A DNA stretch of 64,000 nucleotides. It comes from an uncultured Leptolyngbyaceae cyanobacterium (GTDB taxonomy: Bacteria; Cyanobacteriota; Cyanobacteriia; Leptolyngbyales; Leptolyngbyaceae). A model generated the notes under the pieces. It had not been told where the DNA came from, made no database searches, and saw only the letters and a list, made by a program, of their open reading frames with translations. The stretch spans positions 124,001-188,000 of the forward strand of contig CALIDI010000026.1 of NCBI GenBank assembly GCA_938023035.1. The letters run 5' to 3'. The position numbers were made by a program, and so were the translations under genes. Position 1 is the first letter of the stretch, and every line of letters starts with the position of its first letter. Of the stretch, positions 1-64,000 are shown in pieces.

Positions 1-95
1 CGGGCACCACTGGCTTTGGCCAGAGACACAGCTTCAGCAAAAACATGCTTGCTCATGCTGGTGTTATCAAGGGCAACCAGAATTTTAGTAAACAT
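1..95 (-). CDS. Universal stress protein (UspA family), N-terminal fragment
   Basis: The first 31 codons of a gene that runs off the left edge. The N-terminus reads MFTKILVALDNTSMSKHVF, the first beta strand and Asp of the Usp fold (the IL-A-D pattern that binds the adenine nucleotide in ATP-binding members). A strong Shine-Dalgarno (AAAGGAGG) lies a few bases before the ATG at 95, so the start is secure. It is transcribed in the same direction as the PEP synthase gene whose stop lies about 100 bases upstream, so read-through is possible. The family binds ATP or AMP and is linked to stress survival; the exact role cannot be told from this fragment. Confidence 0.8.
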   Translation of the reverse strand, partial: MFTKILVALDNTSMSKHVFAEAVSLAKASGA

Positions 96-201
96 AAAAA
101 CCTCCTTTGAAAAAGTCAGTTCGTTTAAACCCCCCACGGGGCCTTGGCTAGTAAAGGAACGGACGGGTTTAATTTGGGTTGAGTTTGCGCTTGGGGCAAG
201 T

Positions 202-2676
202 CTAAGCAGGTGGGTTCGGGCGATCGGTGTGGCGGGCAACTTCCGCCTCTGTGGCAGCGATTTCTAACAAGGTTTTGAGTACTGAGTCGGGGTTTAGGCT
301 GATGCTATCAATGCCTTGCTCCACCAGAAAGCGGGCAAATTCGGGGTAGTCGCTGGGAGCCTGGCCACAGATACCGATTTTGCGTCCGTGGGCTTTGGCT
401 GTGGCGATCGCATGGCGGATCAGGCGTTTTACCGCTGGGTTGCGCTCGTCAAACAAATGAGCGATCTGGGCCGAGTCTCGATCTAATCCCAACGTTAGTT
501 GAGTCAGGTCGTTAGAGCCGATAGAAAAACCATCGAAGACCTGGCTAAATTCATCGGCTAGCATCACATTGCTAGGTAATTCGCACATAACGTAAACCTG
601 TAGACCATTCTCCCCCTGCACCAAGCCATGCTCGGCCATAACGGCCAATACTTGGCGGCCCTCGTCGGGGGTGCGGCAGAAGGGAATCATTAGAACCACA
701 TTCGTTAACCCCATTTCATCCCGCACTTTTTTCATGGCCTTGCACTCTAGGGCAAAGCCTTCGGCATAGCGGGGGTCATAGTAGCGCGAAGCCCCACGCC
801 AGCCAATCATGGGGTTTTCTTCCTGGGGTTCAAAAAACTGGCCCCCCAAAAGATTGGCGTATTCGTTGCTCTTAAAATCTGACATTCGCACAATCACGGG
901 TTTGGGATAAAAGGCGGCAGCGATCGCCCCGGCTCCTTGCGCGAGCTGATCCACAAAATAATCGGGCTTGTGGGTGTAAAGGTGCGTCAAATCTTCAATT
1001 TTTTGCTGGGCGATCGCGTCCTTGACCTGGTCAAAATGCAACAGTGCCAGGGGGTGCACCTGAATCTGGTTGGCAATAATGAATTCCAGCCGGGCTAAAC
1101 CCACCCCATCATTAGGAATTGCCGCCAAGCGAAAAGCCTCTTCCGGGTTGCCCACATTCATCAACACCTGGGTTTGAGGTCGCGGCAAATGATCTAAAGG
1201 AATCTCCGTCAGTTTGAAGGGCAACAGTCCAGCGTAGATGCGACCTTCCTCTCCTTCACAACAGGAAACCGTAATTTCCTGGCCAGTCTCCAGGACACTG
1301 GTGGCATCATTGCATCCCACAATAGCTGGAATCCCCAACTCTCGGGCAATAATTGCGGCATGACAGGTACGACCTCCTTGATTCGTGACAATGGCACTCG
1401 CCTTTTTCATAATTGGCTCCCAGTCAGGGTCAGTGCGCACCGTCACCAGCACCTCTCCAGGCCGAAATAGCTCAATTTGACGCGCATCCAAAATCACTCT
1501 CGCTTTGCCTTGCCCCACGCCTTGCCCTACACTCCGCCCTGTCGTGAGGATTTCTCCCGTGGTCTCAAGGGTATAGCTGCGCAACAGGTTCATTTCTTTT
1601 TGGGAATGCACCGTTTCAGGACGAGCCTGCACGATAAACAGTTGCCCTGTCACGCCATCCTTGGCCCACTCAATATCCATCGGGGTATACTGCCCCCGCC
1701 GCTGACTGTAATGCTCCTCAATTAAACAGGCCCAGCGCGCCAACTGCAACACTTCGGCATCGCTAATGGCAAAGCGTTGCCTGAGGCGGGGTTGCACCGA
1801 GACATTTTTCGTCAACTTAGTCCCCCCTACGTCATAGACCATTTTGATTTCTTTACTCCCCAGGCGCTTTTTCACCAAAGGTCGAAACCCCTGCTTCAGG
1901 GTTGGCTTAAACACTAAAAACTCATCAGGGTTGACGGCACCTTGCACAACGTTTTCACCTAGACCGTAGGCCGCCGTGACCAAGGCCACATCCTTAAAGC
2001 CGGTCTCAGTATCGATCGAAAACATCACCCCCGATGCAGCCAGGTCAGAACGCACCATTGTTTGCACCCCGACCGAAAGGGCGATGTCTAAGTGAGCAAA
2101 CCCTTTAGTCTGGCGATAGGAAATCGCTCGATCGGTAAAAATAGACGCAAAACACTTGTGGCAGGCTTCTAGGACAGCCTGCACCCCCTGAACATTCAGA
2201 TAGGTCTCTTGTTGCCCGGCAAAACTAGCATCGGGTAAATCTTCAGCCGTGGCACTTGAGCGAATGGCAACGTCTGTATCGGTTCCATACTCTTCGCAGA
2301 GGCGAGCATAGGCGGTCGCGATCGCCGTTTGTAACTCTTCTGGAAACGGGGTCTGTAACATTAAGTGGCGGGCCTGCTTGCCAACCTGCTGTAATTGACT
2401 CACATCTTCCACATCTAGCCCAGCAAACAGTGGTTGCAACTGCGCCTCTAACCCTGCCGCCGATAGAAAATAACGATAAGCATAGGCAGTCGTGGCAAAC
2501 CCATCCGGCACCTGCACCCCCTGGCTCGATAGATTTTGTAACATTTCCCCCAGGGATGCATTCTTTCCGCCAACGAGGGCAACATCGGTCATCCCCACTT
2601 GGTTGAGCGGTAAAACAAACTGGTTGGCTTTTGTTTGCTTGAAATCCACAGACGATGCAGCGTTGATGTCTAGCAT
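202..2676 (-). CDS. ppsA: Phosphoenolpyruvate synthase
   Basis: An 824-residue cytosolic enzyme that converts pyruvate and ATP to PEP, AMP and phosphate (gluconeogenic direction). Three family domains are visible in order: an N-terminal ATP-grasp (PPDK_N) domain, including the VGGKNASLGEM segment near residue 36; a swivelling phosphohistidine domain with GGRTCHAAII, phospho-accepting His at about 439; and a C-terminal TIM-barrel PEP/pyruvate-binding domain with GSNDLTQLTLG and the catalytic Cys of GICGQAPSD near 770. Length is normal for PpsA. The ATG at 2676 is preceded by AAGGAG about 7 bases upstream. It stands alone apart from the downstream uspA fragment. The main alternative, pyruvate phosphate dikinase, is less likely from the length and the C-terminal motifs. 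Confidence 0.95.
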   Translation of the reverse strand: MLDINAASSVDFKQTKANQFVLPLNQVGMTDVALVGGKNASLGEMLQNLSSQGVQVPDGFATTAYAYRYFLSAAGLEAQLQPLFAGLDVEDVSQLQQVGKQARHLMLQTPFPEELQTAIATAYARLCEEYGTDTDVAIRSSATAEDLPDASFAGQQETYLNVQGVQAVLEACHKCFASIFTDRAISYRQTKGFAHLDIALSVGVQTMVRSDLAASGVMFSIDTETGFKDVALVTAAYGLGENVVQGAVNPDEFLVFKPTLKQGFRPLVKKRLGSKEIKMVYDVGGTKLTKNVSVQPRLRQRFAISDAEVLQLARWACLIEEHYSQRRGQYTPMDIEWAKDGVTGQLFIVQARPETVHSQKEMNLLRSYTLETTGEILTTGRSVGQGVGQGKARVILDARQIELFRPGEVLVTVRTDPDWEPIMKKASAIVTNQGGRTCHAAIIARELGIPAIVGCNDATSVLETGQEITVSCCEGEEGRIYAGLLPFKLTEIPLDHLPRPQTQVLMNVGNPEEAFRLAAIPNDGVGLARLEFIIANQIQVHPLALLHFDQVKDAIAQQKIEDLTHLYTHKPDYFVDQLAQGAGAIAAAFYPKPVIVRMSDFKSNEYANLLGGQFFEPQEENPMIGWRGASRYYDPRYAEGFALECKAMKKVRDEMGLTNVVLMIPFCRTPDEGRQVLAVMAEHGLVQGENGLQVYVMCELPSNVMLADEFSQVFDGFSIGSNDLTQLTLGLDRDSAQIAHLFDERNPAVKRLIRHAIATAKAHGRKIGICGQAPSDYPEFARFLVEQGIDSISLNPDSVLKTLLEIAATEAEVARHTDRPNPPA

Positions 2677-3416
2677 GGATTTCTCCTTTTTAACTGGATT
2701 GTTGTGAACCGGCTACCTTCCCGCGGCACGCCCTCTCTCTACACAGTGATGTTCTGAGCAATAAAAGTTCTGAGCCATAAAAGACCCACTCTTCTACCCC
2801 CTTGGAGGTAGGCTAAATCATAGACAGCATCAGCCTTACACCTTTGTTCTAGCGAAATTCGTGCTCAAAATAACGAAACAGTAAAGAAATGAAAGAAGAA
2901 GGCGACTTTTCATAAAGAAAGATGTGCATTTTGGTCTAGAGGGCAAAATGACAGCTTGGCTCAGAAAGCTGAGGACAAGACCCAGTAGACAACTGCCAAT
3001 ACTGGGCAGGCTTTCTGGCTCGCCCCTCGCCATCAAAGATAGGGCAACAGCTATATCAGACCCCCAGCGGACAGCTTAAAGGCCTATCTCCCAGTAGCCC
3101 TGACAACTTAAGTCATAGCGATAGGGACAAAACCCTGCTTCGCAGGTTACAGCAGGCTCAGATCAGGCTAAGGCCTCAGTGACAGACTTGAGATTCTATC
3201 GTTGCGGGTTTAACCGCTAGACACCCTTCAAATATTCCCTCAAACAAGTAGGCTAGAGTGAGTCATTAGTCACTACTATAGTCATTACTATTTCGGAGCT
3301 TGAACTGCTACTCCCGCACAGGTTGAGCAAGCCGTTCGCAATCCTTAAAGTGGTGCCTTTCTGCACCAGATTTCAGGCTGTTCCCCTTTGCCATTGTTGC
3401 CTTCTACGCCCCTATT
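2677..3416. other. Intergenic region between divergent ppsA and mgsA-lipid kinase
   Basis: 740 bases with no ORF I can support. It must hold both divergent promoters. A segment at about 2993-3034 resembles one at about 4819-4850 on the other side of the neighbouring gene (shared GCCAAT-CTGGG-AGGCT and GCCATC blocks), suggesting a diverged intergenic repeat. Direct ATTAGTCACTA/TAGTCATTACTA-like repeats sit near 3260-3290. Confidence 0.5.
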
Positions 3417-4691
3417 ATGATGACTACAATCGCGCTGATTGCCCATGATGCCAAGAAAGATGCCCTGGTTGACTTTGCCAAGGCGCATGCCCCTGTGTTG
3501 CAACGTTATCGGCTGATTGCAACGGGCACAACAGGGCAGCGCGTGGAAGCTGCAACTGGCTTGGCGGTCGAAAAGTTCCTCTCTGGGCCCCTAGGAGGTG
3601 ATGCCCAAATTGCGGCAGAGGTGGCAACAGGGAGAGTATTGGCCGTCATTTTTTTGGTAGATCCCCTTTATGCACAGCCCCATGAGCCAGATATTCAGGC
3701 ACTTTTAAGAATTTGCAACGTACATAATGTGCCCTTCGCTACAAACTTGGCCTCGGCGGAAATGATTCTCTTTCGATTGGCGAAAGCAAAGGTTGCCCAT
3801 CTGATTTTTAACCCGGTGAGTGGACAGGGGGATGCCAAACAAGATCTGGCCTTGATCCGCAGTTTGCTGGAACCCCACCTCAACCTAAAGGTGCAGGATA
3901 CGCAACCGGATATCAGCCCTGACCAGCAGGTCGCGGAGGCGATCGCCGCAGGGGCAGAGATTGTTATTGCCGCAGGGGGAGATGGCACCATCTCTGCTGT
4001 GGCTGGTGCCCTAGTGGGTACAGGGATTCCCCTGGGAATTATCCCCCGTGGCACGGCCAATGCGTTCTCTGCGGCCCTGGGTTTACCTAGAATTGCACCG
4101 ATTAAGAGTGCCTGCCAGGTAATTTTGGCCAATCATACCAAGGTTGTTGATGCCGCTTTTTGTAATGGCGTGCCGATGATTTTGCTGGCAGGGGTGGGCT
4201 ATGAGGCCGCAACTGTAGAAATGGCAAACCGGGAATTGAAAGATCAATGGGGTGTCTTGGCCTATCTAATGGCCGGCTGGCAGGCGATCGACGAACAAAA
4301 ATTATTTGAAACCACAATTGAAACCGAAACCGAAACCTACCAGTTTCAAGCCCATGTGATTACCGTTGCGAATGCGGCCCCCCCTACATCCGTGTTAGCT
4401 CAGGGTGCAGGCACCGTCATTTTTGATGACGGTTTGTTGGATGTGACGATCGCGTCCGCAGAGACCAAGCTCCAGGGCATTACAACCATGTTAAGAATGT
4501 TGGGAGCCGCGATTACCCGCACCAATGTAGAAGATCAAAACGTTGTTCATGTGAGGGTTAAGCGCCTCAAAGTGACCACCGATCCGCCCCAAAAGGTGGT
4601 AGTTGATGGCGAAATTATTGGCTCTACACCAATTGAAGTGGAATGCATCGAGAAGGGCTTGGTCGTCTTGACTCCTCAGAATTTAGCCTGA
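3417..4691 (+). CDS. mgsA: Methylglyoxal synthase fused to a diacylglycerol/sphingosine-kinase-type lipid kinase
   Basis: A 424-residue two-domain protein. Residues 1 to about 120 are a complete methylglyoxal synthase (dihydroxyacetone phosphate to methylglyoxal plus phosphate): [26 protein letters not shown] with its catalytic Asp, and [17 protein letters not shown] all match the E. coli MgsA pattern. From about residue 128 a DAGK/YegS-type catalytic domain follows ([23 protein letters not shown] at 185-197; [14 protein letters not shown]), with the family's C-terminal beta domain ending in VVDGEIIG. Such fusions are known in cyanobacteria and annotated by the MGS half. Two adjacent ATGs (3417, 3420) are possible starts. 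Both active-site signatures look intact, so a bifunctional enzyme is plausible; what the kinase half phosphorylates is unknown. Confidence 0.88.
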
Positions 4692-5227
4692 TAAAGTAAA
4701 AAATGGCATACGAGATTTCGATGATAACTATTTGAATTTTTTGGGGTGCAAGCTCTGCTCCTTGATTTAAGCGATCGCGTTGGGCAGAAGGTTGAGGATA
4801 AAGCCATACCCTCAGCCGCCAATGCTGGGTAGGCTCTCTGCCTTGCCATCGCTAGAGAGATCTGGTGACACTGACTAGAATGTGACCTTATAGGCTGATC
4901 CTATAGATTTGCTTCAGCGATCGCTCTTGGGCTAACCACCAAACTGGTTTCCGTATCTGTGACAAAGATCACCTCTGCATCTGTCACAGATCGCTTAAAC
5001 GATAGGCCGGCACAGGTTACATTATTGTCTCAAGTAACTCTATAACTATTGCTATCTCAAAAAGCTGATAGCAGAGATTTCTGCATTCTCGATAAAGCAA
5101 GTCGAGGCTATAGGTTCCGTAGTAGCTCTTACTCATCACTGTGAGTTTAGTCGTTTCTTACCCTGGCGGGTAACGGCACTGCTTGCCGTTGACTCTTGGT
5201 TGATATCGCTGGATTAGGTTGGTATTC
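4692..5227. other. Intergenic region upstream of cpdA
   Basis: 536 bases with no credible ORF. It includes a diverged copy of the 2993-3034 segment (about 4819-4850) and, at 4958-4990, the CRP-like palindromes listed separately. Confidence 0.5.
4958..4990 (+). promoter_or_regulatory. Candidate CRP (SYCRP1-type) binding site upstream of cpdA
   Basis: TGTGA-N6-TCACC at 4958-4973 differs from the CRP consensus TGTGA-N6-TCACA by one base. It is followed at 4980-4990 by a second, tighter palindrome, TCTGTCACAGA. The next gene, about 240 bases downstream, encodes a cAMP phosphodiesterase, so cAMP-CRP feedback on cAMP breakdown is an attractive inference. Binding is not shown by sequence alone. Confidence 0.45.
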
Positions 5228-6025
5228 ATGGATAGGTTATCTCCCCTTGTCGTTGCGCAGATTACAGATCTTCATTTGTTTGCTGAGCAGGAACGATGCT
5301 TGTTGGGTATTCCCACCGTTGAATCCTGGAAAACCGTGTTTGACCAGGTTGAGCGTCTGCAACGTCGGCCAGACTTGCTGCTGTTGACGGGAGATCTTTC
5401 CCAGGATGGCAAAGCTGAGTCTTACCAAATGTTGGTAGAAGCCGTTAACACTCTTGGTATTCCGGCCTATTGGCTACCCGGCAACCATGATAATCTGCCA
5501 GTTATGGAACAGGTCATGGATGATCGCCTAATTTCACCGGAGAAGTCCTTTCTTGCTGGGGATTGGCACTTTGTGCTACTGAATTCTCAGGTTGTCGGTT
5601 GTGTCCACGGAAACTTGACCCCAACCACATTGAATTGGCTGGATCAAGAACTGGCGACCTATCCCGACAAGCCAACCCTGGTAGCACTGCACCATCATCC
5701 CTTCCTAGTGGGGTCAGCCTGGTTAGATGGCAGTTGCCTGCAAAATCCCGACGATTTGTTTGCTGTCCTTGAACAGCATCCCCAAGTGAAGCTGGTTCTG
5801 TTTGGGCATATTCATCAGGAATTTAGTGTCTGGCGCAATAGCATTCAGTACTTTGGCACTCCCTCAACCTGCATTCAGTTTGAGCCTCATAGCGACGACT
5901 TTGCCCTGGATCATGCGGATCCTGGCTTTCGCTTACTCTACCTCTACCCAGATGAGACCTGGTGGACAACGGTTGAGCGCATTGAGTTTGCCGCTCAGAT
6001 GGATTTAGCCGCTACGGGTTATTAA
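5228..6025 (+). CDS. cpdA: 3',5'-cyclic-AMP phosphodiesterase (Icc/CpdA-type metallophosphoesterase)
   Basis: A 265-residue calcineurin-like phosphoesterase likely to hydrolyse cAMP to AMP in the cytosol. All binuclear-metal motifs are present: TDLH (13-16), GDLSQDG (55-61), GNHDN (85-89), HHHP (155-158) and GHIHQ (193-197), with the spacing of CpdA/Icc proteins. I chose the ATG at 5228; a TTG three codons upstream (5219) is in frame but offers no better Shine-Dalgarno. It stands alone, with a long leader holding a CRP-like palindrome, which supports a role in cAMP signalling. Other class III phosphodiesterase substrates cannot be excluded from sequence. Confidence 0.85.
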   Translation: MDRLSPLVVAQITDLHLFAEQERCLLGIPTVESWKTVFDQVERLQRRPDLLLLTGDLSQDGKAESYQMLVEAVNTLGIPAYWLPGNHDNLPVMEQVMDDRLISPEKSFLAGDWHFVLLNSQVVGCVHGNLTPTTLNWLDQELATYPDKPTLVALHHHPFLVGSAWLDGSCLQNPDDLFAVLEQHPQVKLVLFGHIHQEFSVWRNSIQYFGTPSTCIQFEPHSDDFALDHADPGFRLLYLYPDETWWTTVERIEFAAQMDLAATGY

Positions 6026-6079
6026 CCAATGGTTGTGCTACCCTCAATGCATCATGGGGTTGAGCGAACCTTGGAAATA

Positions 6080-6796
6080 ATGGAATATTTCAACTCTTGG
6101 CAGTACAACGAGTTCCAACCGGTCGGCAAAGACTACAGCCTACCGGCAGAAGTTGAGGTTTATGACTAAAGTCATGGGGATTGTCGTGACATTGAGGCTG
6201 AAGACCAGATGGTTCTGGATACTCTGGCGGTGCAGCCCACCGATGTCTTGATTGAGTTTGGCACAGGGACGGGTACCTTTGCGATTCGAGCGGCGCGTTG
6301 TTGTGCTCAGGTCTACGCGATCGATGTTTCAGAGGCAATGCTAGATTACGCCAGGGCCAAGGCTGCCAGAGCGGGTGTATCCAACATTCTTTTCTGCCAT
6401 GCGGGGTTTCTTACCTACGCCCATGAGGCTGCGGTGGTAGATGCTATCGTTACATCTCTGGCATTTCATCACCTGCCCGACTTTTGGAAGGGCGTTGCCC
6501 TCAAGCGGTTAAACCGAATGCTGAGGCCTGGTGGGCAGCTCTATCTCAGTGATGTGTTGATGGAAGAGAGGAATGCGCTGCAAACCATTGCAACCTTTAT
6601 TGAACAGCAGGCGGCAGCAGGGGAAGATTTTCTGCGAGAGGATGCAGAAAGGCACTTTAGAGAAGAGTATTCGACCTATGACTGGATTTTGGACGGACTA
6701 TTGAGTCGTGCTGGTTTCACAATCCAGCACAAGCACCTCTATAGTGGGGTCTTTGGTCGTTATCTCTGCATTAAAGCAGAGGAAGCTGCGCTATAG
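6080..6796 (+). pseudogene. Class I SAM-dependent methyltransferase interrupted by an in-frame stop
   Basis: The open part (ATG 6209 to 6796, 195 codons) is a Rossmann-type methyltransferase: motif I LIEFGTGTGTFAI, then YAIDVSEAMLDYA, a motif IV-like DAIVTSLAFHHLPDF and MLRPGGQLYLSD. Immediately upstream in the same frame, from ATG 6080, is EYFNSWQYNEF then EVEVYD. This resembles the N-terminal lead of the cyanobacterial family, but it ends in TAA at 6167-6169 and resumes as SHGDCRDIEAEDQ into the open part. The gene therefore seems to have suffered a nonsense change about 30 codons in. Restart at 6209 would give a protein with its full SAM-binding core but without the N-terminal cap, and no clear Shine-Dalgarno precedes that ATG. 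Substrate unknown. Confidence 0.65.
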
Positions 6797-7096
6797 CTGG
6801 GGAGTGGTTTTGCTCTCTAGCAAGTTTCTAGCCAACAAACAACCGGCTAGCATTCTCGCTGCAGGAGATTGGATGCTAGTGGGGGTTTGCAATTTTGGTT
6901 AGCAGAAGCCTTACAGCGCCAAGCGTTCAATCGGTTGCTGGCTGCGTTCTTTAGGTTAAATCGATCTGACAAGAACGAGGACGCTCAGCCAATCGCGCCT
7001 GAGTATTGTCAAAGGGCGCTATCTGGAAGGGACAGATCTTTACCTGAAAATTGCCTTAGATCTCTGGCAAAGTCATGACGAAAGGGCAAGCTTGGA
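6797..7096. other. Intergenic stretch with possible gene debris
   Basis: 300 bases between convergent genes. On the plus strand one frame ends with a protein-like run, GRYLEGTDLYLKIALDLWQ, before TAG near 7100, and another frame reads QRQAFNRLLAAFFRL just before it. This looks like the tail of a lost gene with a frame break, but I do not recognise the family. Confidence 0.3.
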
Positions 7097-9937
7097 TTAG
7101 ACCATATTCAAGGGAAACCGTTCTGTGAGAAAACGCTGGGCAGATGTTTTATCGTAGATTTCCCCGTCTAGGGTGGCAGCTCGCAGCGCTTCTAGAATCT
7201 GGCGAAATTGTGGGCCGGGTTTGTAGCCCATGGTCTTTAAATCGTTGCCATCTAAGGGTGGGGTAATTGTAATCCAGTGGGTGAGGTAACGCCAGAGCAG
7301 CCGACGGGCCGGGCGCCTCCAAGCTAGTTTGGGTTGGTGGGGATCACATCGTACCATTAGCAAGACTAACAGAGCCGGATCGTAGGCCTGGAGTTGCTCG
7401 ACGACCTGGCTGGGCCGTAGACTCTTAGTGCCTTGACTCACCAGGGTCGGCAAGGTGGCTTCTGCTTGGGCAAGCAGCCGTAGTCGTTCGATACTGTCTT
7501 GGGGTAATTGTAGGTTTTCTGCGACTGGGGCGCGGGCCTCTGCGGGGAGTTGGGCCAGCAGTGCCTCCAGTAACCATAGCCAGCTTGGCAATGTGGGAAT
7601 TGAGAGCGGAATGGCTGGTCGATTGTGATATTTGAGAAATCGGGCCAGAAGCCGCAGGGAGCGCCACAGACTGCTGACATTCTCTAGGGCGGGGTGGATG
7701 CAGCATAAAGCTCCGAGATCGGCCAGTTGGCGGAGAGCGGTTTCCCAGGCTGGTAGGCTGAGGATGGATTTTAACTCGGCTCGCAGGCGGGTTTGCAGGG
7801 CTGGAGCAATCGCCTGTTGGTCTTGTACCTGTTGATAGATGCCACTGGCGATCGCGTGACGAATGTAGGCTTCTGTCTGGGGTTCAATCTCAAACCCAAG
7901 CCGCACGGCAAATCGCACCGCCCGATAGATGCGAGTCGGGTCTTCAATAAAGCTGTTTGCATGTAATACCCGAATTCGTTTTGCTTGCAAGTCGAGGGCA
8001 CCGCCAAAAAAATCCAGCAGATCTCCAGCGCGGGGGGGGGTCAGGCGCAGCGCCATGGCATTGATTGTAAAATCGCGGCGGTACAAATCTTGCTGAATCG
8101 AGCTAGCCTCTACTTCTGGGTTGGCGGCTGGATAGGGGTAAAACTCGGTGCGAGCGGTGGCAATATCTACCCAAAGAGATTGCAACACAGGGTCGCTGTG
8201 CCACAGCAAAGCCGCCGTCTGGAATTTACCATGGATTTCTAGCCGGGCTTCTGGATAAAGCAGTTGGAGCGAGCGAGCCAGGGCTACACCAGCCTCTGTC
8301 GTTGCTGCTTGATGAAAACCATCCACAACCAGATCAATATCTTGTAGCAATAACTTTTCGGAAATCTTCTCCCGATTTGCTGCAAGGTGCAGCAGAAAAT
8401 CGCGCACACCACCGCCCACCAGGTAAAGCTGCCAGCCCTGAGAGTCGGCAGCCCGGGCTGCTGCCAGCAAAAGCTGCTTTAACTCTGGGACTAAAGCCTC
8501 CAATAACGCATGCAAGCGCTGGGCTGATGTGAGTCTGGCCCATTCAGGCAAATTGGCTTCTAGTTTCTCTGAGTTTGCTCTCCACTGTTTTTTTTCCCTG
8601 ATTTGGCCATGACTTTGCCAGTGCAACTGCCGGAGTACATCCGTGCGGGTAACAATCCCAACCAAATGGTCGCCTGCTAGCACAGGTAAGCGCCCAATGT
8701 CATAGGTGACCATGAGCGCCTCAATTTCAGGAAGGCTGGTTTCTGGGGTAATCGTGTGCAGGTTGGTGGTCATATACCCCTTTACAGGCGCATGGCTAAA
8801 CCCGTGATGCAGGGCAATATCCAGATCTCGGCGAGAAATGACCCCCACTAGTTGGTCGCTGGCATCCACGACGGATAGTCCTGAATGGCCGTAGCGCAGC
8901 AAAATCCGCTGGGCTTCGGCAATGGTTGTCTCTGGGCGAATTGTCCGCACGGGAGCGGACATAATTTCGCGGGCAAGGGGCGGATGGGGGATTTGGTCAA
9001 TCAGTTGCTTGACTAAGGTTTCTAAAATAGCTTGGGCGTTTCCTTCTCGTAAGTTGGCAGCAGCAGCGCGAGCATGGCCGCCCCCACCGAGGGGGGTCAG
9101 CAGTTGGTTTAAGTCTGTGCCGTCAATCTGCGATCGCCCAATCAGGGTAATTCGATCGGCCTCACCGCCTTGAGTCTGGCAACCTCCACTGCGGCAATAT
9201 TCCGCTGCTAATAAGAGGGCCTCGGCTTCTGTGATTTCCATCAGTCGCCCAACCACACTGGATAAGCCCGGGGTAAAAACCTCTAGGGGGAGAAGCACCG
9301 AAGCAATTTTATAGCCTTGCACCGTTTGGGTCTGGAGGTTTTCCAGGGCGATCGCCAAAATCTCCTGTAAATTGGGCGGTAGGCCAGGGTCAACATACTC
9401 GGAGATCGTCCGTATATGCGCTTGATGCTCCATCAACCAGGTTAGTGCTCTGGCATCGCGCACTGTTGTGTGATCAAAGGTCAGCGACCCCGTGTCTACA
9501 TGAATCCCTAAGGCCATTACCGTTGCTTCCATCGGATTTGGCACCACGGCCTTAGCCTGGAGGGCTTCTACAATTAGCGTCGTGGTCGCTCCAATGGCCT
9601 CTATCTGCCTCACACTTGCAGAAATATCACTGTCCACAGTGGGATGGTGATCGTAGACGGTCACCTCTACCCCTGGTAAGTCGAGCCATTCTGCTGTCTT
9701 TCCTAGGCGATCGCGGCGTTGGGTATCGACCACAAATAACCGCCGCACCTGAGCTGGGTTCACTGCCCGTCGTTCGAGCAGAGCGTATTCATCCCGGTGT
9801 AGGGCTAAAAAATCCCGCACGGCTGGATGTGCTCCACCTGCTAACACAATTCTTAACCCAGGGCATAAACAGGTTAAACCAACAGCAGCACCTAGGGTAT
9901 CAAAATCAGCGGTTGTGTGGCAGAGAACAAGATCCAT
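7097..9937 (-). CDS. DHH-phosphoesterase / CBS / tRNA nucleotidyltransferase fusion (CCA- or A-adding enzyme)
   Basis: A 946-residue protein built as DHH phosphoesterase (CHTTADFDTLGAA at the N-terminus, VYDHHPTVD near 95, DHHA1-like GGGGHARAAA near 290), two CBS domains (about 315-435; MSAPVRTIRPETT and GYMTTNLHTITPETS), then a class II nucleotidyltransferase/poly(A) polymerase head (LVGGGVRDFLL near 505, DIDLVVDG near 530, RRDFTINAMALRL) and helical tRNA-binding body. This architecture is standard in cyanobacteria. The Synechocystis homologue has been reported as an A-adding tRNA nucleotidyltransferase working with a separate CC-adding enzyme, so A-addition to tRNA 3' ends is the likeliest role. 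The function of the DHH half is not established. A full-length, unbroken frame starts at ATG 9937. Confidence 0.88.
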   Translation of the reverse strand: MDLVLCHTTADFDTLGAAVGLTCLCPGLRIVLAGGAHPAVRDFLALHRDEYALLERRAVNPAQVRRLFVVDTQRRDRLGKTAEWLDLPGVEVTVYDHHPTVDSDISASVRQIEAIGATTTLIVEALQAKAVVPNPMEATVMALGIHVDTGSLTFDHTTVRDARALTWLMEHQAHIRTISEYVDPGLPPNLQEILAIALENLQTQTVQGYKIASVLLPLEVFTPGLSSVVGRLMEITEAEALLLAAEYCRSGGCQTQGGEADRITLIGRSQIDGTDLNQLLTPLGGGGHARAAAANLREGNAQAILETLVKQLIDQIPHPPLAREIMSAPVRTIRPETTIAEAQRILLRYGHSGLSVVDASDQLVGVISRRDLDIALHHGFSHAPVKGYMTTNLHTITPETSLPEIEALMVTYDIGRLPVLAGDHLVGIVTRTDVLRQLHWQSHGQIREKKQWRANSEKLEANLPEWARLTSAQRLHALLEALVPELKQLLLAAARAADSQGWQLYLVGGGVRDFLLHLAANREKISEKLLLQDIDLVVDGFHQAATTEAGVALARSLQLLYPEARLEIHGKFQTAALLWHSDPVLQSLWVDIATARTEFYPYPAANPEVEASSIQQDLYRRDFTINAMALRLTPPRAGDLLDFFGGALDLQAKRIRVLHANSFIEDPTRIYRAVRFAVRLGFEIEPQTEAYIRHAIASGIYQQVQDQQAIAPALQTRLRAELKSILSLPAWETALRQLADLGALCCIHPALENVSSLWRSLRLLARFLKYHNRPAIPLSIPTLPSWLWLLEALLAQLPAEARAPVAENLQLPQDSIERLRLLAQAEATLPTLVSQGTKSLRPSQVVEQLQAYDPALLVLLMVRCDPHQPKLAWRRPARRLLWRYLTHWITITPPLDGNDLKTMGYKPGPQFRQILEALRAATLDGEIYDKTSAQRFLTERFPLNMV

Positions 9938-10151
9938 AAAGTAAGGATGGCATCAATGGGAGCCGCAGAATCGGGTTTGCCGCTTCAGGCAGTGGCAACG
10001 GCCCAGCAAAAACCGCCAGTACCGACGTCATTCAGCCAAAGAAAACTACCGAATCGGAACCATTTTTTGATAGCGTACTAGCAGGGGAGCGATCGTAGCG
10101 ATGACTCTGTAACCCTTGCCTTACTGTATTGCCATTTAGGGAGAACCGCAG

Positions 10152-10340
10152 ATGACAATTTTGTTTCAGCTAGCCTTAGCGGCGTTGGTGTTGCTATCTT
10201 TTGTAATGATTGTGGCTGTGCCAGTAGGTATGGCTTCTCCCCAGAATTGGGATCAAACAAAGCGCTTGCTACTATTGGGTTCTGGCGTGTGGGCCGGGCT
10301 AGTTATTTTAGTTGGCGTACTTAACTCGTTTGTGGTGTAA
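10152..10340 (+). CDS. psbZ: Photosystem II reaction centre protein Z (Ycf9)
   Basis: A 62-residue thylakoid protein with two predicted membrane helices (residues about 3-25 and 38-60) separated by the conserved [12 protein letters not shown] loop that marks PsbZ. Length and loop are typical. PsbZ sits at the edge of the photosystem II core and affects core-antenna contacts and energy dissipation. AGGGAGAA precedes the ATG. The gene lies just upstream of ribH, an adjacency that recurs in cyanobacteria, with a hairpin between the two. Confidence 0.97.
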
Positions 10341-10391
10341 CGCGATTAAGCTTCGTATAAGAATAGGGAATTTTTTAAGATTTTGGTGTTA

Positions 10392-10433
10392 CCCCATCAG
10401 TTTTCCTCTTTGAAGGTGTGTCGGCTGATGGGG
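10392..10433 (+). terminator. Hairpin between psbZ and ribH
   Basis: CCCCATCAG (10392-10400) pairs perfectly with CTGATGGGG (10425-10433), followed by a T-rich TTGTTCTTGTCT. This fits a Rho-independent terminator or attenuator separating the highly expressed psbZ from ribH. The 24-base loop is long for a simple terminator. Confidence 0.55.
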
Positions 10434-10465
10434 TTGTTCTTGTCTAATACTAGGGTAGGTTTGGC

Positions 10466-11032
10466 ATGGCCGTCTTCGAGGGAAATTTTACTCAAACGGC
10501 GCGAATGCGCTTTGCCATTGTCATTGGTCGCTTTAATGATCTGGTGACGGGCAAACTTCTAGAAGGTTGTCAGGATTGCCTGAAGCGCCATGGGGTCGAT
10601 ATTAGCCCAGAGGGAACTCAGGTTGACTACGCCTGGGTGCCGGGCAGCTTTGAGGTGCCAATGGTGGCGCGGCAATTAGCGCTAAGCGGTCGCTATGACG
10701 CAATCATCTGTCTGGGGGCGGTGATCCGTGGGCAAACTCCCCATTTCGACTATGTGGCCTCTGAAGTATCAAAAGGTATTGCTGCGACCAGCCTTCAGAC
10801 TGGGGTACCGGTTATTTTTGGGATTTTGACAACGGATACCCTGCAACAGGCGGTAGAACGGGCGGGGATTAAAAGCAATCTAGGTTGGAATTACGCCATG
10901 AATGCTCTAGAAATGGCTAGTTTGATGCCGCAAGTTCGAGCCGGGGAAACGGTTTCTAACAACGCAGGGACAGCAACTCTGCCACCGGCAATGAAGCGGG
11001 CAGCGTTGGCCGATGGAATGCCAGAATCCTAA
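10466..11032 (+). CDS. ribH: 6,7-dimethyl-8-ribityllumazine synthase
   Basis: A 188-residue enzyme of riboflavin biosynthesis that condenses 5-amino-6-ribitylaminouracil with 3,4-dihydroxy-2-butanone 4-phosphate. Family motifs are clear: [17 protein letters not shown] near the start, [34 protein letters not shown] (phosphate-binding and catalytic His region) and [20 protein letters not shown]. It is longer than the usual 155-165 residues because of a low-complexity C-terminal extension after the [12 protein letters not shown] helix. It follows psbZ by 125 bases with a hairpin in between. Confidence 0.96.
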
Positions 11033-11070
11033 AAGATTTGCTAGGCTTGGCCCAGATTTGGGCAGTTTTT

Positions 11071-12099
11071 ATGAAACACTTCGCGATCGCAGCGGTGTTC
11101 GTGACCAGTTCACTTATTGGGTCAGAGGTAGCTTCTACCCCTTCGAGTTCGATATCACCGCAACGCTCTATTCCCGAGGTTCTGACAGCAGTGAGCGGAT
11201 TTAGCCATCGCTCAGATGCTTTAGCCTATCCCTCGCTTGCCCTACAGGCTCGAAGCATCCCCCTAGCTGAGGTGAAATTGTTGACTCCAGGCGTGAGCGA
11301 TCGCCAACTCCTACGGTTGAAGCCAACGGTCGGCACAACACAGCGGGCAGTCATGACAATGGATCTGAACCAAGTCATTACCATGCAGGGAGCCGCTCTA
11401 CCCCAAGTTTCTGCTCCTAGTACAGCCATCACGATTGAAATGACCGTTGAACGGGTAGACCCTAATGGTGATGTGCACTACACCTTTCGTTACCTAGAGC
11501 TAACGGCGATCGCCAAACCAAAAACGCCTCCCGGCCTAGTGATGGCCACTCAACAGGCACTCGATCAGCTCAAAGGGATAGAGGGCAAGGTGGTTAGTGA
11601 TGACCAGGGGCGTACTAAATCGGCTCAGGTCACCTTCTCAGAGCGAATGGCCCCGGCTGTTAAAGAGCAGTTTCAGCAGTTATTTGCCAATATCCAGCAA
11701 TTTGATGCTCCCCTTCCCACTGAACCCGTTGCCCCAGGAGCGCAGTGGCAGGTGCGGCAAAACCTGACAGTGAATGGCATGCGTCTCAATCAAACCGCCA
11801 CTTATGAACTGATTGAAATCCAGGATAGGGTGTTAACTGTCAGAGTTCAGTTGCAGCAAACAGCCCCAGCACAAAACGTTCCCCTACCCAATTTGCCTGC
11901 CGGCATCGTCGTCAGCCTGAAAAAGATGACTGCTCAGGGGAGGGGAACTTCTCAGTTTGACTTAAGCCAACCCTTTGTGTTGCAGTCTCAGGTGGCTGTT
12001 AACCAGCAGATGCAAATGAGTACCACCATTCCTCAGACCAAAGAAACCATTGAAGTGGAAGCCCTTACCCAAATTGAGATGAAATTTGCGCCAAAGTGA
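11071..12099 (+). CDS. Exported protein of unknown function
   Basis: A 342-residue protein beginning MKHFAIAAVFVTSSLIG, a signal peptide or signal anchor, followed by a Ser/Pro-rich linker and a beta-rich body without membrane segments. Recurrent features include TIEMTVERVDPNGDVHY, the repeated alternation of hydrophobic and polar residues, and VAPGAQWQVRQNL. It resembles the DUF6263-like group of secreted proteins, but I hold that assignment loosely. ATG 11071 is chosen because it gives a clean signal sequence; a TTG 11 codons upstream is in frame. The gene follows ribH by under 40 bases and could be co-transcribed. No catalytic motif seen. Confidence 0.7.
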   Translation: MKHFAIAAVFVTSSLIGSEVASTPSSSISPQRSIPEVLTAVSGFSHRSDALAYPSLALQARSIPLAEVKLLTPGVSDRQLLRLKPTVGTTQRAVMTMDLNQVITMQGAALPQVSAPSTAITIEMTVERVDPNGDVHYTFRYLELTAIAKPKTPPGLVMATQQALDQLKGIEGKVVSDDQGRTKSAQVTFSERMAPAVKEQFQQLFANIQQFDAPLPTEPVAPGAQWQVRQNLTVNGMRLNQTATYELIEIQDRVLTVRVQLQQTAPAQNVPLPNLPAGIVVSLKKMTAQGRGTSQFDLSQPFVLQSQVAVNQQMQMSTTIPQTKETIEVEALTQIEMKFAPK

Positions 12100-12183
12100 G
12101 GGCTAATGAGTCCTTAACTTTATCTCATTTGATTCTCAAATAGATGAGGCAGCATAAAAAGCGATTACCAGGAGTCAGAACCC

Positions 12184-12357
12184 ATGGTAAAGGAATGGTA
12201 CATCATCAAAGAGCCAGATGGTTGTTGCGCCATTGTCCACGCTGCTCAACTTGCAGCGCTGACGATTGTTGAGCAGTGGGGGCCATTTGCTTCAGAAGCG
12301 GAGGCGATCGCCCGGCGGGTTGGCCTCATTCGATCAGGCAAATGCCAACCGCGTTAG
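12184..12357 (+). CDS. Small conserved cyanobacterial protein (57 aa)
   Basis: A 57-codon gene, MVKEWYIIKEPDGCCAIV through to EAIARRVGLIRSGKCQPR, preceded by CAGGAG about 8 bases before the ATG. The pattern of a WY-I-K opening, a WGPF-S-EAIARRVGLIR-GKCQP ending and a variable middle matches a widespread family of tiny cyanobacterial proteins that databases sometimes mislabel as transposase-related. No transposase signature is present here. No membrane segment or known catalytic motif; function unknown. It lies between two unrelated genes and looks like a monocistronic unit. Confidence 0.75.
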   Translation: MVKEWYIIKEPDGCCAIVHAAQLAALTIVEQWGPFASEAEAIARRVGLIRSGKCQPR

Positions 12358-12611
12358 GGACGAGTCAACTTCAGGAAAGTTAGAGGCACACCCTGAATCT
12401 AGTGAACCTAGAAACCTACTGATGCCTCATAGCGAAGGGCCGTGAACGATAACCTATAACAGGCAACTCCAACAGAGACCCTCACCCGCAGGGATGGCAT
12501 AGAACTCCTTCAGGTTTATTTCCCGCACCTTTTGGTGCAACCTTTGGCTGGGCGTGCTCTGCATCCTGAAGGTTAGCCCAGCATGGCCAGCATTGAGAAA
12601 ACCCGAAGAAC

Positions 12612-13904
12612 CTACTGCATTTGGGCACGCTGTTGCTTCTGCTGGGCCTTCCTAATTTCTCGACCTAAAACATCCATCGCCTTAGCATACTGAGGATCTT
12701 CTGCGGTGCCGATTTTGTCACGGTTGGTACTTAAGAACTTCTTCTGATCATCGGTTAGATTGACCTGAAAATCGGGTTCAATTCCATGCTTATTAATATC
12801 CCGCCCATTGGGGGTGAGATATTTGGCAATGGTAACCGCCAGGGCAGAGCCATCTCCCAGCCCGCGCACCGACTGCACCAGCCCCTTACCAAAGGTTTTC
12901 GCCCCTACAATAACCGCCCGCTGATTATCCTGGAGTGCCCCAGAGAGAATCTCACTGGCGCTAGCAGAGCCATCATCCACCAGCACAACAATGGGCTTAT
13001 CCGTTAAAGCGCGGCGGTTAGCCTGTTCGCGCTCTTGTTCACCTTGCCGATTTACTGTAGAAACAATGGCCCCATTCCGGAGAAACATCCGGGCAATTTC
13101 CACACTGGCGTAGAGCAAACCACCAGGGTTGGAGCGCAGATCTAAGATGTAGCCACTGACATTTTGCTTCTCTAACTTCTCTAAGGCTTTACGCATGTCA
13201 GCCGGAGAGTTAGCGCTGAATTGAGTCAGGCGAATATAGCCGATCTCTCCCAAAGGAGACGGTTGCACGCTAGATTTGACCGCATGTAACTCAATCCGAG
13301 CACGCACCAATTCAAACTTGAGTTGGCGATCGCCCCGTTGAATGCCCAAGGTAATGCGAGTTCCCGGCTGTCCACGAATGAGTGTGACCGCTTGGTTCAC
13401 ATCCATCCCCTCGGTAGACTTGCCATCAATCGTTGTAATAATATCCTTAGATAAAATTCCCGCCGCCGCGGCTGGCGAATCTTCGATCGGTGCAACGACC
13501 GTCAGCTTTTTCGTTTGCTCATCGGCAGCAAGTTGAATCCCAACTCCCGTTAATTCTCCGGATGTGTCAATTTGCATATTGCGATATTCCTGGGGATCCA
13601 TGAAGCGTGTGTAGGGATCATCCAGCTTTTTGAGCATTTCGCGAATCGCCTTGTAAGCCTCTTGCTTATTGCTGTAATTGCGGTTGAGATACTCCTTGCG
13701 AATAGCCTTCCAGTCAACCTGGTTAAACGTGGCGTCTAGATAAGTCCGGTCAATAATCTGCCAAACCTCATCCACAATCTCCTTGGGACTATCTCGAAAA
13801 AAGGCTTGCCCTTCCGACAAGTGCAACCCTGCTCCTGTAAACACAACTGCCCCAACAGCGATCGCAGTGGAGCCAAGCACAAGCCCTCGTTTTGTAATTC
13901 CCAT
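12612..13904 (-). CDS. C-terminal processing peptidase, S41 family (CtpB/CtpC-like)
   Basis: A 430-residue protease with an N-terminal hydrophobic segment (GLVLGSTAIAVGAVVFTGAG), placing it at or across the membrane. A PDZ domain spans about residues 105-185 (SGELTGVGIQL to GKSTEGMDVNQAV), and an S41 catalytic core follows, with the Ser of GSASASEIL (about 315) and the Lys of KTFGKGLVQS (about 340). The 25-residue Ser-Lys spacing matches algal CtpA. CtpA-type members mature the D1 protein of photosystem II. This one looks closer to the CtpB/CtpC branch from its RDSPKEIVDEVWQIID start, so a general periplasmic or lumenal processing role is inferred. The C-terminus is Gln/Lys-rich. Confidence 0.9.
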   Translation of the reverse strand: MGITKRGLVLGSTAIAVGAVVFTGAGLHLSEGQAFFRDSPKEIVDEVWQIIDRTYLDATFNQVDWKAIRKEYLNRNYSNKQEAYKAIREMLKKLDDPYTRFMDPQEYRNMQIDTSGELTGVGIQLAADEQTKKLTVVAPIEDSPAAAAGILSKDIITTIDGKSTEGMDVNQAVTLIRGQPGTRITLGIQRGDRQLKFELVRARIELHAVKSSVQPSPLGEIGYIRLTQFSANSPADMRKALEKLEKQNVSGYILDLRSNPGGLLYASVEIARMFLRNGAIVSTVNRQGEQEREQANRRALTDKPIVVLVDDGSASASEILSGALQDNQRAVIVGAKTFGKGLVQSVRGLGDGSALAVTIAKYLTPNGRDINKHGIEPDFQVNLTDDQKKFLSTNRDKIGTAEDPQYAKAMDVLGREIRKAQQKQQRAQMQ

Positions 13905-14114
13905 GATTCAGTTTGTGGAAGACTGCAAAAGGTTATGCTCAATCTAGCACAGCCAAACGCAATCTATCAGGGTATCTGGGTGCATATTTAACAAGCCCTT
14001 GCTGGATCAATGCACCGTGTCCAAATACCAGCCTTTTTAAGGAATGAGATCGAACAGGGCACCTTACTAGAGCAGGAAATTCTCTTCGGTTCCCAACGCG
14101 CTTTGTCACATCGC

Positions 14115-14210
14115 TTACGGAGTGAGGAATTCTAAATCCTTATCATTGAGCACTAAGGCTGTAACGTTTCGCAGAGTCGCAGCCAAGCTGATGTAATCGG
14201 AGTCAGTCAT
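14115..14210 (-). pseudogene. Remnant of a PIN-domain (VapC-like) toxin and the tail of its antitoxin
   Basis: A 31-codon frame from ATG 14210 reads TDSDYISLAATLRNVTALVL then NDKDLEFL. This is like the C-terminal strand-helix-strand of PIN domains, where a conserved Asp, an AAT helix and an LVLNDKDL-type strand occur. Directly upstream, overlapping by ATGA, another frame ends SLKAKGKAFLEK, like the C-terminus of a small antitoxin. Both are far too short to function, so this is most likely the decayed end of a vapBC pair. The identification rests on pattern only. Confidence 0.35.
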
Positions 14211-14423
14211 TTTTCCAGAAAGGCCTTTCCCTTGGCTTTGAGGCTAATCTCAAGATTATTTCTCTTGAGGAGGCCTTTATGCAACTACAGTTTTGAAAAA
14301 AGATCTAAGAGATCAATAAGTCGATAAATATTTTGATTTTTTGACACTTAGATGACGCGACGAGTTCCGTTAGCCTGCTCAAGCAGCTACACTAAGCAGA
14401 AATACTAGGTTTCTGATCTAATT

Positions 14424-14441
14424 AGATAGATTGTTCTATCT
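14424..14441 (+). promoter_or_regulatory. Operator-like palindrome upstream of the osmC-ABC cluster
   Basis: AGATAGA-TTGT-TCTATCT is a perfect 7-base inverted repeat with a 4-base spacer, ending 10 bases before the ATG of the OsmC gene. A TetR-family regulator is encoded at the far end of the same cluster (19601), and TetR proteins commonly bind palindromes of this kind. No second copy was found near the tetR gene itself. Confidence 0.5.
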
Positions 14442-14451
14442 CCATGTAACT

Positions 14452-14988
14452 ATGACTGAAGTAACTGGATCCACTAAAGCGCCTCTTCGCCCGATTAGTA
14501 AGACAGGGTTGGAAAACCTGGCAGCCATGGCAAAGGCTAACCCAAACGTCATCAAGTCGCTCAAAATCAAAACGGTTTGTGAAGGTCAGTTTCACAACCT
14601 CAACTTTGTTCGCGATTTGCCGGCTCATGTCATTGACGAGCCTCCCGGCTTGTTAGGCCAAGATACTGCCCCGAACCCGTCTGAGGCGGTGCTGGCGGCG
14701 CTTGGCTCCTGCTTATCTGTCGGGATTCATGCCAATGCGGTGATGCGGGGGATTACGCTCACCAAACTAGAACTGGAACTGGAGGGTGACATCAACATCA
14801 CCGGGGTTTGGGGCATTGGAGACCTGACCGAAAAGCGCCTGGGCTTTACCGATGTGCGAGTCAAGGTCGATTTAGAAGGGGATGCTAGCCGTGAAGCGTT
14901 AGAGGACCTGGTGGCCCATTCGAATGTTTGGTCGCCAGTTGCCAATACGCTGCGCAATCCTGTGAATCTAGAGGTTGCCTTAGCTTGA
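14452..14988 (+). CDS. OsmC/Ohr family protein
   Basis: A 178-residue member of the OsmC fold. The conserved core includes PAHVIDEPPGLLGQDTAPNPSE and the central helix LAALGSCLSVGIHANAVMRG carrying a Cys. The position that holds the second, resolving Cys in thiol peroxidases reads HSNVWSPVANTL, with Ser instead of Cys. This variant is typical of OsmC proteins found beside SfnB/DszC-like acyl-CoA dehydrogenases and sulfonate ABC transporters, exactly the setting here. A redox or sulfur-handling accessory role in organosulfur use is inferred. The start is ATG 14452; no strong Shine-Dalgarno is present. Confidence 0.85.
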   Translation: MTEVTGSTKAPLRPISKTGLENLAAMAKANPNVIKSLKIKTVCEGQFHNLNFVRDLPAHVIDEPPGLLGQDTAPNPSEAVLAALGSCLSVGIHANAVMRGITLTKLELELEGDINITGVWGIGDLTEKRLGFTDVRVKVDLEGDASREALEDLVAHSNVWSPVANTLRNPVNLEVALA

Positions 14989-15382
14989 GATGATGGATGA
15001 ATCATTTTAGGCTTCTTTGCCTTCTGCCGCTGTTAGAAAGGTCTGGAGGTGAGGGCAGAGGCTTCGGCACCAATATCGGTTTATGAATAAGGGATGAATG
15101 ACTGGCTCGACACTAGCCTGTTTGTTTGCACATATGGATTTTTTGAGTGCTGTGGTGCTTTTGTGGTGTTCCCGTTTAGACAATCCTCATTGTTTTTGCT
15201 GAGTGGATATTCAGGTAGGCAATGACTGAGGGATGGAAAAACCGTTGGACGATAGTCAATGGTTGTTTTTTCCTTTTCACCCGGTTTGTTGAGTTCTTCT
15301 GCCCTTTGTTTTTCCTAAGAAATTAACCTATGCAAGTTGCTTCCACCCCATTTTTTAGCCAAAATGAAATCCAGAGGAACGA
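14989..15382. other. Intergenic region between osmC and the broken dehydrogenase gene
   Basis: 394 bases without a supported gene. An imperfect inverted repeat at about 15234-15272 (GGAAAAACC ... GGTTGTTTTTTCC) ends in a T run and could act as a terminator for the osmC transcript. Confidence 0.4.
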
Positions 15383-16556
15383 TTGAGCTTTACAGAACAA
15401 CCTCCTATTTCTCGTCTTATTACTGAGTTGAAAACGGCGATCGCCCAAGATCTTGCCCCCCAAGTGCAGAAAATTGATGAGGATGGCTATTATCCCCGTG
15501 AGTTTATGCATCGCGTTGGTGCTCTGGGTGGTTTTGGGCAGGCTGTAGCGAGAGAGCATGGAGGGGCAGGGCAGGGGCTGCGCTCTGCGGTACAGGTGGT
15601 TGAGGCCATTTCAGAAGAGTGTTTGTGACTGGGTTTATGGCCTGGTGTCAGATTGCCTGTACTTGGTATATGCAAAATAGTGAGGATTCTTACCTCAAAA
15701 CCCACTTGCTGCCCCAGGTGGCAAGCGGCAAAGTTTTAGGGGGAACAGGCTTATCTAATCTAATCCGATGAAGCATTTTGCTGAGATTGAGAAGATTGCC
15801 CTGGTGGCGAAGCGTGAACCCGGTGGTTATCGGCTGAATGGGTTGCTGCCCTGGGTTTCCAACCTGGGTGAAGGGCATCCCTTTGGGATTGCAGCCCAGA
15901 TTGCTGGTTCCGATGAGTATCTAATGGCGATTGTTTCGGATGACTTGCAGGGGTTAACCCTGCGGCACACGGCTCATTTCATTGCCCTAGAGGGGAGCGG
16001 TACGTTTAGCTGTGCCTTTAAGGATGTCTTTGTGCCAGATCACTTGATTCTGGCGGCCCCTGCTGATACCTATGTCAATCAAATTCGACCTGGCTTTATC
16101 TTGACCCAGGTGGGCCTGGGCCTGGGGCTGGTCGCTGGTTGCATTGATGTGATTCTACAATATCGCTCCCGATTGGGGCATACTAATAGCTTTCTGGATG
16201 ACCAGGCCGAAGATCTGGCTGCGGATTTGGCGATCGCCCGGTTGAAGGCTGACACTCTAGCCGATGAGCTAAGTCAGCTTCAGGGAGAAGTGCCAATAGA
16301 TCTATTAAGGGAAGTGGTACAGGTGCGGCTAAGGGGTTCGGAATTATCGCTGCGAGCGGCGAATGCCGCCATGCTGCATGCTGGAGCGCGAGCCTATCTG
16401 CAAGGCTCAAAGCCATCTCGACGTTTACGGGAAGCTTATTTTGTGGCGATCGTCACACCGGCAGTTAAGCAGTTGAAGCAAATGATACAGCAGCTAGAGC
16501 ACAGGGATTCTTTTAAGGGAAAACTTAAGTACGTTGCCAATCATCAAAACCCATGA
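15383..16556 (+). pseudogene. Acyl-CoA dehydrogenase-like flavoprotein (SfnB/DszC type) with two frameshifts
   Basis: Three frames together encode one acyl-CoA dehydrogenase-like protein of about 390 residues. The first piece (TTG 15383 with AGAGGAAC upstream) ends ...AVQVVEAISEECL at 15628. The second continues in another frame as TGFMAWCQIACTWYMQNSED through GGTGLSN. The third runs from 15768 (MKHFAEIEKIALVAKREPGG) to 16556. The first break is a one-base loss near 15625; the second is a 5-base tandem duplication (TCTAATCTAA, 15754-15763). Neighbours suggest a flavin monooxygenase for organosulfur compounds. Its 3' end overlaps the ABC ATPase start by ATGA, so the operon layout is intact although this gene is probably dead. 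Confidence 0.8.
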
Positions 16557-17419
16557 ATCAGCCTCTTATCACCTCTGCCTCTAGTGAGCGACTTGCTGAC
16601 TTGGTTCCTTCTGCCCCCCCCTTGCTAACCATCCGGCAGTTGCAGAAACGGTATAAAACCCGGCAGGGTTATCTGACCGCTTTTGATGGGATTGATTTGG
16701 AGGTTCGTCGGGGCGAGGTGGTTTGCCTATTGGGGGCAAGTGGCTGTGGTAAATCCTCCTTGTTGGCAACGATTGCGGGTTTACAAGGGGCTGATCGGGG
16801 CGAAATCTACTTGCAGGGGCAGCCCGTGCGGCAGAGCCAGCCGCAAGTGGGGGTTGTTTTTCAAGACCCTTGTTTGTTGCCGTGGCTCACGGTAGCCCAA
16901 AATATTGCCTTTGGCCTTAAACTCAAGCACATGCCGATCTTGACGCGCTCAGAACTGCGATCGCGGATTGCTGAAGCGGTGGATCAAGTTGGGTTGCGGG
17001 GGTTTGAGCGCAGCTACCCCCATCAACTGTCGGGTGGCATGGCCCAGCGCGTGGCCCTGGCCAGAACCCTAGCCCGTCGCCCTCAACTCCTGCTGCTGGA
17101 TGAACCCTTCAGCGCCCTCGATGCCATTACCCGGCTGGATATGCAAAACCTGTTGTTGCAGATCATTACCCAGCAACAAGTCACTGTCGTAATGGTGACC
17201 CATGATATTGATGAAGCGTTGTTACTGGGCGATCGTGTTGTGTTAATGGCTCGCCACCCTGGGCGGATTTATCGGGAGTGGACGATTCCCCAACCTAAGC
17301 CCCGGTTTCAGCAGGCGCATTTACTGTCTGAGCTGCACTTTGCCATTCTAGAAGCGCTGTCTACAGTCATGGATCTCTCAAATCAAGCTTTTCCCCATTC
17401 TCTGGAGACTACCCTATGA
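16553..17419 (+). CDS. ABC transporter ATP-binding protein, sulfonate/nitrate/taurine type
   Basis: A 288-residue cytoplasmic ATPase that powers import with the permease and binding protein encoded next. It has Walker A GASGCGKSS (61-69), a Q-loop in VVFQDPCLLPW (100-110), signature LSGGMAQRVALARTLARRP (from 158) and Walker B LLLLDEPFSALDA (178-190), then the switch His in MVTHDIDEAL. The PCLLPWLTVAQNIAFGL segment is typical of the SsuB/TauB/NrtD group. It overlaps both neighbours by four bases (ATGA), so expression is translationally coupled. The substrate is not readable from the ATPase; context points to an organic sulfur compound. Confidence 0.92.
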   Translation: MNQPLITSASSERLADLVPSAPPLLTIRQLQKRYKTRQGYLTAFDGIDLEVRRGEVVCLLGASGCGKSSLLATIAGLQGADRGEIYLQGQPVRQSQPQVGVVFQDPCLLPWLTVAQNIAFGLKLKHMPILTRSELRSRIAEAVDQVGLRGFERSYPHQLSGGMAQRVALARTLARRPQLLLLDEPFSALDAITRLDMQNLLLQIITQQQVTVVMVTHDIDEALLLGDRVVLMARHPGRIYREWTIPQPKPRFQQAHLLSELHFAILEALSTVMDLSNQAFPHSLETTL

Positions 17420-18663
17420 CCCGGCCTGGTATCTGTGCCTGCTGCGGCATGAGTCGGCGTGATTTTTTGAAATTGACCAGTCTATTTTCGACTTCCCTAG
17501 GTGTCACCCTGGCGACTGGCGGCTGTCAGCCTACAGCGGCTCCACCCACAGCAAGCAATCAACCCAGCCCTAGCCCCGCAGCCGGAGCGGGTCAACCCGT
17601 GAAGATTGGCTATTTACCGATTACAGATGCGGCTCCATTGCTGATTGCCCATGCGAAAAAATTCTACGAGGCTGAGGGATTAACCGCTGAGCCTCCCCGG
17701 CTTTTTCGTTCTTGGGCACAGGTGGTGGAAGCCTTTTTGGCTCGTCAGGTAAATGTTGTGCATGTGCTGTCACCGATTACGGTATCCCTACGCTATGGGC
17801 GTAAATTTCCGGCTAAGGTGGTGGCCTGGAACCATGTTAACGGGTCGGCCTTAACCGTATTACCCGAAATCAATACACTGCAGGAATTAGGCGGACGCAC
17901 GATCGCAGTGCCCTTCTGGTATTCCATCCACAACGTTGTTTTACAGCAGGTATTGAAGCAAACAGGTTTGAAGGTCACCCGCAAACCTCAGGATGCAGCC
18001 ATTGGGGCTGATGAGGTTAATTTGGTGGTGCTGCCCCCGCCAGATATGGTGTCAGCCCTGGCGAATCGGGCGATCGCTGGCTACATTGTCGCTGAACCCT
18101 TTAATGCTGCGGCTGAGAACCTAAAAACTGGCAAGATTCTGCGGTTTACGGGAGATGTCTGGAAAGATCACGCCTGCTGCGTCGTCTTTCTCCACGAAGA
18201 GGATACAACTCAGCGGAAAGAATGGGCCCAAGGTGTGGTCAATGCCCTGGTCAAAGCACAGGCGTGGATTCGTGACAACCGCGCAGAAACGGCGGCACTC
18301 TTATCAAAAGATGGCAGTGGCAAATATACACCCCATCCGCTGCCAGCCTTGCAGCGTACCCTGACCTATCATGATCAGAATTTTTACGGCAAGCAGAAAG
18401 CCATTCAGCACCCAGAATGGGGAATTGACCGTATCGATTTTCAACCCTATCCCTTTCCCTCCTATACAGAAGAACTGGTGCGCTTACTGAAGGAAACCCA
18501 GGTAGAAGGGGATACAGCTTTTTTACAAGCGCTTGATCCTAAAGAGGTGGCCGCCGACTTGGTGGATGACTCTTTTGTAAAACAGGCCCTGCAACAAGTT
18601 GGTGGGTTAAAGACCTTTGGCTTGCAGGATAACTTCTCTCGCTCAGAGACGATCGCGATTTAG
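17416..18663 (+). CDS. ABC transporter substrate-binding protein (SsuA/NMT1-like), Tat-exported lipoprotein
   Basis: A 415-residue periplasmic binding protein. The N-terminus combines a twin-arginine motif (SRRDFLK, 13-19) with a lipobox ending at Cys37 (LATGGC), so it should be folded before export and lipid-anchored. The body begins VKIGYLPITDAAPLLIAHAK and contains the AEPFNAAAENLKTGKIL segment common in the NMT1/SsuA/NrtA group. A Ser/Pro/Ala linker (about 40-58) tethers it. It overlaps the ATPase gene by four bases. The substrate is likely a small sulfonate or related organic anion, inferred from the OsmC and dehydrogenase neighbours; nitrate or bicarbonate binding is less likely but not excluded. 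Confidence 0.88.
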   Translation: MTRPGICACCGMSRRDFLKLTSLFSTSLGVTLATGGCQPTAAPPTASNQPSPSPAAGAGQPVKIGYLPITDAAPLLIAHAKKFYEAEGLTAEPPRLFRSWAQVVEAFLARQVNVVHVLSPITVSLRYGRKFPAKVVAWNHVNGSALTVLPEINTLQELGGRTIAVPFWYSIHNVVLQQVLKQTGLKVTRKPQDAAIGADEVNLVVLPPPDMVSALANRAIAGYIVAEPFNAAAENLKTGKILRFTGDVWKDHACCVVFLHEEDTTQRKEWAQGVVNALVKAQAWIRDNRAETAALLSKDGSGKYTPHPLPALQRTLTYHDQNFYGKQKAIQHPEWGIDRIDFQPYPFPSYTEELVRLLKETQVEGDTAFLQALDPKEVAADLVDDSFVKQALQQVGGLKTFGLQDNFSRSETIAI

Positions 18664-18796
18664 CGGGTCTGGGCAACGGTTATCCTACACAAATGGCTCC
18701 TACGCAGTTGCCATGCCTAGGCAAAGCCAACCAAAGAACAGCCATCATGCCAACCCCCCTTATTCCATTCCTTCTCTCCATCCGTCCTCCTGCTCA

Positions 18797-19576
18797 ATGA
18801 ACCCAACCTCTACCCTTCCAACCCGGCTGCGCCTAAGGCTTCCCCTCCCTTTCCTGGGTTTAGTCGGTGGCGCGTTCATCTGGTGGCTTTTTACTACCCC
18901 CCTTTGGCATAGTAACCCCATCGTGGCCGATTTTTCCCCTGAACGCACCCTGGCCGCTTTGGGTCAGCTTTTTGCCTCTGGTACTATCATTCCCCATATT
19001 CAAACCAGCCTGCGGCGGATGTTGATTGGTTTAGTGGCGGCGATCGCGATCGGGGTGCCTCTGGGAATCTTGCTGGGGCTATCGCGCCCTTTAGAGCAGA
19101 CTACATCAGCTCTGTTTCAATTGATTCGGATGATTTCGCCCCTTTCTTGGATGCCGTTAGCTGTGATGGTTTTGGGAATTGGGGATCTGCCCGTTTACTT
19201 TCTATTGACGATTGCGGCTATCTGGCCCTTGATCCTCAATGCCTCTGCGGGAGTGCTTTCGGTTAATCAGCGCTGGCTAATGCTTTCACGCAGCCTCTGC
19301 GCTACCCACTGGGAAACCGTCAGCCAAGTAATTATTCCAGCAATTGTGCCCCACTTGCTGACGGGGATGCGTCTGGCGATCGGTATCATCTGGATTATTC
19401 TGGTACCAGCAGAGATGTTGGGAGTCAGTGCGGGTTTGGGGTATTACATTTTAGATACCCGTGACCGCCTATCCTACTCAGAATTGATGGCGGTAATTTT
19501 AATCATCGGTATAATTGGCTACGGGCTGGATAGTGTGCTGCGATTTGCCCACCAGCAATGGACGCATCAGCGGTAA
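18797..19576 (+). CDS. ABC transporter permease, sulfonate/nitrate/taurine type
   Basis: A 259-residue inner-membrane protein with about six helices and the binding-protein-dependent permease signature around SLCATHWETVSQVIIPAIVPHLLTGMRLAIG (the EAA loop that contacts the ATPase). I place the start at ATG 18797 (MNPTSTLPTRLRLR), which gives the usual family length. The reading frame is open much further upstream into the binding-protein gene, but those residues look like noise. No clear Shine-Dalgarno precedes the chosen start, so it may be translated by coupling. It completes the three-part importer. Confidence 0.88.
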   Translation: MNPTSTLPTRLRLRLPLPFLGLVGGAFIWWLFTTPLWHSNPIVADFSPERTLAALGQLFASGTIIPHIQTSLRRMLIGLVAAIAIGVPLGILLGLSRPLEQTTSALFQLIRMISPLSWMPLAVMVLGIGDLPVYFLLTIAAIWPLILNASAGVLSVNQRWLMLSRSLCATHWETVSQVIIPAIVPHLLTGMRLAIGIIWIILVPAEMLGVSAGLGYYILDTRDRLSYSELMAVILIIGIIGYGLDSVLRFAHQQWTHQR

Positions 19577-19600
19577 GTGGCCCGGAGGAATGAGTCATTT

Positions 19601-20236
19601 ATGGTAAATCTTAGACGGACTCGAGAAGATGTCTTGGTCGCTGTTTTAGATTTAGTTCATCAGAAAGGATTTCACTCTACTGGGCTAAAAGAGTTACTAG
19701 CAACCAGTGGCGTGTCTTCGGGGAGTTTTTATAACTACTTTGCCTCCAAGAAGGATCTGGCTCGCGCCTTAATTGACTATAAGTGGGGTCAGTTGAAGGC
19801 GCTATTGTTTAGTGAAACCCAGTCAGACACGATCGCCCAGCTATTTCAAATAATCGACCAGTTAGAAGCGATTCATCAAGCAGAAGATCCCTGTGCAGGT
19901 TGTTTTTTGGGAAACTTGATTGTAGAGCTAGTGGAGCATGACCCCTCCTTTCGACCTCAGTTAGTACAGGTGTTTGACGAGTGGCAGCAGGAAATTGCCC
20001 GGTTGCTCTGGTTGGGGTGTGCTCAACTTAAGCCAGAGTTTGAACCAGACTGGGTCGCGCAGCAACTTTTGGGGGCAATTGAAGGGGCGTTACTACTGGG
20101 TCGCCTTTACAACGATCCAGCTCGCCTGCGCAAGTGTTTGGATGGTTGCCGCTATCTGTTGCGCTCTGTGTTAAGGGATTGGACTGACCAGGCGGCGGCT
20201 GGCAATCCCCCCATTCGACTGGCACAACAGGTTTGA
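19601..20236 (+). CDS. TetR/AcrR family transcriptional regulator
   Basis: A 211-residue repressor. The N-terminal helix-turn-helix reads STGLKELLATSGVSSGSFYNYF (about 27-49), a textbook TetR DNA-binding helix pair. The C-terminal ligand domain includes AEDPCAGCFLGNLIVEL, a Cys-rich segment seen in the TetR_C group related to YcdC/AefR-type regulators. ATG 19601 is preferred over GTG 19577 because GGAGGAA lies 10 bases upstream of it. It follows the permease directly and probably controls the cluster; the 18-base palindrome before the OsmC gene is a candidate operator. The two close cysteines could make it redox sensitive (inference). Confidence 0.9.
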   Translation: MVNLRRTREDVLVAVLDLVHQKGFHSTGLKELLATSGVSSGSFYNYFASKKDLARALIDYKWGQLKALLFSETQSDTIAQLFQIIDQLEAIHQAEDPCAGCFLGNLIVELVEHDPSFRPQLVQVFDEWQQEIARLLWLGCAQLKPEFEPDWVAQQLLGAIEGALLLGRLYNDPARLRKCLDGCRYLLRSVLRDWTDQAAAGNPPIRLAQQV

Positions 20237-20330
20237 CAACTGCCTGCGCTTTCTAGCCCCCTAATGACTCACTAGCTGCGGCTAATCTCGTGAGGTATTG
20301 TAAAGGGGTGATGCACTGGCGATCGCCCCT

Positions 20331-21656
20331 ATGACTTTAACTTCCCTGCTTATTCGGCACGCTCGGATCTTGCAGCCCGACGGCAACTTCTTGCAGGGGG
20401 ATGTATTGATCCAGGCAGGTAAAATCGTCGAAGTTGCTGCTGCGATTGGGGCTACCGGCGATCGCGAAATTGATGCAACCGGCTTAACCCTGCTGCCAGG
20501 TGTGATTGACCCTCAGGTGCATTTTCGCGAACCAGGGTTAGAGCATAAGGAGGATTTGTTTACGGCGAGTTGCGCCTGCGCTAAGGGCGGGGTCACTTCT
20601 TTCTTAGAGATGCCGAATACGCGCCCCCTGACCACGACTCAGGCGGCACTGGATGATAAGTTGCAGCGGGCAGCAGCCAAATGTTTAGTTAATTATGGCT
20701 TTTTTATTGGGGCGACGGCGGAGATGCTGCCGGATTTGCTCGAGGCAACCCCCGTTTGTGGCATTAAGATCTTCATGGGTTCGATGCATGGCCCCCTACT
20801 GATCGATGAAGAGCCATTACTGGATCGCATCTTTTCCCGGGGCGATCGCCTGATTGCCGTGCATGCAGAAGATCAAGCCCGCATTTTGCAACGACGGCAG
20901 GAATATGCCGGTAATACCGACCCTGCCATTCATTCCGTGATTCAAGACAATCAGGCGGCCCTTAACGCCACCCAACTGGCTCTAAAGCTCTCACAAAAAT
21001 ATCAGCGGCGACTCCACATCTTGCATCTGTCTACCGCCGAGGAAGCCGAGCTGATGCGCCAGCAGAAACCCGCCTGGGTGACCTGCGAGGTGACGCCCCA
21101 ACACCTGCTGCTGAATACCGATGCCTACGCCAAAATTGGCACCCTGGCGCAGATGAATCCACCCCTGAGATCGCCCCATGATAACCAAGTGCTCTGGCAG
21201 GCACTCCTGGATGGGGTGATTGATTTTATTGCCACTGACCATGCGCCTCATACCTTAGAAGAAAAAGCCCAGCCCTATCCCAATTCTCCTTCTGGGATGC
21301 CGGGTGTGGAAACATCTCTACCCCTGATGCTGACCCAAGCGATGGCGGGGCGCTGTACCATTGCCCAAGTCGCCCAATGGATGTCTACCAACGTGGCAAA
21401 AGCCTATGGCATCCCGAACAAGGGGCTGATTGCCCCCGGCTATGATGCGGACTTGGTATTAGTTGATCTGGCAACCTACCAACCCGTGCAACGAGAAGCG
21501 TTGCAAACAAAGTGTCGATGGAGTCCCTTCGAAGGTTGGGAACTGACCGGTTATCCCGTGTATACCCTGGTTGGTGGACAGGTCGCCTACGAGCAGGGCA
21601 AGCTAAATACGACAGTCCGGGGTCAAGCACTCTGCTTTCAGCCAACTCTTCGTTGA
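20331..21656 (+). CDS. pyrC: Dihydroorotase (type I, cyanobacterial form)
   Basis: A 441-residue amidohydrolase for step three of pyrimidine synthesis (carbamoyl-aspartate to dihydroorotate). Family landmarks: DPQVHFREPGLEHKEDL, GGVTSFLEMPNTRPLTT, HILHLSTAEE, and DFIATDHAPHTLEEKAQPY carrying the catalytic Asp. The first metal-binding motif reads Q-V-H rather than the usual H-V-H. I recall this from cyanobacterial relatives, but it removes one expected zinc ligand. The length and remaining motifs are those of a working enzyme. It stands alone after the TetR gene. An allantoinase-like activity is the main alternative. Confidence 0.85.
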   Translation: MTLTSLLIRHARILQPDGNFLQGDVLIQAGKIVEVAAAIGATGDREIDATGLTLLPGVIDPQVHFREPGLEHKEDLFTASCACAKGGVTSFLEMPNTRPLTTTQAALDDKLQRAAAKCLVNYGFFIGATAEMLPDLLEATPVCGIKIFMGSMHGPLLIDEEPLLDRIFSRGDRLIAVHAEDQARILQRRQEYAGNTDPAIHSVIQDNQAALNATQLALKLSQKYQRRLHILHLSTAEEAELMRQQKPAWVTCEVTPQHLLLNTDAYAKIGTLAQMNPPLRSPHDNQVLWQALLDGVIDFIATDHAPHTLEEKAQPYPNSPSGMPGVETSLPLMLTQAMAGRCTIAQVAQWMSTNVAKAYGIPNKGLIAPGYDADLVLVDLATYQPVQREALQTKCRWSPFEGWELTGYPVYTLVGGQVAYEQGKLNTTVRGQALCFQPTLR

Positions 21657-21810
21657 GTTGTGCCAGGCCCTTGCCTCTCGTCAGTGCTTTGTACCGTGGG
21701 GCTTTTACAAGACACAATCACAAATTCAAAATTCAAATTCAAAACGGTGTTATTTGGGATGACCGGTATCAGCTAGAAGTCGCAGAAGAGAGCATGTCAC
21801 CTTTGCAGGC

Positions 21811-21905
21811 CCTCATCCCCCAGCCTCTTCTCCTGGGTTGGAAGAAGGAGGGTCGAGCCATCTCAAAGTCCCTCTCCCGAATTGGGAGAGGGATTTAAGG
21901 TAAGG
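21811..21905. repeat. Dispersed intergenic hairpin repeat, copy A
   Basis: A GC-rich segment starting CCCTCATCCCCCAGCC and containing a perfect hairpin CCCTCTCCC-GAATT-GGGAGAGGG (21870-21892), ending in TAAGGGCAAAAG. Related elements lie at 32066-32112, 52338-52418 and 60674-60788, always between genes. A preceding AT-rich run (about 21719-21745) is a short tandem of ATTCAAA units. Confidence 0.65.
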
Positions 21906-21918
21906 GCAAAAGTGACAG

Positions 21919-22281
21919 GCACCCGTCGCAGAAGTGGTACGACAACTAGGCACGGATCAATCTAGGGGGCTGAGTCATGAGGAGGTCAGCCAAGAGGTCA
22001 GCCAACGTCAAGCCCAGTGAGAAGAAAATGAGCTGGCTGACTACACGACCAAAAGCCCCTGGGGAATTCTCTGGGAGCAGTTGACCGCTTCGACCATTGT
22101 GGTTTTACTGGCGGCGGCCCTGATTGCAGCTTGTCTCAGTGACTGTAAGGATGCGATCGCGACCCTGGCGATCGTAGCACTCACGGTTTTAATCGGCTGG
22201 AATCAGGAATATCGAGCAGAACGGGCCTTAGTTGCACTCAAGCAACTGGCCATTCCCAGCGTCACCGAAAGTCAGCGCTAG
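21919..22281 (+). pseudogene. N-terminal remnant of a P-type (Ca2+-type) ATPase
   Basis: One frame reads APVAEVVRQLGTDQSRGLSH, then EENELADYTTKSPWGILWEQ, then the first membrane helices and KDAIATLAIVALTVLIGWNQ and EYRAERALVALKQLAIPSV. This is the cation-ATPase N-domain and first transmembrane pair of P-type ATPases. It is broken by an in-frame TGA at 22018-22020 and by a 12-base tandem duplication (GAGGTCAGCCAA twice, near 21980-22003), and it stops at 22281 before any actuator, phosphorylation (DKTGT) or ATP-binding domain. Only about the first 120 of roughly 900 residues remain, so it cannot transport ions. A 66-codon piece from 22081 stays open. Confidence 0.75.
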
Positions 22282-22492
22282 CCCATTGCAGCGTTCAGCT
22301 CCGCAATCCATTCTCCTGGAACGCTATGAATGCGATTTTCAGCACAGCAAGTATAATTACAGTCTTAGTTAGAAAGCTTAAGACGGTTGAATCGCTGAAA
22401 CCCTTAGTCTGGCTAGGCTTTCTGATCCGCCTCCGCTGTCTTGTCGATGGCTACGGCTGTAATCCGTTTATTTGTGGAAGAGTTATTTGCCC

Positions 22493-23857
22493 ATGAAAAA
22501 ATTCGCCCCGGCTATACTAGTCAACCAGCTTAAGCCAAAACACACCTGTCAGGGCACTCATCAGCGACCGACGGCGATCGCGCTCTGGCTCTTGGCGATT
22601 AGCCTTGGCCTATTTGCATCTGCCTGCCAGGAACCCGCCCCAACTGGGCAAGGCACCCCGTCTCCAGGGGGGACAACCGCCAGTGCCGGGGGGCTGAGAA
22701 TTGGTTCCCTACTCCCCGCAACAGGTGATCTAGCGGCTGTGGGGCAACCCATGTTGAATGCCGTCCCCCTTCTGGTAGATGAAGTCAACCAGTGCGGTGG
22801 GGTAAACGGGGCACCCATGGAGTTTGTGGGCAACGTTGATGATGAGACCAAGCCAGAAGCGGGTGTACAGGGTATGACCAAGCTTGCGGAAGTGAGTCGG
22901 GTGGCCGGAGTCGTTGGCTCCTTTGCCAGCAGCGTTTCAACAGCGGCGGTACCCATTGCAGTACGCAATAATGTTGTCCTGATTTCCCCCGGTAGCACCA
23001 GTCCCGTGTTTACTGAGCAAGCCAAAAAGGGAGAATTTAACGGCTATTGGGCCAGAACCGCGCCCCCCGACACCTATCAGGCCCCGGCACTGGCTAAGCT
23101 AGCGATTGACCGCGGGATTAAACGGGCTGCCACCATTGTGATCAACAATGACTACGGAGTGGGCTTTGAGCGCGAATTTGTAAAAGCTTTCAAGGCGCTT
23201 GGCGGCACGGTCACCAATGAAGCCAAGCCAACCCGTTACGACCCCAAAGCCACAACCTTTGATACCGAAGTGCAAGCCGCCTTTAGTGGCAAGCCAGAGG
23301 CGGTACTAGCAGTGCTCTACGCTGAGACAGGTAGCCTCTTGCTCAAAACTGCCTATGAGCAAGGAGTGAGCCAAGGGGTACAAATTTTGTTGACGGATGG
23401 AGTCAAGTCTGACAAGTTTCCGGCTCAGGTGGGTAAGACCAGAGAGGGCAAGTTTATTCTAGAAGGGGCCATTGGCACAGTACCCGGCGCGAGTGGCAAG
23501 GCGCTCGATGCCTTCGTTAAGCGCTGGCAAGGGAAGTATGGCACAACACCTGCAGAATATGCCCCCCATGCCTATGATGCGGCGGCCTTGTTAGCTCTAG
23601 CAGCCCAGGCGGCTGGCACTAACTCTGGCGATGCAATTAAAGGTAAGCTCCGAGAGGTCGCCAATGCTCCTGGAAAAGAAGTGGCAGATGTTTGCGAAGC
23701 ATTAGATCTGCTTAAAAAAGGCGAACCGATTAACTACCAGGGAGCCAGCGGCAATGTGGATATTGATGAAAATGGGGATGTTGTCGGTAGCTACGATGTC
23801 TGGCAAGTACAGGCCGATGGTTCGCTCAAAACTATTGATACCGTGACACCTCAATAG
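22493..23857 (+). CDS. Branched-chain amino acid/amide-type ABC substrate-binding lipoprotein
   Basis: A 454-residue periplasmic binding protein of the LivJ/Peripla_BP_6 class. A long N-region leads to a hydrophobic stretch and lipobox FASAC (Cys45), then a Gly/Thr/Pro linker and the binding domain: LRIGSLLPATGDLAAVGQPM, VNQCGGVNGAP, VVGSFASSVSTAAVPIAV, and AEYAPHAYDAAALLALA near the C-terminus. I chose ATG 22493 over GTG 22472 because it gives a typical lipoprotein leader. No permease or ATPase genes flank it, so it either works with a transporter encoded elsewhere or is an orphan receptor. Its substrate (amino acids, urea or short amides) cannot be read from sequence. Confidence 0.88.
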   Translation: MKKFAPAILVNQLKPKHTCQGTHQRPTAIALWLLAISLGLFASACQEPAPTGQGTPSPGGTTASAGGLRIGSLLPATGDLAAVGQPMLNAVPLLVDEVNQCGGVNGAPMEFVGNVDDETKPEAGVQGMTKLAEVSRVAGVVGSFASSVSTAAVPIAVRNNVVLISPGSTSPVFTEQAKKGEFNGYWARTAPPDTYQAPALAKLAIDRGIKRAATIVINNDYGVGFEREFVKAFKALGGTVTNEAKPTRYDPKATTFDTEVQAAFSGKPEAVLAVLYAETGSLLLKTAYEQGVSQGVQILLTDGVKSDKFPAQVGKTREGKFILEGAIGTVPGASGKALDAFVKRWQGKYGTTPAEYAPHAYDAAALLALAAQAAGTNSGDAIKGKLREVANAPGKEVADVCEALDLLKKGEPINYQGASGNVDIDENGDVVGSYDVWQVQADGSLKTIDTVTPQ

Positions 23858-23934
23858 TGGTGGGCTTTGACATGGTGGTGGGCTTTGGTATACCTACTGG
23901 CTTTAATTCAATGGAATGAAAGCCTTAGCGCTCT

Positions 23935-23993
23935 ACCACAGAGACACAAAGGGCACCGAGGTATGACTTCTGTGTTCTCTGTACCTCTGTGGT
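23935..23993. repeat. CACAGAGACAC-type inverted repeat
   Basis: ACCACAGAG (23935-23943) and CTCTGTGGT (23985-23993) are perfect inverted arms around a partly complementary middle. Related single-arm sequences occur at the 3' end of cobW (about 37381-37410) and at about 38716-38745, where they are part of coding or formerly coding sequence. This is a recurrent short repeat of the genome; its function is unknown. Confidence 0.6.
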
Positions 23994-24079
23994 TAGGTTT
24001 CAGGTTGCAGAGTCCCTATTTCTGAGCGTTCTGGGCTGTTTCTCCTAATCACAATTTCAGGAGAAATCATCAACCTTAG

Positions 24080-24529
24080 CTATACTGGCTCTGCTTCAAT
24101 CTTAACGGAGAGAATGCGATCGCCCTGCCGAATGGCGTTTACCACATCCATATCCTCGGTCTTGCCAAAGACTGTATGAACTCCATCTAAATGAGGTTGG
24201 GGTGCATGGCAAATAAAGAACTGACTCCCCCCGGTATCTTTGCCCCGGTGCGCCATTGATAGGCTACCTGCCTCATGCTTATTCCCATTGATTTCGCATT
24301 GAATTGTGTAGCCAGGGCCACCGGTTCCCGGCATCCCACTGGCACCCGCACGGGTATTAGGGCATCCTCCTTGAATCATAAAATCATCAATTACTCGATG
24401 AAAAGCCAGCCCATCGTAATAGCCACTTTTAGACAGGTCAACAAAATTCTGGACAGTTTTAGGTGCATCGGCATCAAACAATTGCAGATGAATCGTGCCT
24501 TTGCTCGTTTCCATAATAGCGCGGGTCAT
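24080..24529 (-). CDS. Peptidyl-prolyl cis-trans isomerase, cyclophilin type
   Basis: A 149-residue cytosolic cyclophilin that speeds proline isomerisation during folding. The family core is plain: [35 protein letters not shown] with the catalytic Arg, and [16 protein letters not shown] followed by [18 protein letters not shown]. The start is ATG 24529, because AGAGGAAC lies 7 bases before it. The frame is open 14 codons further upstream, but without a signal or ribosome site. There is no signal peptide. It sits alone between a binding-protein gene and a sugar hydrolase. Confidence 0.95.
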
Positions 24530-24985
24530 GAGCGGTTCCTCTGGACTATTCCTTTGCAATCTTACCGCCAACGTGAGGGTTGCGTTTTGCGTTTTGGGGC
24601 TAGAGTTATTTATCTTTCGTGAGAGCCTCTAATCGCGGGGGCATAGACAACGGCCTGTTGCCTTTCTAGACTGGGTTGAGCAGAGCGATTCGCCTAGCAT
24701 CTTGCCAAATCTCTGGTGGCTAGGTTAGGAAGGAAACAGGCGTGAGCCATCCCACAGATAAGTTGTAGAGTTGGAGTTAGAGCCTTCAATTGAGTACTCA
24801 TGTGAGTACTCATGGGAGAAGTCAGAGCATAGAAGTCAGGCAAAATTGTCGGATTTATAGACTTATCAGCGTCTCATTCTGCCTTAATCTAAAAGACCTA
24901 AATTTATTCCGATGATGCCGCTCGTTTTAGGGCGATCAGTGAAAGCATAGAGGCAGCAAACCGGTAAATACAGGAATAGGCAATT
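24530..24985. other. Intergenic region upstream of the debranching-type enzyme
   Basis: 456 bases with no gene. At 24791-24814 the 12-mer TGAGTACTCATG occurs twice in tandem, each copy containing the palindrome GAGTACTC. This could be a paired operator for the downstream gene; nothing else stands out. Confidence 0.45.
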
Positions 24986-26989
24986 ATGCCGATGGGAATT
25001 CAATTTGGGCGATCCATTTGTGGAGAATTGGCCCAAGCAGAGCAGCGGGAGTGGTTGGTGACCAATGGAATTGGCGGCTATGCATCGGGCACGATTGCTG
25101 GCTTGCTAACGCGCCGCTACCACGGCTTATTGGTGGCCGCCTTAAAGCCACCGTTAGGACGGACTCTGATGGCAACAAAGTTGGATGAGGTTGCTTTCTA
25201 CGATGGGCATCTTTACCCTCTGCATACCAACCGGTGGGCGAATAATCGAGTTGAACCCCATGGGTATCAACAGATAGAGCAGTTCTCGCTGGAGGGTACT
25301 ATCCCAGTGTGGCGCTATGCCTGTGGAGATGCTCTGCTAGAAAAGCGCATCTGGATGCAACCAGGCGAAAACACTACCTATGTGTACTACCAGTTAACCC
25401 GTGCCAGCCAACCCTTAACCCTGAGTGTGAAAGCACTGGTAAACTACCGCGATCACCATCATCAGAGCCATGCTAATGATTGGCGGATGACGATTGTTCC
25501 CCTTGATGAGGGGATTTGTGTCGCCGCGTTTCCAGAAGCAGTGCAGTTACAAGTGTTGAGCGATCGCGCAGAAGTCTTTCCTGAACATAATTGGCATTAT
25601 GGCTTTGAGCTGGCGATTGAGCGACAGCGGGGTTTCGATAGTCTGGAAGATCATCTCCATGCGGCAACTTTTCAAGTCACACTTTTACCAGAGGAAGCCG
25701 TCACCCTGGTAGCCAGCACAGAGCGTCGCCCCAAGCTTGATGGAGAAGCGGCCCTCAAACTGCGTCGCAGCTATGAACAAAAATTATCAGGGTTGTGGCG
25801 GAGTAGCCGCCCGATTGAATCGAAGGAAACTTCCCTCTTGACACAGCGACTGATTTTGGCGGCTGATCAATTTATTGTTAATCGTGCCTCTAGGGATGAT
25901 CCGAATGGCAAAACTATCATTGCTGGTTATCCCTGGTTTAACGACTGGGGGAGAGATACGATGATCAGCCTGCCGGGGTTGACCCTCTGCACCGGTAGAC
26001 CTGAAATTGCCCGTTCAGTTTTGCGCACCTATGCCCGCCACGTGAGTCAGGGCATGTTGCCTAATCGTTTTCCTGACGAGGGAGAAATCCCCGAATATAA
26101 CACTGTTGATGCAACGCTCTGGTTTTTTGAAGCTGTGCGGGCCTACTACGCCGCCAATCGGGATGATGAAGATCTCCTGCAAGAGCTATTTCCTGTGATG
26201 GCGGATATAATCGATTGGCATTGTCGGGGAACTCGCTATAACATTCACCTGGATCCAGCCGATGGCTTGCTTTATGCCGGAGAAGCGGGTGTACAACTCA
26301 CCTGGATGGATGCCAAAATCGGCGATTGGGTGGTAACCCCTCGGGTTGGCAAACCAATTGAGGTGAATGCGCTTTGGTATAACGCCCTCCGCACAATGGC
26401 CCGGTTTGCGCGAGAAATTTGCAAACCCCATCAGGAATATGAGGCGATCGCCGATCGCGCCCAGGCCCGGTTTGGCCGTTTTTGGAATCAGGCGTTAGGC
26501 TACTGTTACGATGTCCTGGATGGCCCTAATGGGGATGATGCCTCCCTGCGGCCCAACCAGATTTTTGCCGTCTCTTTACCGGAAAGCCCCCTGACTCCGA
26601 CCCAGCAGCGGGGGGTCGTAGAAATTTGTGGACGCGCCCTGCTCACCTCCCACGGGTTACGATCGCTGGCCCCTAACCATCCTGACTATTGCGGTACCTA
26701 CAGCGGCAACCCCCTCCAGCGAGACGCCGCCTATCATCAAGGCACCGTTTGGGGCTGGCTTTTGGGACATTACGCCCTTGCCCATCTCCGTGTTTATGGA
26801 AACCCCACCAAAGCCCGCGAGTTTTTGGAACCGATGGTACATCACCTATACACCCATGGCATCGGTAGTATGAGCGAAATCTTTGATGGTGATGCCCCGA
26901 TGCGACCTAACGGCTGTCCCGCCCAAGCTTGGACGGTTGCAGAGACTTTGCGGGCATGGTTGGCAACAGAATCGGCTGAGTCAAAATAA
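24986..26989 (+). CDS. Amylo-alpha-1,6-glucosidase / glycogen-debranching-type enzyme (GDE, GH133-like)
   Basis: A 667-residue protein with the bacterial GDE architecture. The N-terminal domain (about 10-220) starts REWLVTNGIGGYASGT and includes RRYHGLLVAALKPP. The C-terminal (alpha/alpha)6 catalytic domain has AGYPWFNDWGRDTMISLPGL, LPNRFPDEGEIPEYNTVDAT, the acidic DPADGLLYAGEAGVQLTWMD and the closing SEIFDGDAPMRPNGCPAQAW. The family removes alpha-1,6-linked glucose from glycogen or related glucans; it acts in the cytosol. The ATG at 24986 has AGGAATAGG upstream. It is monocistronic. The exact glucan is unproven, since some relatives are annotated only as glycosidases. Confidence 0.9.
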   Translation: MPMGIQFGRSICGELAQAEQREWLVTNGIGGYASGTIAGLLTRRYHGLLVAALKPPLGRTLMATKLDEVAFYDGHLYPLHTNRWANNRVEPHGYQQIEQFSLEGTIPVWRYACGDALLEKRIWMQPGENTTYVYYQLTRASQPLTLSVKALVNYRDHHHQSHANDWRMTIVPLDEGICVAAFPEAVQLQVLSDRAEVFPEHNWHYGFELAIERQRGFDSLEDHLHAATFQVTLLPEEAVTLVASTERRPKLDGEAALKLRRSYEQKLSGLWRSSRPIESKETSLLTQRLILAADQFIVNRASRDDPNGKTIIAGYPWFNDWGRDTMISLPGLTLCTGRPEIARSVLRTYARHVSQGMLPNRFPDEGEIPEYNTVDATLWFFEAVRAYYAANRDDEDLLQELFPVMADIIDWHCRGTRYNIHLDPADGLLYAGEAGVQLTWMDAKIGDWVVTPRVGKPIEVNALWYNALRTMARFAREICKPHQEYEAIADRAQARFGRFWNQALGYCYDVLDGPNGDDASLRPNQIFAVSLPESPLTPTQQRGVVEICGRALLTSHGLRSLAPNHPDYCGTYSGNPLQRDAAYHQGTVWGWLLGHYALAHLRVYGNPTKAREFLEPMVHHLYTHGIGSMSEIFDGDAPMRPNGCPAQAWTVAETLRAWLATESAESK

Positions 26990-27533
26990 ACCCAAGAGCC
27001 ACTGTCAAAACTTGCTGGCTATCCTTCTTTCTTAAAGGAAGACAAATCATCTGGCGTTTTCAGCCGCTTTTTAGCAAGCATTCGCCCGTTCGAGGCTGAT
27101 TTTCCTCCGTTTTTTACATAAGGGCGCTACTCACTGGCTCAAGTTCTGCTTGGCATTGACTCGTCACAGTTGCCCAACCCTCCAATCTTAGGAGAACCAT
27201 CTCTGTGTGATGGCGATCGCTAGGTTGCTGACCCCATTAGGGGTTAAGACGCCTTAGCGTTCACAAACCCGTGTCACACTGTCTTTCGTAGTCCTGTTTT
27301 CTGTGCCCTAGCCCTTGTTCACTACCATAAAACAGGAAAGCAAAAACTCGGCAGCCCCCGGTTTGTTTGCAGACCTAGTCTGTTTGCAGATAGTTTGCAG
27401 ATAAGAAAAAAGCCTGACTTGCGCCAAGCTTTTTGCTACTCTCTCATATTCGTACCAAAACTTTATCAAGTCAAAACCGCATCAGGTCATGCCACAGAAG
27501 CTTTATCGTCAACGACTTAGACTTCGTAAAATC
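26990..27533. other. Intergenic region downstream of psb30 and the debranching gene
   Basis: 544 bases lying between convergent genes. A triple TTTGCAGA direct repeat lies near 27370-27402. I see no coding potential and no tRNA. Confidence 0.5.
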
Positions 27534-27665
27534 CTACATATCTCCGCCCCTAGCGGCAAGTAAGAAAATCACCACTGGCCCCGCAATCATAATGGCGGCG
27601 ACCATTGTCAATTGAACGATTGCTTCAAAGTTAATTCCACCCAAAAAATCCGTAACGAATCCCAT
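27534..27665 (-). CDS. psb30: Photosystem II protein Psb30 (Ycf12)
   Basis: A 43-codon gene on the minus strand. The product opens MGFVTDFLGGINFEAIVQL, then one membrane helix (about residues 17-37) ending AGPVVIFLLAARGGDM. This matches Psb30/Ycf12, whose cyanobacterial members carry INFE-I-QLT-I-A---IAGP--IFLLA-R at the same positions and are 40-46 residues long. Psb30 is a peripheral single-helix subunit of photosystem II near PsbJ and cytochrome b559. A strong GGAGG lies 5 bases before the ATG. It is divergent from cobN. Confidence 0.93.
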   Translation of the reverse strand: MGFVTDFLGGINFEAIVQLTMVAAIMIAGPVVIFLLAARGGDM

Positions 27666-27983
27666 TACCCCTCCAGATCGGCGACTCCGTAGCAAATAGG
27701 TTGTGCGACATCATTTTTATAACCATGGTCATTCTATCGGTGTTCACAACCTCTCTATTCAGGAAGTTCACAAAAGTTAAAGTTCTTAAAATCCTTCTGG
27801 AGAAAGGTTTACTGAGCTTGCCCTCAGGTTCACATTGCTAGCCCTTGGCGCAGCCCATCCGCAGAATAGACAAACATAGACAAACTGAGAGGTGAACCAG
27901 AGTTTGCCCTGGGTTGCTTTTTGCATCGCTGTATAATGAGCCTCTTGGGTAATGGAATTAGCTCAACCCGCAAAGGAGAGGAC
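27666..27983. other. Divergent promoter region of psb30 and cobN
   Basis: 318 bases between divergent genes. A TATAAT at 27932-27937 lies 46 bases before the cobN start, but I find no well-spaced -35 box. I see no cobalamin riboswitch here, in contrast to the loci at 33.8 and 38.3 kb. Confidence 0.45.
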
Positions 27984-30900
27984 ATGCATCGATTGGCCGC
28001 AACTCCAGGGGGATGGACTCCCAATACTGACGGAGTCATCTTTGTTGAGCAGACCCCCGCCCCAATCGTAGTGATAACGGCGGCAGATACTGACATTAGC
28101 GCAATCGCCCAGGCAGCCAACTCCTTGCCCGATCACTTTCCAGCGCTGCGGGTGGTTAATTTACTGCAACTGCAACAACAGCTCTCCATCGATACCTATG
28201 CCGAAACAGTGCTAGCGCAGGCTCAGGTCATTGTGCTGCGGCTGCTGGGGGGGCGGGCTTACTGGGCCTATGGCTTAGAAGTTGTGCGTGAGACGATAGA
28301 GCGCACGGGTGCCACCCTGGTGGTGCTACCAGGAGATAATCAGCCCGACCCGACCCTAAGCAGTCATTCCACTCTGGCGATTGCTGAAGTCAATCAGCTC
28401 TGGCGCTACTTTATCGAGGGAGGGGTAGACAACATGGTCAATGCCCTCAAGTGGCTGGCTCACCATGGGCTGGCTCAGCCGTTTGATTATGCCCCTCCCC
28501 AACCTGTCCCAGCGGTTGGGCTGTATACATGCCCCGGAATTTCCGTACCCCCAGCGGCTCCCCACGTCGGGATTGTGTTTTATCGGGCGCATTATCTGGC
28601 CAGTAATCTCGCCCCCATCGATGCCCTGTGTCGCGCTTTGGGCGATCGCGGTCTGGCTCCCGTTGCTCTGTTTGTTTCCTCCCTGCGGGATGCTGACGTC
28701 CAGGCTGAGCTGGTGCATTATTTTCGACCAAAGGGTGAAGCAGGCATTCAGGTGTTGCTGAATACCACCAGTTTCTCTTTAGGGCAACCGCTGACGCTAG
28801 GTCGATTTGCTCCAGAAGATGATCTCCCCGCTGAACTCTGGCAGCAATTGGATGTACCCGTGTTGCAGGTGATCTTGAGTGGAGGTGGTTTTACCCAGTG
28901 GCAGCAGGAGTGGCGGGGTCTTTCTCCCCGCGATGTGGCGATGAATGTAGCCCTGCCGGAGGTTGATGGGCGCATTATCAGCCGGGCTGTTTCCTTTAAG
29001 GGGGTGCAAGGCTGGAATGCGGCTTTGGAAACGGAGGTGTTGAACTATCAACCCCTGGGCGATCGCATTCAGTTTGTTGCTGACTTGGCTGCAAACTGGG
29101 TACACCTGCGGCAAACTCCTGTTAACCAGCGCAAAGTGGCTCTGGTTTTAGCCAACTATCCCACCCGTAATGGTCGTCTTGCCAATGGGGTAGGGCTGGA
29201 TACCCCTGCTAGTTGTGTGGCGATTTTGCACGCACTCCAACAGGCTGGATATACCGTCACTGATCCTCCGGAGACAGTTGACGAGTTGATCCGGCAATTA
29301 ACCGCAGGCGTAACAAATGATCCCGAAACAGTGGGAATCAACTTGGCTCACCAGACCTTACCGTTGAAAGCCTATCAAACCTGGTTTGAGACACTTCCAG
29401 AGAAAATTCAAATGCAGGTGAAAGACCGTTGGGGAGAAGCCCAAACCACTTTCACGATCGCCGGAGTACAGTTTGGCCATGTTTTTGTGGGGATTCAACC
29501 GGCACGGGGCTATGATGTCGATCCAGCGCTGAACTACCATGCCCCCGATTTAGAACCGACCCACGACTATCTGGCCTTTTACCATTGGCTGCGGGCCGAG
29601 TTTGGCACTCAAGCAATCGTGCATGTGGGCAAACATGGCAACTTAGAATGGTTACCAGGTAAGAGTCTGGCTCTTTCCCAGGAGTGTTACCCCGAAATTG
29701 CCCTCGGCCCGCTGCCCCATTTGTATCCCTTTATTGTGAACGATCCGGGGGAGGGTTCCCAGGCGAAGCGGCGATCGCAGGCGGTAATTATCGACCACCT
29801 CACCCCGCCCATGACCCGTGCCGAACTCTATGGTGGGTTACAGCAGCTTGAAGGCTTAATTGATGAATACTACGAAGCTCAAACCCTTGATCCATCTCGG
29901 CTATCGGTGATTTGCGATCAGATCACGGCCCTGATTCAACAAACGAATCTGAGCCAAGAACTGCAAGCCCTGACCGGAGTGATTGACCTGGAGCAACTAA
30001 CGGCTGCAGATCTAACGCGTCTGATTACTGACGCTGATCGCTACCTTTGTGAACTGAAAGAATCTCAAATTCGAGATGGTCTCCACATCTTTGGGTATTG
30101 CCCTGTAGGCCAGCAACTGCGCGATCTGATTATCGCCATTGCCCGCCATCCTGCCCGGGGACGCTTGGGCTTAACCCGAGCGATCGCCCAAGCCTGGGGG
30201 TTAGAATTTGACCCCCTTACCGCTGACCCCGGCCAGTTAGCGAATTTAAGCGAGGAAACGGCGACCCGATTAAGCCAGCAAGCTCTGGTTGTTACCCCCT
30301 TTCACACCCTCGGAGACCTAACGGATCAAATTGAAACCTACGCTGCAACCCTCATTGATCAGTTATTGCTGGGCAACCTGGATCACCCTGTTGATGCTGC
30401 CCTTCAAGCCGAACTGGATTGGATCCGCGATCGCCTCTGGCCCAATTTACAAAAAACTACCCAAGAGATGGATTTCCTTCTCCATGGTCTAGCGGGAGGC
30501 TATGTTCCGGCTGCGCCTGCCGGTGCACCAACGCGGGGACGGCCCGAAGTGCTACCCACCGGGCGAAATTTTTACTCGGTGGATATCCGCGCGGTGCCAA
30601 CAGAAAGCGCCTGGGATGTCGGGCGTAAGGCGGCAGAAATCCTGATTGAAACCTACACTCAGGAACATGGCGAATATCCCCAAACGCTGGCACTGTCGAT
30701 TTGGGGGACTTCTACCATGCGGACGGGTGGGGATGATTTGGCCGAAGCCCTCGCTCTGCTAGGGGTGCGACCCGTGTGGGAAGGCACTTCACGGCGGGTG
30801 ATTGATTTTGAGATTCTGCCGCTATCGCTGTTAGGGCGTCCCCGTGTGGATGTGACCCTGCGAATTTCTGGATTTTTTCGCGATGCCTTCCCTAATTTGA

Positions 30901-31796
30901 TTGATTTATTTGACCAGGCGGTAACGGCTGTAGCTGCCCTGGACGAACCACCGGAGGAAAACCCCCTAGCAGCCCAGGTACAGAAAGAAACCCAGGAATG
31001 GCAGCAGGCTGGCTTGCCCCTAGAGCAGGCGCAGCGACGATCGTGCCATCGAGTGTTTGGCTCTAAGCCGGGTGCCTACGGTGCCGGCTTACAGGGTTTG
31101 CTCGAATCGCAAACCTGGGAAACCTCAGACGACCTAGCCCGCGCTTACCTCAACTGGAGCAGTTACGCCTACACCGGAAAGGGAAACGGCTACTCGGAGC
31201 CAGAAGCATTTGAGCGTCGCCTTAAGCATCTGCAAATTGTGCTGCAAAATCAGGATAATCGCGAACATGATTTGCTTGATTCCGATGACTATTACCAGTT
31301 TCAGGGGGGGTTAACAGCCGCAGTCCGTTCTCTTCAGGGCAAAAATCCGACCATTTACTTTGGCGACCATGCCCTACCCGAAAACCCCAAAGTGCGATCG
31401 CTGCGTCAGGAGATTGCCCGTGTTTACCGCTCTCGAGTGGTCAACCCTAAGTGGATTGCAGGAGCCATGCGCCATGGCTACAAAGGTGCCTTTGAAATGG
31501 CAGCCACGATTGACTATTTGTTTGCCTATGATGCGACAACCCAATGTGTCGCTGACTATATGTACGAGGGTGTCGCTGCGGCCTATTTGCTTGACCCCCT
31601 AGTGCAGGCCTTCATTCGCCAAAAGAATCCCTGGGCACTGCGTGACATGGCTGAACGCCTTCTGGAAGCTCACCAGCGCCGCCTGTGGCAAAGCGCTCAC
31701 CCTACCCTGCTAGAACAGTTGCGATCGCTCTCGTTAGAGGCCGAAGCAGATATTGAGGGCCGACTGGGATGCCATCCTTCTCTGCCACCGCGATAG
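27984..31796 (+). CDS. cobN: Cobaltochelatase subunit CobN
   Basis: A 1270-residue member of the CobN/magnesium-chelatase H family, the large metal- and macrocycle-binding subunit that inserts cobalt into hydrogenobyrinic acid a,c-diamide in aerobic-type B12 synthesis. Diagnostic segments are VALVLANYPTRNGRLANGVG, HVGKHGNLEWLPGKSLALS, NDPGEGSQAKRRSQAVIIDH, SIWGTSTMRTGGDDLAEAL and WIAGAMRHGYKGAFEMAATI. I chose ATG 27984 because AAGGAGAGGAC sits directly upstream; the open frame extends a little further without a ribosome site. CobN is preferred over ChlH from the sequence of the central and C-terminal motifs. No cobS or cobT gene is nearby; cyanobacteria often recruit ChlI/ChlD-like partners. 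Confidence 0.93.
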   Translation: MHRLAATPGGWTPNTDGVIFVEQTPAPIVVITAADTDISAIAQAANSLPDHFPALRVVNLLQLQQQLSIDTYAETVLAQAQVIVLRLLGGRAYWAYGLEVVRETIERTGATLVVLPGDNQPDPTLSSHSTLAIAEVNQLWRYFIEGGVDNMVNALKWLAHHGLAQPFDYAPPQPVPAVGLYTCPGISVPPAAPHVGIVFYRAHYLASNLAPIDALCRALGDRGLAPVALFVSSLRDADVQAELVHYFRPKGEAGIQVLLNTTSFSLGQPLTLGRFAPEDDLPAELWQQLDVPVLQVILSGGGFTQWQQEWRGLSPRDVAMNVALPEVDGRIISRAVSFKGVQGWNAALETEVLNYQPLGDRIQFVADLAANWVHLRQTPVNQRKVALVLANYPTRNGRLANGVGLDTPASCVAILHALQQAGYTVTDPPETVDELIRQLTAGVTNDPETVGINLAHQTLPLKAYQTWFETLPEKIQMQVKDRWGEAQTTFTIAGVQFGHVFVGIQPARGYDVDPALNYHAPDLEPTHDYLAFYHWLRAEFGTQAIVHVGKHGNLEWLPGKSLALSQECYPEIALGPLPHLYPFIVNDPGEGSQAKRRSQAVIIDHLTPPMTRAELYGGLQQLEGLIDEYYEAQTLDPSRLSVICDQITALIQQTNLSQELQALTGVIDLEQLTAADLTRLITDADRYLCELKESQIRDGLHIFGYCPVGQQLRDLIIAIARHPARGRLGLTRAIAQAWGLEFDPLTADPGQLANLSEETATRLSQQALVVTPFHTLGDLTDQIETYAATLIDQLLLGNLDHPVDAALQAELDWIRDRLWPNLQKTTQEMDFLLHGLAGGYVPAAPAGAPTRGRPEVLPTGRNFYSVDIRAVPTESAWDVGRKAAEILIETYTQEHGEYPQTLALSIWGTSTMRTGGDDLAEALALLGVRPVWEGTSRRVIDFEILPLSLLGRPRVDVTLRISGFFRDAFPNLIDLFDQAVTAVAALDEPPEENPLAAQVQKETQEWQQAGLPLEQAQRRSCHRVFGSKPGAYGAGLQGLLESQTWETSDDLARAYLNWSSYAYTGKGNGYSEPEAFERRLKHLQIVLQNQDNREHDLLDSDDYYQFQGGLTAAVRSLQGKNPTIYFGDHALPENPKVRSLRQEIARVYRSRVVNPKWIAGAMRHGYKGAFEMAATIDYLFAYDATTQCVADYMYEGVAAAYLLDPLVQAFIRQKNPWALRDMAERLLEAHQRRLWQSAHPTLLEQLRSLSLEAEADIEGRLGCHPSLPPR

Positions 31797-32234
31797 TGAT
31801 TGGTGGTCAACTGGGGTTTGAGGGTTTAACGTATTATCAACATGTGGGTATGGGTTGAATTTTGAGAGCCTACGACCCACACACATTTTTCTGCTGAAAA
31901 CTATCGTTGGCGGTAGTGACCTTATTGAAGGCAATACTTCAGACCGTTTTTGTGGAAAGTTGAAAACCCTGACCATGCTGTCCGCTTTAGCTCTCACCCG
32001 CGATGCAGGAATGAGAAATGAGAAGAGAAGAGCATACAGGATAAAGACTGGCCACGCCCTCCGCTTTTGCCCTCACCCTAAATCCTTCTCCCAAAGAGGG
32101 AGAGGGACTTTAATCTGGTGAAGGCGGTGCATGGAGATTCAGAAGTCTACTCAGCATGGGCGGTTGCGCACTTAGTTTTGTTCTAGGCGTGCTGACTCAA
32201 GCGGTCTCTTGTTATCCGGTGTGCTTGCGATCGC
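31797..32234. other. Intergenic region with hairpin repeat copy B
   Basis: 438 bases between convergent cobN and the DUF4336 gene. The element at 32066-32112 (CCCTCACCCTAAATCC then TTCTCCC-AAAGA-GGGAGAG hairpin at 32086-32104) belongs to the same repeat family as 21811-21905. No gene is seen. Confidence 0.55.
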
Positions 32235-33416
32235 CTAGCTTTTGGGCAGAGGTGGGGTGATTCCGCGTTTACTCAGGGTGCGTTCCAACTCTTGCAATAG
32301 CGCAAAATCGGCAGCAGGGAGAGGATAGGTTTGCTCTGCTGGTGATTTGGCCTCTAAAAATTGAAAGGCCCGCCGAAACTGCTGGGGGGTTGCCACCACG
32401 GGACAGTCAAGGTGGCAAGGAAGAATGCGCTGAAACTGCCATTGCGCGATCTGATCCGCCCAGGCTAGGGTCTCTTGAGGTGCACGGTTGAGGATGAGCG
32501 TTTGCAAGATGGGAGCAACAAATAACTGGCCTCCTCCATAGAGTGCTTCAAATGATCGCTCCCAGCCCGGTTGCCATTCAAAGGGATACCAGCCAAAAAA
32601 GGCTTTCCGCGAATGATCGGGGGCTTGCAACGCGCTTAAAAGCGATCGCCCAAACGGTGTGACCTGCAGAGCACTGGGACGAAAATAGAAGGCAAACAAG
32701 GCAATCCGCCACCAACCCTTACGGCGATTTTCGGGTGTATCTCTTATGAGATCCACGACCCCATCCCTGGCGTGGAATAGTAGGGGGTAGGGGTCTAACT
32801 GCACGATCGCCGGTGGTTCAGCCGGTACAGCCAGAATTGAGTCAGTGACTAGTAACGACTGCGATCGCCGATGATAAAAGGCAACCTCGGCAAAACGGCC
32901 TAGCCCCAGATCGATTGGGCCGAGAAGAGCATAGTCAAACTCATCTCCAAAGGGCGCTTCACGACTATCCAAAGGTAGCCTGTTGGTGCGATCGCCAGGA
33001 AAACCCAACCAACTTAGCGGCAAATTGACTGGAAAACTCCACTGATGGGGAGCTACAAACACCTGGGCCTGAGGAAATTGGCGGGCAAACGGGCCGACAA
33101 ACACCTTGTGCTCTAGCCCAGAAACTGTCGGCAAAATGATATATTTCACATCTCCATGGGTTGCTATCAACTCCTGCATCAGTTGGAGACATTCGCGGGT
33201 CGGTGCCACCGGCGCATAAACCAGCAACCCCCCCGACTCCAGACGCACAACCGTCATCCGAATCGGCACTGTCACATAAAAAATGCCCTGAAGCTGGTCA
33301 AACGTCCAAACCTGATCGCGCACGACCTCCTGGCGCAGGGTACGTCGTTGCCCATAGGGGTACAGTGGCACTGCTGGCCAGTAAGCCCATGCCCAATCCC
33401 TTGTCTTCTGCTCCAT
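32235..33416 (-). CDS. DUF4336 domain-containing protein
   Basis: A 393-residue soluble protein matching the DUF4336 family found in cyanobacteria and plastid-bearing plants. The start reads WAYWPAVPLYPYGQRRTLRQ, followed by VWTFDQLQGIFYVTVPIRMT. The middle holds YIILPTVSGLEHKVFVGPFA and QVFVAPHQWSFPVNLPLSWL, and the end LPCHLDCPVVATPQQFRRAF. The fold is thought to resemble metallo-beta-lactamases, and LPTVSGLEHK and LPCHLD lie where metal-binding motifs would fall, but the classical HxHxDH is not intact. I place the start at ATG 33416; the frame is open to ATG 33476. Function is unknown; no signal peptide. Confidence 0.8.
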   Translation of the reverse strand: MEQKTRDWAWAYWPAVPLYPYGQRRTLRQEVVRDQVWTFDQLQGIFYVTVPIRMTVVRLESGGLLVYAPVAPTRECLQLMQELIATHGDVKYIILPTVSGLEHKVFVGPFARQFPQAQVFVAPHQWSFPVNLPLSWLGFPGDRTNRLPLDSREAPFGDEFDYALLGPIDLGLGRFAEVAFYHRRSQSLLVTDSILAVPAEPPAIVQLDPYPLLFHARDGVVDLIRDTPENRRKGWWRIALFAFYFRPSALQVTPFGRSLLSALQAPDHSRKAFFGWYPFEWQPGWERSFEALYGGGQLFVAPILQTLILNRAPQETLAWADQIAQWQFQRILPCHLDCPVVATPQQFRRAFQFLEAKSPAEQTYPLPAADFALLQELERTLSKRGITPPLPKS

Positions 33417-33765
33417 TCCCCTTACCACCACTTTTCTGTCTTTTGCTCCAGGTTCACACACTGACTGGATTTCCATGCTTAGACCGCATTATCCCCCAAT
33501 GTGAAGCAGAAAGGGACAGCCAAAGCGATGGAGGTCTTGAGCCAATCTCTTGAGTCAACTCTGCTGGTTTCACCTAACCGCCTTTGCCCCTCCATTGTGG
33601 GTTTGGCAATACATCGATCGGCTAAGGCGATCGCCCTTATCCTCATCTCCCATCCAATTCCCTGTTTCTAGACCTGACACAACACCCGACAAAAAAGACT
33701 TTACATAACTTCAACCACCCTCTATGTTTGATCCAATCCGAGCATGTTATGCTTATGCACACTAT
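33417..33765. other. Intergenic region before the first cobalamin riboswitch
   Basis: 349 bases between the divergent DUF4336 gene and the riboswitch. I see no ORF that looks like a protein; the promoter driving the riboswitch transcript should lie in the last 100 bases or so. Confidence 0.4.
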
Positions 33766-34008
33766 CGGTTCTGATGGGGAGCAGCCATCAGACGCAAGGG
33801 GGAAAGTTCGGTGCAAATCCGGCGCTGTCCCGCAGCTGTAATCCAATTTTGGATTGCCAGTTTTCGATTTTCGACTGGGTCACATGGGTTCAGTCAAAGT
33901 CTAAAATCTAAAATCCAGGATTGCGTTAGTCAGAATGCCCGCCGTTATAGCTCCTTCGGAGAGGAGCAAAACTGTTGTTTTTCATCTGCGAGGTACGGAT
34001 GATAGTTA
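33766..34008 (+). promoter_or_regulatory. Cobalamin riboswitch 1 with expression platform and short leader ORF start
   Basis: The conserved core is unmistakable: GGGGGAAAGTTCGGTGCAAA, CCGGCGCTGTCCCGCAGCTG and the distal AGTCAGAATGCCCGCC (33928-33943). A 39-base core stretch (33796-33834) is identical to riboswitch 2 at 38327-38365. Between the CTGTAA box and AGTCAG this copy has 85 bases against 17 in copy 2. The extra part is built of ATTTTCGATTTTCGACT and AGTCTAAAATCTAAAATCC repeats that can fold on themselves. The platform ends in CATCTGCGAGGTACGGATGA (33983-34003), a TCATC/GATGA hairpin holding GAGG in its loop, 5 bases before ATG 33999. That ATG opens only a 25-codon ORF (stop at 34076). 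Control is probably at translation initiation. Confidence 0.93.
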
Positions 34009-34076
34009 ATTTAGCTGTCAAACCATCTGAACGATTTATCAGTCTTGAGGCGATTCCTCTTGAGTTGAATTTGTAG

Positions 34077-34685
34077 CGTCCTCATTGTAATTGCCATTTG
34101 TAGAAAATCAGGAATATCTGGGCATTGGCTAGTTGAGGTCACAGATTGCAAGGTGACTGCAGCTGTGGTTGCTTGAGGATTGTTGAATCTTGCAAATGTG
34201 TTTAGCCGTAAGGTAGAACGCGAACCCCAACGAGGTTCTATCTGCATGCTTCTGTGAACTGATGAGTTGTATCCGACAAGATATACTCGTCTATTGCCCA
34301 AAAATTGCTGGCTACAACGACGCAAACAGCCTTTTACCGGGCTGAGTCTTTTGTGATGTGAACCCCAACAGGCGAATAACTTTTGGCAAACGGTGCCAGT
34401 TGAGCCTTGTGTTACCTTTGGTCACTTCACCTAGCTAGTTCATAGCAGAGATGAAGCGGATCTTAATGACTATTTTTAGAATGCTATAGCGATGACGCTT
34501 CAAACCAGTACTCAATCAGGTTTGCAATCTGCAATTCTGGGCTATCTCCATATTGGTAGCGATCAAGAAGTGCAAAGGGCTTCCAGCATCTGCTACATCA
34601 GCAGATCTGACATAGGGATATTACTGCAAATCTTATGCTCTAGAGAGCACTGCGCAGCCAGGAAAGATGCTGCGGGAGGAAGTTA
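34077..34685. other. Region between riboswitch 1 and the tandem paralogues
   Basis: About 600 bases with no confident gene. A 64-codon ORF (34492-34686, MTLQTSTQSGLQSAILGYLH...) ends in TAA that shares one base with the ATG of the next gene (TAATG), which would allow coupling. It has no Shine-Dalgarno and no recognisable family, so I do not call it. The distance between riboswitch and first solid gene suggests that a gene was lost here or that the leader is unusually long. Confidence 0.4.
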
Positions 34686-35144
34686 ATGCACCTAAAAAAT
34701 GATGTGTGGCAGAGCTGCTTTGGCTACTGGCAGAACTCTTTCATGCAGCAGAACCTGCTTCTGCTCGGATACACAGCCTGGAATGGTTATCTCAATCATG
34801 GACGGGGGGTGCTGATCTGCGAAATAACGGATAGGGTTCCGGCTGAGATCGATTGGCAGGTTGAACGGGTTGAGTTTACTCAGCAATTCCTGCCATTGGA
34901 TCGGATGGCATCCTATTTGCAGAAATCTGAATTGGCTCCAGGGGCGATCGCCCCTCTGATACAAGCCATTACGACCTACAATCCAACCCGTGAAATCGTC
35001 ATCCTGATTTGGGACAGTGGCACTGTTGATATCAACTTGTTGCGACTAACGATCACGCCACCCAACTGCTATGAACAGGTACAGCGACGTTGGGTAGAGT
35101 TTCAGCCAGACTGCTTACAGCCACCCGGAAGATTTTATGTCTGA
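34686..35144 (+). CDS. Tandem paralogue A, unknown function (B12/metal locus)
   Basis: A 152-residue soluble protein with no signal peptide or membrane helix; GGGAGGA lies 6 bases before the ATG. It is clearly homologous to the next gene: both share LGY-AW--YL--GRG--IC near residue 30-45, a central A---YNP---IV-L block and a C-terminal ITPP-CYEQV---W-EFQ block. I do not recognise the family. It sits between a cobalamin riboswitch and DUF1636-cobW, in the same direction, and overlaps the next start by 8 bases, so it is very likely co-translated with paralogue B. A role in corrinoid or metal handling is inferred only from position. The shared Cys residues (IC, CYE) are candidate ligands. Confidence 0.75.
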   Translation: MHLKNDVWQSCFGYWQNSFMQQNLLLLGYTAWNGYLNHGRGVLICEITDRVPAEIDWQVERVEFTQQFLPLDRMASYLQKSELAPGAIAPLIQAITTYNPTREIVILIWDSGTVDINLLRLTITPPNCYEQVQRRWVEFQPDCLQPPGRFYV

Positions 35145-35616
35145 ACCACTTGGAGCGACACATCAACCCGACGAGTTACCAATGGATTGGCAGCAAGATT
35201 TGATTGCGACCAATCTGCTAGCGCTTGGCTATAACGCCTGGGCAGAATACCTCGATGGTGGGCGGGGTGCGGTTATTTGCAGTACCAACACGCCAATAGT
35301 AGACATCGCAGGAGAGGGGTTTAAGGCCTATTTTGTGCCGCGATCGCGTCTGGCAGCTTTTTTGAATGCCTGGCTAGCGGCTCCCGATACGGTGATTTTG
35401 CGTCACCACTTCATGAATGCACACATTCTAGAAGCTGTAGATACCTATAATCCTGATACAGACATCGTGTTCCTTCTGGAGTCATTTGATCAGATGACAT
35501 TCTTTTACTTAAAAAGTCTCCCGATCACACCACCTCAATGCTATGAGCAGGTCTGCAAAAGTTGGGAAGAGTTTCAGTCTGCGGTCTGCTTGCTACCGGA
35601 ACTAAGTCGAGAGTAA
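35137..35616 (+). CDS. Tandem paralogue B, unknown function (B12/metal locus)
   Basis: A 159-residue soluble protein homologous to the preceding gene product. Its N-terminus is extended (MSEPLGATHQPDELPMDWQQ) before the shared NLLALGYNAWAEYLDGGRG block; the middle has AVDTYNPDTDIVFLLESFDQ and the end LPITPPQCYEQVCKSWEEFQ. It overlaps paralogue A by 8 bases. Its predicted character is acidic and globular, with alternating hydrophobic strands. Retention of both copies side by side suggests a heterodimer or functional split. Nothing here resembles known cobalamin enzymes or transporters. Downstream, 300 bases precede the DUF1636 gene. Confidence 0.75.
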   Translation: MSEPLGATHQPDELPMDWQQDLIATNLLALGYNAWAEYLDGGRGAVICSTNTPIVDIAGEGFKAYFVPRSRLAAFLNAWLAAPDTVILRHHFMNAHILEAVDTYNPDTDIVFLLESFDQMTFFYLKSLPITPPQCYEQVCKSWEEFQSAVCLLPELSRE

Positions 35617-35922
35617 GTTCAGTTGTCAATGTTCCCGTTCATTGAAATCCTTTAGTAGAGATGATCAAGTGCTCAAATATTACTTGTATGGTGCTGGAAA
35701 GATTTCGACCGCGGTTCATCCGTTTGTTAAGCAGGAAGTACAGCATCGATCTCAGCCCTGCTGTCTGCATCGATTGCGGTTAATCCAACTAATGGCGTGG
35801 CTGTTTAATCCCATCAGGTTGCTACTTTGGGAGGTTTTGGGCAGGCAGAGTGAGTGGCCCAATGCCAGCCCCAAAACCAATGACCCATCAAAGCACTTCC
35901 GTTTAGAAAGCAAGAGCAGAAT
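35617..35922. other. Gap between paralogue B and the DUF1636 gene
   Basis: 306 bases. A 94-codon frame crosses it, but it starts with TTG, has no ribosome site, and overlaps the DUF1636 start; I see nothing protein-like in it. No hairpin or riboswitch motif noticed. Confidence 0.4.
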
Positions 35923-36306
35923 ATGACACAGGAGACATTATTTGTTTGTACGCTCTGTCGGTTTTCCCAACCAGAACAAGCACAGGAGGAACTGAGCAGT
36001 GGACAGTTGCTCTTCAATCAGCTTCAAGCGCAGTTAGAAATCTTGGAAGACGTTGACCCAATCCATCTCCAACCAGTTCGCTGTATGGGTGCTTGCGATC
36101 GCGCTTGTGTAGTGGCGTTTACGGCCCCTCACAAACTTACCTTTATCTTAAGTCAACTCTCCCCGACCGATGCTGTCCCCGATTTGTTGGCATTTAGCCA
36201 GCAATATACCGCTTGCTTAGATGGCAAAGTGTCCTACAAAGAGCGCCCCACAACCATCAAGCAAAAGATTCATGCGGTTTTACCACCTTTACCAACTAAC
36301 CTTTAA
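35923..36306 (+). CDS. DUF1636 thioredoxin-like Fe-S/metal-binding protein
   Basis: A 127-residue protein of the DUF1636 family, a thioredoxin-fold group often encoded beside cobW. Five cysteines occur in two sets: CTLC (9, 12) and CMGACDRAC (54, 58, 62), fitting a 2Fe-2S cluster or a zinc/cobalt site as in thioredoxin-like ferredoxins. Cytosolic, no signal peptide. It lies 16 bases before cobW and is surely in the same transcript. A role in delivering metal or electrons during corrinoid metabolism is an inference from this recurring gene pair. Confidence 0.85.
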   Translation: MTQETLFVCTLCRFSQPEQAQEELSSGQLLFNQLQAQLEILEDVDPIHLQPVRCMGACDRACVVAFTAPHKLTFILSQLSPTDAVPDLLAFSQQYTACLDGKVSYKERPTTIKQKIHAVLPPLPTNL

Positions 36307-36322
36307 CCTCTTTTAGGAGTCA

Positions 36323-37429
36323 ATGATGCATAAGATCCCTGTAACAGTTGTGACAGGCTTTTTAGGAGCCGGAAAAACGACGCTCGTGCGTCATTTATTA
36401 CAAAATAATCAAGGTCGCCGCGTTGCCGTGTTAGTGAATGAGTTTGGTGAAGTAGGCATTGATGGCGAGTTGTTGAAATCCTGTCGGGTTTGTGATGACG
36501 ATGAAGATCCAAATAACAATATTTTGGAACTGGCTAATGGCTGTCTGTGTTGCACCGTTCAGGAAGAATTTTTGCCGACCATGCAGGAGTTATTAAAAAG
36601 ACGCGATCGCCTTGACTGTATCTTAGTCGAAACTTCTGGACTAGCTTTGCCCAAGCCCCTAGTACAAGCCTTTCGTTGGCCCGAAATTCGCACCGGGGCA
36701 ACCGTGGATGGAGTGGTCACGGTTGTCGATTGTGAAGCCCTTGCTAATGGTCAATTTGTGAGTAATTTAGAGGCCCTGGAAGCCCAACGAAAAGCGGATG
36801 ATAGTCTAGACCATGAAACTCCAATTGAAGAGTTGTTTGAAGATCAATTAGCCTGTGCTGATCTGGTATTGCTCACTAAAGTCGATCGCGTTGATTTATA
36901 CACTCAAAACCAAGTGCAGAAGTGGTTGCGAAATAAGCTGCCAAATAATGTAAAAATCTTACCCTGTAAACAAGGAGACATTAGTCCTGATCTTTTGTTG
37001 GGCTTCAATGCTGCCGTTGAAGATAATCTGGATTCTCGCCCCAGTCATCATGATACAGAAGACGACCATGAACACGATGAAGACATTACTTCGGTTCATG
37101 TTGTGATAGACCAAGCATTTGAACCTGCGGAGTTGATCAGTCGCTTGCGATCGCTGGTGCAGCAACAAGAAATTTATCGCATTAAGGGCTTTGCCGCCGT
37201 GCCCAATAAGTCGATGCGATTGGTAGTGCAGGGAGTGGGCAATCGGTTTGATAGCTTTTACGACCGCCCCTGGCAACCCAATGAACCCCGCCAAACACGG
37301 TTGGTTTTAATTGGGCGATCTCTTCAGCAAACTCAAATTTCTGCCATGCTCTTGGAGAAAGCGAGGAATGATCTGGATTTTCACCCCAGAGACACGGAAA
37401 GCACGGAGAAACCGCATTGGATTGCTTGA
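36323..37429 (+). CDS. cobW: CobW, G3E-family GTPase of cobalamin/metal metabolism
   Basis: A 368-residue GTPase of the COG0523 family. P-loop GFLGAGKTT (12-20), metal-binding GCLCC (73-77) preceded by CRVCDDDED (54-62), switch residues in ETSGLALP, and the guanine motif LLTKVD (183-188) are all present, then a His/Asp-rich stretch at 241-254 and the CobW_C domain. These proteins act as metal chaperones; the extended Cys-Cys-Asp segment and genomic place favour cobalt for B12. AGGAGT lies just upstream of paired ATGs at 36323 and 36326. The last 16 residues (FHPRDTESTEKPHWIA) are encoded by a copy of the CACAGAGACAC-type repeat, extending the usual C-terminus. Confidence 0.93.
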   Translation: MMHKIPVTVVTGFLGAGKTTLVRHLLQNNQGRRVAVLVNEFGEVGIDGELLKSCRVCDDDEDPNNNILELANGCLCCTVQEEFLPTMQELLKRRDRLDCILVETSGLALPKPLVQAFRWPEIRTGATVDGVVTVVDCEALANGQFVSNLEALEAQRKADDSLDHETPIEELFEDQLACADLVLLTKVDRVDLYTQNQVQKWLRNKLPNNVKILPCKQGDISPDLLLGFNAAVEDNLDSRPSHHDTEDDHEHDEDITSVHVVIDQAFEPAELISRLRSLVQQQEIYRIKGFAAVPNKSMRLVVQGVGNRFDSFYDRPWQPNEPRQTRLVLIGRSLQQTQISAMLLEKARNDLDFHPRDTESTEKPHWIA

Positions 37430-37441
37430 AGTTAGGGAGCA

Positions 37442-38122
37442 CTATCGCCCCGCCAACTCCTGCACAAATGCTTGATGAGTCGGGTCGGCAATCCCCGCCT
37501 GCACCCCATTCAGCACCTCGATCATTCGCCCCTCTAATAGAGCTGACACATTCAGCCACAACCCTGGAAACACAGTGCTGCGAATGATACCGTCGGGATC
37601 TGGTTCCACTAAGACAAATTCCTGTGCCTGCAACCGGAACCAACTGAAACGATTTTCAAAGGTTTGCCACATCAGATATTCCTGTACTCCATTGCGGCGA
37701 TAGGCATTTTGCTTGGCTCCCAGATCAATTGATGCGCTGCTGGTGGCAATTTCTGCGACCAGTTCCGGTGCTCCTTCAATGTAGCCATCCTTACTGATAG
37801 TCGAAGTGCCTCCCACTTCAATCCGCAGCAGGGCATCCGGTTGGGGTTCGTTGTCTAAGTCTAGCCGTGTCGTTGTATTATCCGCAACACTGACTCCAGG
37901 AGTTGCCGTCCGATAGACCCCTAACCAGGTGATTAAATCGGCATGGGGAACACCATGAAAGGTTCTGACTGGGGATGCCACGTAAACCACTCCTTCAACC
38001 AGTTCGGCTTTGAAGTTTTCTGGGGTTGCCTCATAGCGACGCTCAAACTCAGCGCGAGTGAGGCGATCGCCATTTTCTAGGGGTGGAATTGGCATTGAAC
38101 GGGCAGGCGGCGGCAACACCAT
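37442..38122 (-). CDS. Uma2 family (DUF820) PD-(D/E)XK nuclease-like protein
   Basis: A 226-residue member of the Uma2 group, which is abundant and variable in cyanobacteria. Typical elements: RLTRAEFERRYEATPENFKA, ELVEGVVYVASPV, PQPDALLRI with the Asp, APELVAEIATSSAS with the Glu, and GVQEYLMWQT. The set fits a restriction-endonuclease fold; biological role unproven for the whole family. It lies on the opposite strand and splits the corrinoid locus between cobW and riboswitch 2, so it looks like an insertion into the locus. Start ATG 38122; an alternative is ATG 38095, nine codons in. Confidence 0.88.
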   Translation of the reverse strand: MVLPPPARSMPIPPLENGDRLTRAEFERRYEATPENFKAELVEGVVYVASPVRTFHGVPHADLITWLGVYRTATPGVSVADNTTTRLDLDNEPQPDALLRIEVGGTSTISKDGYIEGAPELVAEIATSSASIDLGAKQNAYRRNGVQEYLMWQTFENRFSWFRLQAQEFVLVEPDPDGIIRSTVFPGLWLNVSALLEGRMIEVLNGVQAGIADPTHQAFVQELAGR

Positions 38123-38296
38123 AGTAAATCGCTAAGACAGTGAATCGCTAGGACATGAAGGAGATACCGTCATCTTAGCAACACTGACGCTGAACAACGC
38201 GACCGGAGCGTGATTTCCAGAACGGGGGGTGCCCTTCTTAAAGTTTTGTTGCTACTACCCATCGCCCATTTCAAACTATGCTCCAATGCTAGAAAT

Positions 38297-38445
38297 CGGT
38301 TCTAGTGGGAATCAGCCGCTAGACGTAAGGGGGAAAGTTCGGTGCAAATCCGGCGCTGTCCCGCAACTGTGATGAAACGTTGGTTTCTAAGTCAGGATGC
38401 CCACCGATGTTTGTTGACAGTTCACACCATCTGCGAGGTACGGAT
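38297..38445 (+). promoter_or_regulatory. Cobalamin riboswitch 2 with expression platform
   Basis: A compact class of the same element: GGGGGAAAGTTCGGTGCAAA, CCGGCGCTGTCCCGCAACTG and AAGTCAGGATGCCCACC (38389-38405). The final hairpin CATCTGCGAGGTACGGATGA puts GAGG in a loop, 5 bases before ATG 38444. The loop TGCGAGGTAC is partly complementary to GTCCCGCA in the core, as expected for the L5-L13 kissing interaction that hides the ribosome site when B12 is bound (inference). The transcript enters a cobW relic and then the TonB receptor gene, so the switch probably still governs uptake genes downstream. Confidence 0.93.
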
Positions 38446-38765
38446 GATGACGATAATTGGGTGGCTTTCCCGTGGTGGAAGGCTAGTTTTTGGTATTGCA
38501 GTAGGCGCGATCGCGGTTCTCTTCAATCCTGCGATCGGATTGGTTCAGGGTATTTCCCTCTCTTCGGCACCAGGCTTACTTGAGGAAGAGGAAAAGAATT
38601 TTACCCTCTATGGTTTTGATGCACTGGGTGGGGTGGTTAGCGGTATGGCGCGATCGCTCCAGCAAACCCAGGTATCTACAACTCTTTTGGGAACAAGGAT
38701 TTTGTAACCTAGACGCTCACCACAGAGACACGGAGGGCATAGAGAAAGCCCTGCGGATTGCTTGA
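38444..38765 (+). pseudogene. Relic ORF carrying the tail of a second cobW
   Basis: From ATG 38444 an 87-codon frame runs MMTIIGWLSRGGRLVFGIAV (a membrane-anchor-like start) to ARSLQQTQVSTTLL and stops at 38707. ARSLQQTQ-S--LL matches GRSLQQTQISAMLL near the C-terminus of CobW at 37.3 kb. In a neighbouring frame the similarity continues as NLDAHHRDTEGIEKALRIA, ending at 38765, matching DLDFHPRDTESTEKPHWIA of CobW. Thus a second cobW copy, including its repeat-derived tail, seems to have stood here and been deleted except for its end, with a frame break. The unrelated N-terminal part may come from another gene. Confidence 0.6.
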
Positions 38766-38908
38766 GGCTTTGGTGAGGGCGTTCTCGGTTTTGCAGTTGA
38801 TGAATCCATGCTCTTGAGCGGCCTACGCCTGAGCTAGCTCAAGCCGTCTGCTAGTCAAATATCCCAGCCTGTGAGTCCGCGTGGGAAGCTAGTGTTGTTC
38901 AGTCAAAA

Positions 38909-38923
38909 TGAGAATGATTATTA
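38909..38923 (+). promoter_or_regulatory. Zur/Fur-type box before the TonB receptor gene
   Basis: TGAGAATGATTATTA matches 12 of 14 defined positions of the 7-1-7 palindrome TGATAAT-N-ATTATCA described for cyanobacterial Zur, a pattern that also resembles Fur boxes. It lies 37 bases before the ATG of the receptor gene, where bound repressor would block transcription. A similar box lies at 47859-47873. Confidence 0.6.
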
Positions 38924-38960
38924 TTTTCATGCTATGTCAATCTATGTGAGGAAAGTGAAC

Positions 38961-41141
38961 ATGCGTCGTCGGTATTCGGCTGTTGTCTTTGCATGGTTAG
39001 TAGCGGGAGGATTCAGCACCAGTCCGCTTGCGGTTCTAGCTGCACCTTCTGCGTCAGATTTTCTGCCCCTGGGGGAATCCGTCATCACTGCGCAAGAGCA
39101 AGGCAGCCCTGCCCCTGACCCCGATGCCACTCTACCTGCCCGGTCAGATGATTTGGATGAGGAAGAGGAAGAGCTGATCATTATTGAACGCATTCTGCGG
39201 CAGCCAGTTTCGACCCCAGGACGGGGGGATGCGACGTTACAAAATTCTACCCGCCCGACCTATGTGATCAATCGGGAAGAGATGGAACAGCGAGGAGCCA
39301 GAACCGTGCGGGAAGCCCTCCGGTTTCTGCCGGGTATTTTGGGCGATGGCACTGTGGGCAGTCAGGTCAATTCCCTCAGTGGGCAGTTTATTCGCGGGTC
39401 AAATACAGGGCAGGTCTTAATCTTGCTGGATGGTCGTCCGGTGAACAATCTGGGGAGTGGCGGTTTTGATTTGTCGGAGTTGACAACGGATGGCATTGAG
39501 CGGATCGAAGTGCTGCCGGGGGGTGGTTCAACTCTATACGGTTCGGATGCGATCGGAGGGATTATTAATATCATCACCCGTCGCGCCGGGCAGAAACCAT
39601 TTAATGCTCGTGTCAGCAGTAGTTTTGGCAGTTATGGCTATGATGATCAAACCTTGCAAGTTGATGGAACGGTTGACCCGGTGCGCTATTTCTTCAGCTA
39701 CAATCGCATCCAGGCTGAGTATAACTTCCCTTTTTCCATCCCTGAAGTTGGATTTCGCGGCACGCGGAGGAATGGCGATACCCTCTACAACAATTTGAAT
39801 GCCCGGTTGGAGTTTAAGTTGGGCGATCGCGCTACCCTCAGCTTCAACACTCTCTATTTGCCGAAGCAACAGGGGGTTCCTGGTGGCGTACCAATACCCT
39901 TTCCCGCCTTTGGGCAGGGCTTTTTCAACTCTCTCACGGATAACAATCGCAAGTATACGGATCAGGTCTTGAGTGATGTCACGTTGCAGGCGCAGTTGGG
40001 CGCAGGCACCGATTCTCTGCTTACGGCCAGACTGTATTTAGACTTTCTCAATACGCGCTTTGATAATCGCACCACTTTTGCCGATACCCTCTCGGTGGTG
40101 AGAGGTGTGCCAATCTTAAGGCGCACTGCTCAAACCCAGCAGCGGTTTCAAACCAAACAGCGATCGCTGGGCATTCAGGTGCAACATAACTGGAAACTGG
40201 CGGCCAATCAAACGCTGATCTATGGCTTTGACTATCGCAGTACAAATGTAGAAAATCTGACACAAAATCTGGTCACGGATGTGGCGCGGATTAACTACGA
40301 CGATCGCGTTAGCCAAGGTGCAGTGTTTGCCCAATACGCGATCGACATTGTGCCCCAATTCACCCTCACCGCAGGATTGCGCCAGGATTTAAGCAGTTTA
40401 AGGAATGGGTCAGCCCTGTCTCCCGCCGTAGGAGCCAAGCTGTTGTTAGGCGACTCTACCACCCTGCGTGCCAACTACATTCGCAACTTCCGCACACCGA
40501 CTTTAGCCAACCTGTTCAACGCCAATCCCACCAATATTGGCAACCCCGACCTCAAGCCAGAGCGGGGCAATAGTCTTGATGTTGGCATTGATCAAAAAAT
40601 TGGGGATTTTGCCCTGCTGCGCCTGACCTATTACAACAACACCATCTCCGATCTAATTGCCTTCAAACGCATCGCTCCCCCCGTCGATGGCATTTCTGGC
40701 ACCTGGCAAAATCTAGGCAAAGTCCGCAGTCAGGGACTGGAAGCAGCATTGAATGTGCAAATTGCTCCCAATGTTTATGCGCTGGTGGGCTATACCCTCA
40801 ATGATCCGAAAATTCTGGAAAGTGTGAACCCCAATGAAAAAGGACAAGAGTTACGCTTTGCCGGAGCCGATAAACTCAACCTGGGGTTGTGGTATGAAAA
40901 CCGCTTTGGCTGGTACGCTGGATTACTCATGAACTCGTTGGGCCGTTACCCAACCGATAACCGGAACACAGAGTTTCTCCCCGGTTACACCACCTTCGAT
41001 TTGCGCCTGCGCGTGCCTCTGACTCCCCAACTTACGGTCAACTTTGGGATTGAAAATATTTTCAATCAGCGCTATCAAGTGTTTCCCGGATTTCCAGATG
41101 CAGGACGAATTTTTCAGGGAGGGATTCGGTATGAATTTTAA
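38961..41141 (+). CDS. TonB-dependent outer membrane receptor (BtuB-like)
   Basis: A 726-residue outer membrane receptor. Signal peptide MRRRYSAVVFAWLVAGGFST; an acidic linker (DDLDEEEEELIIIERIL) where the TonB box should lie; plug domain (PTYVINREEMEQRGARTVRE, GQVLILLDGRPVNN, IERIEVLPGGGSTLYGSDAI, GGIINIITRR); then a beta barrel ending in the C-terminal aromatic GGIRYEF. ATG 38961 is chosen, with AGGAAAG 7 bases upstream; two upstream in-frame ATG/GTG options lack a signal peptide at their start. With the cobalamin riboswitch upstream and BtuF/BtuC-like genes downstream, corrinoid uptake is likely; the Zur/Fur-type box raises a metal-chelate alternative. Confidence 0.9.
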   Translation: MRRRYSAVVFAWLVAGGFSTSPLAVLAAPSASDFLPLGESVITAQEQGSPAPDPDATLPARSDDLDEEEEELIIIERILRQPVSTPGRGDATLQNSTRPTYVINREEMEQRGARTVREALRFLPGILGDGTVGSQVNSLSGQFIRGSNTGQVLILLDGRPVNNLGSGGFDLSELTTDGIERIEVLPGGGSTLYGSDAIGGIINIITRRAGQKPFNARVSSSFGSYGYDDQTLQVDGTVDPVRYFFSYNRIQAEYNFPFSIPEVGFRGTRRNGDTLYNNLNARLEFKLGDRATLSFNTLYLPKQQGVPGGVPIPFPAFGQGFFNSLTDNNRKYTDQVLSDVTLQAQLGAGTDSLLTARLYLDFLNTRFDNRTTFADTLSVVRGVPILRRTAQTQQRFQTKQRSLGIQVQHNWKLAANQTLIYGFDYRSTNVENLTQNLVTDVARINYDDRVSQGAVFAQYAIDIVPQFTLTAGLRQDLSSLRNGSALSPAVGAKLLLGDSTTLRANYIRNFRTPTLANLFNANPTNIGNPDLKPERGNSLDVGIDQKIGDFALLRLTYYNNTISDLIAFKRIAPPVDGISGTWQNLGKVRSQGLEAALNVQIAPNVYALVGYTLNDPKILESVNPNEKGQELRFAGADKLNLGLWYENRFGWYAGLLMNSLGRYPTDNRNTEFLPGYTTFDLRLRVPLTPQLTVNFGIENIFNQRYQVFPGFPDAGRIFQGGIRYEF

Positions 41142-41150
41142 GGAGAACCC

Positions 41151-42035
41151 ATGATGACTCTATTTGACCGTCAAGTTATACCTCTCCAGCGCACGCTTGA
41201 AGAACCCTTGCCCAATGGAGGGCGGATTGAGTATGAAGAGATTCCAGCCCATATCGATGTTCTTGGCCCGCTGTTGTATTCCCTGTTCCATGACCACTGG
41301 CAGGAAGTCGGTTTAGGGCATGTCGTCGATGGCAGTGTGTTGGAGTTGGAATTTACCCAGGCACCCAAAATTATCCGGTTGTATGATGGCTATCTCACGG
41401 TCGTTGCTCAGGGCTGGCACATGCATTTGTGCCTTGAGGAAAATCAGGGCGGCCCGAACGCAACAACCCCAGATGAACTGCGACGAAAACGATTAGTGAG
41501 TCGGGCAGCCCTTTATCGGCGGTTCAATCCCCGCGGACAGGCCCGCAGTTGGGGCATTCAGTTCTGGAATGGGGCGGGAGAGCGGATGATGAATGTGTTT
41601 TTACCAAATCCGTTTGTAGGTAAGAATGAGGATTTGTTGCCAGAGAACAAGCCCGATCGCAGCAAGCTCAAACTCTATGAGCAATTGCGTCACATTTATG
41701 TTCTAGGAAATGCCTTAATCCCTTATGAAACTAATCCGTTAAAACGTCCGTTCATTTCGGTGTGTCGCTCTAGTCGGTGCAATCCATCTTTGAACTGGCA
41801 GCCGATCTATGAAGCATTGCAAAGTGCAGTGGCTGAGGCTGAATTAGAGGTGGATGTGATCCATTCGGGGTGTCTGGAGGTATGTAAATTGGGGCCTGTT
41901 GTTTTTTATTCTGGGGATAAAACCTGGTATACCCGTGTCACACCTGAACTAGCTCAGGAGATTGTGCATGAGCATCTCTGTGAAGGTCACAAAATTAAGT
42001 CACATTTATATCCAGCCGTGAAAGAGTCGCGATGA
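41151..42035 (+). CDS. Two-domain protein with C-terminal thioredoxin-like 2Fe-2S ferredoxin
   Basis: A 294-residue cytosolic protein. Residues 200-285 form a thioredoxin-like (2Fe-2S) ferredoxin: ISVCRSSRCNPS (Cys205, 210) and SGCLEVCKLGPVVFY (Cys241, 245), ending EIVHEHLCEGHKIKSHLYP. The N-terminal 190 residues form a separate domain of unknown family, with EIPAHIDVLGPLLYSLFHDH, a GWHMHLCLEE strand and RSWGIQFWNGAGERMM. Placed between a TonB receptor and a periplasmic binding protein, and overlapping the latter by ATGA, it may reduce the imported corrinoid or metal chelate on arrival (inference). It is functionally reminiscent of the DUF1636 protein upstream, a second Cys-rich thioredoxin-fold protein in the locus. 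Confidence 0.8.
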   Translation: MMTLFDRQVIPLQRTLEEPLPNGGRIEYEEIPAHIDVLGPLLYSLFHDHWQEVGLGHVVDGSVLELEFTQAPKIIRLYDGYLTVVAQGWHMHLCLEENQGGPNATTPDELRRKRLVSRAALYRRFNPRGQARSWGIQFWNGAGERMMNVFLPNPFVGKNEDLLPENKPDRSKLKLYEQLRHIYVLGNALIPYETNPLKRPFISVCRSSRCNPSLNWQPIYEALQSAVAEAELEVDVIHSGCLEVCKLGPVVFYSGDKTWYTRVTPELAQEIVHEHLCEGHKIKSHLYPAVKESR

Positions 42036-43222
42036 AGCTATGGAGTTTTGGTTGGCTGATTTTTGGGAGTGCGATCGCCCTTTCTTCCTGTGCGATCGCG
42101 CCTCCTCGAGGGATCATTCGTTCTCATTCAGAGTGTGTCAAAGACTATCAGCCGGAGGTTGATTATTTTCCTCACAAGGTGCATGTTACAGATGCTCAGG
42201 GATTTACGGTTGACTACCATCAGCATTACAAAATTGTGTCGGTAAATCGTCCTTGGAAAGATGCCAAAACCCAGTTTCAATATGTCCTGGTACAATGTGG
42301 CACTCCCATTCCTAAAGGATTTCAGCCGGAGCAAATCGTGCAAATTCCGGTGCAATCAGTCGTTACACTATCCACGACGCACTTTGTGCCCTTGCAGCGG
42401 TTGGGCGTGCTTGATCGCCTGAAGGGGATCAGCAACTTCAAAGATGTGACGACCCCCGCGGTGAATGCAAAAATCAACCAGAAGCAACTGATAGAAGTGG
42501 GGAATGCTGGGGGGTTGAAACTAGAGAACATTTTGGAATTAGCACCCGACTTAGTCACGACCTATGGCACGGGCAACCCGCAAACGGATGCGCATCCAAA
42601 GTTGCTGGAGGCGGGGATTAAGGTTGCGATCGTGGCGGAATATATGGAATCAACTCCCTTGGGACGGGCCGAGTGGATCAAGTTTTTAGCCCTCTTCTTC
42701 AATCGGGAAGCGGAAGCAGAAAAGAGTTTTGCCGACATTCGCCAACGCTATCAGGCGATCGCGACTAAAACAAAGACCGTCCAACGCCGACCAACTGTGT
42801 TTTCTGGTTTCGATCGCAAAGGTACCTGGTATATGCCTGGGGGGGATAGTTATGTGGCAAAATTCCTGGCGGATGCTGGGGCAACGTACCTCTGGGCCGA
42901 CGATCGCAGTTCCGGCAGTTTGCAACTCACTTTTGAGCAGGTGTATGATCGCGCAGCCCAGGCGCAATATTGGATTGTTAACGCCCACAACGTGAAAACA
43001 CGCGCCGAATTATTAGCTGCTGACCCCCGCTACCGGGGCTTTGCGGCCCTGCAAGCCAATCATGTGTTTAGTCCCACCGCAAAGGTCAATGCTCAGGGTG
43101 GCAATGACTACTGGCAGAGTGGTGTCGCCAACCCCGACCTGATCCTGGCCGATCTGGTGAAAATTTTTCACCCGGAGTTGGTGCCTGACCATCAATTTGT
43201 TTACTATCGGCAACTTCCCTAA
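42032..43222 (+). CDS. BtuF/FecB-like ABC substrate-binding lipoprotein
   Basis: A 396-residue periplasmic lipoprotein (lipobox LSSC, Cys20) of the class III metal-chelate/B12 binding group. Recognisable blocks: YKIVSVNRPWKD, TTHFVPLQRLGVLDRLKGIS, KLENILELAPDLVTTYGTGN, GRAEWIKFLALFFNREAEAE and GGNDYWQSGVANPDLILADL. The N-terminal 80 residues, which carry CVKDYQPEVDYFPHKV, are longer than in E. coli BtuF. The stop TAA shares its last base with the ATG of the permease gene (TAATG). It receives cargo from the TonB receptor encoded upstream; corrinoid is the best guess from the riboswitch, iron or zinc chelate the alternative. Confidence 0.88.
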   Translation: MKLWSFGWLIFGSAIALSSCAIAPPRGIIRSHSECVKDYQPEVDYFPHKVHVTDAQGFTVDYHQHYKIVSVNRPWKDAKTQFQYVLVQCGTPIPKGFQPEQIVQIPVQSVVTLSTTHFVPLQRLGVLDRLKGISNFKDVTTPAVNAKINQKQLIEVGNAGGLKLENILELAPDLVTTYGTGNPQTDAHPKLLEAGIKVAIVAEYMESTPLGRAEWIKFLALFFNREAEAEKSFADIRQRYQAIATKTKTVQRRPTVFSGFDRKGTWYMPGGDSYVAKFLADAGATYLWADDRSSGSLQLTFEQVYDRAAQAQYWIVNAHNVKTRAELLAADPRYRGFAALQANHVFSPTAKVNAQGGNDYWQSGVANPDLILADLVKIFHPELVPDHQFVYYRQLP

Positions 43223-44241
43223 TGAAGTGGCAGCTTCCCCTACCTCGCACCGTCTGGCTCGGAGTTTTGCTGGCTGGAGTGGCGCTGATCTTTGCCCTCA
43301 GTCTGGCGATCGGCTCTGTCTCTATTCCCCTCTCCGATGTTCTAACGACGCTGCTGGGCGGTACCCCGTCCCGTCCTGGATGGGGCACGATTATCTGGCA
43401 ATTCCGTCTGCCCCGTGCGCTCACAGCCATGCTGGCAGGCTCGGCGCTGGCCGTCAGCGGCTTGCAACTGCAAACCTTGTTTCAAAATCCCCTGGCGGGG
43501 CCTTTTGTGCTGGGGATTAATTCTGGTGCCAGTTTAGGGGTGGCGATCGTTGTGCTGGCTTCGCAACAACTGGGACTGGTCTATGGCGATATGGGGATTG
43601 TTACCGCTGCCTGTATGGGGTCTGCCAGTGTAGCAATGTTGGTGATTGTCGTGGCTCGCCTGGTGCAGAACGCGATCGCGTTGCTGGTGGTGGGGTTGAT
43701 GTTTGGCTATGCCACAGGTGCGATCGTCAACATCCTGCTGCAACTTAGTTCTGCCCAACAAGTGCAACAGTTTGTAATCTGGACCTTTGGTAGTTTTGGC
43801 GGTGTCACCTGGGTGCAATTACCGCTACTGGCAATGGGGATTGGGATTGGCATCGCGACCGCCCTGATCAGCACGGCTGCCTTAAATGTGATGTTGCTGG
43901 GTGAAATGCAGGCTCAGTCTCTCGGCGTAAATTTGCAGCGGCTCCGGCTTTTGGTACTCCTCAGTTCCTCCCTTCTGGCAGGCATTGTGACAGCATTTTG
44001 CGGCCCCATTGCCTTTCTCGGCGTTGCCGTACCCCACCTGTGCCGGGGCATCCTGCACACCAGCGACCTCCGCTGGCTGCTCCCCAGTGTCATCCTGGCT
44101 GGTGCCGGGCTGGCATTAGTCGCTGATCTGCTGTCTCAAGTGCTGGTGCGATCGTCCGTGTTACCCCTAAACTCAGTCACCGCCCTGATTGGCACTCCCA
44201 TTCTGATCTGGGTGGTTATTCGTAGTCGCGCCAGGTATTAA
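43222..44241 (+). CDS. BtuC/FecCD-family ABC permease
   Basis: A 339-residue inner-membrane permease with about ten helices. FecCD hallmarks: IIWQFRLPRALTAMLAGSAL, AVSGLQLQTLFQNPLAGPFV, LGINSGASLGVAIVVL, and GPIAFLGVAVPHLCRGILH near the ATPase-contact loop, then a final helix ending WVVIRSRARY. It is fused by a one-base stop-start overlap to the binding-protein gene, so the pair is translated together. In most such operons the ATPase (BtuD/FecE) follows directly; here the next 550 bases hold no ATPase gene, so the motor must be supplied from elsewhere. Confidence 0.92.
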   Translation: MKWQLPLPRTVWLGVLLAGVALIFALSLAIGSVSIPLSDVLTTLLGGTPSRPGWGTIIWQFRLPRALTAMLAGSALAVSGLQLQTLFQNPLAGPFVLGINSGASLGVAIVVLASQQLGLVYGDMGIVTAACMGSASVAMLVIVVARLVQNAIALLVVGLMFGYATGAIVNILLQLSSAQQVQQFVIWTFGSFGGVTWVQLPLLAMGIGIGIATALISTAALNVMLLGEMQAQSLGVNLQRLRLLVLLSSSLLAGIVTAFCGPIAFLGVAVPHLCRGILHTSDLRWLLPSVILAGAGLALVADLLSQVLVRSSVLPLNSVTALIGTPILIWVVIRSRARY

Positions 44242-44791
44242 GCACTCAGCCTCCATTCACTCACTCAAAGTCGCCGATCACATCACCATTAGAGATTCGA
44301 AGCTTAACGAGCCACTATCAAGTGCAACCCATGGTCAAAGAGGTTGACTTCTCGCTGGGGTGTAGCGAATGGTTGAGCCTAATTGGAGTCTATTTAGCGC
44401 CAACAAATCCAGCAACCCAACATCTTTGCCCTTCTTTAGCCGTGCCGTTCCACTACAAAACCATTTGCTCGCACTGGCTTAAGTGCATTGAGCAGAGCGT
44501 CGGCAACAACTGGGAAATCAAGAATCAGCACGATTCGAAAAATAAAAGAAATACTTATCAATAAAATTTGAAAGTTGTTTTTTGCTAATGAATACTTCCT
44601 TGAGATTTAGCTATAAGATTAGTTACAGGAAAAAGGCGGGTTGCATAGATAAAAATCTATGAATGGTGTCATTTGATTGTCTTCTATCAAATTCGGCTTA
44701 TTCCCGAAATGGATCACCCCTAATTAGCGCGATTATCTGCGCGTGCCTACTGTCCTAACCCCTAAGACCTGATGCAAGGAGGAATTATACG
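44242..44791. promoter_or_regulatory. sbtA upstream region with two palindromes
   Basis: 550 bases. Two perfect inverted repeats lie close to sbtA: CATAGAT-AAAA-ATCTATG (44644-44661) and TTTGAT-N8-ATCAAA (44672-44691). The second has the form of LysR-family sites; CcmR/NdhR and CmpR of that family control inducible bicarbonate uptake in cyanobacteria, so these are good operator candidates (inference). An 80-codon frame at 44322-44564 (GTG start) has no protein-like features and is not called. Confidence 0.5.
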
Positions 44792-45922
44792 GTGGATTTC
44801 TTATCCCTCTTTTTGATGGACTTTGTTAAGCAGTTGCAGTCTCCAACACTTAGCTTTCTGATAGGTGGTATGGTTGTTGCTGCTCTTGGTAGCCAACTGC
44901 AAATTCCAGAGGCGATCGTCAAGATTATCGTCTTCATGCTGCTCACCAAAATTGGTCTGACCGGTGGTATTGCAATCCGCAATTCTAACCTGACGGAGAT
45001 GATTTTACCCGCAGCGTTTTCCGGGTTGGTAGGGATTCTTATTGTCTTCATCGCACGCTTTACATTGGCTAAGCTACCAAGGGTTAAGACCGTGGATGCA
45101 CTTGCGACTGGGGGGTTGTTTGGTGCGGTGAGTGGCTCTACCATGGCCGCTGCCCTGACGCTCCTGGAAGAACGAAACATCCCATACGAAGCATGGGCTG
45201 GTGCACTTTATCCCTTTATGGATATTCCAGCACTGGTCACAGCGATTGTGGTCGCGAACCTTTATCTCAACAGCAAGAAGAGTAGTGAATTAGCTTACTC
45301 TTCCATGCAGGAGTCTTTCAGCAACAAACCCGTTATGGCAGGTGATTACTCTGCTCAGCAAAGTTATCCCAGCAGTCGGCAAGAGTATCTCAGCCTGAAG
45401 CAGGGGTCTGCGAATCATCGGGTTAAGATATGGCCGATCGTGCAGGAAAGCCTCCAGGGGCCTGCCCTGTCGGCTATGATGCTCGGCCTCGCGCTTGGCC
45501 TGTTCGCAAACCCGGAAAGTGTCTATAAGGGTTTTTACGAGCCTGCCTTTCGTGGTTTGCTTTCGATCTTGATGCTAGTCATGGGGATGGAGGCGTGGTC
45601 TCGGGTTGGGGAACTGCGCAAGGTGGCCCAGTGGTACGTCGTGTATAGCGTGGTGGCACCATTTGTGCATGGGCTGATTGCCTTCGGTCTTGGCATGGTT
45701 GCCCACTATGCCACAGGTTTTAGCCTAGGTGGTGTCGTGGTCTTGGCTGTCATCGCTGCCTCCAGTTCAGATATCTCAGGCCCACCTACGTTGCGCGCCG
45801 GTATCCCATCGGCGAATCCTTCTGCTTATATCGGGGCCTCCACGGCGATCGGTACACCGATTGCGATTGGCTTTTGCATACCGTTCTTTCTTGGGCTTGC
45901 CCAGGCGATCAGTGGTGGCTAA
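44792..45922 (+). CDS. sbtA: Sodium-dependent bicarbonate transporter SbtA
   Basis: A 376-residue inner-membrane carrier, high-affinity Na+/HCO3- symporter of the CO2-concentrating mechanism. Two inverted halves of about five helices each flank a hydrophilic central loop (about 170-215, Ser/Gln-rich). Signatures include GGMVVAALGSQLQIPEAIVK, LTKIGLTGGIAIRNSNLTEM, GGLFGAVSGSTMAAALTLLE and AASSSDISGPPTLRAGIPSA, which correspond to the bicarbonate/Na+ binding loops of known structures. The start is GTG 44792, with AAGGAGGA 8 bases upstream; no in-frame ATG fits. It is followed by its regulator sbtB after a short gap. Confidence 0.96.
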   Translation: MDFLSLFLMDFVKQLQSPTLSFLIGGMVVAALGSQLQIPEAIVKIIVFMLLTKIGLTGGIAIRNSNLTEMILPAAFSGLVGILIVFIARFTLAKLPRVKTVDALATGGLFGAVSGSTMAAALTLLEERNIPYEAWAGALYPFMDIPALVTAIVVANLYLNSKKSSELAYSSMQESFSNKPVMAGDYSAQQSYPSSRQEYLSLKQGSANHRVKIWPIVQESLQGPALSAMMLGLALGLFANPESVYKGFYEPAFRGLLSILMLVMGMEAWSRVGELRKVAQWYVVYSVVAPFVHGLIAFGLGMVAHYATGFSLGGVVVLAVIAASSSDISGPPTLRAGIPSANPSAYIGASTAIGTPIAIGFCIPFFLGLAQAISGG

Positions 45923-45987
45923 TCTTCAGACAGATCGGGGTCTGTCGGTACTCCTTTGATTCGGCAGACCAAACAATCCCAATATAA

Positions 45988-46341
<354 letters not shown>

Positions 46342-46354
46342 ATTGAGATGACGC

Positions 46355-46394
46355 AGACCCAAAGGACTAGGGCTTTGTTCTATTTTTTGGGTCT
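46355..46394 (+). terminator. Likely terminator of the sbtAB transcript
   Basis: AGACCCAAA (46355-46363) pairs perfectly with TTTGGGTCT (46386-46394), followed by TCTATTC. The hairpin lies 14 bases after the sbtB stop and before the convergent broken GTPase gene, so it may serve both strands. The following T run is weak. Confidence 0.5.
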
Positions 46395-46638
46395 TCTATT
46401 CGAGATCACTGTCAAGTTTGAGCGCTCCAGGTTTTCTCCTTAAATATGCCGGATTCAAATATGCCGGATTCACGGGTAAATTTTCTGACAGGTGTTTCTA
46501 TGGCGGCGGTATTTGTCTATCGCTAGGGAAATACCTGCAATCGAAGCTATATCGAAGCCCTAATGTCTCAGACCTCCATCGGCTTGCAAATCTACTCCTG
46601 ACTCTCTTGGCACAAGGCTTAGGTACCGCGTCTGAATT

Positions 46639-47403
46639 TTACGGATGGTTGCTCTTTGACGGAGTTGCAAACCCACGACTTTTACCATACCGTACCGTTC
46701 TAAATTCAACCTGATTGGTGTTGGGACTGTAGAGGGTGTAGGTTGCCTGTCCGGGAATGCGGCCAATATTGCCAACGCCAATCACTTGCCGAGGTGTAAC
46801 CAGGCGGTAAGTTTAATTCCAAATACGTTGTTTTACTGAGTCCAGCCACAAAGTCAAAGTAGAGCGATCGCCCATCCGTCACATCAAAAATACCCTTAGC
46901 ACGTTGAACGGTGCCATACGCGCCCTGGGTCAGCTCATACCAAAACATATTCAGACTCGCGGGGTCAAGCACCTGTCTCGATAAGACTGATCGCCAGAGA
47001 TGGGGCTGGGATAACGCCGCCCCCGTCTTAACGCCTACCACCACAAGGTCTGCCCAGTCGTGCCATTCGGTGGTCGCGTTCCCGGCGGCAACACCGCTAC
47101 CCGGCGGCAATCTGCCATCGGGTCAGGCAAAATCAGAGAGGTGAAATCAAGGTGAAACCCCAACTCAACGTAAATCGCAGTGCCGCTAGGCAGTTGTGCC
47201 CAAAAATCAGTCAACTGTTCGACGGGTGGCACTGTGACTCCCGCAACTTCTGTGGCCAGATAGATTGGGTCGATGGGAGTATTGTCTGCTCCCAGATTTA
47301 GATAAACGGCTGTCTTAGCAGCAGAATTGACTTGTTGCCGGATCCAGGTCGTTTTTCCCGCACCGGATGGGCCAGACACTAGAGTGATGTTGAGAGATGG
47401 CAT
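46639..47403 (-). pseudogene. G3E/CobW-like GTP-binding protein with two frameshifts
   Basis: Three frames on the minus strand rebuild one protein of about 255 residues. It starts MPSLNITLVSGPSGAGKTTW (P-loop), runs to DCRRVAVLPPG, switches frame near 47082 to TEWHDWADLVVVGVKTGAAL and FDVTDGRSLYFDFVAGL (a CobW_C-like C-terminal domain), then switches again near 46800 to RQVIGVGNIGRIPGQATYTL and SPNTNQVEFRTVRYGKSRGF, ending TAA at 46639. Each switch is explained by a single-base indel. It lacks the CxCC motif of true CobW. It lies 8 bases after the SCO5389-family gene and would be co-transcribed with it. Either a recent pseudogene or assembly errors; two breaks favour decay. Confidence 0.75.
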
Positions 47404-47411
47404 TCGGGCTT

Positions 47412-47804
47412 CTAACAGTCTTGTAGTTCAGGGGTTTGGTTGAGAATTTGATTCCGAATCGACGTGAAGTTGCGGTAAGCATCCGACTCTAAACAATCGC
47501 GCCGAAAGACTGCCAGGTTGTGACAGTTTTGAAACGCTAGCTTTACGTCAAAATGCCGCTCTACCGCTCCCCGAATTGCATCACCACCCACCATCCGCAG
47601 CAATTGCCCACGGGCCTGTTCGCTAGGTGGGGCGATCGCATGGTTTGCCCACTCTTCGCCATTCTGGTGAATGCTGTAGGACAGCTTCTCGACAATATCC
47701 CAAGCATAGGGCAGGGATTGCCGAATCGCTTCAACAAAGGCTTGCTCATCTACATCGCCTGCTGCCGCCTGTTGAATCAGGGCTTCACTGAGATTCAGAG
47801 ACAT
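47412..47804 (-). CDS. SCO5389 family protein
   Basis: A 130-residue soluble protein. The sequence SEALIQQAAAGDVDEQAFVE, IRQSLPYAWDIVEKL, PPSEQARGQLLRMVGGDAIR, ERHFDVKLAFQNCHNLAVF and the final ILNQTPELQDC closely follow the SCO5389 family known from actinobacteria, where its function is unknown. Conserved Cys and His residues (QNCHN and the terminal Cys) could bind metal. It is the first gene of the leftward unit that includes the broken GTPase, and it shares a divergent promoter region, with a Zur/Fur-type box, with the flavoprotein gene at 47892. A role in metal limitation is inferred from this setting. Confidence 0.8.
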   Translation of the reverse strand: MSLNLSEALIQQAAAGDVDEQAFVEAIRQSLPYAWDIVEKLSYSIHQNGEEWANHAIAPPSEQARGQLLRMVGGDAIRGAVERHFDVKLAFQNCHNLAVFRRDCLESDAYRNFTSIRNQILNQTPELQDC

Positions 47805-47858
47805 CTTTCTCCTGATACTTCATTCACTGCAAAACACTGTCCTATGATACAACTAAAA

Positions 47859-47873
47859 TGATAATCGTTCTCA
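47859..47873. promoter_or_regulatory. Zur/Fur-type box in the divergent promoter region
   Basis: TGATAATCGTTCTCA matches 12 of 14 defined positions of TGATAAT-N-ATTATCA. It lies 55 bases from the SCO5389 start on one side and 18 bases before the flavoprotein ATG on the other, so one bound repressor dimer could shut both units. It shares its form with the box at 38909-38923. Confidence 0.6.
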
Positions 47874-47891
47874 CAAATTAGTCGTTGATTC

Positions 47892-49136
47892 ATGTCAAAT
47901 GCCCTGTTTGCTCTGCCGGACTTTATTGACCTAGCGGTTGTCGGGGCGGGGCCTCACGCATTGACACTCGTGACCCACCTGTTGCAGAAGAAAAAATCGA
48001 TGCAGGGGCGGTTTCTCGTGTTTGACCCCAGCGGCACCTGGATGAGTCACTGGAATCACCAGTTTGCGGCCTTTGAGATTCCCCACCTCAGGTCACCTGC
48101 CGTTCATCAACCTGATCCTGACCCGCATGCCCTGCGTACTTTTGCTGAGGGTCGCCCTGATGAGTTGCTTCCCCCCTACGATCTGCCCGGAACTCGTCTG
48201 TTTCAGGACTTTTGTCAGGACGTGATCCGTCGCTGGCAGATCCAGACCTGTGTGTATCCGGCTCAAGTAACGCGAGTGATACCCTTCAGCCACCATCGGC
48301 GTTCTCGGTTTTGTTTGGAGTTATCCAACGGCCAAACACTGATGGCCCGGAGAGTGGTGCTGGCCAATGGGGGTGGAATCCCGCAGATACCGGAGTGGGT
48401 TAGGCAGGTTGTAACCCCGTATCCTGACGATCGCCTCTTGCATTCGGGGCAGGTTGATTTGCGCGGGCTGCAACTCCAAGGAGAACGAGTGCTAATCATC
48501 GGTGGCGGATTAACCAGTGGTCATTTGGCTATTGGTGCGATCGCGCGTGGCGCACGGGTTTTTCTTATGTCCAGAAGAAGCGTGTACGAAAAACAATTTG
48601 ATGCCGATCCAGGCTGGCTGGGGCCTAAATATCTCAAAGGTTTTTGGGCAGAGCCTGACTGGCACAGTCGCTGGCAAATGATTCAGCACGCTAGAAACGG
48701 AGGGTCGATGACGCCTGCAATTCTGACACGGTTACGGCGATTGCAACAGGATGGGAAGATTGTGTTCTATGAGCAGTGTCAGGTGTCTGGAGCCAGATGG
48801 AACAGAGAACACTGGCAGATTTGTTGTGATAATTCAGCGGTGCAGGGGTACCTTCAGGAGCAAAAGATTGACCGCATTTGGCTGGCGACTGGTAGCCAGT
48901 TGAATGCAACAAAGCACCCACTATTGAACGATGTTTTAGAGACTTACCCAATTGAAGTGGTGCAGGGGTTACCGGTGGTGAATGAGCATTTACGCTGGCA
49001 AGGCTGCGAATTATTCATGATGGGTAGTTTGGCTGCGTTGCAAATTGGGCCAACGGCGCGAAATTTATCAGGGGCACGGGCAGCCAGCGATCGCATTGTT
49101 CCTGCTCTAACAAAACCGAGCTTGGCGTTCAGCTAA
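47892..49136 (+). CDS. FAD/NAD(P)-binding protein, lysine/ornithine N-hydroxylase-like
   Basis: A 414-residue flavoprotein of the SidA/IucD/PvdA-like group. The first Rossmann motif, VVGAGPHALTLV, binds FAD; the second, IIGGGLTSGHLAIGA near residue 205, binds NADPH; PHLRSPAVHQPDP and the late WLATGSQLNATKHPLL complete the pattern. Family members N-hydroxylate lysine or ornithine in siderophore synthesis; this branch is divergent and also resembles uncharacterised FAD-dependent oxidoreductases. A Zur/Fur-type box 18 bases upstream implies induction by metal shortage. No NRPS or siderophore synthetase lies in the window, so its product is unknown. Start ATG 47892. Confidence 0.8.
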   Translation: MSNALFALPDFIDLAVVGAGPHALTLVTHLLQKKKSMQGRFLVFDPSGTWMSHWNHQFAAFEIPHLRSPAVHQPDPDPHALRTFAEGRPDELLPPYDLPGTRLFQDFCQDVIRRWQIQTCVYPAQVTRVIPFSHHRRSRFCLELSNGQTLMARRVVLANGGGIPQIPEWVRQVVTPYPDDRLLHSGQVDLRGLQLQGERVLIIGGGLTSGHLAIGAIARGARVFLMSRRSVYEKQFDADPGWLGPKYLKGFWAEPDWHSRWQMIQHARNGGSMTPAILTRLRRLQQDGKIVFYEQCQVSGARWNREHWQICCDNSAVQGYLQEQKIDRIWLATGSQLNATKHPLLNDVLETYPIEVVQGLPVVNEHLRWQGCELFMMGSLAALQIGPTARNLSGARAASDRIVPALTKPSLAFS

Positions 49137-49316
49137 GAATTGGGCCACTTGATGATGGTTCTAATCCTAAAGCACCCGATTATCTCATTTACTTTGAGGC
49201 TCTGATTGCGAGGCTGGAAGGATAAACGACCTATACCCCAATCAGTTCTTACCATGATGAAAGCGCAAATCAATTCAGACGCGCAGATAAGACCAACGAA
49301 ATATCCTCAAACTTTA
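49137..49316. other. Intergenic, no feature seen
   Basis: 180 bases after the flavoprotein gene. Together with the uncertain small ORF at 49317-49481 and its hairpin, it makes up a 477-base interval before the histidine-kinase-like gene. I see no protein-like frame here. Confidence 0.4.
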
Positions 49317-49481
49317 CTACATGGCGATCGCCAGAATCTCGAATGGTAGGACGATCGTGCTCACTCCGTCACACTCGTAGCGATCCGTTTTCCAGTTCAT
49401 CAAAGGATAAACCTTGGCTGGCCGTTGGGCGGTCGCGCACGCTGATTCCGCCAGATCTATCACCGCCTCTGTTGTTGTCAT
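49317..49481 (-). CDS. Possible 54-residue protein, unknown
   Basis: A minus-strand frame from ATG 49481 encodes MTTTEAVIDLAESACATAQR then PAKVYPLMNWKTDRYECDGV and ends VLPFEILAIAM. The composition is protein-like (balanced, with a plausible helix then strands) and the codon choice is not odd for the genome. I know no family for it. Its ATG follows directly on a 13-base-pair hairpin whose 3' arm holds AGAGGGG, the only possible ribosome site. It could be a gene fragment; I give it modest weight. Confidence 0.3.
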   Translation of the reverse strand: MTTTEAVIDLAESACATAQRPAKVYPLMNWKTDRYECDGVSTIVLPFEILAIAM

Positions 49482-49516
49482 ACCCCTCTAGTGGTGGAGA
49501 TTGCCACTAGAGGGGT
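49482..49516. promoter_or_regulatory. Perfect 13-bp hairpin between the small ORF and the kinase-like gene
   Basis: ACCCCTCTAGTGG (49482-49494) and CCACTAGAGGGGT (49504-49516) are perfect inverted arms around a 9-base loop. On the minus strand it ends exactly at the ATG of the 54-codon ORF and buries AGAGGGG. It has no T run, so it is not a standard terminator; an RNA switch, a processing site or a transposon end are possibilities. Confidence 0.6.
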
Positions 49517-49613
49517 TCGGTTTCACCCCTGTCTTTCTCAGCAAATTCCCAGTAGGGTCGTAGTAAGAAATACCTGCTGCGGGGTATGCTTGGCAACAAG
49601 GGGGTGAGGTGGC

Positions 49614-51179
49614 GTGCCAAAGTGGTTTTTGCCAACAATTAGTGAAGTTGTGATGCTGAGTGACCCAGCCTGGGCGAGACCAGAAGCAGTGACGGGTGGC
49701 TCGGAAGTGCATTTTGCTAAGAACACGGTGGCGCAGCAACGCGCCCAGCGAGAATGGCAAGGCGCGATCGCAGCCCTGACCCGCCTCCTGCAACAAACCC
49801 TCCCCGCATCCATCTCCCCTGCTGAACTGCCTCAGGCCTTACTCCTCACTGGCCCAGTGCCGATCCTGAGTGATAGGAGCTTGCTGCCGCGACTCTCCAC
49901 CTGGACGATGAGCACCACAGCTTTTAATCTGACAACCTTACTGCCCTTTCGCTCTCTACCTGGCCAAGCAAAGCAGGCAGAGGTTGTTGAGTCTAAGGCA
50001 TTTACAATCTTGCCCCTGATACCCGGTGACCCGCTGGCCAATGAGCAGTTTTGTTTTGTCTTAACCCCCCGCTTTAGCCTAGTGGTGGTTCTTGGAGAAG
50101 GTTGGAAAGGGGAGCCTGTTTTGCTCTTTTCCTTTCTACCGGAGGCGATAGAGCGTACCTGGGAAATCCTCCGGCCACGGGTGTTGATGCTGAGTGCTCA
50201 GCATTTGGCGACGCTGGATCAAATCGTGCAGAACCTGGCTCCAATCGCACCGGACTACCACACAGTGATGCAGTTTAGTCGCTGGCTGCTGGAGTATTTG
50301 CCCGAACCCAGAGAGGAAAATCGGCCCCTGCGTGTCGAGGTTCCCCAACGGGAGACGGGAGCAGTTACCACTCCCACACCAACTACTGATGTTGATCCAG
50401 AACCGGTGCCAGTGACGGCAAAATCGCTAGATGTGGAATTGCTCCAGGCGATCGCCCATGAAGTTCGGACGCCTCTCACTACTATTCGCACCCTGACGCG
50501 ATCGCTACTGCGCCGCACCGATCTCCCCCCTAGCGTGATTCAACGGCTAGAGAGTATTAACCACGAATGTAACGAGCAGATCGATCGATTTGGTCTCATT
50601 TTTCGGGCAGTTGAGCTAGAGACCGCCGCCGCAACCCACCCTCCCCTATCTCTAACACGCACCTCTCTGGCTCAGGTACTTCAACAGGTCGTGCCCCAAT
50701 GGCAAAAGCAGGCGGCTCAGCGTGGGCTGGTATTAAACGTGGCGCTGCCTCCAATCATGCCCGCCGTCGTTAGCGACCCCAACCTGCTGGATAAGGCCCT
50801 AACCGGTTTGGTCGAGCGGTTTACACGCAACTTACCCGCTGGTAGCCATATTCAAGTCGATGCGGCCCTGGCAGGCGACCAGTTGAAGCTACAGCTTCAA
50901 TCTCAGGTTGAAGCTCCACCTCCTAATGCCTCTTGTCAAGAAGCAACCCCTAACCCGGCGGTGTCAGTACAACAGGTGAGTCAATCCCCGCTTAAGTCCC
51001 TCGGGCAGCTTCTGATGTTTCAACCAGAGACAGGCAGCCTGACTCTGAACCTAGCAGCCACTAAAAATCTCTTCCAATCCCTTGGGGGTAAGTTGACCGT
51101 GCGTGAGCGGCCTCAACAGGGTGAGATTCTCACAGTTTATCTACCCCTAGAAGGTAGTTCTAATGTGATTGAGGTTTAA
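49614..51179 (+). CDS. Histidine-kinase-like protein with degenerate ATPase domain
   Basis: A 521-residue soluble protein. An N-terminal region (about 1-230) with GAF-like hydrophobic strands precedes a Pro/Thr linker and a clear HisKA dimerisation helix, LLQAIAHEVRTPLTTIRTL, phospho-acceptor candidate His282, with ESINHECNEQIDRFGLIF as its second helix. The ATPase part is unusual: where the N-box (DP--L---L-NLL-NA) belongs it reads DPNLLDKALTGLVERFTRN with no Asn, and no DxGxG box is seen before the end, GEILTVYLPLEG. This suggests a kinase that no longer binds ATP normally. The start is GTG 49614; ATG 49653 is an alternative. No response regulator gene is adjacent. Confidence 0.75.
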   Translation: MPKWFLPTISEVVMLSDPAWARPEAVTGGSEVHFAKNTVAQQRAQREWQGAIAALTRLLQQTLPASISPAELPQALLLTGPVPILSDRSLLPRLSTWTMSTTAFNLTTLLPFRSLPGQAKQAEVVESKAFTILPLIPGDPLANEQFCFVLTPRFSLVVVLGEGWKGEPVLLFSFLPEAIERTWEILRPRVLMLSAQHLATLDQIVQNLAPIAPDYHTVMQFSRWLLEYLPEPREENRPLRVEVPQRETGAVTTPTPTTDVDPEPVPVTAKSLDVELLQAIAHEVRTPLTTIRTLTRSLLRRTDLPPSVIQRLESINHECNEQIDRFGLIFRAVELETAAATHPPLSLTRTSLAQVLQQVVPQWQKQAAQRGLVLNVALPPIMPAVVSDPNLLDKALTGLVERFTRNLPAGSHIQVDAALAGDQLKLQLQSQVEAPPPNASCQEATPNPAVSVQQVSQSPLKSLGQLLMFQPETGSLTLNLAATKNLFQSLGGKLTVRERPQQGEILTVYLPLEGSSNVIEV

Positions 51180-51412
51180 CACTCACGCATTTGGCGTGAC
51201 TCGGCAATATCACGAATTAGCAAGGTTCTGGAACGGATATAGCTATCTAAAAGGCAACGTTCTTCGCCATTCAGTCGCGATCGCCGGGAAATTTTTTCTA
51301 AAAGCAAGCCAATCAAACCAGCATCGGTCAGTGTCAGCAAATCATGACTACCGGTTTCTTCAACCACGTCCCAAAATAGCCTTAACACCGAAGCGTTGGT
51401 GACTATTGACAT
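51176..51412 (-). CDS. Small conserved cyanobacterial protein (78 aa)
   Basis: A 78-residue protein, VLRLFWDVVEETGSHDLLTL, then DAGLIGLLLEKISRRSRLNG and EERCLLDSYIRSRTLLIRDI. The W-LVEET---LL-L-D--L---L pattern with a final YI-SRT-LIRD-A recurs in many cyanobacterial genomes as an uncharacterised short protein. All-helical, soluble. AGGTG lies 5 bases before the ATG. Its stop overlaps the stop of the convergent kinase-like gene by a few bases. Function unknown. Confidence 0.72.
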   Translation of the reverse strand: MSIVTNASVLRLFWDVVEETGSHDLLTLTDAGLIGLLLEKISRRSRLNGEERCLLDSYIRSRTLLIRDIAESRQMREC

Positions 51413-52006
51413 ATCACACCTGCTCGCAATTTAAGATTTGCTTTAGATTTTAGCTGGAATCGCCAAAAAGTCTAGGGGATCAAGACAGATTGATAATTTC
51501 TTAATAACAGTAGAGATAAAGATACAAGCAGGTGTCATTTGGTAAAGCAGGGGCTGTAAAAGATGACGCGATCTCGCAGCCCACGATGCTTTTTCATCCA
51601 CTGGGGAAGCCCATCTGCATCATTAAGAATGGGTATTTGTCATCACTGCCACCTAATTGAGAAGGAGGTACAAGGGGTAAAACCCCTTGCTAGGGCAATG
51701 CTCTCACATCCTTACCTCCCATAGACTCGGCAACCTGGCGATCGCCCTAACTCTTCGAGATAGATAAAAGAGAAAGGTAAAGGTTAGGTTAAGAAAACTG
51801 GCACCTAAGGGCACAAGTTTACTAGAATTTTTGATATGACAGCGTTTTCAAAAGTTAAGAGTAGGTAAATAGTCTTCGTCGAGATCCATCCGGCCAAGGC
51901 CAGTTGCAACGTTTTGCCCGTAAGGAAACGATAGGCTTTGAGTTGAGGTTGGCTGAGGCATTCGATTCGTTTATAAAACCTTGTGCTTTTAATCAGGGAG
52001 ATAGCC
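51413..52006. other. Intergenic region
   Basis: 594 bases with no credible gene. A compact palindrome CAAGGGGT-AAA-ACCCCTTG lies near 51671-51689. It lacks a T run. The DUF7219 promoter should lie near its right end. Confidence 0.45.
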
Positions 52007-52249
52007 ATGCAAAAACACGATTTTCTCTATCCTCGAGCATCTTATCGAGGGGCGTTCACTCCTCAAGGGTTGTTGTTTAATGCAAATTTGCAGGAGTTTT
52101 CTCAGCGCATTAGTTACATCTCAAACCTGCTGTCGAATGGCAAGCTATCTCCAGAAGAGTCGTACCTACAGGTAGAAGCTCTATGGCAGCAATTGCATCA
52201 AAGCAGTCACAATCTTGGTCTGGGCGGAATAGCCGATGACAGTCATTAG
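52007..52249 (+). CDS. DUF7219 family protein
   Basis: An 80-residue soluble protein, QKHDFLYPRASYRGAFTPQG, LLFNANLQEFSQRISYI, NGKLSPEESYLQVEALWQQL. The DFLYPR--Y-G-F-P--L-FNANLQEF--R--YI pattern is that of a short cyanobacterial family (DUF7219) without known function. ATG 52007 is chosen because AGGGAG lies 7 bases upstream; the open frame starts eight codons earlier. It is probably helical through the second half. It stands alone. Confidence 0.8.
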   Translation: MQKHDFLYPRASYRGAFTPQGLLFNANLQEFSQRISYISNLLSNGKLSPEESYLQVEALWQQLHQSSHNLGLGGIADDSH

Positions 52250-52337
52250 GATTGGCTTAAGCCGCCGATGCACTCTCTCTAGAGAGATAGAAGAAAGATA
52301 GCCCTAGCAGGCTAAGGCATCCGACTGTCTGCCCTTA

Positions 52338-52418
52338 CCCTCACTCCTCTTTCAAGGCAGGAGAGGCTCTTCAGTCTTTCCTGCTGCCTCGACGGGATCA
52401 GGGGCTAGGAGGTGAGGG
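52338..52418. repeat. Dispersed intergenic hairpin repeat, copy C
   Basis: CCCTCAC (52338-52344) pairs with GTGAGGG (52412-52418) as outer arms around TCCTCTTTCAAGGCAGGAGA and a short Gly-rich-looking G run. It is related in sequence and layout to copies at 21.8, 32.1 and 60.7 kb. Confidence 0.55.
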
Positions 52419-52460
52419 GGCTGAGACGAGTTCAGAGATTTCCACCTTGCTGTACTAACC

Positions 52461-54176
52461 CTACTCAAGCCCAAAGACTGCTGGCAAAGGTAATTTGAAC
52501 GAGCTGATGGGAGTGCTAACAACCAGTGCCTCTAAGGCAGCCGTCACCAGCTTTGCAGGCTGCAAATCATCTTTCACCAGGTTCCACAGCCGCCGTACCT
52601 CTTCGGTATGGAGGCGGTCATCCTCGGTTAAAGCCATTAATACCTCTCGGCGCAAAAACTTGCCCTCATCGGACAGCAGATACTGCAACCCCAACTGAGC
52701 CGTTGGCAACAGGTCGAAACTGCTGTCTGAGCGGGCAATCGCAATTAAGTTCTCTAGCCGATTCCAACAAAACTTACCATCCCTGAAAAGCACCTCTAGC
52801 AAGCGGCGGCGCAGCTCTGGCGACTCGCCCGTCAGCAATCGCTTGGCGACATAGGGGTAGGCAATGTCCACGATCTTAAAGTCAGGGTTCAACGTCAGCG
52901 CCAGGCCTTCCTGAGTAATCAACGAACGAATGATCAGGGCGAATTTAGCCGGCAACCGGAAAGGGTACTCGTACATCAACTCCGAAAACTTATCTGTAAT
53001 TGTTTTGAAGTTAAAGTCACCTACCTTTTCACCCAGGGCCTGACCTAATACCATTTCCAGAGCAGGTACAATCGGGCGAATGTCTGTATCGGGGGTCAAA
53101 AACCCCAGCTTGACAAAATCTTGAGCCAGGTCTTCGTAATCTTTATTAATCAGATGTACGACAGAATCAACCAGCGTCTCTTTGGCCGATTCTTCTAACT
53201 GATCCATCATGCCAAAGTCAATGTAGGCCATACAAGTAATAGCCCCTGCCTCGCCGGTTGCTGGCATCGCAAATAGATTGCCAGGGTGAGGATCGGCATG
53301 AAAAAAGCCAAACTCAAGCAATTGTCGCAAGCCTGAACGCACCCCCACCTCAATTAAAGCATCCCGGTCTAATCCAGCCTGGCGAATGCGATCAGTGTCT
53401 GTCAGCTTAATACCAGGAATCCACTCCAGGGTTAAAACTCGCCGACTACTGTAGCGCCAGAAAATGGCTGGCACCTTCACTGTGGGGTCATCTCGAAAGT
53501 TTGTCGCAAACTTTTCGGCATTACGGCCTTCATTGAGGTAATCCACCTCTTCAAACAGCTTTGTGCCAAACTCATCCACAATTAAGGTCAAATCATGACC
53601 TAGATTCAAGGGCAGAAAAGGCGCAGACCAACTGGCCGCCCAGCGGAGCAGAAACAAATCTAAAGTTAGCACTGGGATCAGATGAGGCCGCTGCACCTTG
53701 ACAGCCACTGGCTCACCTGTGTGAAGGGTCGCCTGATAAACTTGGCCCAGGCTAGCGGCAGCCACTGGATGGGGTGAAATCTCACGAAAAATATCTGAAA
53801 TCGGACGGTTTAGCTCTGTTTCAATGATGTGAAAAGCGGTTGTGCTCGCAAAGGGAGGGAGTTGATCCTGAAGCTTGACTAACTCATCCAAAAAATCCTT
53901 GCGAATTAAGTCAGGTCGGGTCGATAGGGCCTGGCCAACCTTAATAAAGGTTGGCCCCAGGGCAATCAAAATCTTGCGCAACTGCTCTGCCCGCTTTTGT
54001 TTGTTTTGTTCGGCTTTTCTTTGCCAGTCATCTAACTTAAGACTGAGGAAAAACCCAGAGAAGGCAAGGATAACTTGCAAGGCACGGAAAGCCACTAGCC
54101 AGAAGCGAAATCGAAAGTACCGAGCGATCGCGCTCGGATCATAGCGTCTTAACTCATCAAGGGGATGCTGACCCAC
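52461..54176 (-). CDS. UbiB/ABC1 family atypical protein kinase
   Basis: A 571-residue member of the ABC1/ADCK/UbiB family, needed for quinone and prenyl-lipid homeostasis; cyanobacterial and plastid members associate with thylakoids and plastoglobules. It has a hydrophobic N-terminal segment (LVAFRALQVILAFSGFFLSL), the family KxGQ motif in LGPTFIKVGQALSTRPDL, the Ala-rich loop AAASLGQVYQATL, the catalytic HADPHPGNLF and the metal-binding YIDFGMMD. All are intact. The Ala-rich nucleotide loop is typical of UbiB and favours an ATPase-like activity. ATG 54176 is the start. It is monocistronic; substrate unknown. Confidence 0.92.
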   Translation of the reverse strand: MGQHPLDELRRYDPSAIARYFRFRFWLVAFRALQVILAFSGFFLSLKLDDWQRKAEQNKQKRAEQLRKILIALGPTFIKVGQALSTRPDLIRKDFLDELVKLQDQLPPFASTTAFHIIETELNRPISDIFREISPHPVAAASLGQVYQATLHTGEPVAVKVQRPHLIPVLTLDLFLLRWAASWSAPFLPLNLGHDLTLIVDEFGTKLFEEVDYLNEGRNAEKFATNFRDDPTVKVPAIFWRYSSRRVLTLEWIPGIKLTDTDRIRQAGLDRDALIEVGVRSGLRQLLEFGFFHADPHPGNLFAMPATGEAGAITCMAYIDFGMMDQLEESAKETLVDSVVHLINKDYEDLAQDFVKLGFLTPDTDIRPIVPALEMVLGQALGEKVGDFNFKTITDKFSELMYEYPFRLPAKFALIIRSLITQEGLALTLNPDFKIVDIAYPYVAKRLLTGESPELRRRLLEVLFRDGKFCWNRLENLIAIARSDSSFDLLPTAQLGLQYLLSDEGKFLRREVLMALTEDDRLHTEEVRRLWNLVKDDLQPAKLVTAALEALVVSTPISSFKLPLPAVFGLE

Positions 54177-54653
54177 GCTTGTCTACACCTCTCAACTGAA
54201 ACTTGAACTAGGGTAAGGGCAGCGCTGCAACAAGGTCGCACAGCCCCTCAAAAACAGAGCTACAATAGCGTTGATGGCCATCTGGAAAATTGCAAACCTT
54301 ATCACCAGACCGTTGCATCTAATTAACAATTGTAAACTAAACTACAAACATCTTGTCGAATTGGTCGGTTTTTGCAAGGCTTTGTAACATTCTTAGCCAC
54401 TCTGTAGCTGCCCCTGTTTCTGAATGATTTCCTAAAACCTTTGACACTCAGAGGCTCAAGGAAGATAGAAATCGCGTGAAGGAAGTCAATTTAGATACAA
54501 TCTTCATGATTATTCACGGGGGATTTCTGCTAATCCCAGCGCCCATAGCTCAGTCGAGAAGAGTGTTATGAATAACCCTGGTATGGACTAGGTGCTTGAA
54601 CGGTTGGTTGCCGACCATTTCTGCTTAACTCTGTTCGTTTCACTCCGGGCAGA
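54177..54653. other. Intergenic region with a weak tRNA-like 5' half
   Basis: 477 bases upstream of the ubiB-type gene. Around 54538-54570 GCGCCCATAGCTCAGTCGAG resembles the start and D-arm of a tRNA, but no matching anticodon and T-arm follow. No protein-like ORF seen. Confidence 0.4.
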
Positions 54654-55787
54654 TTAGCCGAAGCTATCCTTTAAGGCAAAGGCAACTTGCTCTTGTTGCT
54701 CCATAGTTAGTTCTGGAAACATCGGCAGAGACAGAACCTCTCGCGATGCCTGCTCAGCCTTAGGCAATTGCCCTGGCTGATAGCCAAGATGGGCGTAGGC
54801 CGGCTGCAGGTGAAGCGATAGGGGATAATACACCATGGAGATAATTCCCCGGTCAAGCAACTGGCTCCGAATGGTATCTCGGCGGGCTTGTTCGGCCCTG
54901 GGGTTAGCTTCTGCAATCCGAATGGTGTACTGGTTCCAAACACTGCGTCCAGGGGCGTCGATTGGGGGTAAGCAAAGGTCGGGAATAGGACTCAACAACT
55001 GCTGGTAACGCTGGGCGATCGTTTGACGATTTCGGTTCCACGCTTCTAAATAACCCAGTTTGACGGTCAAAATTGCTGCCTGTACGGCATCTAGCCGACT
55101 GTTAACTCCCAATTCTTCGTAAAAGTAACTACCTTTACGGCCATGATCTCGCAGGCGGCGCAGTCGCTCACTGACCTGGGAGTCGTGGGTCGTAATCGCT
55201 CCCCCATCCCCGCAAGCACCTAGATTTTTTGTGGGGTAAAAACTAAAGCAGCCGAGATGACCAATGCTGCCCACCTTCCGATTCTCCCATTCGGCACCGG
55301 TTGCCTGGGCGCAGTCTTCAATGACAAAGAGGTGATGGACTGCGGCAATCGCCATCAGGCGTGTCATATCTACGGGTCGGCCAAAAAGATGTACGGGAAT
55401 AATCGCCTTTGTGCGATCGCTGATGGCCGCCTCAACCTGGGCCAAGTCGAGGTTATAGCTATCCAGCTCAATATCGACAAATACCGGCGTTGCCCCCACT
55501 GCACTAATCACTTCCGCAGTCGCAACAAAGGTAAATGGCGTCGTGATTACTTCATCACCAACACCAATGTCTAATGCCCTTAGAGCCAGCAACAGGGCAT
55601 CTGTGCCGGAGTTGCAGGCTACACATTCACGGCTGCCAATATACTCTGCAAAAGCTTTCTCAAAGGTTTCAACGGTGGCACCGCCAATATATCGACCAGA
55701 GGCTAAAACAGCAGTCGCAGCGGCATTAATTTCAGCACCAATCACCTTAAACTGCTCTGACAAATCAAACGGGGGAATCTTATTCAC
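54654..55787 (-). CDS. DegT/DnrJ/EryC1/StrS aminotransferase
   Basis: A 377-residue PLP enzyme that transaminates a keto-sugar nucleotide or a related substrate for surface polysaccharides or small molecules. Key sequence: VACNSGTDALLLALRALDIG (cofactor phosphate contact), VFVDIELDSYNLD, HLFGRPVDMTRLMAIA, VIEDCAQATGAEW (Asp to the pyridine ring), FSFYPTKNLGACGDGG (PLP Lys187) and VNSRLDAVQAAIL. All are intact. No sugar-nucleotide genes flank it, so the substrate stays open. Start ATG 55787; the promoter region is very short and shared with the divergent fetB-type gene. Confidence 0.92.
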   Translation of the reverse strand: MNKIPPFDLSEQFKVIGAEINAAATAVLASGRYIGGATVETFEKAFAEYIGSRECVACNSGTDALLLALRALDIGVGDEVITTPFTFVATAEVISAVGATPVFVDIELDSYNLDLAQVEAAISDRTKAIIPVHLFGRPVDMTRLMAIAAVHHLFVIEDCAQATGAEWENRKVGSIGHLGCFSFYPTKNLGACGDGGAITTHDSQVSERLRRLRDHGRKGSYFYEELGVNSRLDAVQAAILTVKLGYLEAWNRNRQTIAQRYQQLLSPIPDLCLPPIDAPGRSVWNQYTIRIAEANPRAEQARRDTIRSQLLDRGIISMVYYPLSLHLQPAYAHLGYQPGQLPKAEQASREVLSLPMFPELTMEQQEQVAFALKDSFG

Positions 55788-55879
55788 TCGGTTACACCAC
55801 GACGCTTACTATCATGGAACCAAATTTTGTCACAGAATGGAATGGCCCTGTGGCAGAGCCTTGAGTGGAATTCACATCG

Positions 55880-56644
55880 ATGGAAGCGTCTTTACAGTTA
55901 ATTTGGGCTTTGGGAATGATGGCGATCGCAATTGCCCTCTCGGCCTGGCAACGTCTGGGGTTAGCGACGAACCTAGCCCTGGCTACTGGCCGCACGGTGT
56001 TGCAGTTGCTGGTGGTTGGCTACGTTTTGGCCAGTGTGTTTGCCCTGCGCAATTCCTGGGCAGTGTTAGGGCTATTAGCCATTATGCTGCTGATTGCGGC
56101 GATCGTCGCGCGGAACCGTATCAGCCAAAAAATTCCCTACCTCTTGCCCATGGTGGCGGGGGCAATTTTGCTAGGAAGCGCCGCCACTCTGTTTTACATC
56201 ATTGTACTGGTGATTCGTCCGACCGTCTGGTACGAACCCCGCTTTTTGATCCCCTTTGCGGGGATTGTGTTGGGCAATAGTATGAATGCTGCTGCGATCG
56301 CCGGAGAGCGGTTAGTTAGTAGCCTTAATAGTAGTCAGCTTGAAATTGAAACCCATCTCAGTCTGGGAGCGACTCCTAGTCAGGCGATTTTTAGCTATCG
56401 GCGTGAAGCAATTAAAACCGGCATGATTTCTATCATCAACTCCATGATGGTGGTCGGTTTGGTGACTTTGCCTGGAGTCATGGTCGGTCAGATCCTGGGT
56501 GGAGCTGAGCCGCTCCAGGCTGCTGCCTACCAAATACTGATCATGTTTATGCTGGCCTTTGCCGACCTGATTACCACGTGGTTGATCACCTGGGGAATTT
56601 GTCGGCGCTTTTTTAATAGTGCGGCTCAATTGACAAGCTGGTAA
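55880..56644 (+). CDS. fetB: FetB/UPF0014 family iron-export ABC permease
   Basis: A 254-residue inner-membrane protein with about seven helices. UPF0014 landmarks are RTVLQLLVVGYVLASVF, GIVLGNSMNAAAIAGERLVS, LGATPSQAIFSYRREAIKTG and VVGLVTLPGVMVGQILGGAE. In E. coli FetAB exports iron under stress. The ATPase partner FetA is not encoded next to it here. ATG 55880 is chosen to give the typical start ASLQLIWALGMMAIAIALSA; GTG 55865 is an alternative with no better ribosome site. Confidence 0.88.
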   Translation: MEASLQLIWALGMMAIAIALSAWQRLGLATNLALATGRTVLQLLVVGYVLASVFALRNSWAVLGLLAIMLLIAAIVARNRISQKIPYLLPMVAGAILLGSAATLFYIIVLVIRPTVWYEPRFLIPFAGIVLGNSMNAAAIAGERLVSSLNSSQLEIETHLSLGATPSQAIFSYRREAIKTGMISIINSMMVVGLVTLPGVMVGQILGGAEPLQAAAYQILIMFMLAFADLITTWLITWGICRRFFNSAAQLTSW

Positions 56645-56683
56645 GACACTGTACACAGTCCTGCTGCTGTTAGCGAATCACCC

Positions 56684-57490
56684 TTAGTTTCTAACCGGTG
56701 GAACTGGCCCTCCCAGGGGATTCAGCCAATGGAGAATGGTGCGTTCGAGTTGGGCCAACTCGCGGTAAACTTCTTGACGCATCCATTGGGCGATCGCGTC
56801 AAAGGGGGTGAAGACGGCCCCGGTTTGCCACTTAACATCAGGGCCGAGAGGCGTTAGATGGTTCCCTGCTAGGGTTTGGGCTGTCACCATGGCCGCAAAG
56901 CGGTCTTGCAACAGCCGGTTGAGATCGTGGGTCTGGTCAATCGTGTCTTTGCTAAATTTGATCAGCAGATTGCGCCGCACACAGTAGTTTTGAATTACGA
57001 GTCGTTTGGTTTCTTGGGGGGAAGGGCTAAACTCCACAGCGATACCTGAAGCCGCCAGCGGTTCAAAAAAGGTGGCAAACTGGTCGGCCAGAGGCACGGC
57101 CTCACGGGCTGAGAAGTTATTAAATGAAATCAGGATATTACCTGCTCGTTCGACCTCAAACAGGCAGCCAATCAACAGATGGAGTTTGCAACCCATGCTG
57201 TGCCCCATGCCATAAATTGGTAAGTAACGGCGGCGTAAATATTGAGTCTGCAAGGTCTGAAGGGTTCGTTCAAAACTACGATGCACCTCCTCGGCGATCG
57301 CTCGATGGTCAAAGGTATTCACAAAGGGGGTGGCAACAATGACATAACCCTGGTCAGCTAGGTACTCTAGCAAACGGCGGTAGGTAAGTTGCGGGGCAGT
57401 GGCAACAAAGGCTCCTCCCAGAAAGTGAATCAGAGCGACCGGGCGACTGGGCAACAATACCCAGTTCCCATTCATTTCTTGCCAGTCCAT
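56684..57490 (-). CDS. DUF1350 family protein (alpha/beta-hydrolase-like)
   Basis: A 268-residue soluble protein of DUF1350, found in cyanobacteria and plastids. It begins with W-E-NGNWVLLPSRPVALIH and FLGGAFVATAPQLTYRRLLE. A nucleophile-elbow-like GHSMGC puts Ser98 where alpha/beta hydrolases carry the catalytic Ser, and NILISFNNFSAREAVPLADQ follows. I do not see a clear catalytic His, so activity is unproven. Convergent with fetB. Start ATG 57490. Function unknown; a lipid or ester hydrolase role is only an inference from the fold. Confidence 0.85.
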   Translation of the reverse strand: MDWQEMNGNWVLLPSRPVALIHFLGGAFVATAPQLTYRRLLEYLADQGYVIVATPFVNTFDHRAIAEEVHRSFERTLQTLQTQYLRRRYLPIYGMGHSMGCKLHLLIGCLFEVERAGNILISFNNFSAREAVPLADQFATFFEPLAASGIAVEFSPSPQETKRLVIQNYCVRRNLLIKFSKDTIDQTHDLNRLLQDRFAAMVTAQTLAGNHLTPLGPDVKWQTGAVFTPFDAIAQWMRQEVYRELAQLERTILHWLNPLGGPVPPVRN

Positions 57491-57722
57491 GCCAGTTGGT
57501 TTTCCTGATAAACATTGAGATTAGCCTTTTCATATTTTGCCGTAGAAACCTCTGAACTAGCGGGACGGGTAACCAGACTGGAGCAAAAAACGCCGTTTTG
57601 CATTCTGAATGGTGTATTTTGAATGCTGCATTATGAGCTGAGATAAAGGGGTGGGCTAAAATAAGCGGTAGATTGGGTTGGGGTTTTGATTTATCGAAAC
57701 GGTTTACGGCAATATTCAGGGC

Positions 57723-59384
57723 TTGAAAACAAGTCAGCTCAAGCAGTTGCAACGGCTATATCATCAACGGCTACCAGGCGATCGCTTCACCACGCCTGAG
57801 TTTGCCCAGCGCATTGCATCTGTGAGCACAGAGATTGATGAGCCGGTTTGCGTTTACATTAATCGGCGCGGGCAGGTGATTCGGGTGGGGGTAGGCACTC
57901 CGGGCCAGACCCGCATCCCTCCTGTGGAGTTGCCCCGCTATGGGGCCGAACGCTTAAGCGGTATTCGCTGTGTGGCGACCCAATTAAGCCTAGAACCACC
58001 GAACAAAGCCGCCTTGAATGCGATGGCAATGCAGCGACTGGATGCCCTAGTCACGATCACACTCACAGGAAGCGGGTTTGAACGTCGAGGCGGGGGGGCA
58101 ACAGGCTATATTCGTGCCGTCTATCTGGCTCATCTCGTGCCGCATCCTGAAATCACCTGGACGGTTTCCCCCGGCCTCAGTTTGGATCTACTGGCTAATC
58201 AAGATTTTCTAGAGCTGGTAGAAGGGCTGGAAGCAGAGTTTCAGCGCGAGTTTGTTGCCCGCCAGGTGGATCAAGACCATGACCGCGTCTTGATTGTCGG
58301 GCTGATGACTGATGCAGATAGCCCCCAGCGGTTTAAGGATGGTCTAGCCGAGTTGGCCCGGTTGGTAGAGACAGCGGGGGGAGATGTGTTGCAAACCGTC
58401 AGTCAAAAGCGAGCGCGGCCCCACCCCCAAACGGTTGTCGGAGCCGGGAAGGTGCAGGAAATTGCCCTAGCAGCCCAAACCAGCGGAGCAAACCTGATTG
58501 TCTTTGATCGAGATTTATCTCCAGCGCAAGTACGCAACCTGGAGGCCCAGATTGGGATCCGGGTGATTGATCGGACAGAGGTGATTCTCGATATTTTTGC
58601 CCAACGGGCGCGCTCTGGCGCGGGTAAGCTTCAGGTTGAGCTAGCACAACTAGAATATATGCTGCCCCGATTGACAGGACGCGGGCAAGCCATGTCACGA
58701 CTCGGCGGCGGGATTGGCACAAGAGGGCCAGGAGAAACCAAGTTAGAAACGGAGCGGCGAGCCATTCAACGGCGGATCTCGCGCTTGCAGCAGGAGGTTA
58801 ACCAACTCCAGGCCCACCGGGCGCGGATGCGGCAAAAACGACAGCATCAGGAAGTGCCCTCGATCGCCGTGGTGGGTTATACCAACGCGGGCAAATCGAC
58901 ATTGCTGAATGTGCTGACAAATGCCGAGGTTTATACGGCTGACCAGTTATTTGCCACCCTTGACCCAACAACGCGACGGTTGGTCGTACCCGATGCGATT
59001 ACCCGCTCACCTCGCCCAGTTTTGCTGACCGATACTGTTGGCTTTATCCACGAATTGCCGCCCTCTTTGATGGATGCCTTCCGCGCCACCCTGGAGGAAG
59101 TGACTGAGGCTGATGCCCTGGTGCATGTGGTGGATTTGTCGCACCCTGCCTGGCAAAGTCACATTCGTGCAGTGATGGGAATTCTGGCCCAAATGCCAAT
59201 CACGCCGGGGCCTGCCCTACTGGTGTTTAACAAAATTGACCAGGTGGATGGCGATCGCCTAAGTCAGGCGCAGGAAGAACACCCCAACGCTGTGTTTGTT
59301 TCTGCCAGCGATCGCCTGGGGCTAGAAACCCTGCGCCACCAACTGGGACAACTGGTGCACTATGCCCTGGGAGAGCATCGTTAA
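57723..59384 (+). CDS. hflX: GTPase HflX (ribosome-associated)
   Basis: A 553-residue Obg-HflX family GTPase that splits or rescues stalled ribosomes. It has a cyanobacterial N-terminal extension (about 1-190), then the HflX core: PQTVVGAGKVQEIA, LSPAQVRNLEAQIGIRVIDR, RLGGGIGTRGPGETKLETER, and the G domain with G1 GYTNAGKST (385-393), DTVGFIHELPPSLMDAFRAT and NKID. The start given is TTG 57723. However, upstream codons in the same frame (57693-57722) read IETVYGNIQG, matching the usual family N-terminus, with no ATG/GTG/TTG before the stop. So the true start may be a rare ATC at 57693 or the gene may have lost its start codon. Confidence 0.92.
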   Translation: MKTSQLKQLQRLYHQRLPGDRFTTPEFAQRIASVSTEIDEPVCVYINRRGQVIRVGVGTPGQTRIPPVELPRYGAERLSGIRCVATQLSLEPPNKAALNAMAMQRLDALVTITLTGSGFERRGGGATGYIRAVYLAHLVPHPEITWTVSPGLSLDLLANQDFLELVEGLEAEFQREFVARQVDQDHDRVLIVGLMTDADSPQRFKDGLAELARLVETAGGDVLQTVSQKRARPHPQTVVGAGKVQEIALAAQTSGANLIVFDRDLSPAQVRNLEAQIGIRVIDRTEVILDIFAQRARSGAGKLQVELAQLEYMLPRLTGRGQAMSRLGGGIGTRGPGETKLETERRAIQRRISRLQQEVNQLQAHRARMRQKRQHQEVPSIAVVGYTNAGKSTLLNVLTNAEVYTADQLFATLDPTTRRLVVPDAITRSPRPVLLTDTVGFIHELPPSLMDAFRATLEEVTEADALVHVVDLSHPAWQSHIRAVMGILAQMPITPGPALLVFNKIDQVDGDRLSQAQEEHPNAVFVSASDRLGLETLRHQLGQLVHYALGEHR

Positions 59385-59764
59385 ACCCTGGCTAGGAATC
59401 ATGCTGAATCGTCTTAATGGGGTGAATATCCATGAGTTCCACATCAACCGGGTCTTGGGTCTGATCGCCTTCGCCTACGCCCCGATCAGCTTTCGTTGGG
59501 GGGCCTAGATAATGAACTTAAAGCCCTCGAGCAAGCCGCTTTCTAGCTGTCGAACTGCGGTTGATTCAGCCTAGGGTGCAGGGGGTTTACCCTTGGGCTG
59601 GGGGCAACGCCCCTGCATCCCCATCGGCTCCAATGAACTCAGCAACTCGGCGATCGCCATAAAACAAATGTCCGGAGATTAGCTGGCAACAAGTCATCCC
59701 TACACTGAATCCAAGATCGACACCGTTTGATAGAATATCTGGGTTGTTCACAGCGATACCGTCG
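59385..59764. other. Intergenic region
   Basis: 380 bases. GC-rich self-complementary patches occur at about 59580-59625 (GGGCTGGGGGCAACGCCCC). A minus-strand frame crossing it looks like noise. No gene called. Confidence 0.4.
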
Positions 59765-60268
59765 TTGAGCCAGTCCATCGATCTACCTAGAGTTGACGAC
59801 TTTCTACAGGAGCTTGCTACGATTCAGCAAACAGGTTCCAAGCGCATTGCCCTGTTGGGTTCTCGTCACGTGCCGATTACGCATCAAAATCTCATTGAGA
59901 TGATGAGCTATGCCCTGGTGCTAGAGGGCAACCGTCTGATTACATCAGGAGCCACAGGCACCAATTTTGCCGCAATTCGGGGAGCACTCAGAGCCGATCC
60001 TGTCTTGCTAACAGTGATTTTGCCGCAAAGTCTGGATAAGCAGCCACGAGAATCTCGGGAACAGCTAGAACAGGTCATTCATCTGGTGGAAAACCCTGAA
60101 AATGATGATTTACCTTTAGCAGAGGCCAGTGCAATCTGTAACCAGGAAATTATCTCTCGCTGCCAGCAGCTCATTTGTTTTGCCTTCCATGACAGTAGTA
60201 TTCTGCTGAATACCTGCAAAGAAGCGGAAGAACAACGCAAAATCGTCACCTTGTTTTATTTTGACTAA
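59765..60268 (+). CDS. DprA-like protein ('DNA recombination-mediator protein A' of cyanobacteria)
   Basis: A 167-residue single-domain Rossmann-type protein. IALLGSRHVPITHQNLIEMM then GNRLITSGATGTNFAAIRGA and LLTVILPQSLDKQPRESREQ follow the SLOG/DprA-like fold, with the GSR and SGATGTN loops as the nucleotide/ligand site, then ASAICNQEIISRCQQLICFA. It is much shorter than true DprA and has no winged helix, so a direct role in natural transformation is doubtful despite the usual database name. I chose TTG 59765 because MSQSIDLPRVDD matches the family start; TTG 59744 is also open. No good Shine-Dalgarno. Confidence 0.8.
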   Translation: MSQSIDLPRVDDFLQELATIQQTGSKRIALLGSRHVPITHQNLIEMMSYALVLEGNRLITSGATGTNFAAIRGALRADPVLLTVILPQSLDKQPRESREQLEQVIHLVENPENDDLPLAEASAICNQEIISRCQQLICFAFHDSSILLNTCKEAEEQRKIVTLFYFD

Positions 60269-61098
60269 GTTTTATTTTGACTAAGGGGCTGCCAAGACGA
60301 AAGTAAATTTTCGTCAAGGCAGTTTTGAGGGCTTGAAACGGGTCAAAGTTGAATTTTGATCCAGATTTTGACGATCAGGTATCACCATCGTCACCTAACT
60401 GAAGATGGGATATAGACGGTTCCACTCTTGGTTAGGGGCTACGCCCTAACGCCTTCATAGGCCCTAGTGGATCCAGCAATCTGGCAATTGCTCTCTCGAG
60501 GAGAGTAGCTAAGGGCTTAATATAGAAATAAAATCTTGCTCATGCCCATCAGCTAACAGTCATCGGCTGAAGCTTGTCACTCGCGCAGTTGGTCGATACC
60601 TGACGCCAACGGTGGAGTGTTACCCTTACCTATTAGTACAGAAAACCGGAAATGTCTGGATTCGTCTAAGTCACCCTCATCCCCTTTTCTTAAATCCCCG
60701 TCAGGGCTATGCCACTGCCCCCGTCGAGGCAGCAGGGGAGGTGGATCGAAGCCCTTCTCCTGCTTTGGGAGAGAGGTGGGGGTGAGGGCAGACAGACGGA
60801 TGCCTTCGTCTATTAGGTAGACAATATCGATTCATAGGGGTTGGAAGGTGTTTCATTGAATTAGAGTTGGTGCACTCAGCTCTGCCTAGCTGTGGGTTTG
60901 ATAGAAGAGGGTGTGTTCTCCTATGCGGCGAACAGACGTTTGTTACACTAATAACAGGGATTGACTGGGTGACGTGGGGAATGGTGCGTTATCCGAGGTT
61001 GTGAGCCTGATAGAGAGTAGGCAGAACTTGACCACGGATACCGCTGCCCATTGCTTAGCTTCGCTCTGTTTTATTGATTCATTGGAGAAGTAATTTCC
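60269..61098. other. Long intergenic region with repeat copy D
   Basis: 830 bases with no supported gene. It includes the large hairpin repeat at 60674-60788 (arms CCCTCATCCCC and GGGGGTGAGGG) and a short palindrome GGGCTACGCCC-like near 60438. A 67-codon frame over the repeat is not protein-like. The promoter of the BI-1 gene lies at its right end. Confidence 0.5.
60674..60788. repeat. Dispersed intergenic hairpin repeat, copy D
   Basis: Outer arms CCCTCATCCCC (60674-60684) and GGGGGTGAGGG (60778-60788) enclose CTCCTGCTTTGGGAGAG and a GGCAGCAGGGGAGG block. This is the longest of the four related elements (others at 21.8, 32.1 and 52.3 kb). Confidence 0.6.
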
Positions 61099-61788
61099 AT
61101 GGTGACCGCAGCTCAGGCTCGTCCAAGCGAACGTGCTGAATTTATTCGCAAGACCTATTTGCATCTCGCGGGTGCGATCGCTGCTTTTATTGGGGTTGAG
61201 TTTATTCTCTTTCAAACTGGAATCGCTGAAGCCATTTTTCAGTTTGTTGCCGGTAGCCGCTTTGTCTGGCTAGCAATTTTGGCGGGGTTTTCGTTAATTG
61301 GCTGGTTAGCTCGGAGTTTAGCTGACCAGGCTGATTCTGTCTCTACCCAGTACCTAGGGTTAGGGGTCGAAGTGGTGGCCCAAGCGCTCCTCTTTGCGCC
61401 GCTTCTCTATATCGCTGCGATATTTTCCGATCCAACGGTGATTCCGACAGCGGGCGTTTTAACTCTCTTATTGTTTGCTGGGCTAACGGCGTTTGCCTTT
61501 TTTACTCAGCAAGATTTTTCGTTTTTGGGTGGCATTCTAACGATTGGTGGCTTTGTCGCTTTGGGGGTAATCGTTTGTAGTGCGATTTTTGGCTTTCAGC
61601 TAGGGCTGCTGTTTTCTGGGGTTATGGTGGTATTTGCCGCTGCCGCGATTCTCTATGATACATCCGAGGTGTTGCATCACTACCAGCCTCATCAGTACGT
61701 GGCTGCGTCGCTTCAACTCTTTGCATCGGTGGCTCTGCTGTTATGGTACGTGCTGCGAATTGTAATGGCTTTATCTTCTCGGAGATAG
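61099..61788 (+). CDS. Bax inhibitor-1 (BI-1/YccA) family membrane protein
   Basis: A 229-residue integral membrane protein with seven predicted helices, matching bacterial BI-1 proteins. These are related to the YetJ calcium-leak channel and to YccA, which modulates FtsH. Features: RKTYLHLAGAIAAFIGVEFI, LLLFAGLTAFAFFTQQDFSF, LYDTSEVLHHYQPHQYVAAS with the conserved acidic residues of the pore region, and a final helix ending IVMALSSRR. GGAGAAG lies 10 bases before the ATG. A strong terminator follows. Actual role in this organism unknown. Confidence 0.9.
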   Translation: MVTAAQARPSERAEFIRKTYLHLAGAIAAFIGVEFILFQTGIAEAIFQFVAGSRFVWLAILAGFSLIGWLARSLADQADSVSTQYLGLGVEVVAQALLFAPLLYIAAIFSDPTVIPTAGVLTLLLFAGLTAFAFFTQQDFSFLGGILTIGGFVALGVIVCSAIFGFQLGLLFSGVMVVFAAAAILYDTSEVLHHYQPHQYVAASLQLFASVALLLWYVLRIVMALSSRR

Positions 61789-61838
61789 GGAATCCACAAC
61801 AATGACGTTATTGAATCGATCAAGTTAAGCAAATTCGC

Positions 61839-61868
61839 AACCCGGTTTTTGGCAAAGCCGGGTTTTTC
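61839..61868 (+). terminator. Rho-independent terminator after the BI-1 gene
   Basis: AACCCGG (61839-61845) pairs with CCGGGTT (61858-61864), followed by TTTTC. Compact GC stem plus T run 50 bases after the stop codon: a standard terminator, separating this gene from menD. Confidence 0.8.
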
Positions 61869-61910
61869 ATTGGGCAATGCTGTTATCCGCTGGTTGAGTT
61901 GCACTGGTTC

Positions 61911-63665
61911 ATGGCCCTCGATTTTACCAACACTAATTTGTTATGGACTTCGGTTTTAGCAGAAACGCTGTATCGCCTGGGTCTAGCTACGGCAATCGTT
62001 TGTCCTGGTTCGCGTTCGGCACCGTTGGCTATTGCTTTTGCTCGGCATCCTCAGATTGAAGCGATTCCGGTATTAGATGAACGTTCAGCCGCTTTTTTGG
62101 CGCTGGGGTTGGCGCGTCAAAGGCACCGACCGGTGGTCTTGGTTTGCACGTCTGGTACGGCTGGGGCTAATTTTTTTCCCGCGGTGATTGAGGCGAGTGT
62201 GAGTCAGGTGCCGCTGCTGGTGCTAACGGGCGATCGCCCCTCCGAGTTGCGCGATTGTAATGCGGGTCAGGCGATTGATCAGCACAAGCTATATGGCACC
62301 TACCCCAACTGGCAAACGGAGTTAGCTTTGCCAGACTTAAGTCTGCTGGCCTACTTACGCCAAACTCTGGTGCAGGCCTGGGAGCGAACCATCTACCCAG
62401 TTGCTGGAGTGGTTCATCTCAATTGCCCCTTTCGTGAGCCATTAGCCCCCCAGCCGGAAACGATTGCCGACTGTCCAAATTTGGAGACAGAATCTTTTTT
62501 TAGCCATCTATTGCCCGTTTTACGGCCCCAGCCAAAGTGGCCACTGACGGCGAGCTTGCAACTCCCCCTCAATCACTGGTGCAACCAGCCAAAGGGCGTT
62601 CTAATTGCAGGGCCAGCCCAACCCGCTGATCCGGAAACTTATTGTCGTGCGATCGCCCATCTAGCTGGGACACTAGGCTATCCAGTTCTGGCAGAAGGGC
62701 TTTCGCCTCTGCGCAACTACGCAAAGCTTAACCCCAATCTGGTCGCTACCTATGATTTGATTCTACGGAACCCGGCACTAGCTGAGCAATTGCACCCTGA
62801 GGTGGTGATTCGGATCGGAGACATGCCCACCAGCAAACAGCTCCGCACTTGGTTAGCGGCTGCCCAGCCGCAGCAATGGGTGATTGATCCCAGCGATCGC
62901 AATCTTGATCCACTGCACGGAATGACGACTCATCTACGATTTCCTGTAGAGCAGTTGGCCACGGTCTATTTAGGGGATCCGGCTGGATCTAGCGACTACT
63001 TAAAGCGATGGCTGACCGCTGAGCAGCAAACACGGCAGGCGATTCATCAAATAATGGCCAGCACTGATACGCTCCAGGAGAGTAAGGTGGCCTGGTTATT
63101 AAGCCAAACGCTTGCCACTGGCACCCCCCTCTTTATCAGTAGTAGTCTGCCCGTGCGGGATGTGGAGTGGTTTTGGCTACCGGGCGATCGCCAAATTCAA
63201 CCCTACTTTAACCGGGGTGCAAACGGCATTGATGGTAGCCTTTCCACGGCGCTGGGCATTGCCCATCGCCAGGCTCCTAGCGTGATGCTCACGGGAGATC
63301 TGGCCCTGTTGCACGATACCAATGGTTTTTTGCTAGCCCCGCAATTTTTAGGGCATCTCACTATTGTGCTGATTAACAACCATGGGGGCGGCATTTTTGA
63401 AATGTTGCCCATTGCTCAGTACGATCCGCCCTTTGAGGCTTACTTTGCAACCCCCCAAATGGTCGATGTGGCGCAGCTATGCGCCGCCTATGCGATCGCC
63501 CATGAGCGGATTCGCACCTGGGAGCAACTCCAAATTTTGCTCAACCCTCTACCAAAGCAAGGCATTCGGGTGCTAGAAATCTGTACAGATCGCAAACAAG
63601 CGGCCCAGTGGCGACGTCAACATCTGGAGATGTTTACTTTTTCAGAAAGAAATTTATCTCTGTAG
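61911..63665 (+). CDS. menD: 2-succinyl-5-enolpyruvyl-6-hydroxy-3-cyclohexene-1-carboxylate synthase
   Basis: A 584-residue thiamine-diphosphate enzyme of phylloquinone (menaquinone-type) synthesis, joining isochorismate and 2-oxoglutarate. In cyanobacteria the product is the photosystem I cofactor. Motifs: CPGSRSAPLAIAFARHPQIE, VLDERSAAFLALGLARQ (catalytic Glu region), CTSGTAGANFFPAVIEASVS, LTGDRPSELRDCNAGQAIDQ, and the ThDP/Mg segment MLTGDLALLHDTNGFLLAPQ with INNHGGGIFEMLP. ATG 61911 gives the typical start ALDFTNTNLLWTSVLAETL; a TTG four codons upstream is unneeded. No other men gene in the window. Confidence 0.96.
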   Translation: MALDFTNTNLLWTSVLAETLYRLGLATAIVCPGSRSAPLAIAFARHPQIEAIPVLDERSAAFLALGLARQRHRPVVLVCTSGTAGANFFPAVIEASVSQVPLLVLTGDRPSELRDCNAGQAIDQHKLYGTYPNWQTELALPDLSLLAYLRQTLVQAWERTIYPVAGVVHLNCPFREPLAPQPETIADCPNLETESFFSHLLPVLRPQPKWPLTASLQLPLNHWCNQPKGVLIAGPAQPADPETYCRAIAHLAGTLGYPVLAEGLSPLRNYAKLNPNLVATYDLILRNPALAEQLHPEVVIRIGDMPTSKQLRTWLAAAQPQQWVIDPSDRNLDPLHGMTTHLRFPVEQLATVYLGDPAGSSDYLKRWLTAEQQTRQAIHQIMASTDTLQESKVAWLLSQTLATGTPLFISSSLPVRDVEWFWLPGDRQIQPYFNRGANGIDGSLSTALGIAHRQAPSVMLTGDLALLHDTNGFLLAPQFLGHLTIVLINNHGGGIFEMLPIAQYDPPFEAYFATPQMVDVAQLCAAYAIAHERIRTWEQLQILLNPLPKQGIRVLEICTDRKQAAQWRRQHLEMFTFSERNLSL

Positions 63666-63771
63666 ACCTCCTGTGGGCTGCACTAGTTTTGCTTTTGAGC
63701 GCTCAGGGGGCAGGGTCGAGAGGCAACAGCTCTGAATCCAAAGGAGCCCAGCAAAGGAGGTCAATACTCTA

Positions 63772-64000
63772 TCAGTGCAGTGATTGAGTCGCTGGGGAAT
63801 GGCTAGCAATAACGTCTTTGTAATAGCCTTTGAGTTGTTGGGTGGCAGCAGCCCAACTCCATTTCTCTGCCTCTTGACGGGCATGACGGCGTAGCGCTTC
63901 GCGCTCATCGGCGTTGGCTAATAGTCGCTGGGTTGCCGCGATCGCTCCCCGCTCATCCGCCGGGTCAAACAAATAGCCATTCACCCCGTCTTCGACAATA
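63772..64000 (-). CDS. Glycosyltransferase family 4, C-terminal fragment (SqdX-like)
   Basis: The last 76 codons of a gene entering from the right edge. It reads IVEDGVNGYLFDPADERGAI, then AATQRLLANADEREALRRHA and EKWSWAAATQQLKGYYKDVI. The DGVNGYLFDP motif is the end of the nucleotide-sugar binding site in GT4 enzymes. The combination with EKW-WAAAT-QL--YY closely recalls cyanobacterial SqdX, which makes sulfoquinovosyldiacylglycerol from UDP-sulfoquinovose. With only the tail visible, another GT4 enzyme is possible. Convergent with menD. Confidence 0.75.
   Translation of the reverse strand, partial: IVEDGVNGYLFDPADERGAIAATQRLLANADEREALRRHARQEAEKWSWAAATQQLKGYYKDVIASHSPATQSLH

Follow-up and report, generated by a model that had tools for sequence, protein, structure and literature searches.

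CcmS (Slr1911; NCBIfam NF049993; PDB 9iur and 8zlh) is an assembly chaperone of the beta-carboxysome. It is built of five helices and four strands, forms a homodimer, and binds the last 12-15 residues of CcmK1 (PMC11635287). CcmS has so far been treated as a carboxysome chaperone. Two systems of cyanobacterial cobalamin regulation are described in passages of PMC10878165. For riboswitch-controlled metE operons, the riboswitch was put to the test in Synechococcus sp. PCC 7002 by Perez et al. (2016, cited in PMC10878165), and the alr4027-btuD cluster of Anabaena PCC 7120 is strongly induced by cobalt starvation. According to those passages, this cluster comprises a riboswitch, a metal-binding protein, BtuB, a ferredoxin-like protein and BtuFCD, and the passages on it mention no protein like those described here (PMC10878165). 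A 2009 survey recorded no riboswitch-regulated cobW in cyanobacteria (PMC2770081). In this study, we analysed two small proteins, A and B, encoded in a stretch of 64,000 nucleotides (the window), and found that their family represents a redeployment of the CcmS fold within the cobalamin regulon.

The genes for A (34686-35144, + strand, 152 aa) and B (35137-35616, + strand, 159 aa) both start with ATG and have 8 nt in common, which confirms the coordinates of the earlier note. BLASTP of A against B gave 54/142 identities (38%) and 86 bits with an E-value of 5e-27, a similarity far above chance, and the two are true paralogues. The three blocks seen in both proteins by the earlier note are genuine and all lie within conserved columns of the wider family. 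In A numbering, the conserved columns are W15, G28, W32, G34, G41, C45, Y98 and P100, followed by P125, C128, Q131, W136, E138 and F139. Both C45 and C128 are more than 90% conserved in the family, and only C128 has a counterpart in CcmS. The idea of a long-kept tandem pair was also borne out: in the tree, B forms a single clade with members in several cyanobacterial families (SH-aLRT 100), evolves more slowly and accompanies metE, and purifying selection acts on both genes, with NG86 dN/dS values of 0.16 for A and 0.12 for B between the window and a relative's locus (L083). The 4.75 Mb source genome holds no family member besides A and B. All named relatives with family loci are cyanobacteria. 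At one locus (L088:8001-8447), a single gene looks as if recombination had joined the front part of A to the back part of B, and is followed by a desaturase with the N-terminal tag of micro-protein C described below; this suggests that A and B are interchangeable enough to recombine. At another (L040:9658-10266, the same as the L102 locus), about 40 residues are inserted in frame into B after DWQQEF.

The earlier note regarded A and B as an unrecognised family. This stands in so far as no Pfam family matches, and searches of Pfam, PHROGs and PADLOC returned nothing above noise for A, B or micro-protein C. It does not stand with respect to CcmS, of which A and B are remote homologues. In NCBIfam, the CcmS profile NF049993 was a weak match for both proteins (E 0.03 and 0.02), at 14.1 bits for A and 14.7 bits for B, below the curated cut-off of 125 bits. 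The CcmS profile was matched by 42 of 66 family members, with a best E-value of 3.9e-6. When aligned to 12 true CcmS sequences by hhalign, the family gave E-values of 2.4e-6 (A-led alignment) and 6.8e-6 (B-led). These alignments pair ITPPxCYEQV of the family with PPxCFEQV of CcmS, giving a common C-terminal motif PPxC[FY]EQV, and set the invariant Pro of the family's YxP, after helix 4, against a conserved Pro of CcmS.

The predicted structures agree with this assignment. Single-chain AlphaFold2 models had pLDDT values of 82.8 for A and 78.9 for B, and the secondary-structure order of both, HHEEHHEEH, agrees with the published helices and strands of CcmS (PMC11635287). With Foldseek against the PDB, only the CcmS entries 9iur and 8zlh were found at E <0.001, for A and B separately; the E-values to 9iur were 3.0e-6 for A and 4.9e-6 for B. 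In VIA-align, A matched the CcmS chains with Z-scores of 9.7 and 9.6, against 3.3 for the best other chain. CcmS, which is also of the same size, is thus the only significant structural neighbour. Searching the PDB with the family profile gave CcmS chains only at E 0.8-0.9, and phmmer of B against the PDB returned nothing useful. A match to SnoaL (E 0.24) was treated as noise. Because the profile, profile-profile and structure comparisons all matched CcmS, the conclusion that A and B are remote CcmS homologues with the CcmS fold is well supported. The shared fold by itself shows no function.

A and B are not CcmS orthologues, because they score about 14 bits against the 125-bit cut-off, have no ccm gene among their labelled neighbours and belong to a family that coexists with true CcmS. 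The family and true CcmS are found together in several genomes, for example G055, G069, G260, G338 and G377. Unlike CcmS, A and B stand under a cobalamin riboswitch. Some of the residues by which CcmS works also differ. Its dimer-interface residues K104, Q107 and E111 (Nostoc 7120 numbering) correspond in hhalign to D115, L118 and T122 of A and are not conserved. D126 of CcmS, which contacts CcmK1, falls on a variable family position (V137 in A). Stretch 51-60 of CcmS, which contacts the CcmK1 tail (D51, Q53, F58, Y60), aligns poorly with the family; the other contact is E130. As the interface residues and D126 are not conserved, the dimer interface and ligand of A and B must differ from those of CcmS.

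The earlier note took 34686-35616 as its unit. A and B are as it stated, but the larger unit runs from a riboswitch at 33749 to the end of cobW at 37429. It comprises, all on the + strand, the riboswitch, a metE remnant, A, B, micro-protein C, DUF1636 and cobW. Besides the 8-nt overlap of A and B, the C and DUF1636 genes overlap by 4 nt, and the gaps are 52 and 16 nt. The cobalamin riboswitch (RF00174; 33749..33960) is full-length (1-189) and scored 58.1 bits against a gathering score of 31.5. Just 5' of it, a consensus scan alone gave a weak promoter-like hexamer pair (33700..33728, + strand); such sites were fewer than in shuffled sequence and hence are not evidence of function. The DUF1636 protein (35923..36306) matched PF07845 at E 6.8e-33. 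The next gene (36323..37429) encodes a CobW G3E GTPase, likely a cobalt chaperone, with 504.7 bits for TIGR02475 against a cut-off of 332.1. Its cobW lies inside the operon, 3' of the B12 riboswitch, and cobN (27921-31796) lies about 3 kb upstream of the operon. In the window, a B12 riboswitch thus precedes a cyanobacterial cobW, an arrangement of which the 2009 survey had no case (PMC2770081).

A second RF00174 riboswitch (38280..38422, + strand, 61.5 bits) heads a B12-uptake cluster on the same strand. This cluster encodes a BtuB-like TonB-dependent receptor (38871..41141; PF00593/PF07715; best NCBIfam profile TonB-B12, below its cut-off), a DUF7676 and 2Fe-2S ferredoxin-like protein (41151..42035; PF24724, E 3.8e-68), a BtuF-like periplasmic binding protein (42032..43222; PF01497, E 3.8e-34) and a BtuC/FecCD-type permease (43222..44241; PF01032, E 9.5e-73), for which the BtuC profile was best at 196.7 bits, below the cut-off of 334. 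It matches the alr4027-btuD cluster as given in the passages of PMC10878165. The 4.75 Mb genome has three RF00174 riboswitches above the cut-off and no more; the third heads a cbiMNQO cobalt transporter, whose genes were named by reading the sequences.

The association of the family with the riboswitch extends to its relatives. RF00174 was found beside the family gene in 20/20 relatives' neighbourhoods. Of 80 loci collected solely through a protein profile, 76 contain it. The 80 loci were gathered with a profile of A-type members and scanned with a nucleotide profile derived from the first set of neighbourhoods; some are near relatives or repeat genomes of that set, and they are not 80 independent events. 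In three of the four loci without a riboswitch (L101, L107, L138), the gene is near a contig end, and the fourth (L122) is truly without one in 4.4 kb. A member could be called in 76 loci, and in 72 of these the riboswitch preceded it on the same strand, at a median distance of 800 nt and a minimum of 36 nt. Riboswitch control of the family is therefore well supported. From the established behaviour of this riboswitch, A and B would be expressed under B12 shortage. The cyanobacterial cobalamin regulon thereby gains protein families.

Among the neighbours of A and B, not every one of which was identified, are metE, DUF1636, cobW, btu genes such as btuB, SAM methyltransferases and fatty acid desaturases, and also an FAD monooxygenase, a Rieske protein and a DUF4346 pterin-binding protein. 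The methyltransferases are of three classes: one labelled MT2, one cyclopropane-synthase-like, and one MPBQ-methyltransferase-like (compare Sll0418).

Between B and DUF1636 lies the gene for micro-protein C (35669..35926, + strand, 85 aa, GTG start), whose stop overlaps the DUF1636 start codon. C begins with the N-terminal tag LKYYLYGAGKISTAVHPFVKQE, and the pattern of this tag in family operons is YLHRxGKIPTxVHPFVKQ. The profile match of C in its own genome had an E-value of 1.6e-20. The tag heads ORFs of 45-85 aa in many relatives, the stand-alone form having a basic C-terminal stretch. In five loci, the same tag is the N-terminus of a full fatty acid (membrane) desaturase. The view of C as a mere broken desaturase is weakened by the conserved stand-alone ORFs in many loci, and also by desaturases without the tag, which occur in the same operons. 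C was found at E <1e-5 in 21 of 368 genomes searched. The family was present in 21/21 of these, compared with 119/388 genomes overall. C does not always adjoin A and B, being on other contigs in G082 and G240, for example, and most family members occur without it.

We tentatively propose that A and B are ancient paralogues with the CcmS fold that are made when cobalamin is scarce and act as tail-binding assembly adaptors of the B12-shortage response. Scarcity of cobalamin would turn on the riboswitch-controlled operon, and A and B would be made. Like CcmS, they would be small dimers, either homodimers or facultative heterodimers, that attach to a short, extended tail on a client protein and help this client to assemble or reach its place. 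This dimeric adaptor or chaperone mechanism is suggested by the likeness to CcmS. Since CcmS works by binding a protein tail, and since the C tag is encoded in the same operons and is confident only in genomes with the family, this tag is the most attractive candidate for the client signal, by association only. B may also have served MetE, but neither A nor B depends on MetE. That a large family with this fold stands, with few exceptions, under cobalamin riboswitches suggests a second, unstudied job for the CcmS fold in B12 and methionine physiology, which the operon context narrows. A wider proposal, which we consider a long shot, is that, in cyanobacteria, the CcmS fold serves generally as an adaptor that reads protein tails. 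In the B12-shortage response, A and B would read the C tag on C and on desaturases and so bring B12-independent methyl-transfer and lipid/quinone enzymes together in an assembly associated with the membrane. If true, this would be an arm of the cobalamin regulon that has not been described before.

The main rival explanation is that A and B work together with CobW and DUF1636 to handle cobalt or corrinoids, bringing cobalt to the CobN chelatase or guarding a corrinoid intermediate, perhaps through the two near-invariant cysteines. The window operon, with both DUF1636 and cobW and with cobN upstream, is consistent with such a role, as are the btuB and cbiMNQO genes under the genome's other two riboswitches and the high conservation of C45 and C128. 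Among the 80 loci, DUF1636 is present in 16 and CobW in 14. However, many members lie beside methyltransferases and desaturases without any cobalt gene. The C128 position is conserved in CcmS too, which has no known metal role, and apart from the two cysteines A and B contain no metal-binding motif. We regard a role in cobalt handling as rather unlikely.

MetE is the zinc-dependent, B12-free (cobalamin-independent) methionine synthase. In the window, both ends of metE are kept upstream of A, and the middle, about 2 kb, is gone. The N-terminal remnant (34492..34647, + strand, about residues 1-45) was found by tblastn at 43% identity; the E-value was 4e-7 when the local segment was searched and 2e-5 for the whole window. 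The C-terminal remnant (34637..34696, + strand, about residues 729-748; 50% over 20 aa, E 0.009) is collinear with the N-terminal piece and overlaps the start of A, an arrangement also seen for intact metE in relatives. We found no MetE anywhere in the window genome; the B12-dependent MetH is present. In the riboswitch-controlled metE operons of cyanobacteria, of which the one in PCC 7002 is described in passages of PMC10878165, the riboswitch is upstream of metE and A and B are next downstream. Unlike these operons, the window has lost metE and is left with A, B, C, DUF1636 and cobW. No description of A, B and C as extra genes of riboswitch-metE operons was found in the literature.

Scars of metE at the same site are also present in L034, L035, L040/L102, L044, L092 and L095. 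Since the end points differ among several of them, metE was probably lost more than once. In one of these (L044:9417-9731), an in-frame miniature metE of 104 aa with an internal deletion lies upstream of A, and B is a fragment. Between L095 and L102, which have a similar scar, dN/dS was 0.10 for A and 0.12 for B. These results indicate that A and B are under selection without MetE. The repeated deletion of metE that spares A and B is a natural knockout series separating their function from MetE.

B is nevertheless tied to metE where both exist. Of 388 cyanobacterial genomes, 39 have MetE, 31 have B and 20 have both, leaving 11 with B but not MetE, 19 with MetE but not B and 338 with neither (odds ratio 32, Fisher p 2e-15, in a test that ignores shared ancestry). 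In 20/20 genomes with both, which belong to 12 families, the two genes are on one strand within about 4 kb. A-only genomes showed no association with MetE (p 1.0). It could be argued from this tie that B, together with A, assists the assembly of MetE or regulates it. Four B-only loci (L190, L191, L192 and L039), which were read directly, have metE immediately upstream, and metE overlaps A in several operons. On the other hand, B is absent from about half of the MetE genomes, the A-only genomes lack the association, and A and B remain intact under purifying selection in the window and several relatives despite the same-site deletion of metE. Therefore, a helper role for metE alone was rejected, as A and B outlive metE, and a role of B, with A, as a MetE factor appears improbable.

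The earlier note suggested that overlapping duplicates of this kind often form obligate heterodimers. This was not upheld by the gene counts: among the 388 genomes, with an A-type member defined by E <1e-30, 67 carry A but no B, and in 8 others B has no second family member beside it. The 8-nt A-B overlap in the window, with overlaps of 4, 8 and 17 nt in relatives, and the frequent translational coupling of the two genes would fit a heterodimer, and CcmS itself is a dimer (PMC11635287). However, the overlap is not universal, since the genes are separated in other relatives by gaps of about 80, 885 or more than 2000 nt. In Nostoc-type loci, other genes, including the MT2 methyltransferase, lie between A and B. 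The CcmS interface residues are not conserved in either protein. We consider an obligate A-B heterodimer very unlikely; because CcmS is dimeric and the genes are often translationally coupled, a facultative A-B dimer may still form.

That A and B are carboxysome factors replacing CcmS when B12 is short is hardly credible: they share its fold, and neither the window genome nor the relatives listed from its family have a CcmS above the cut-off, but the labelled neighbourhoods showed no ccm gene, CcmS and A/B occur together in the five genomes named above, and the CcmK1-contacting D126 is not conserved. A carboxysome role of any kind was judged unlikely from gene context and this coexistence.

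More distant members of the family were also seen. In two small-genome cyanobacteria (L181:5569-6024 and L183:5858-6313), a family member directly adjoins a fatty acid desaturase with no riboswitch immediately upstream, and the link between family and desaturase is repeated there. Proteins of about 156 aa with weak similarity (E near 1e-7) occur in several copies per genome and in unrelated contexts (L175-L179), and these sequences possibly represent a third branch of the CcmS fold.
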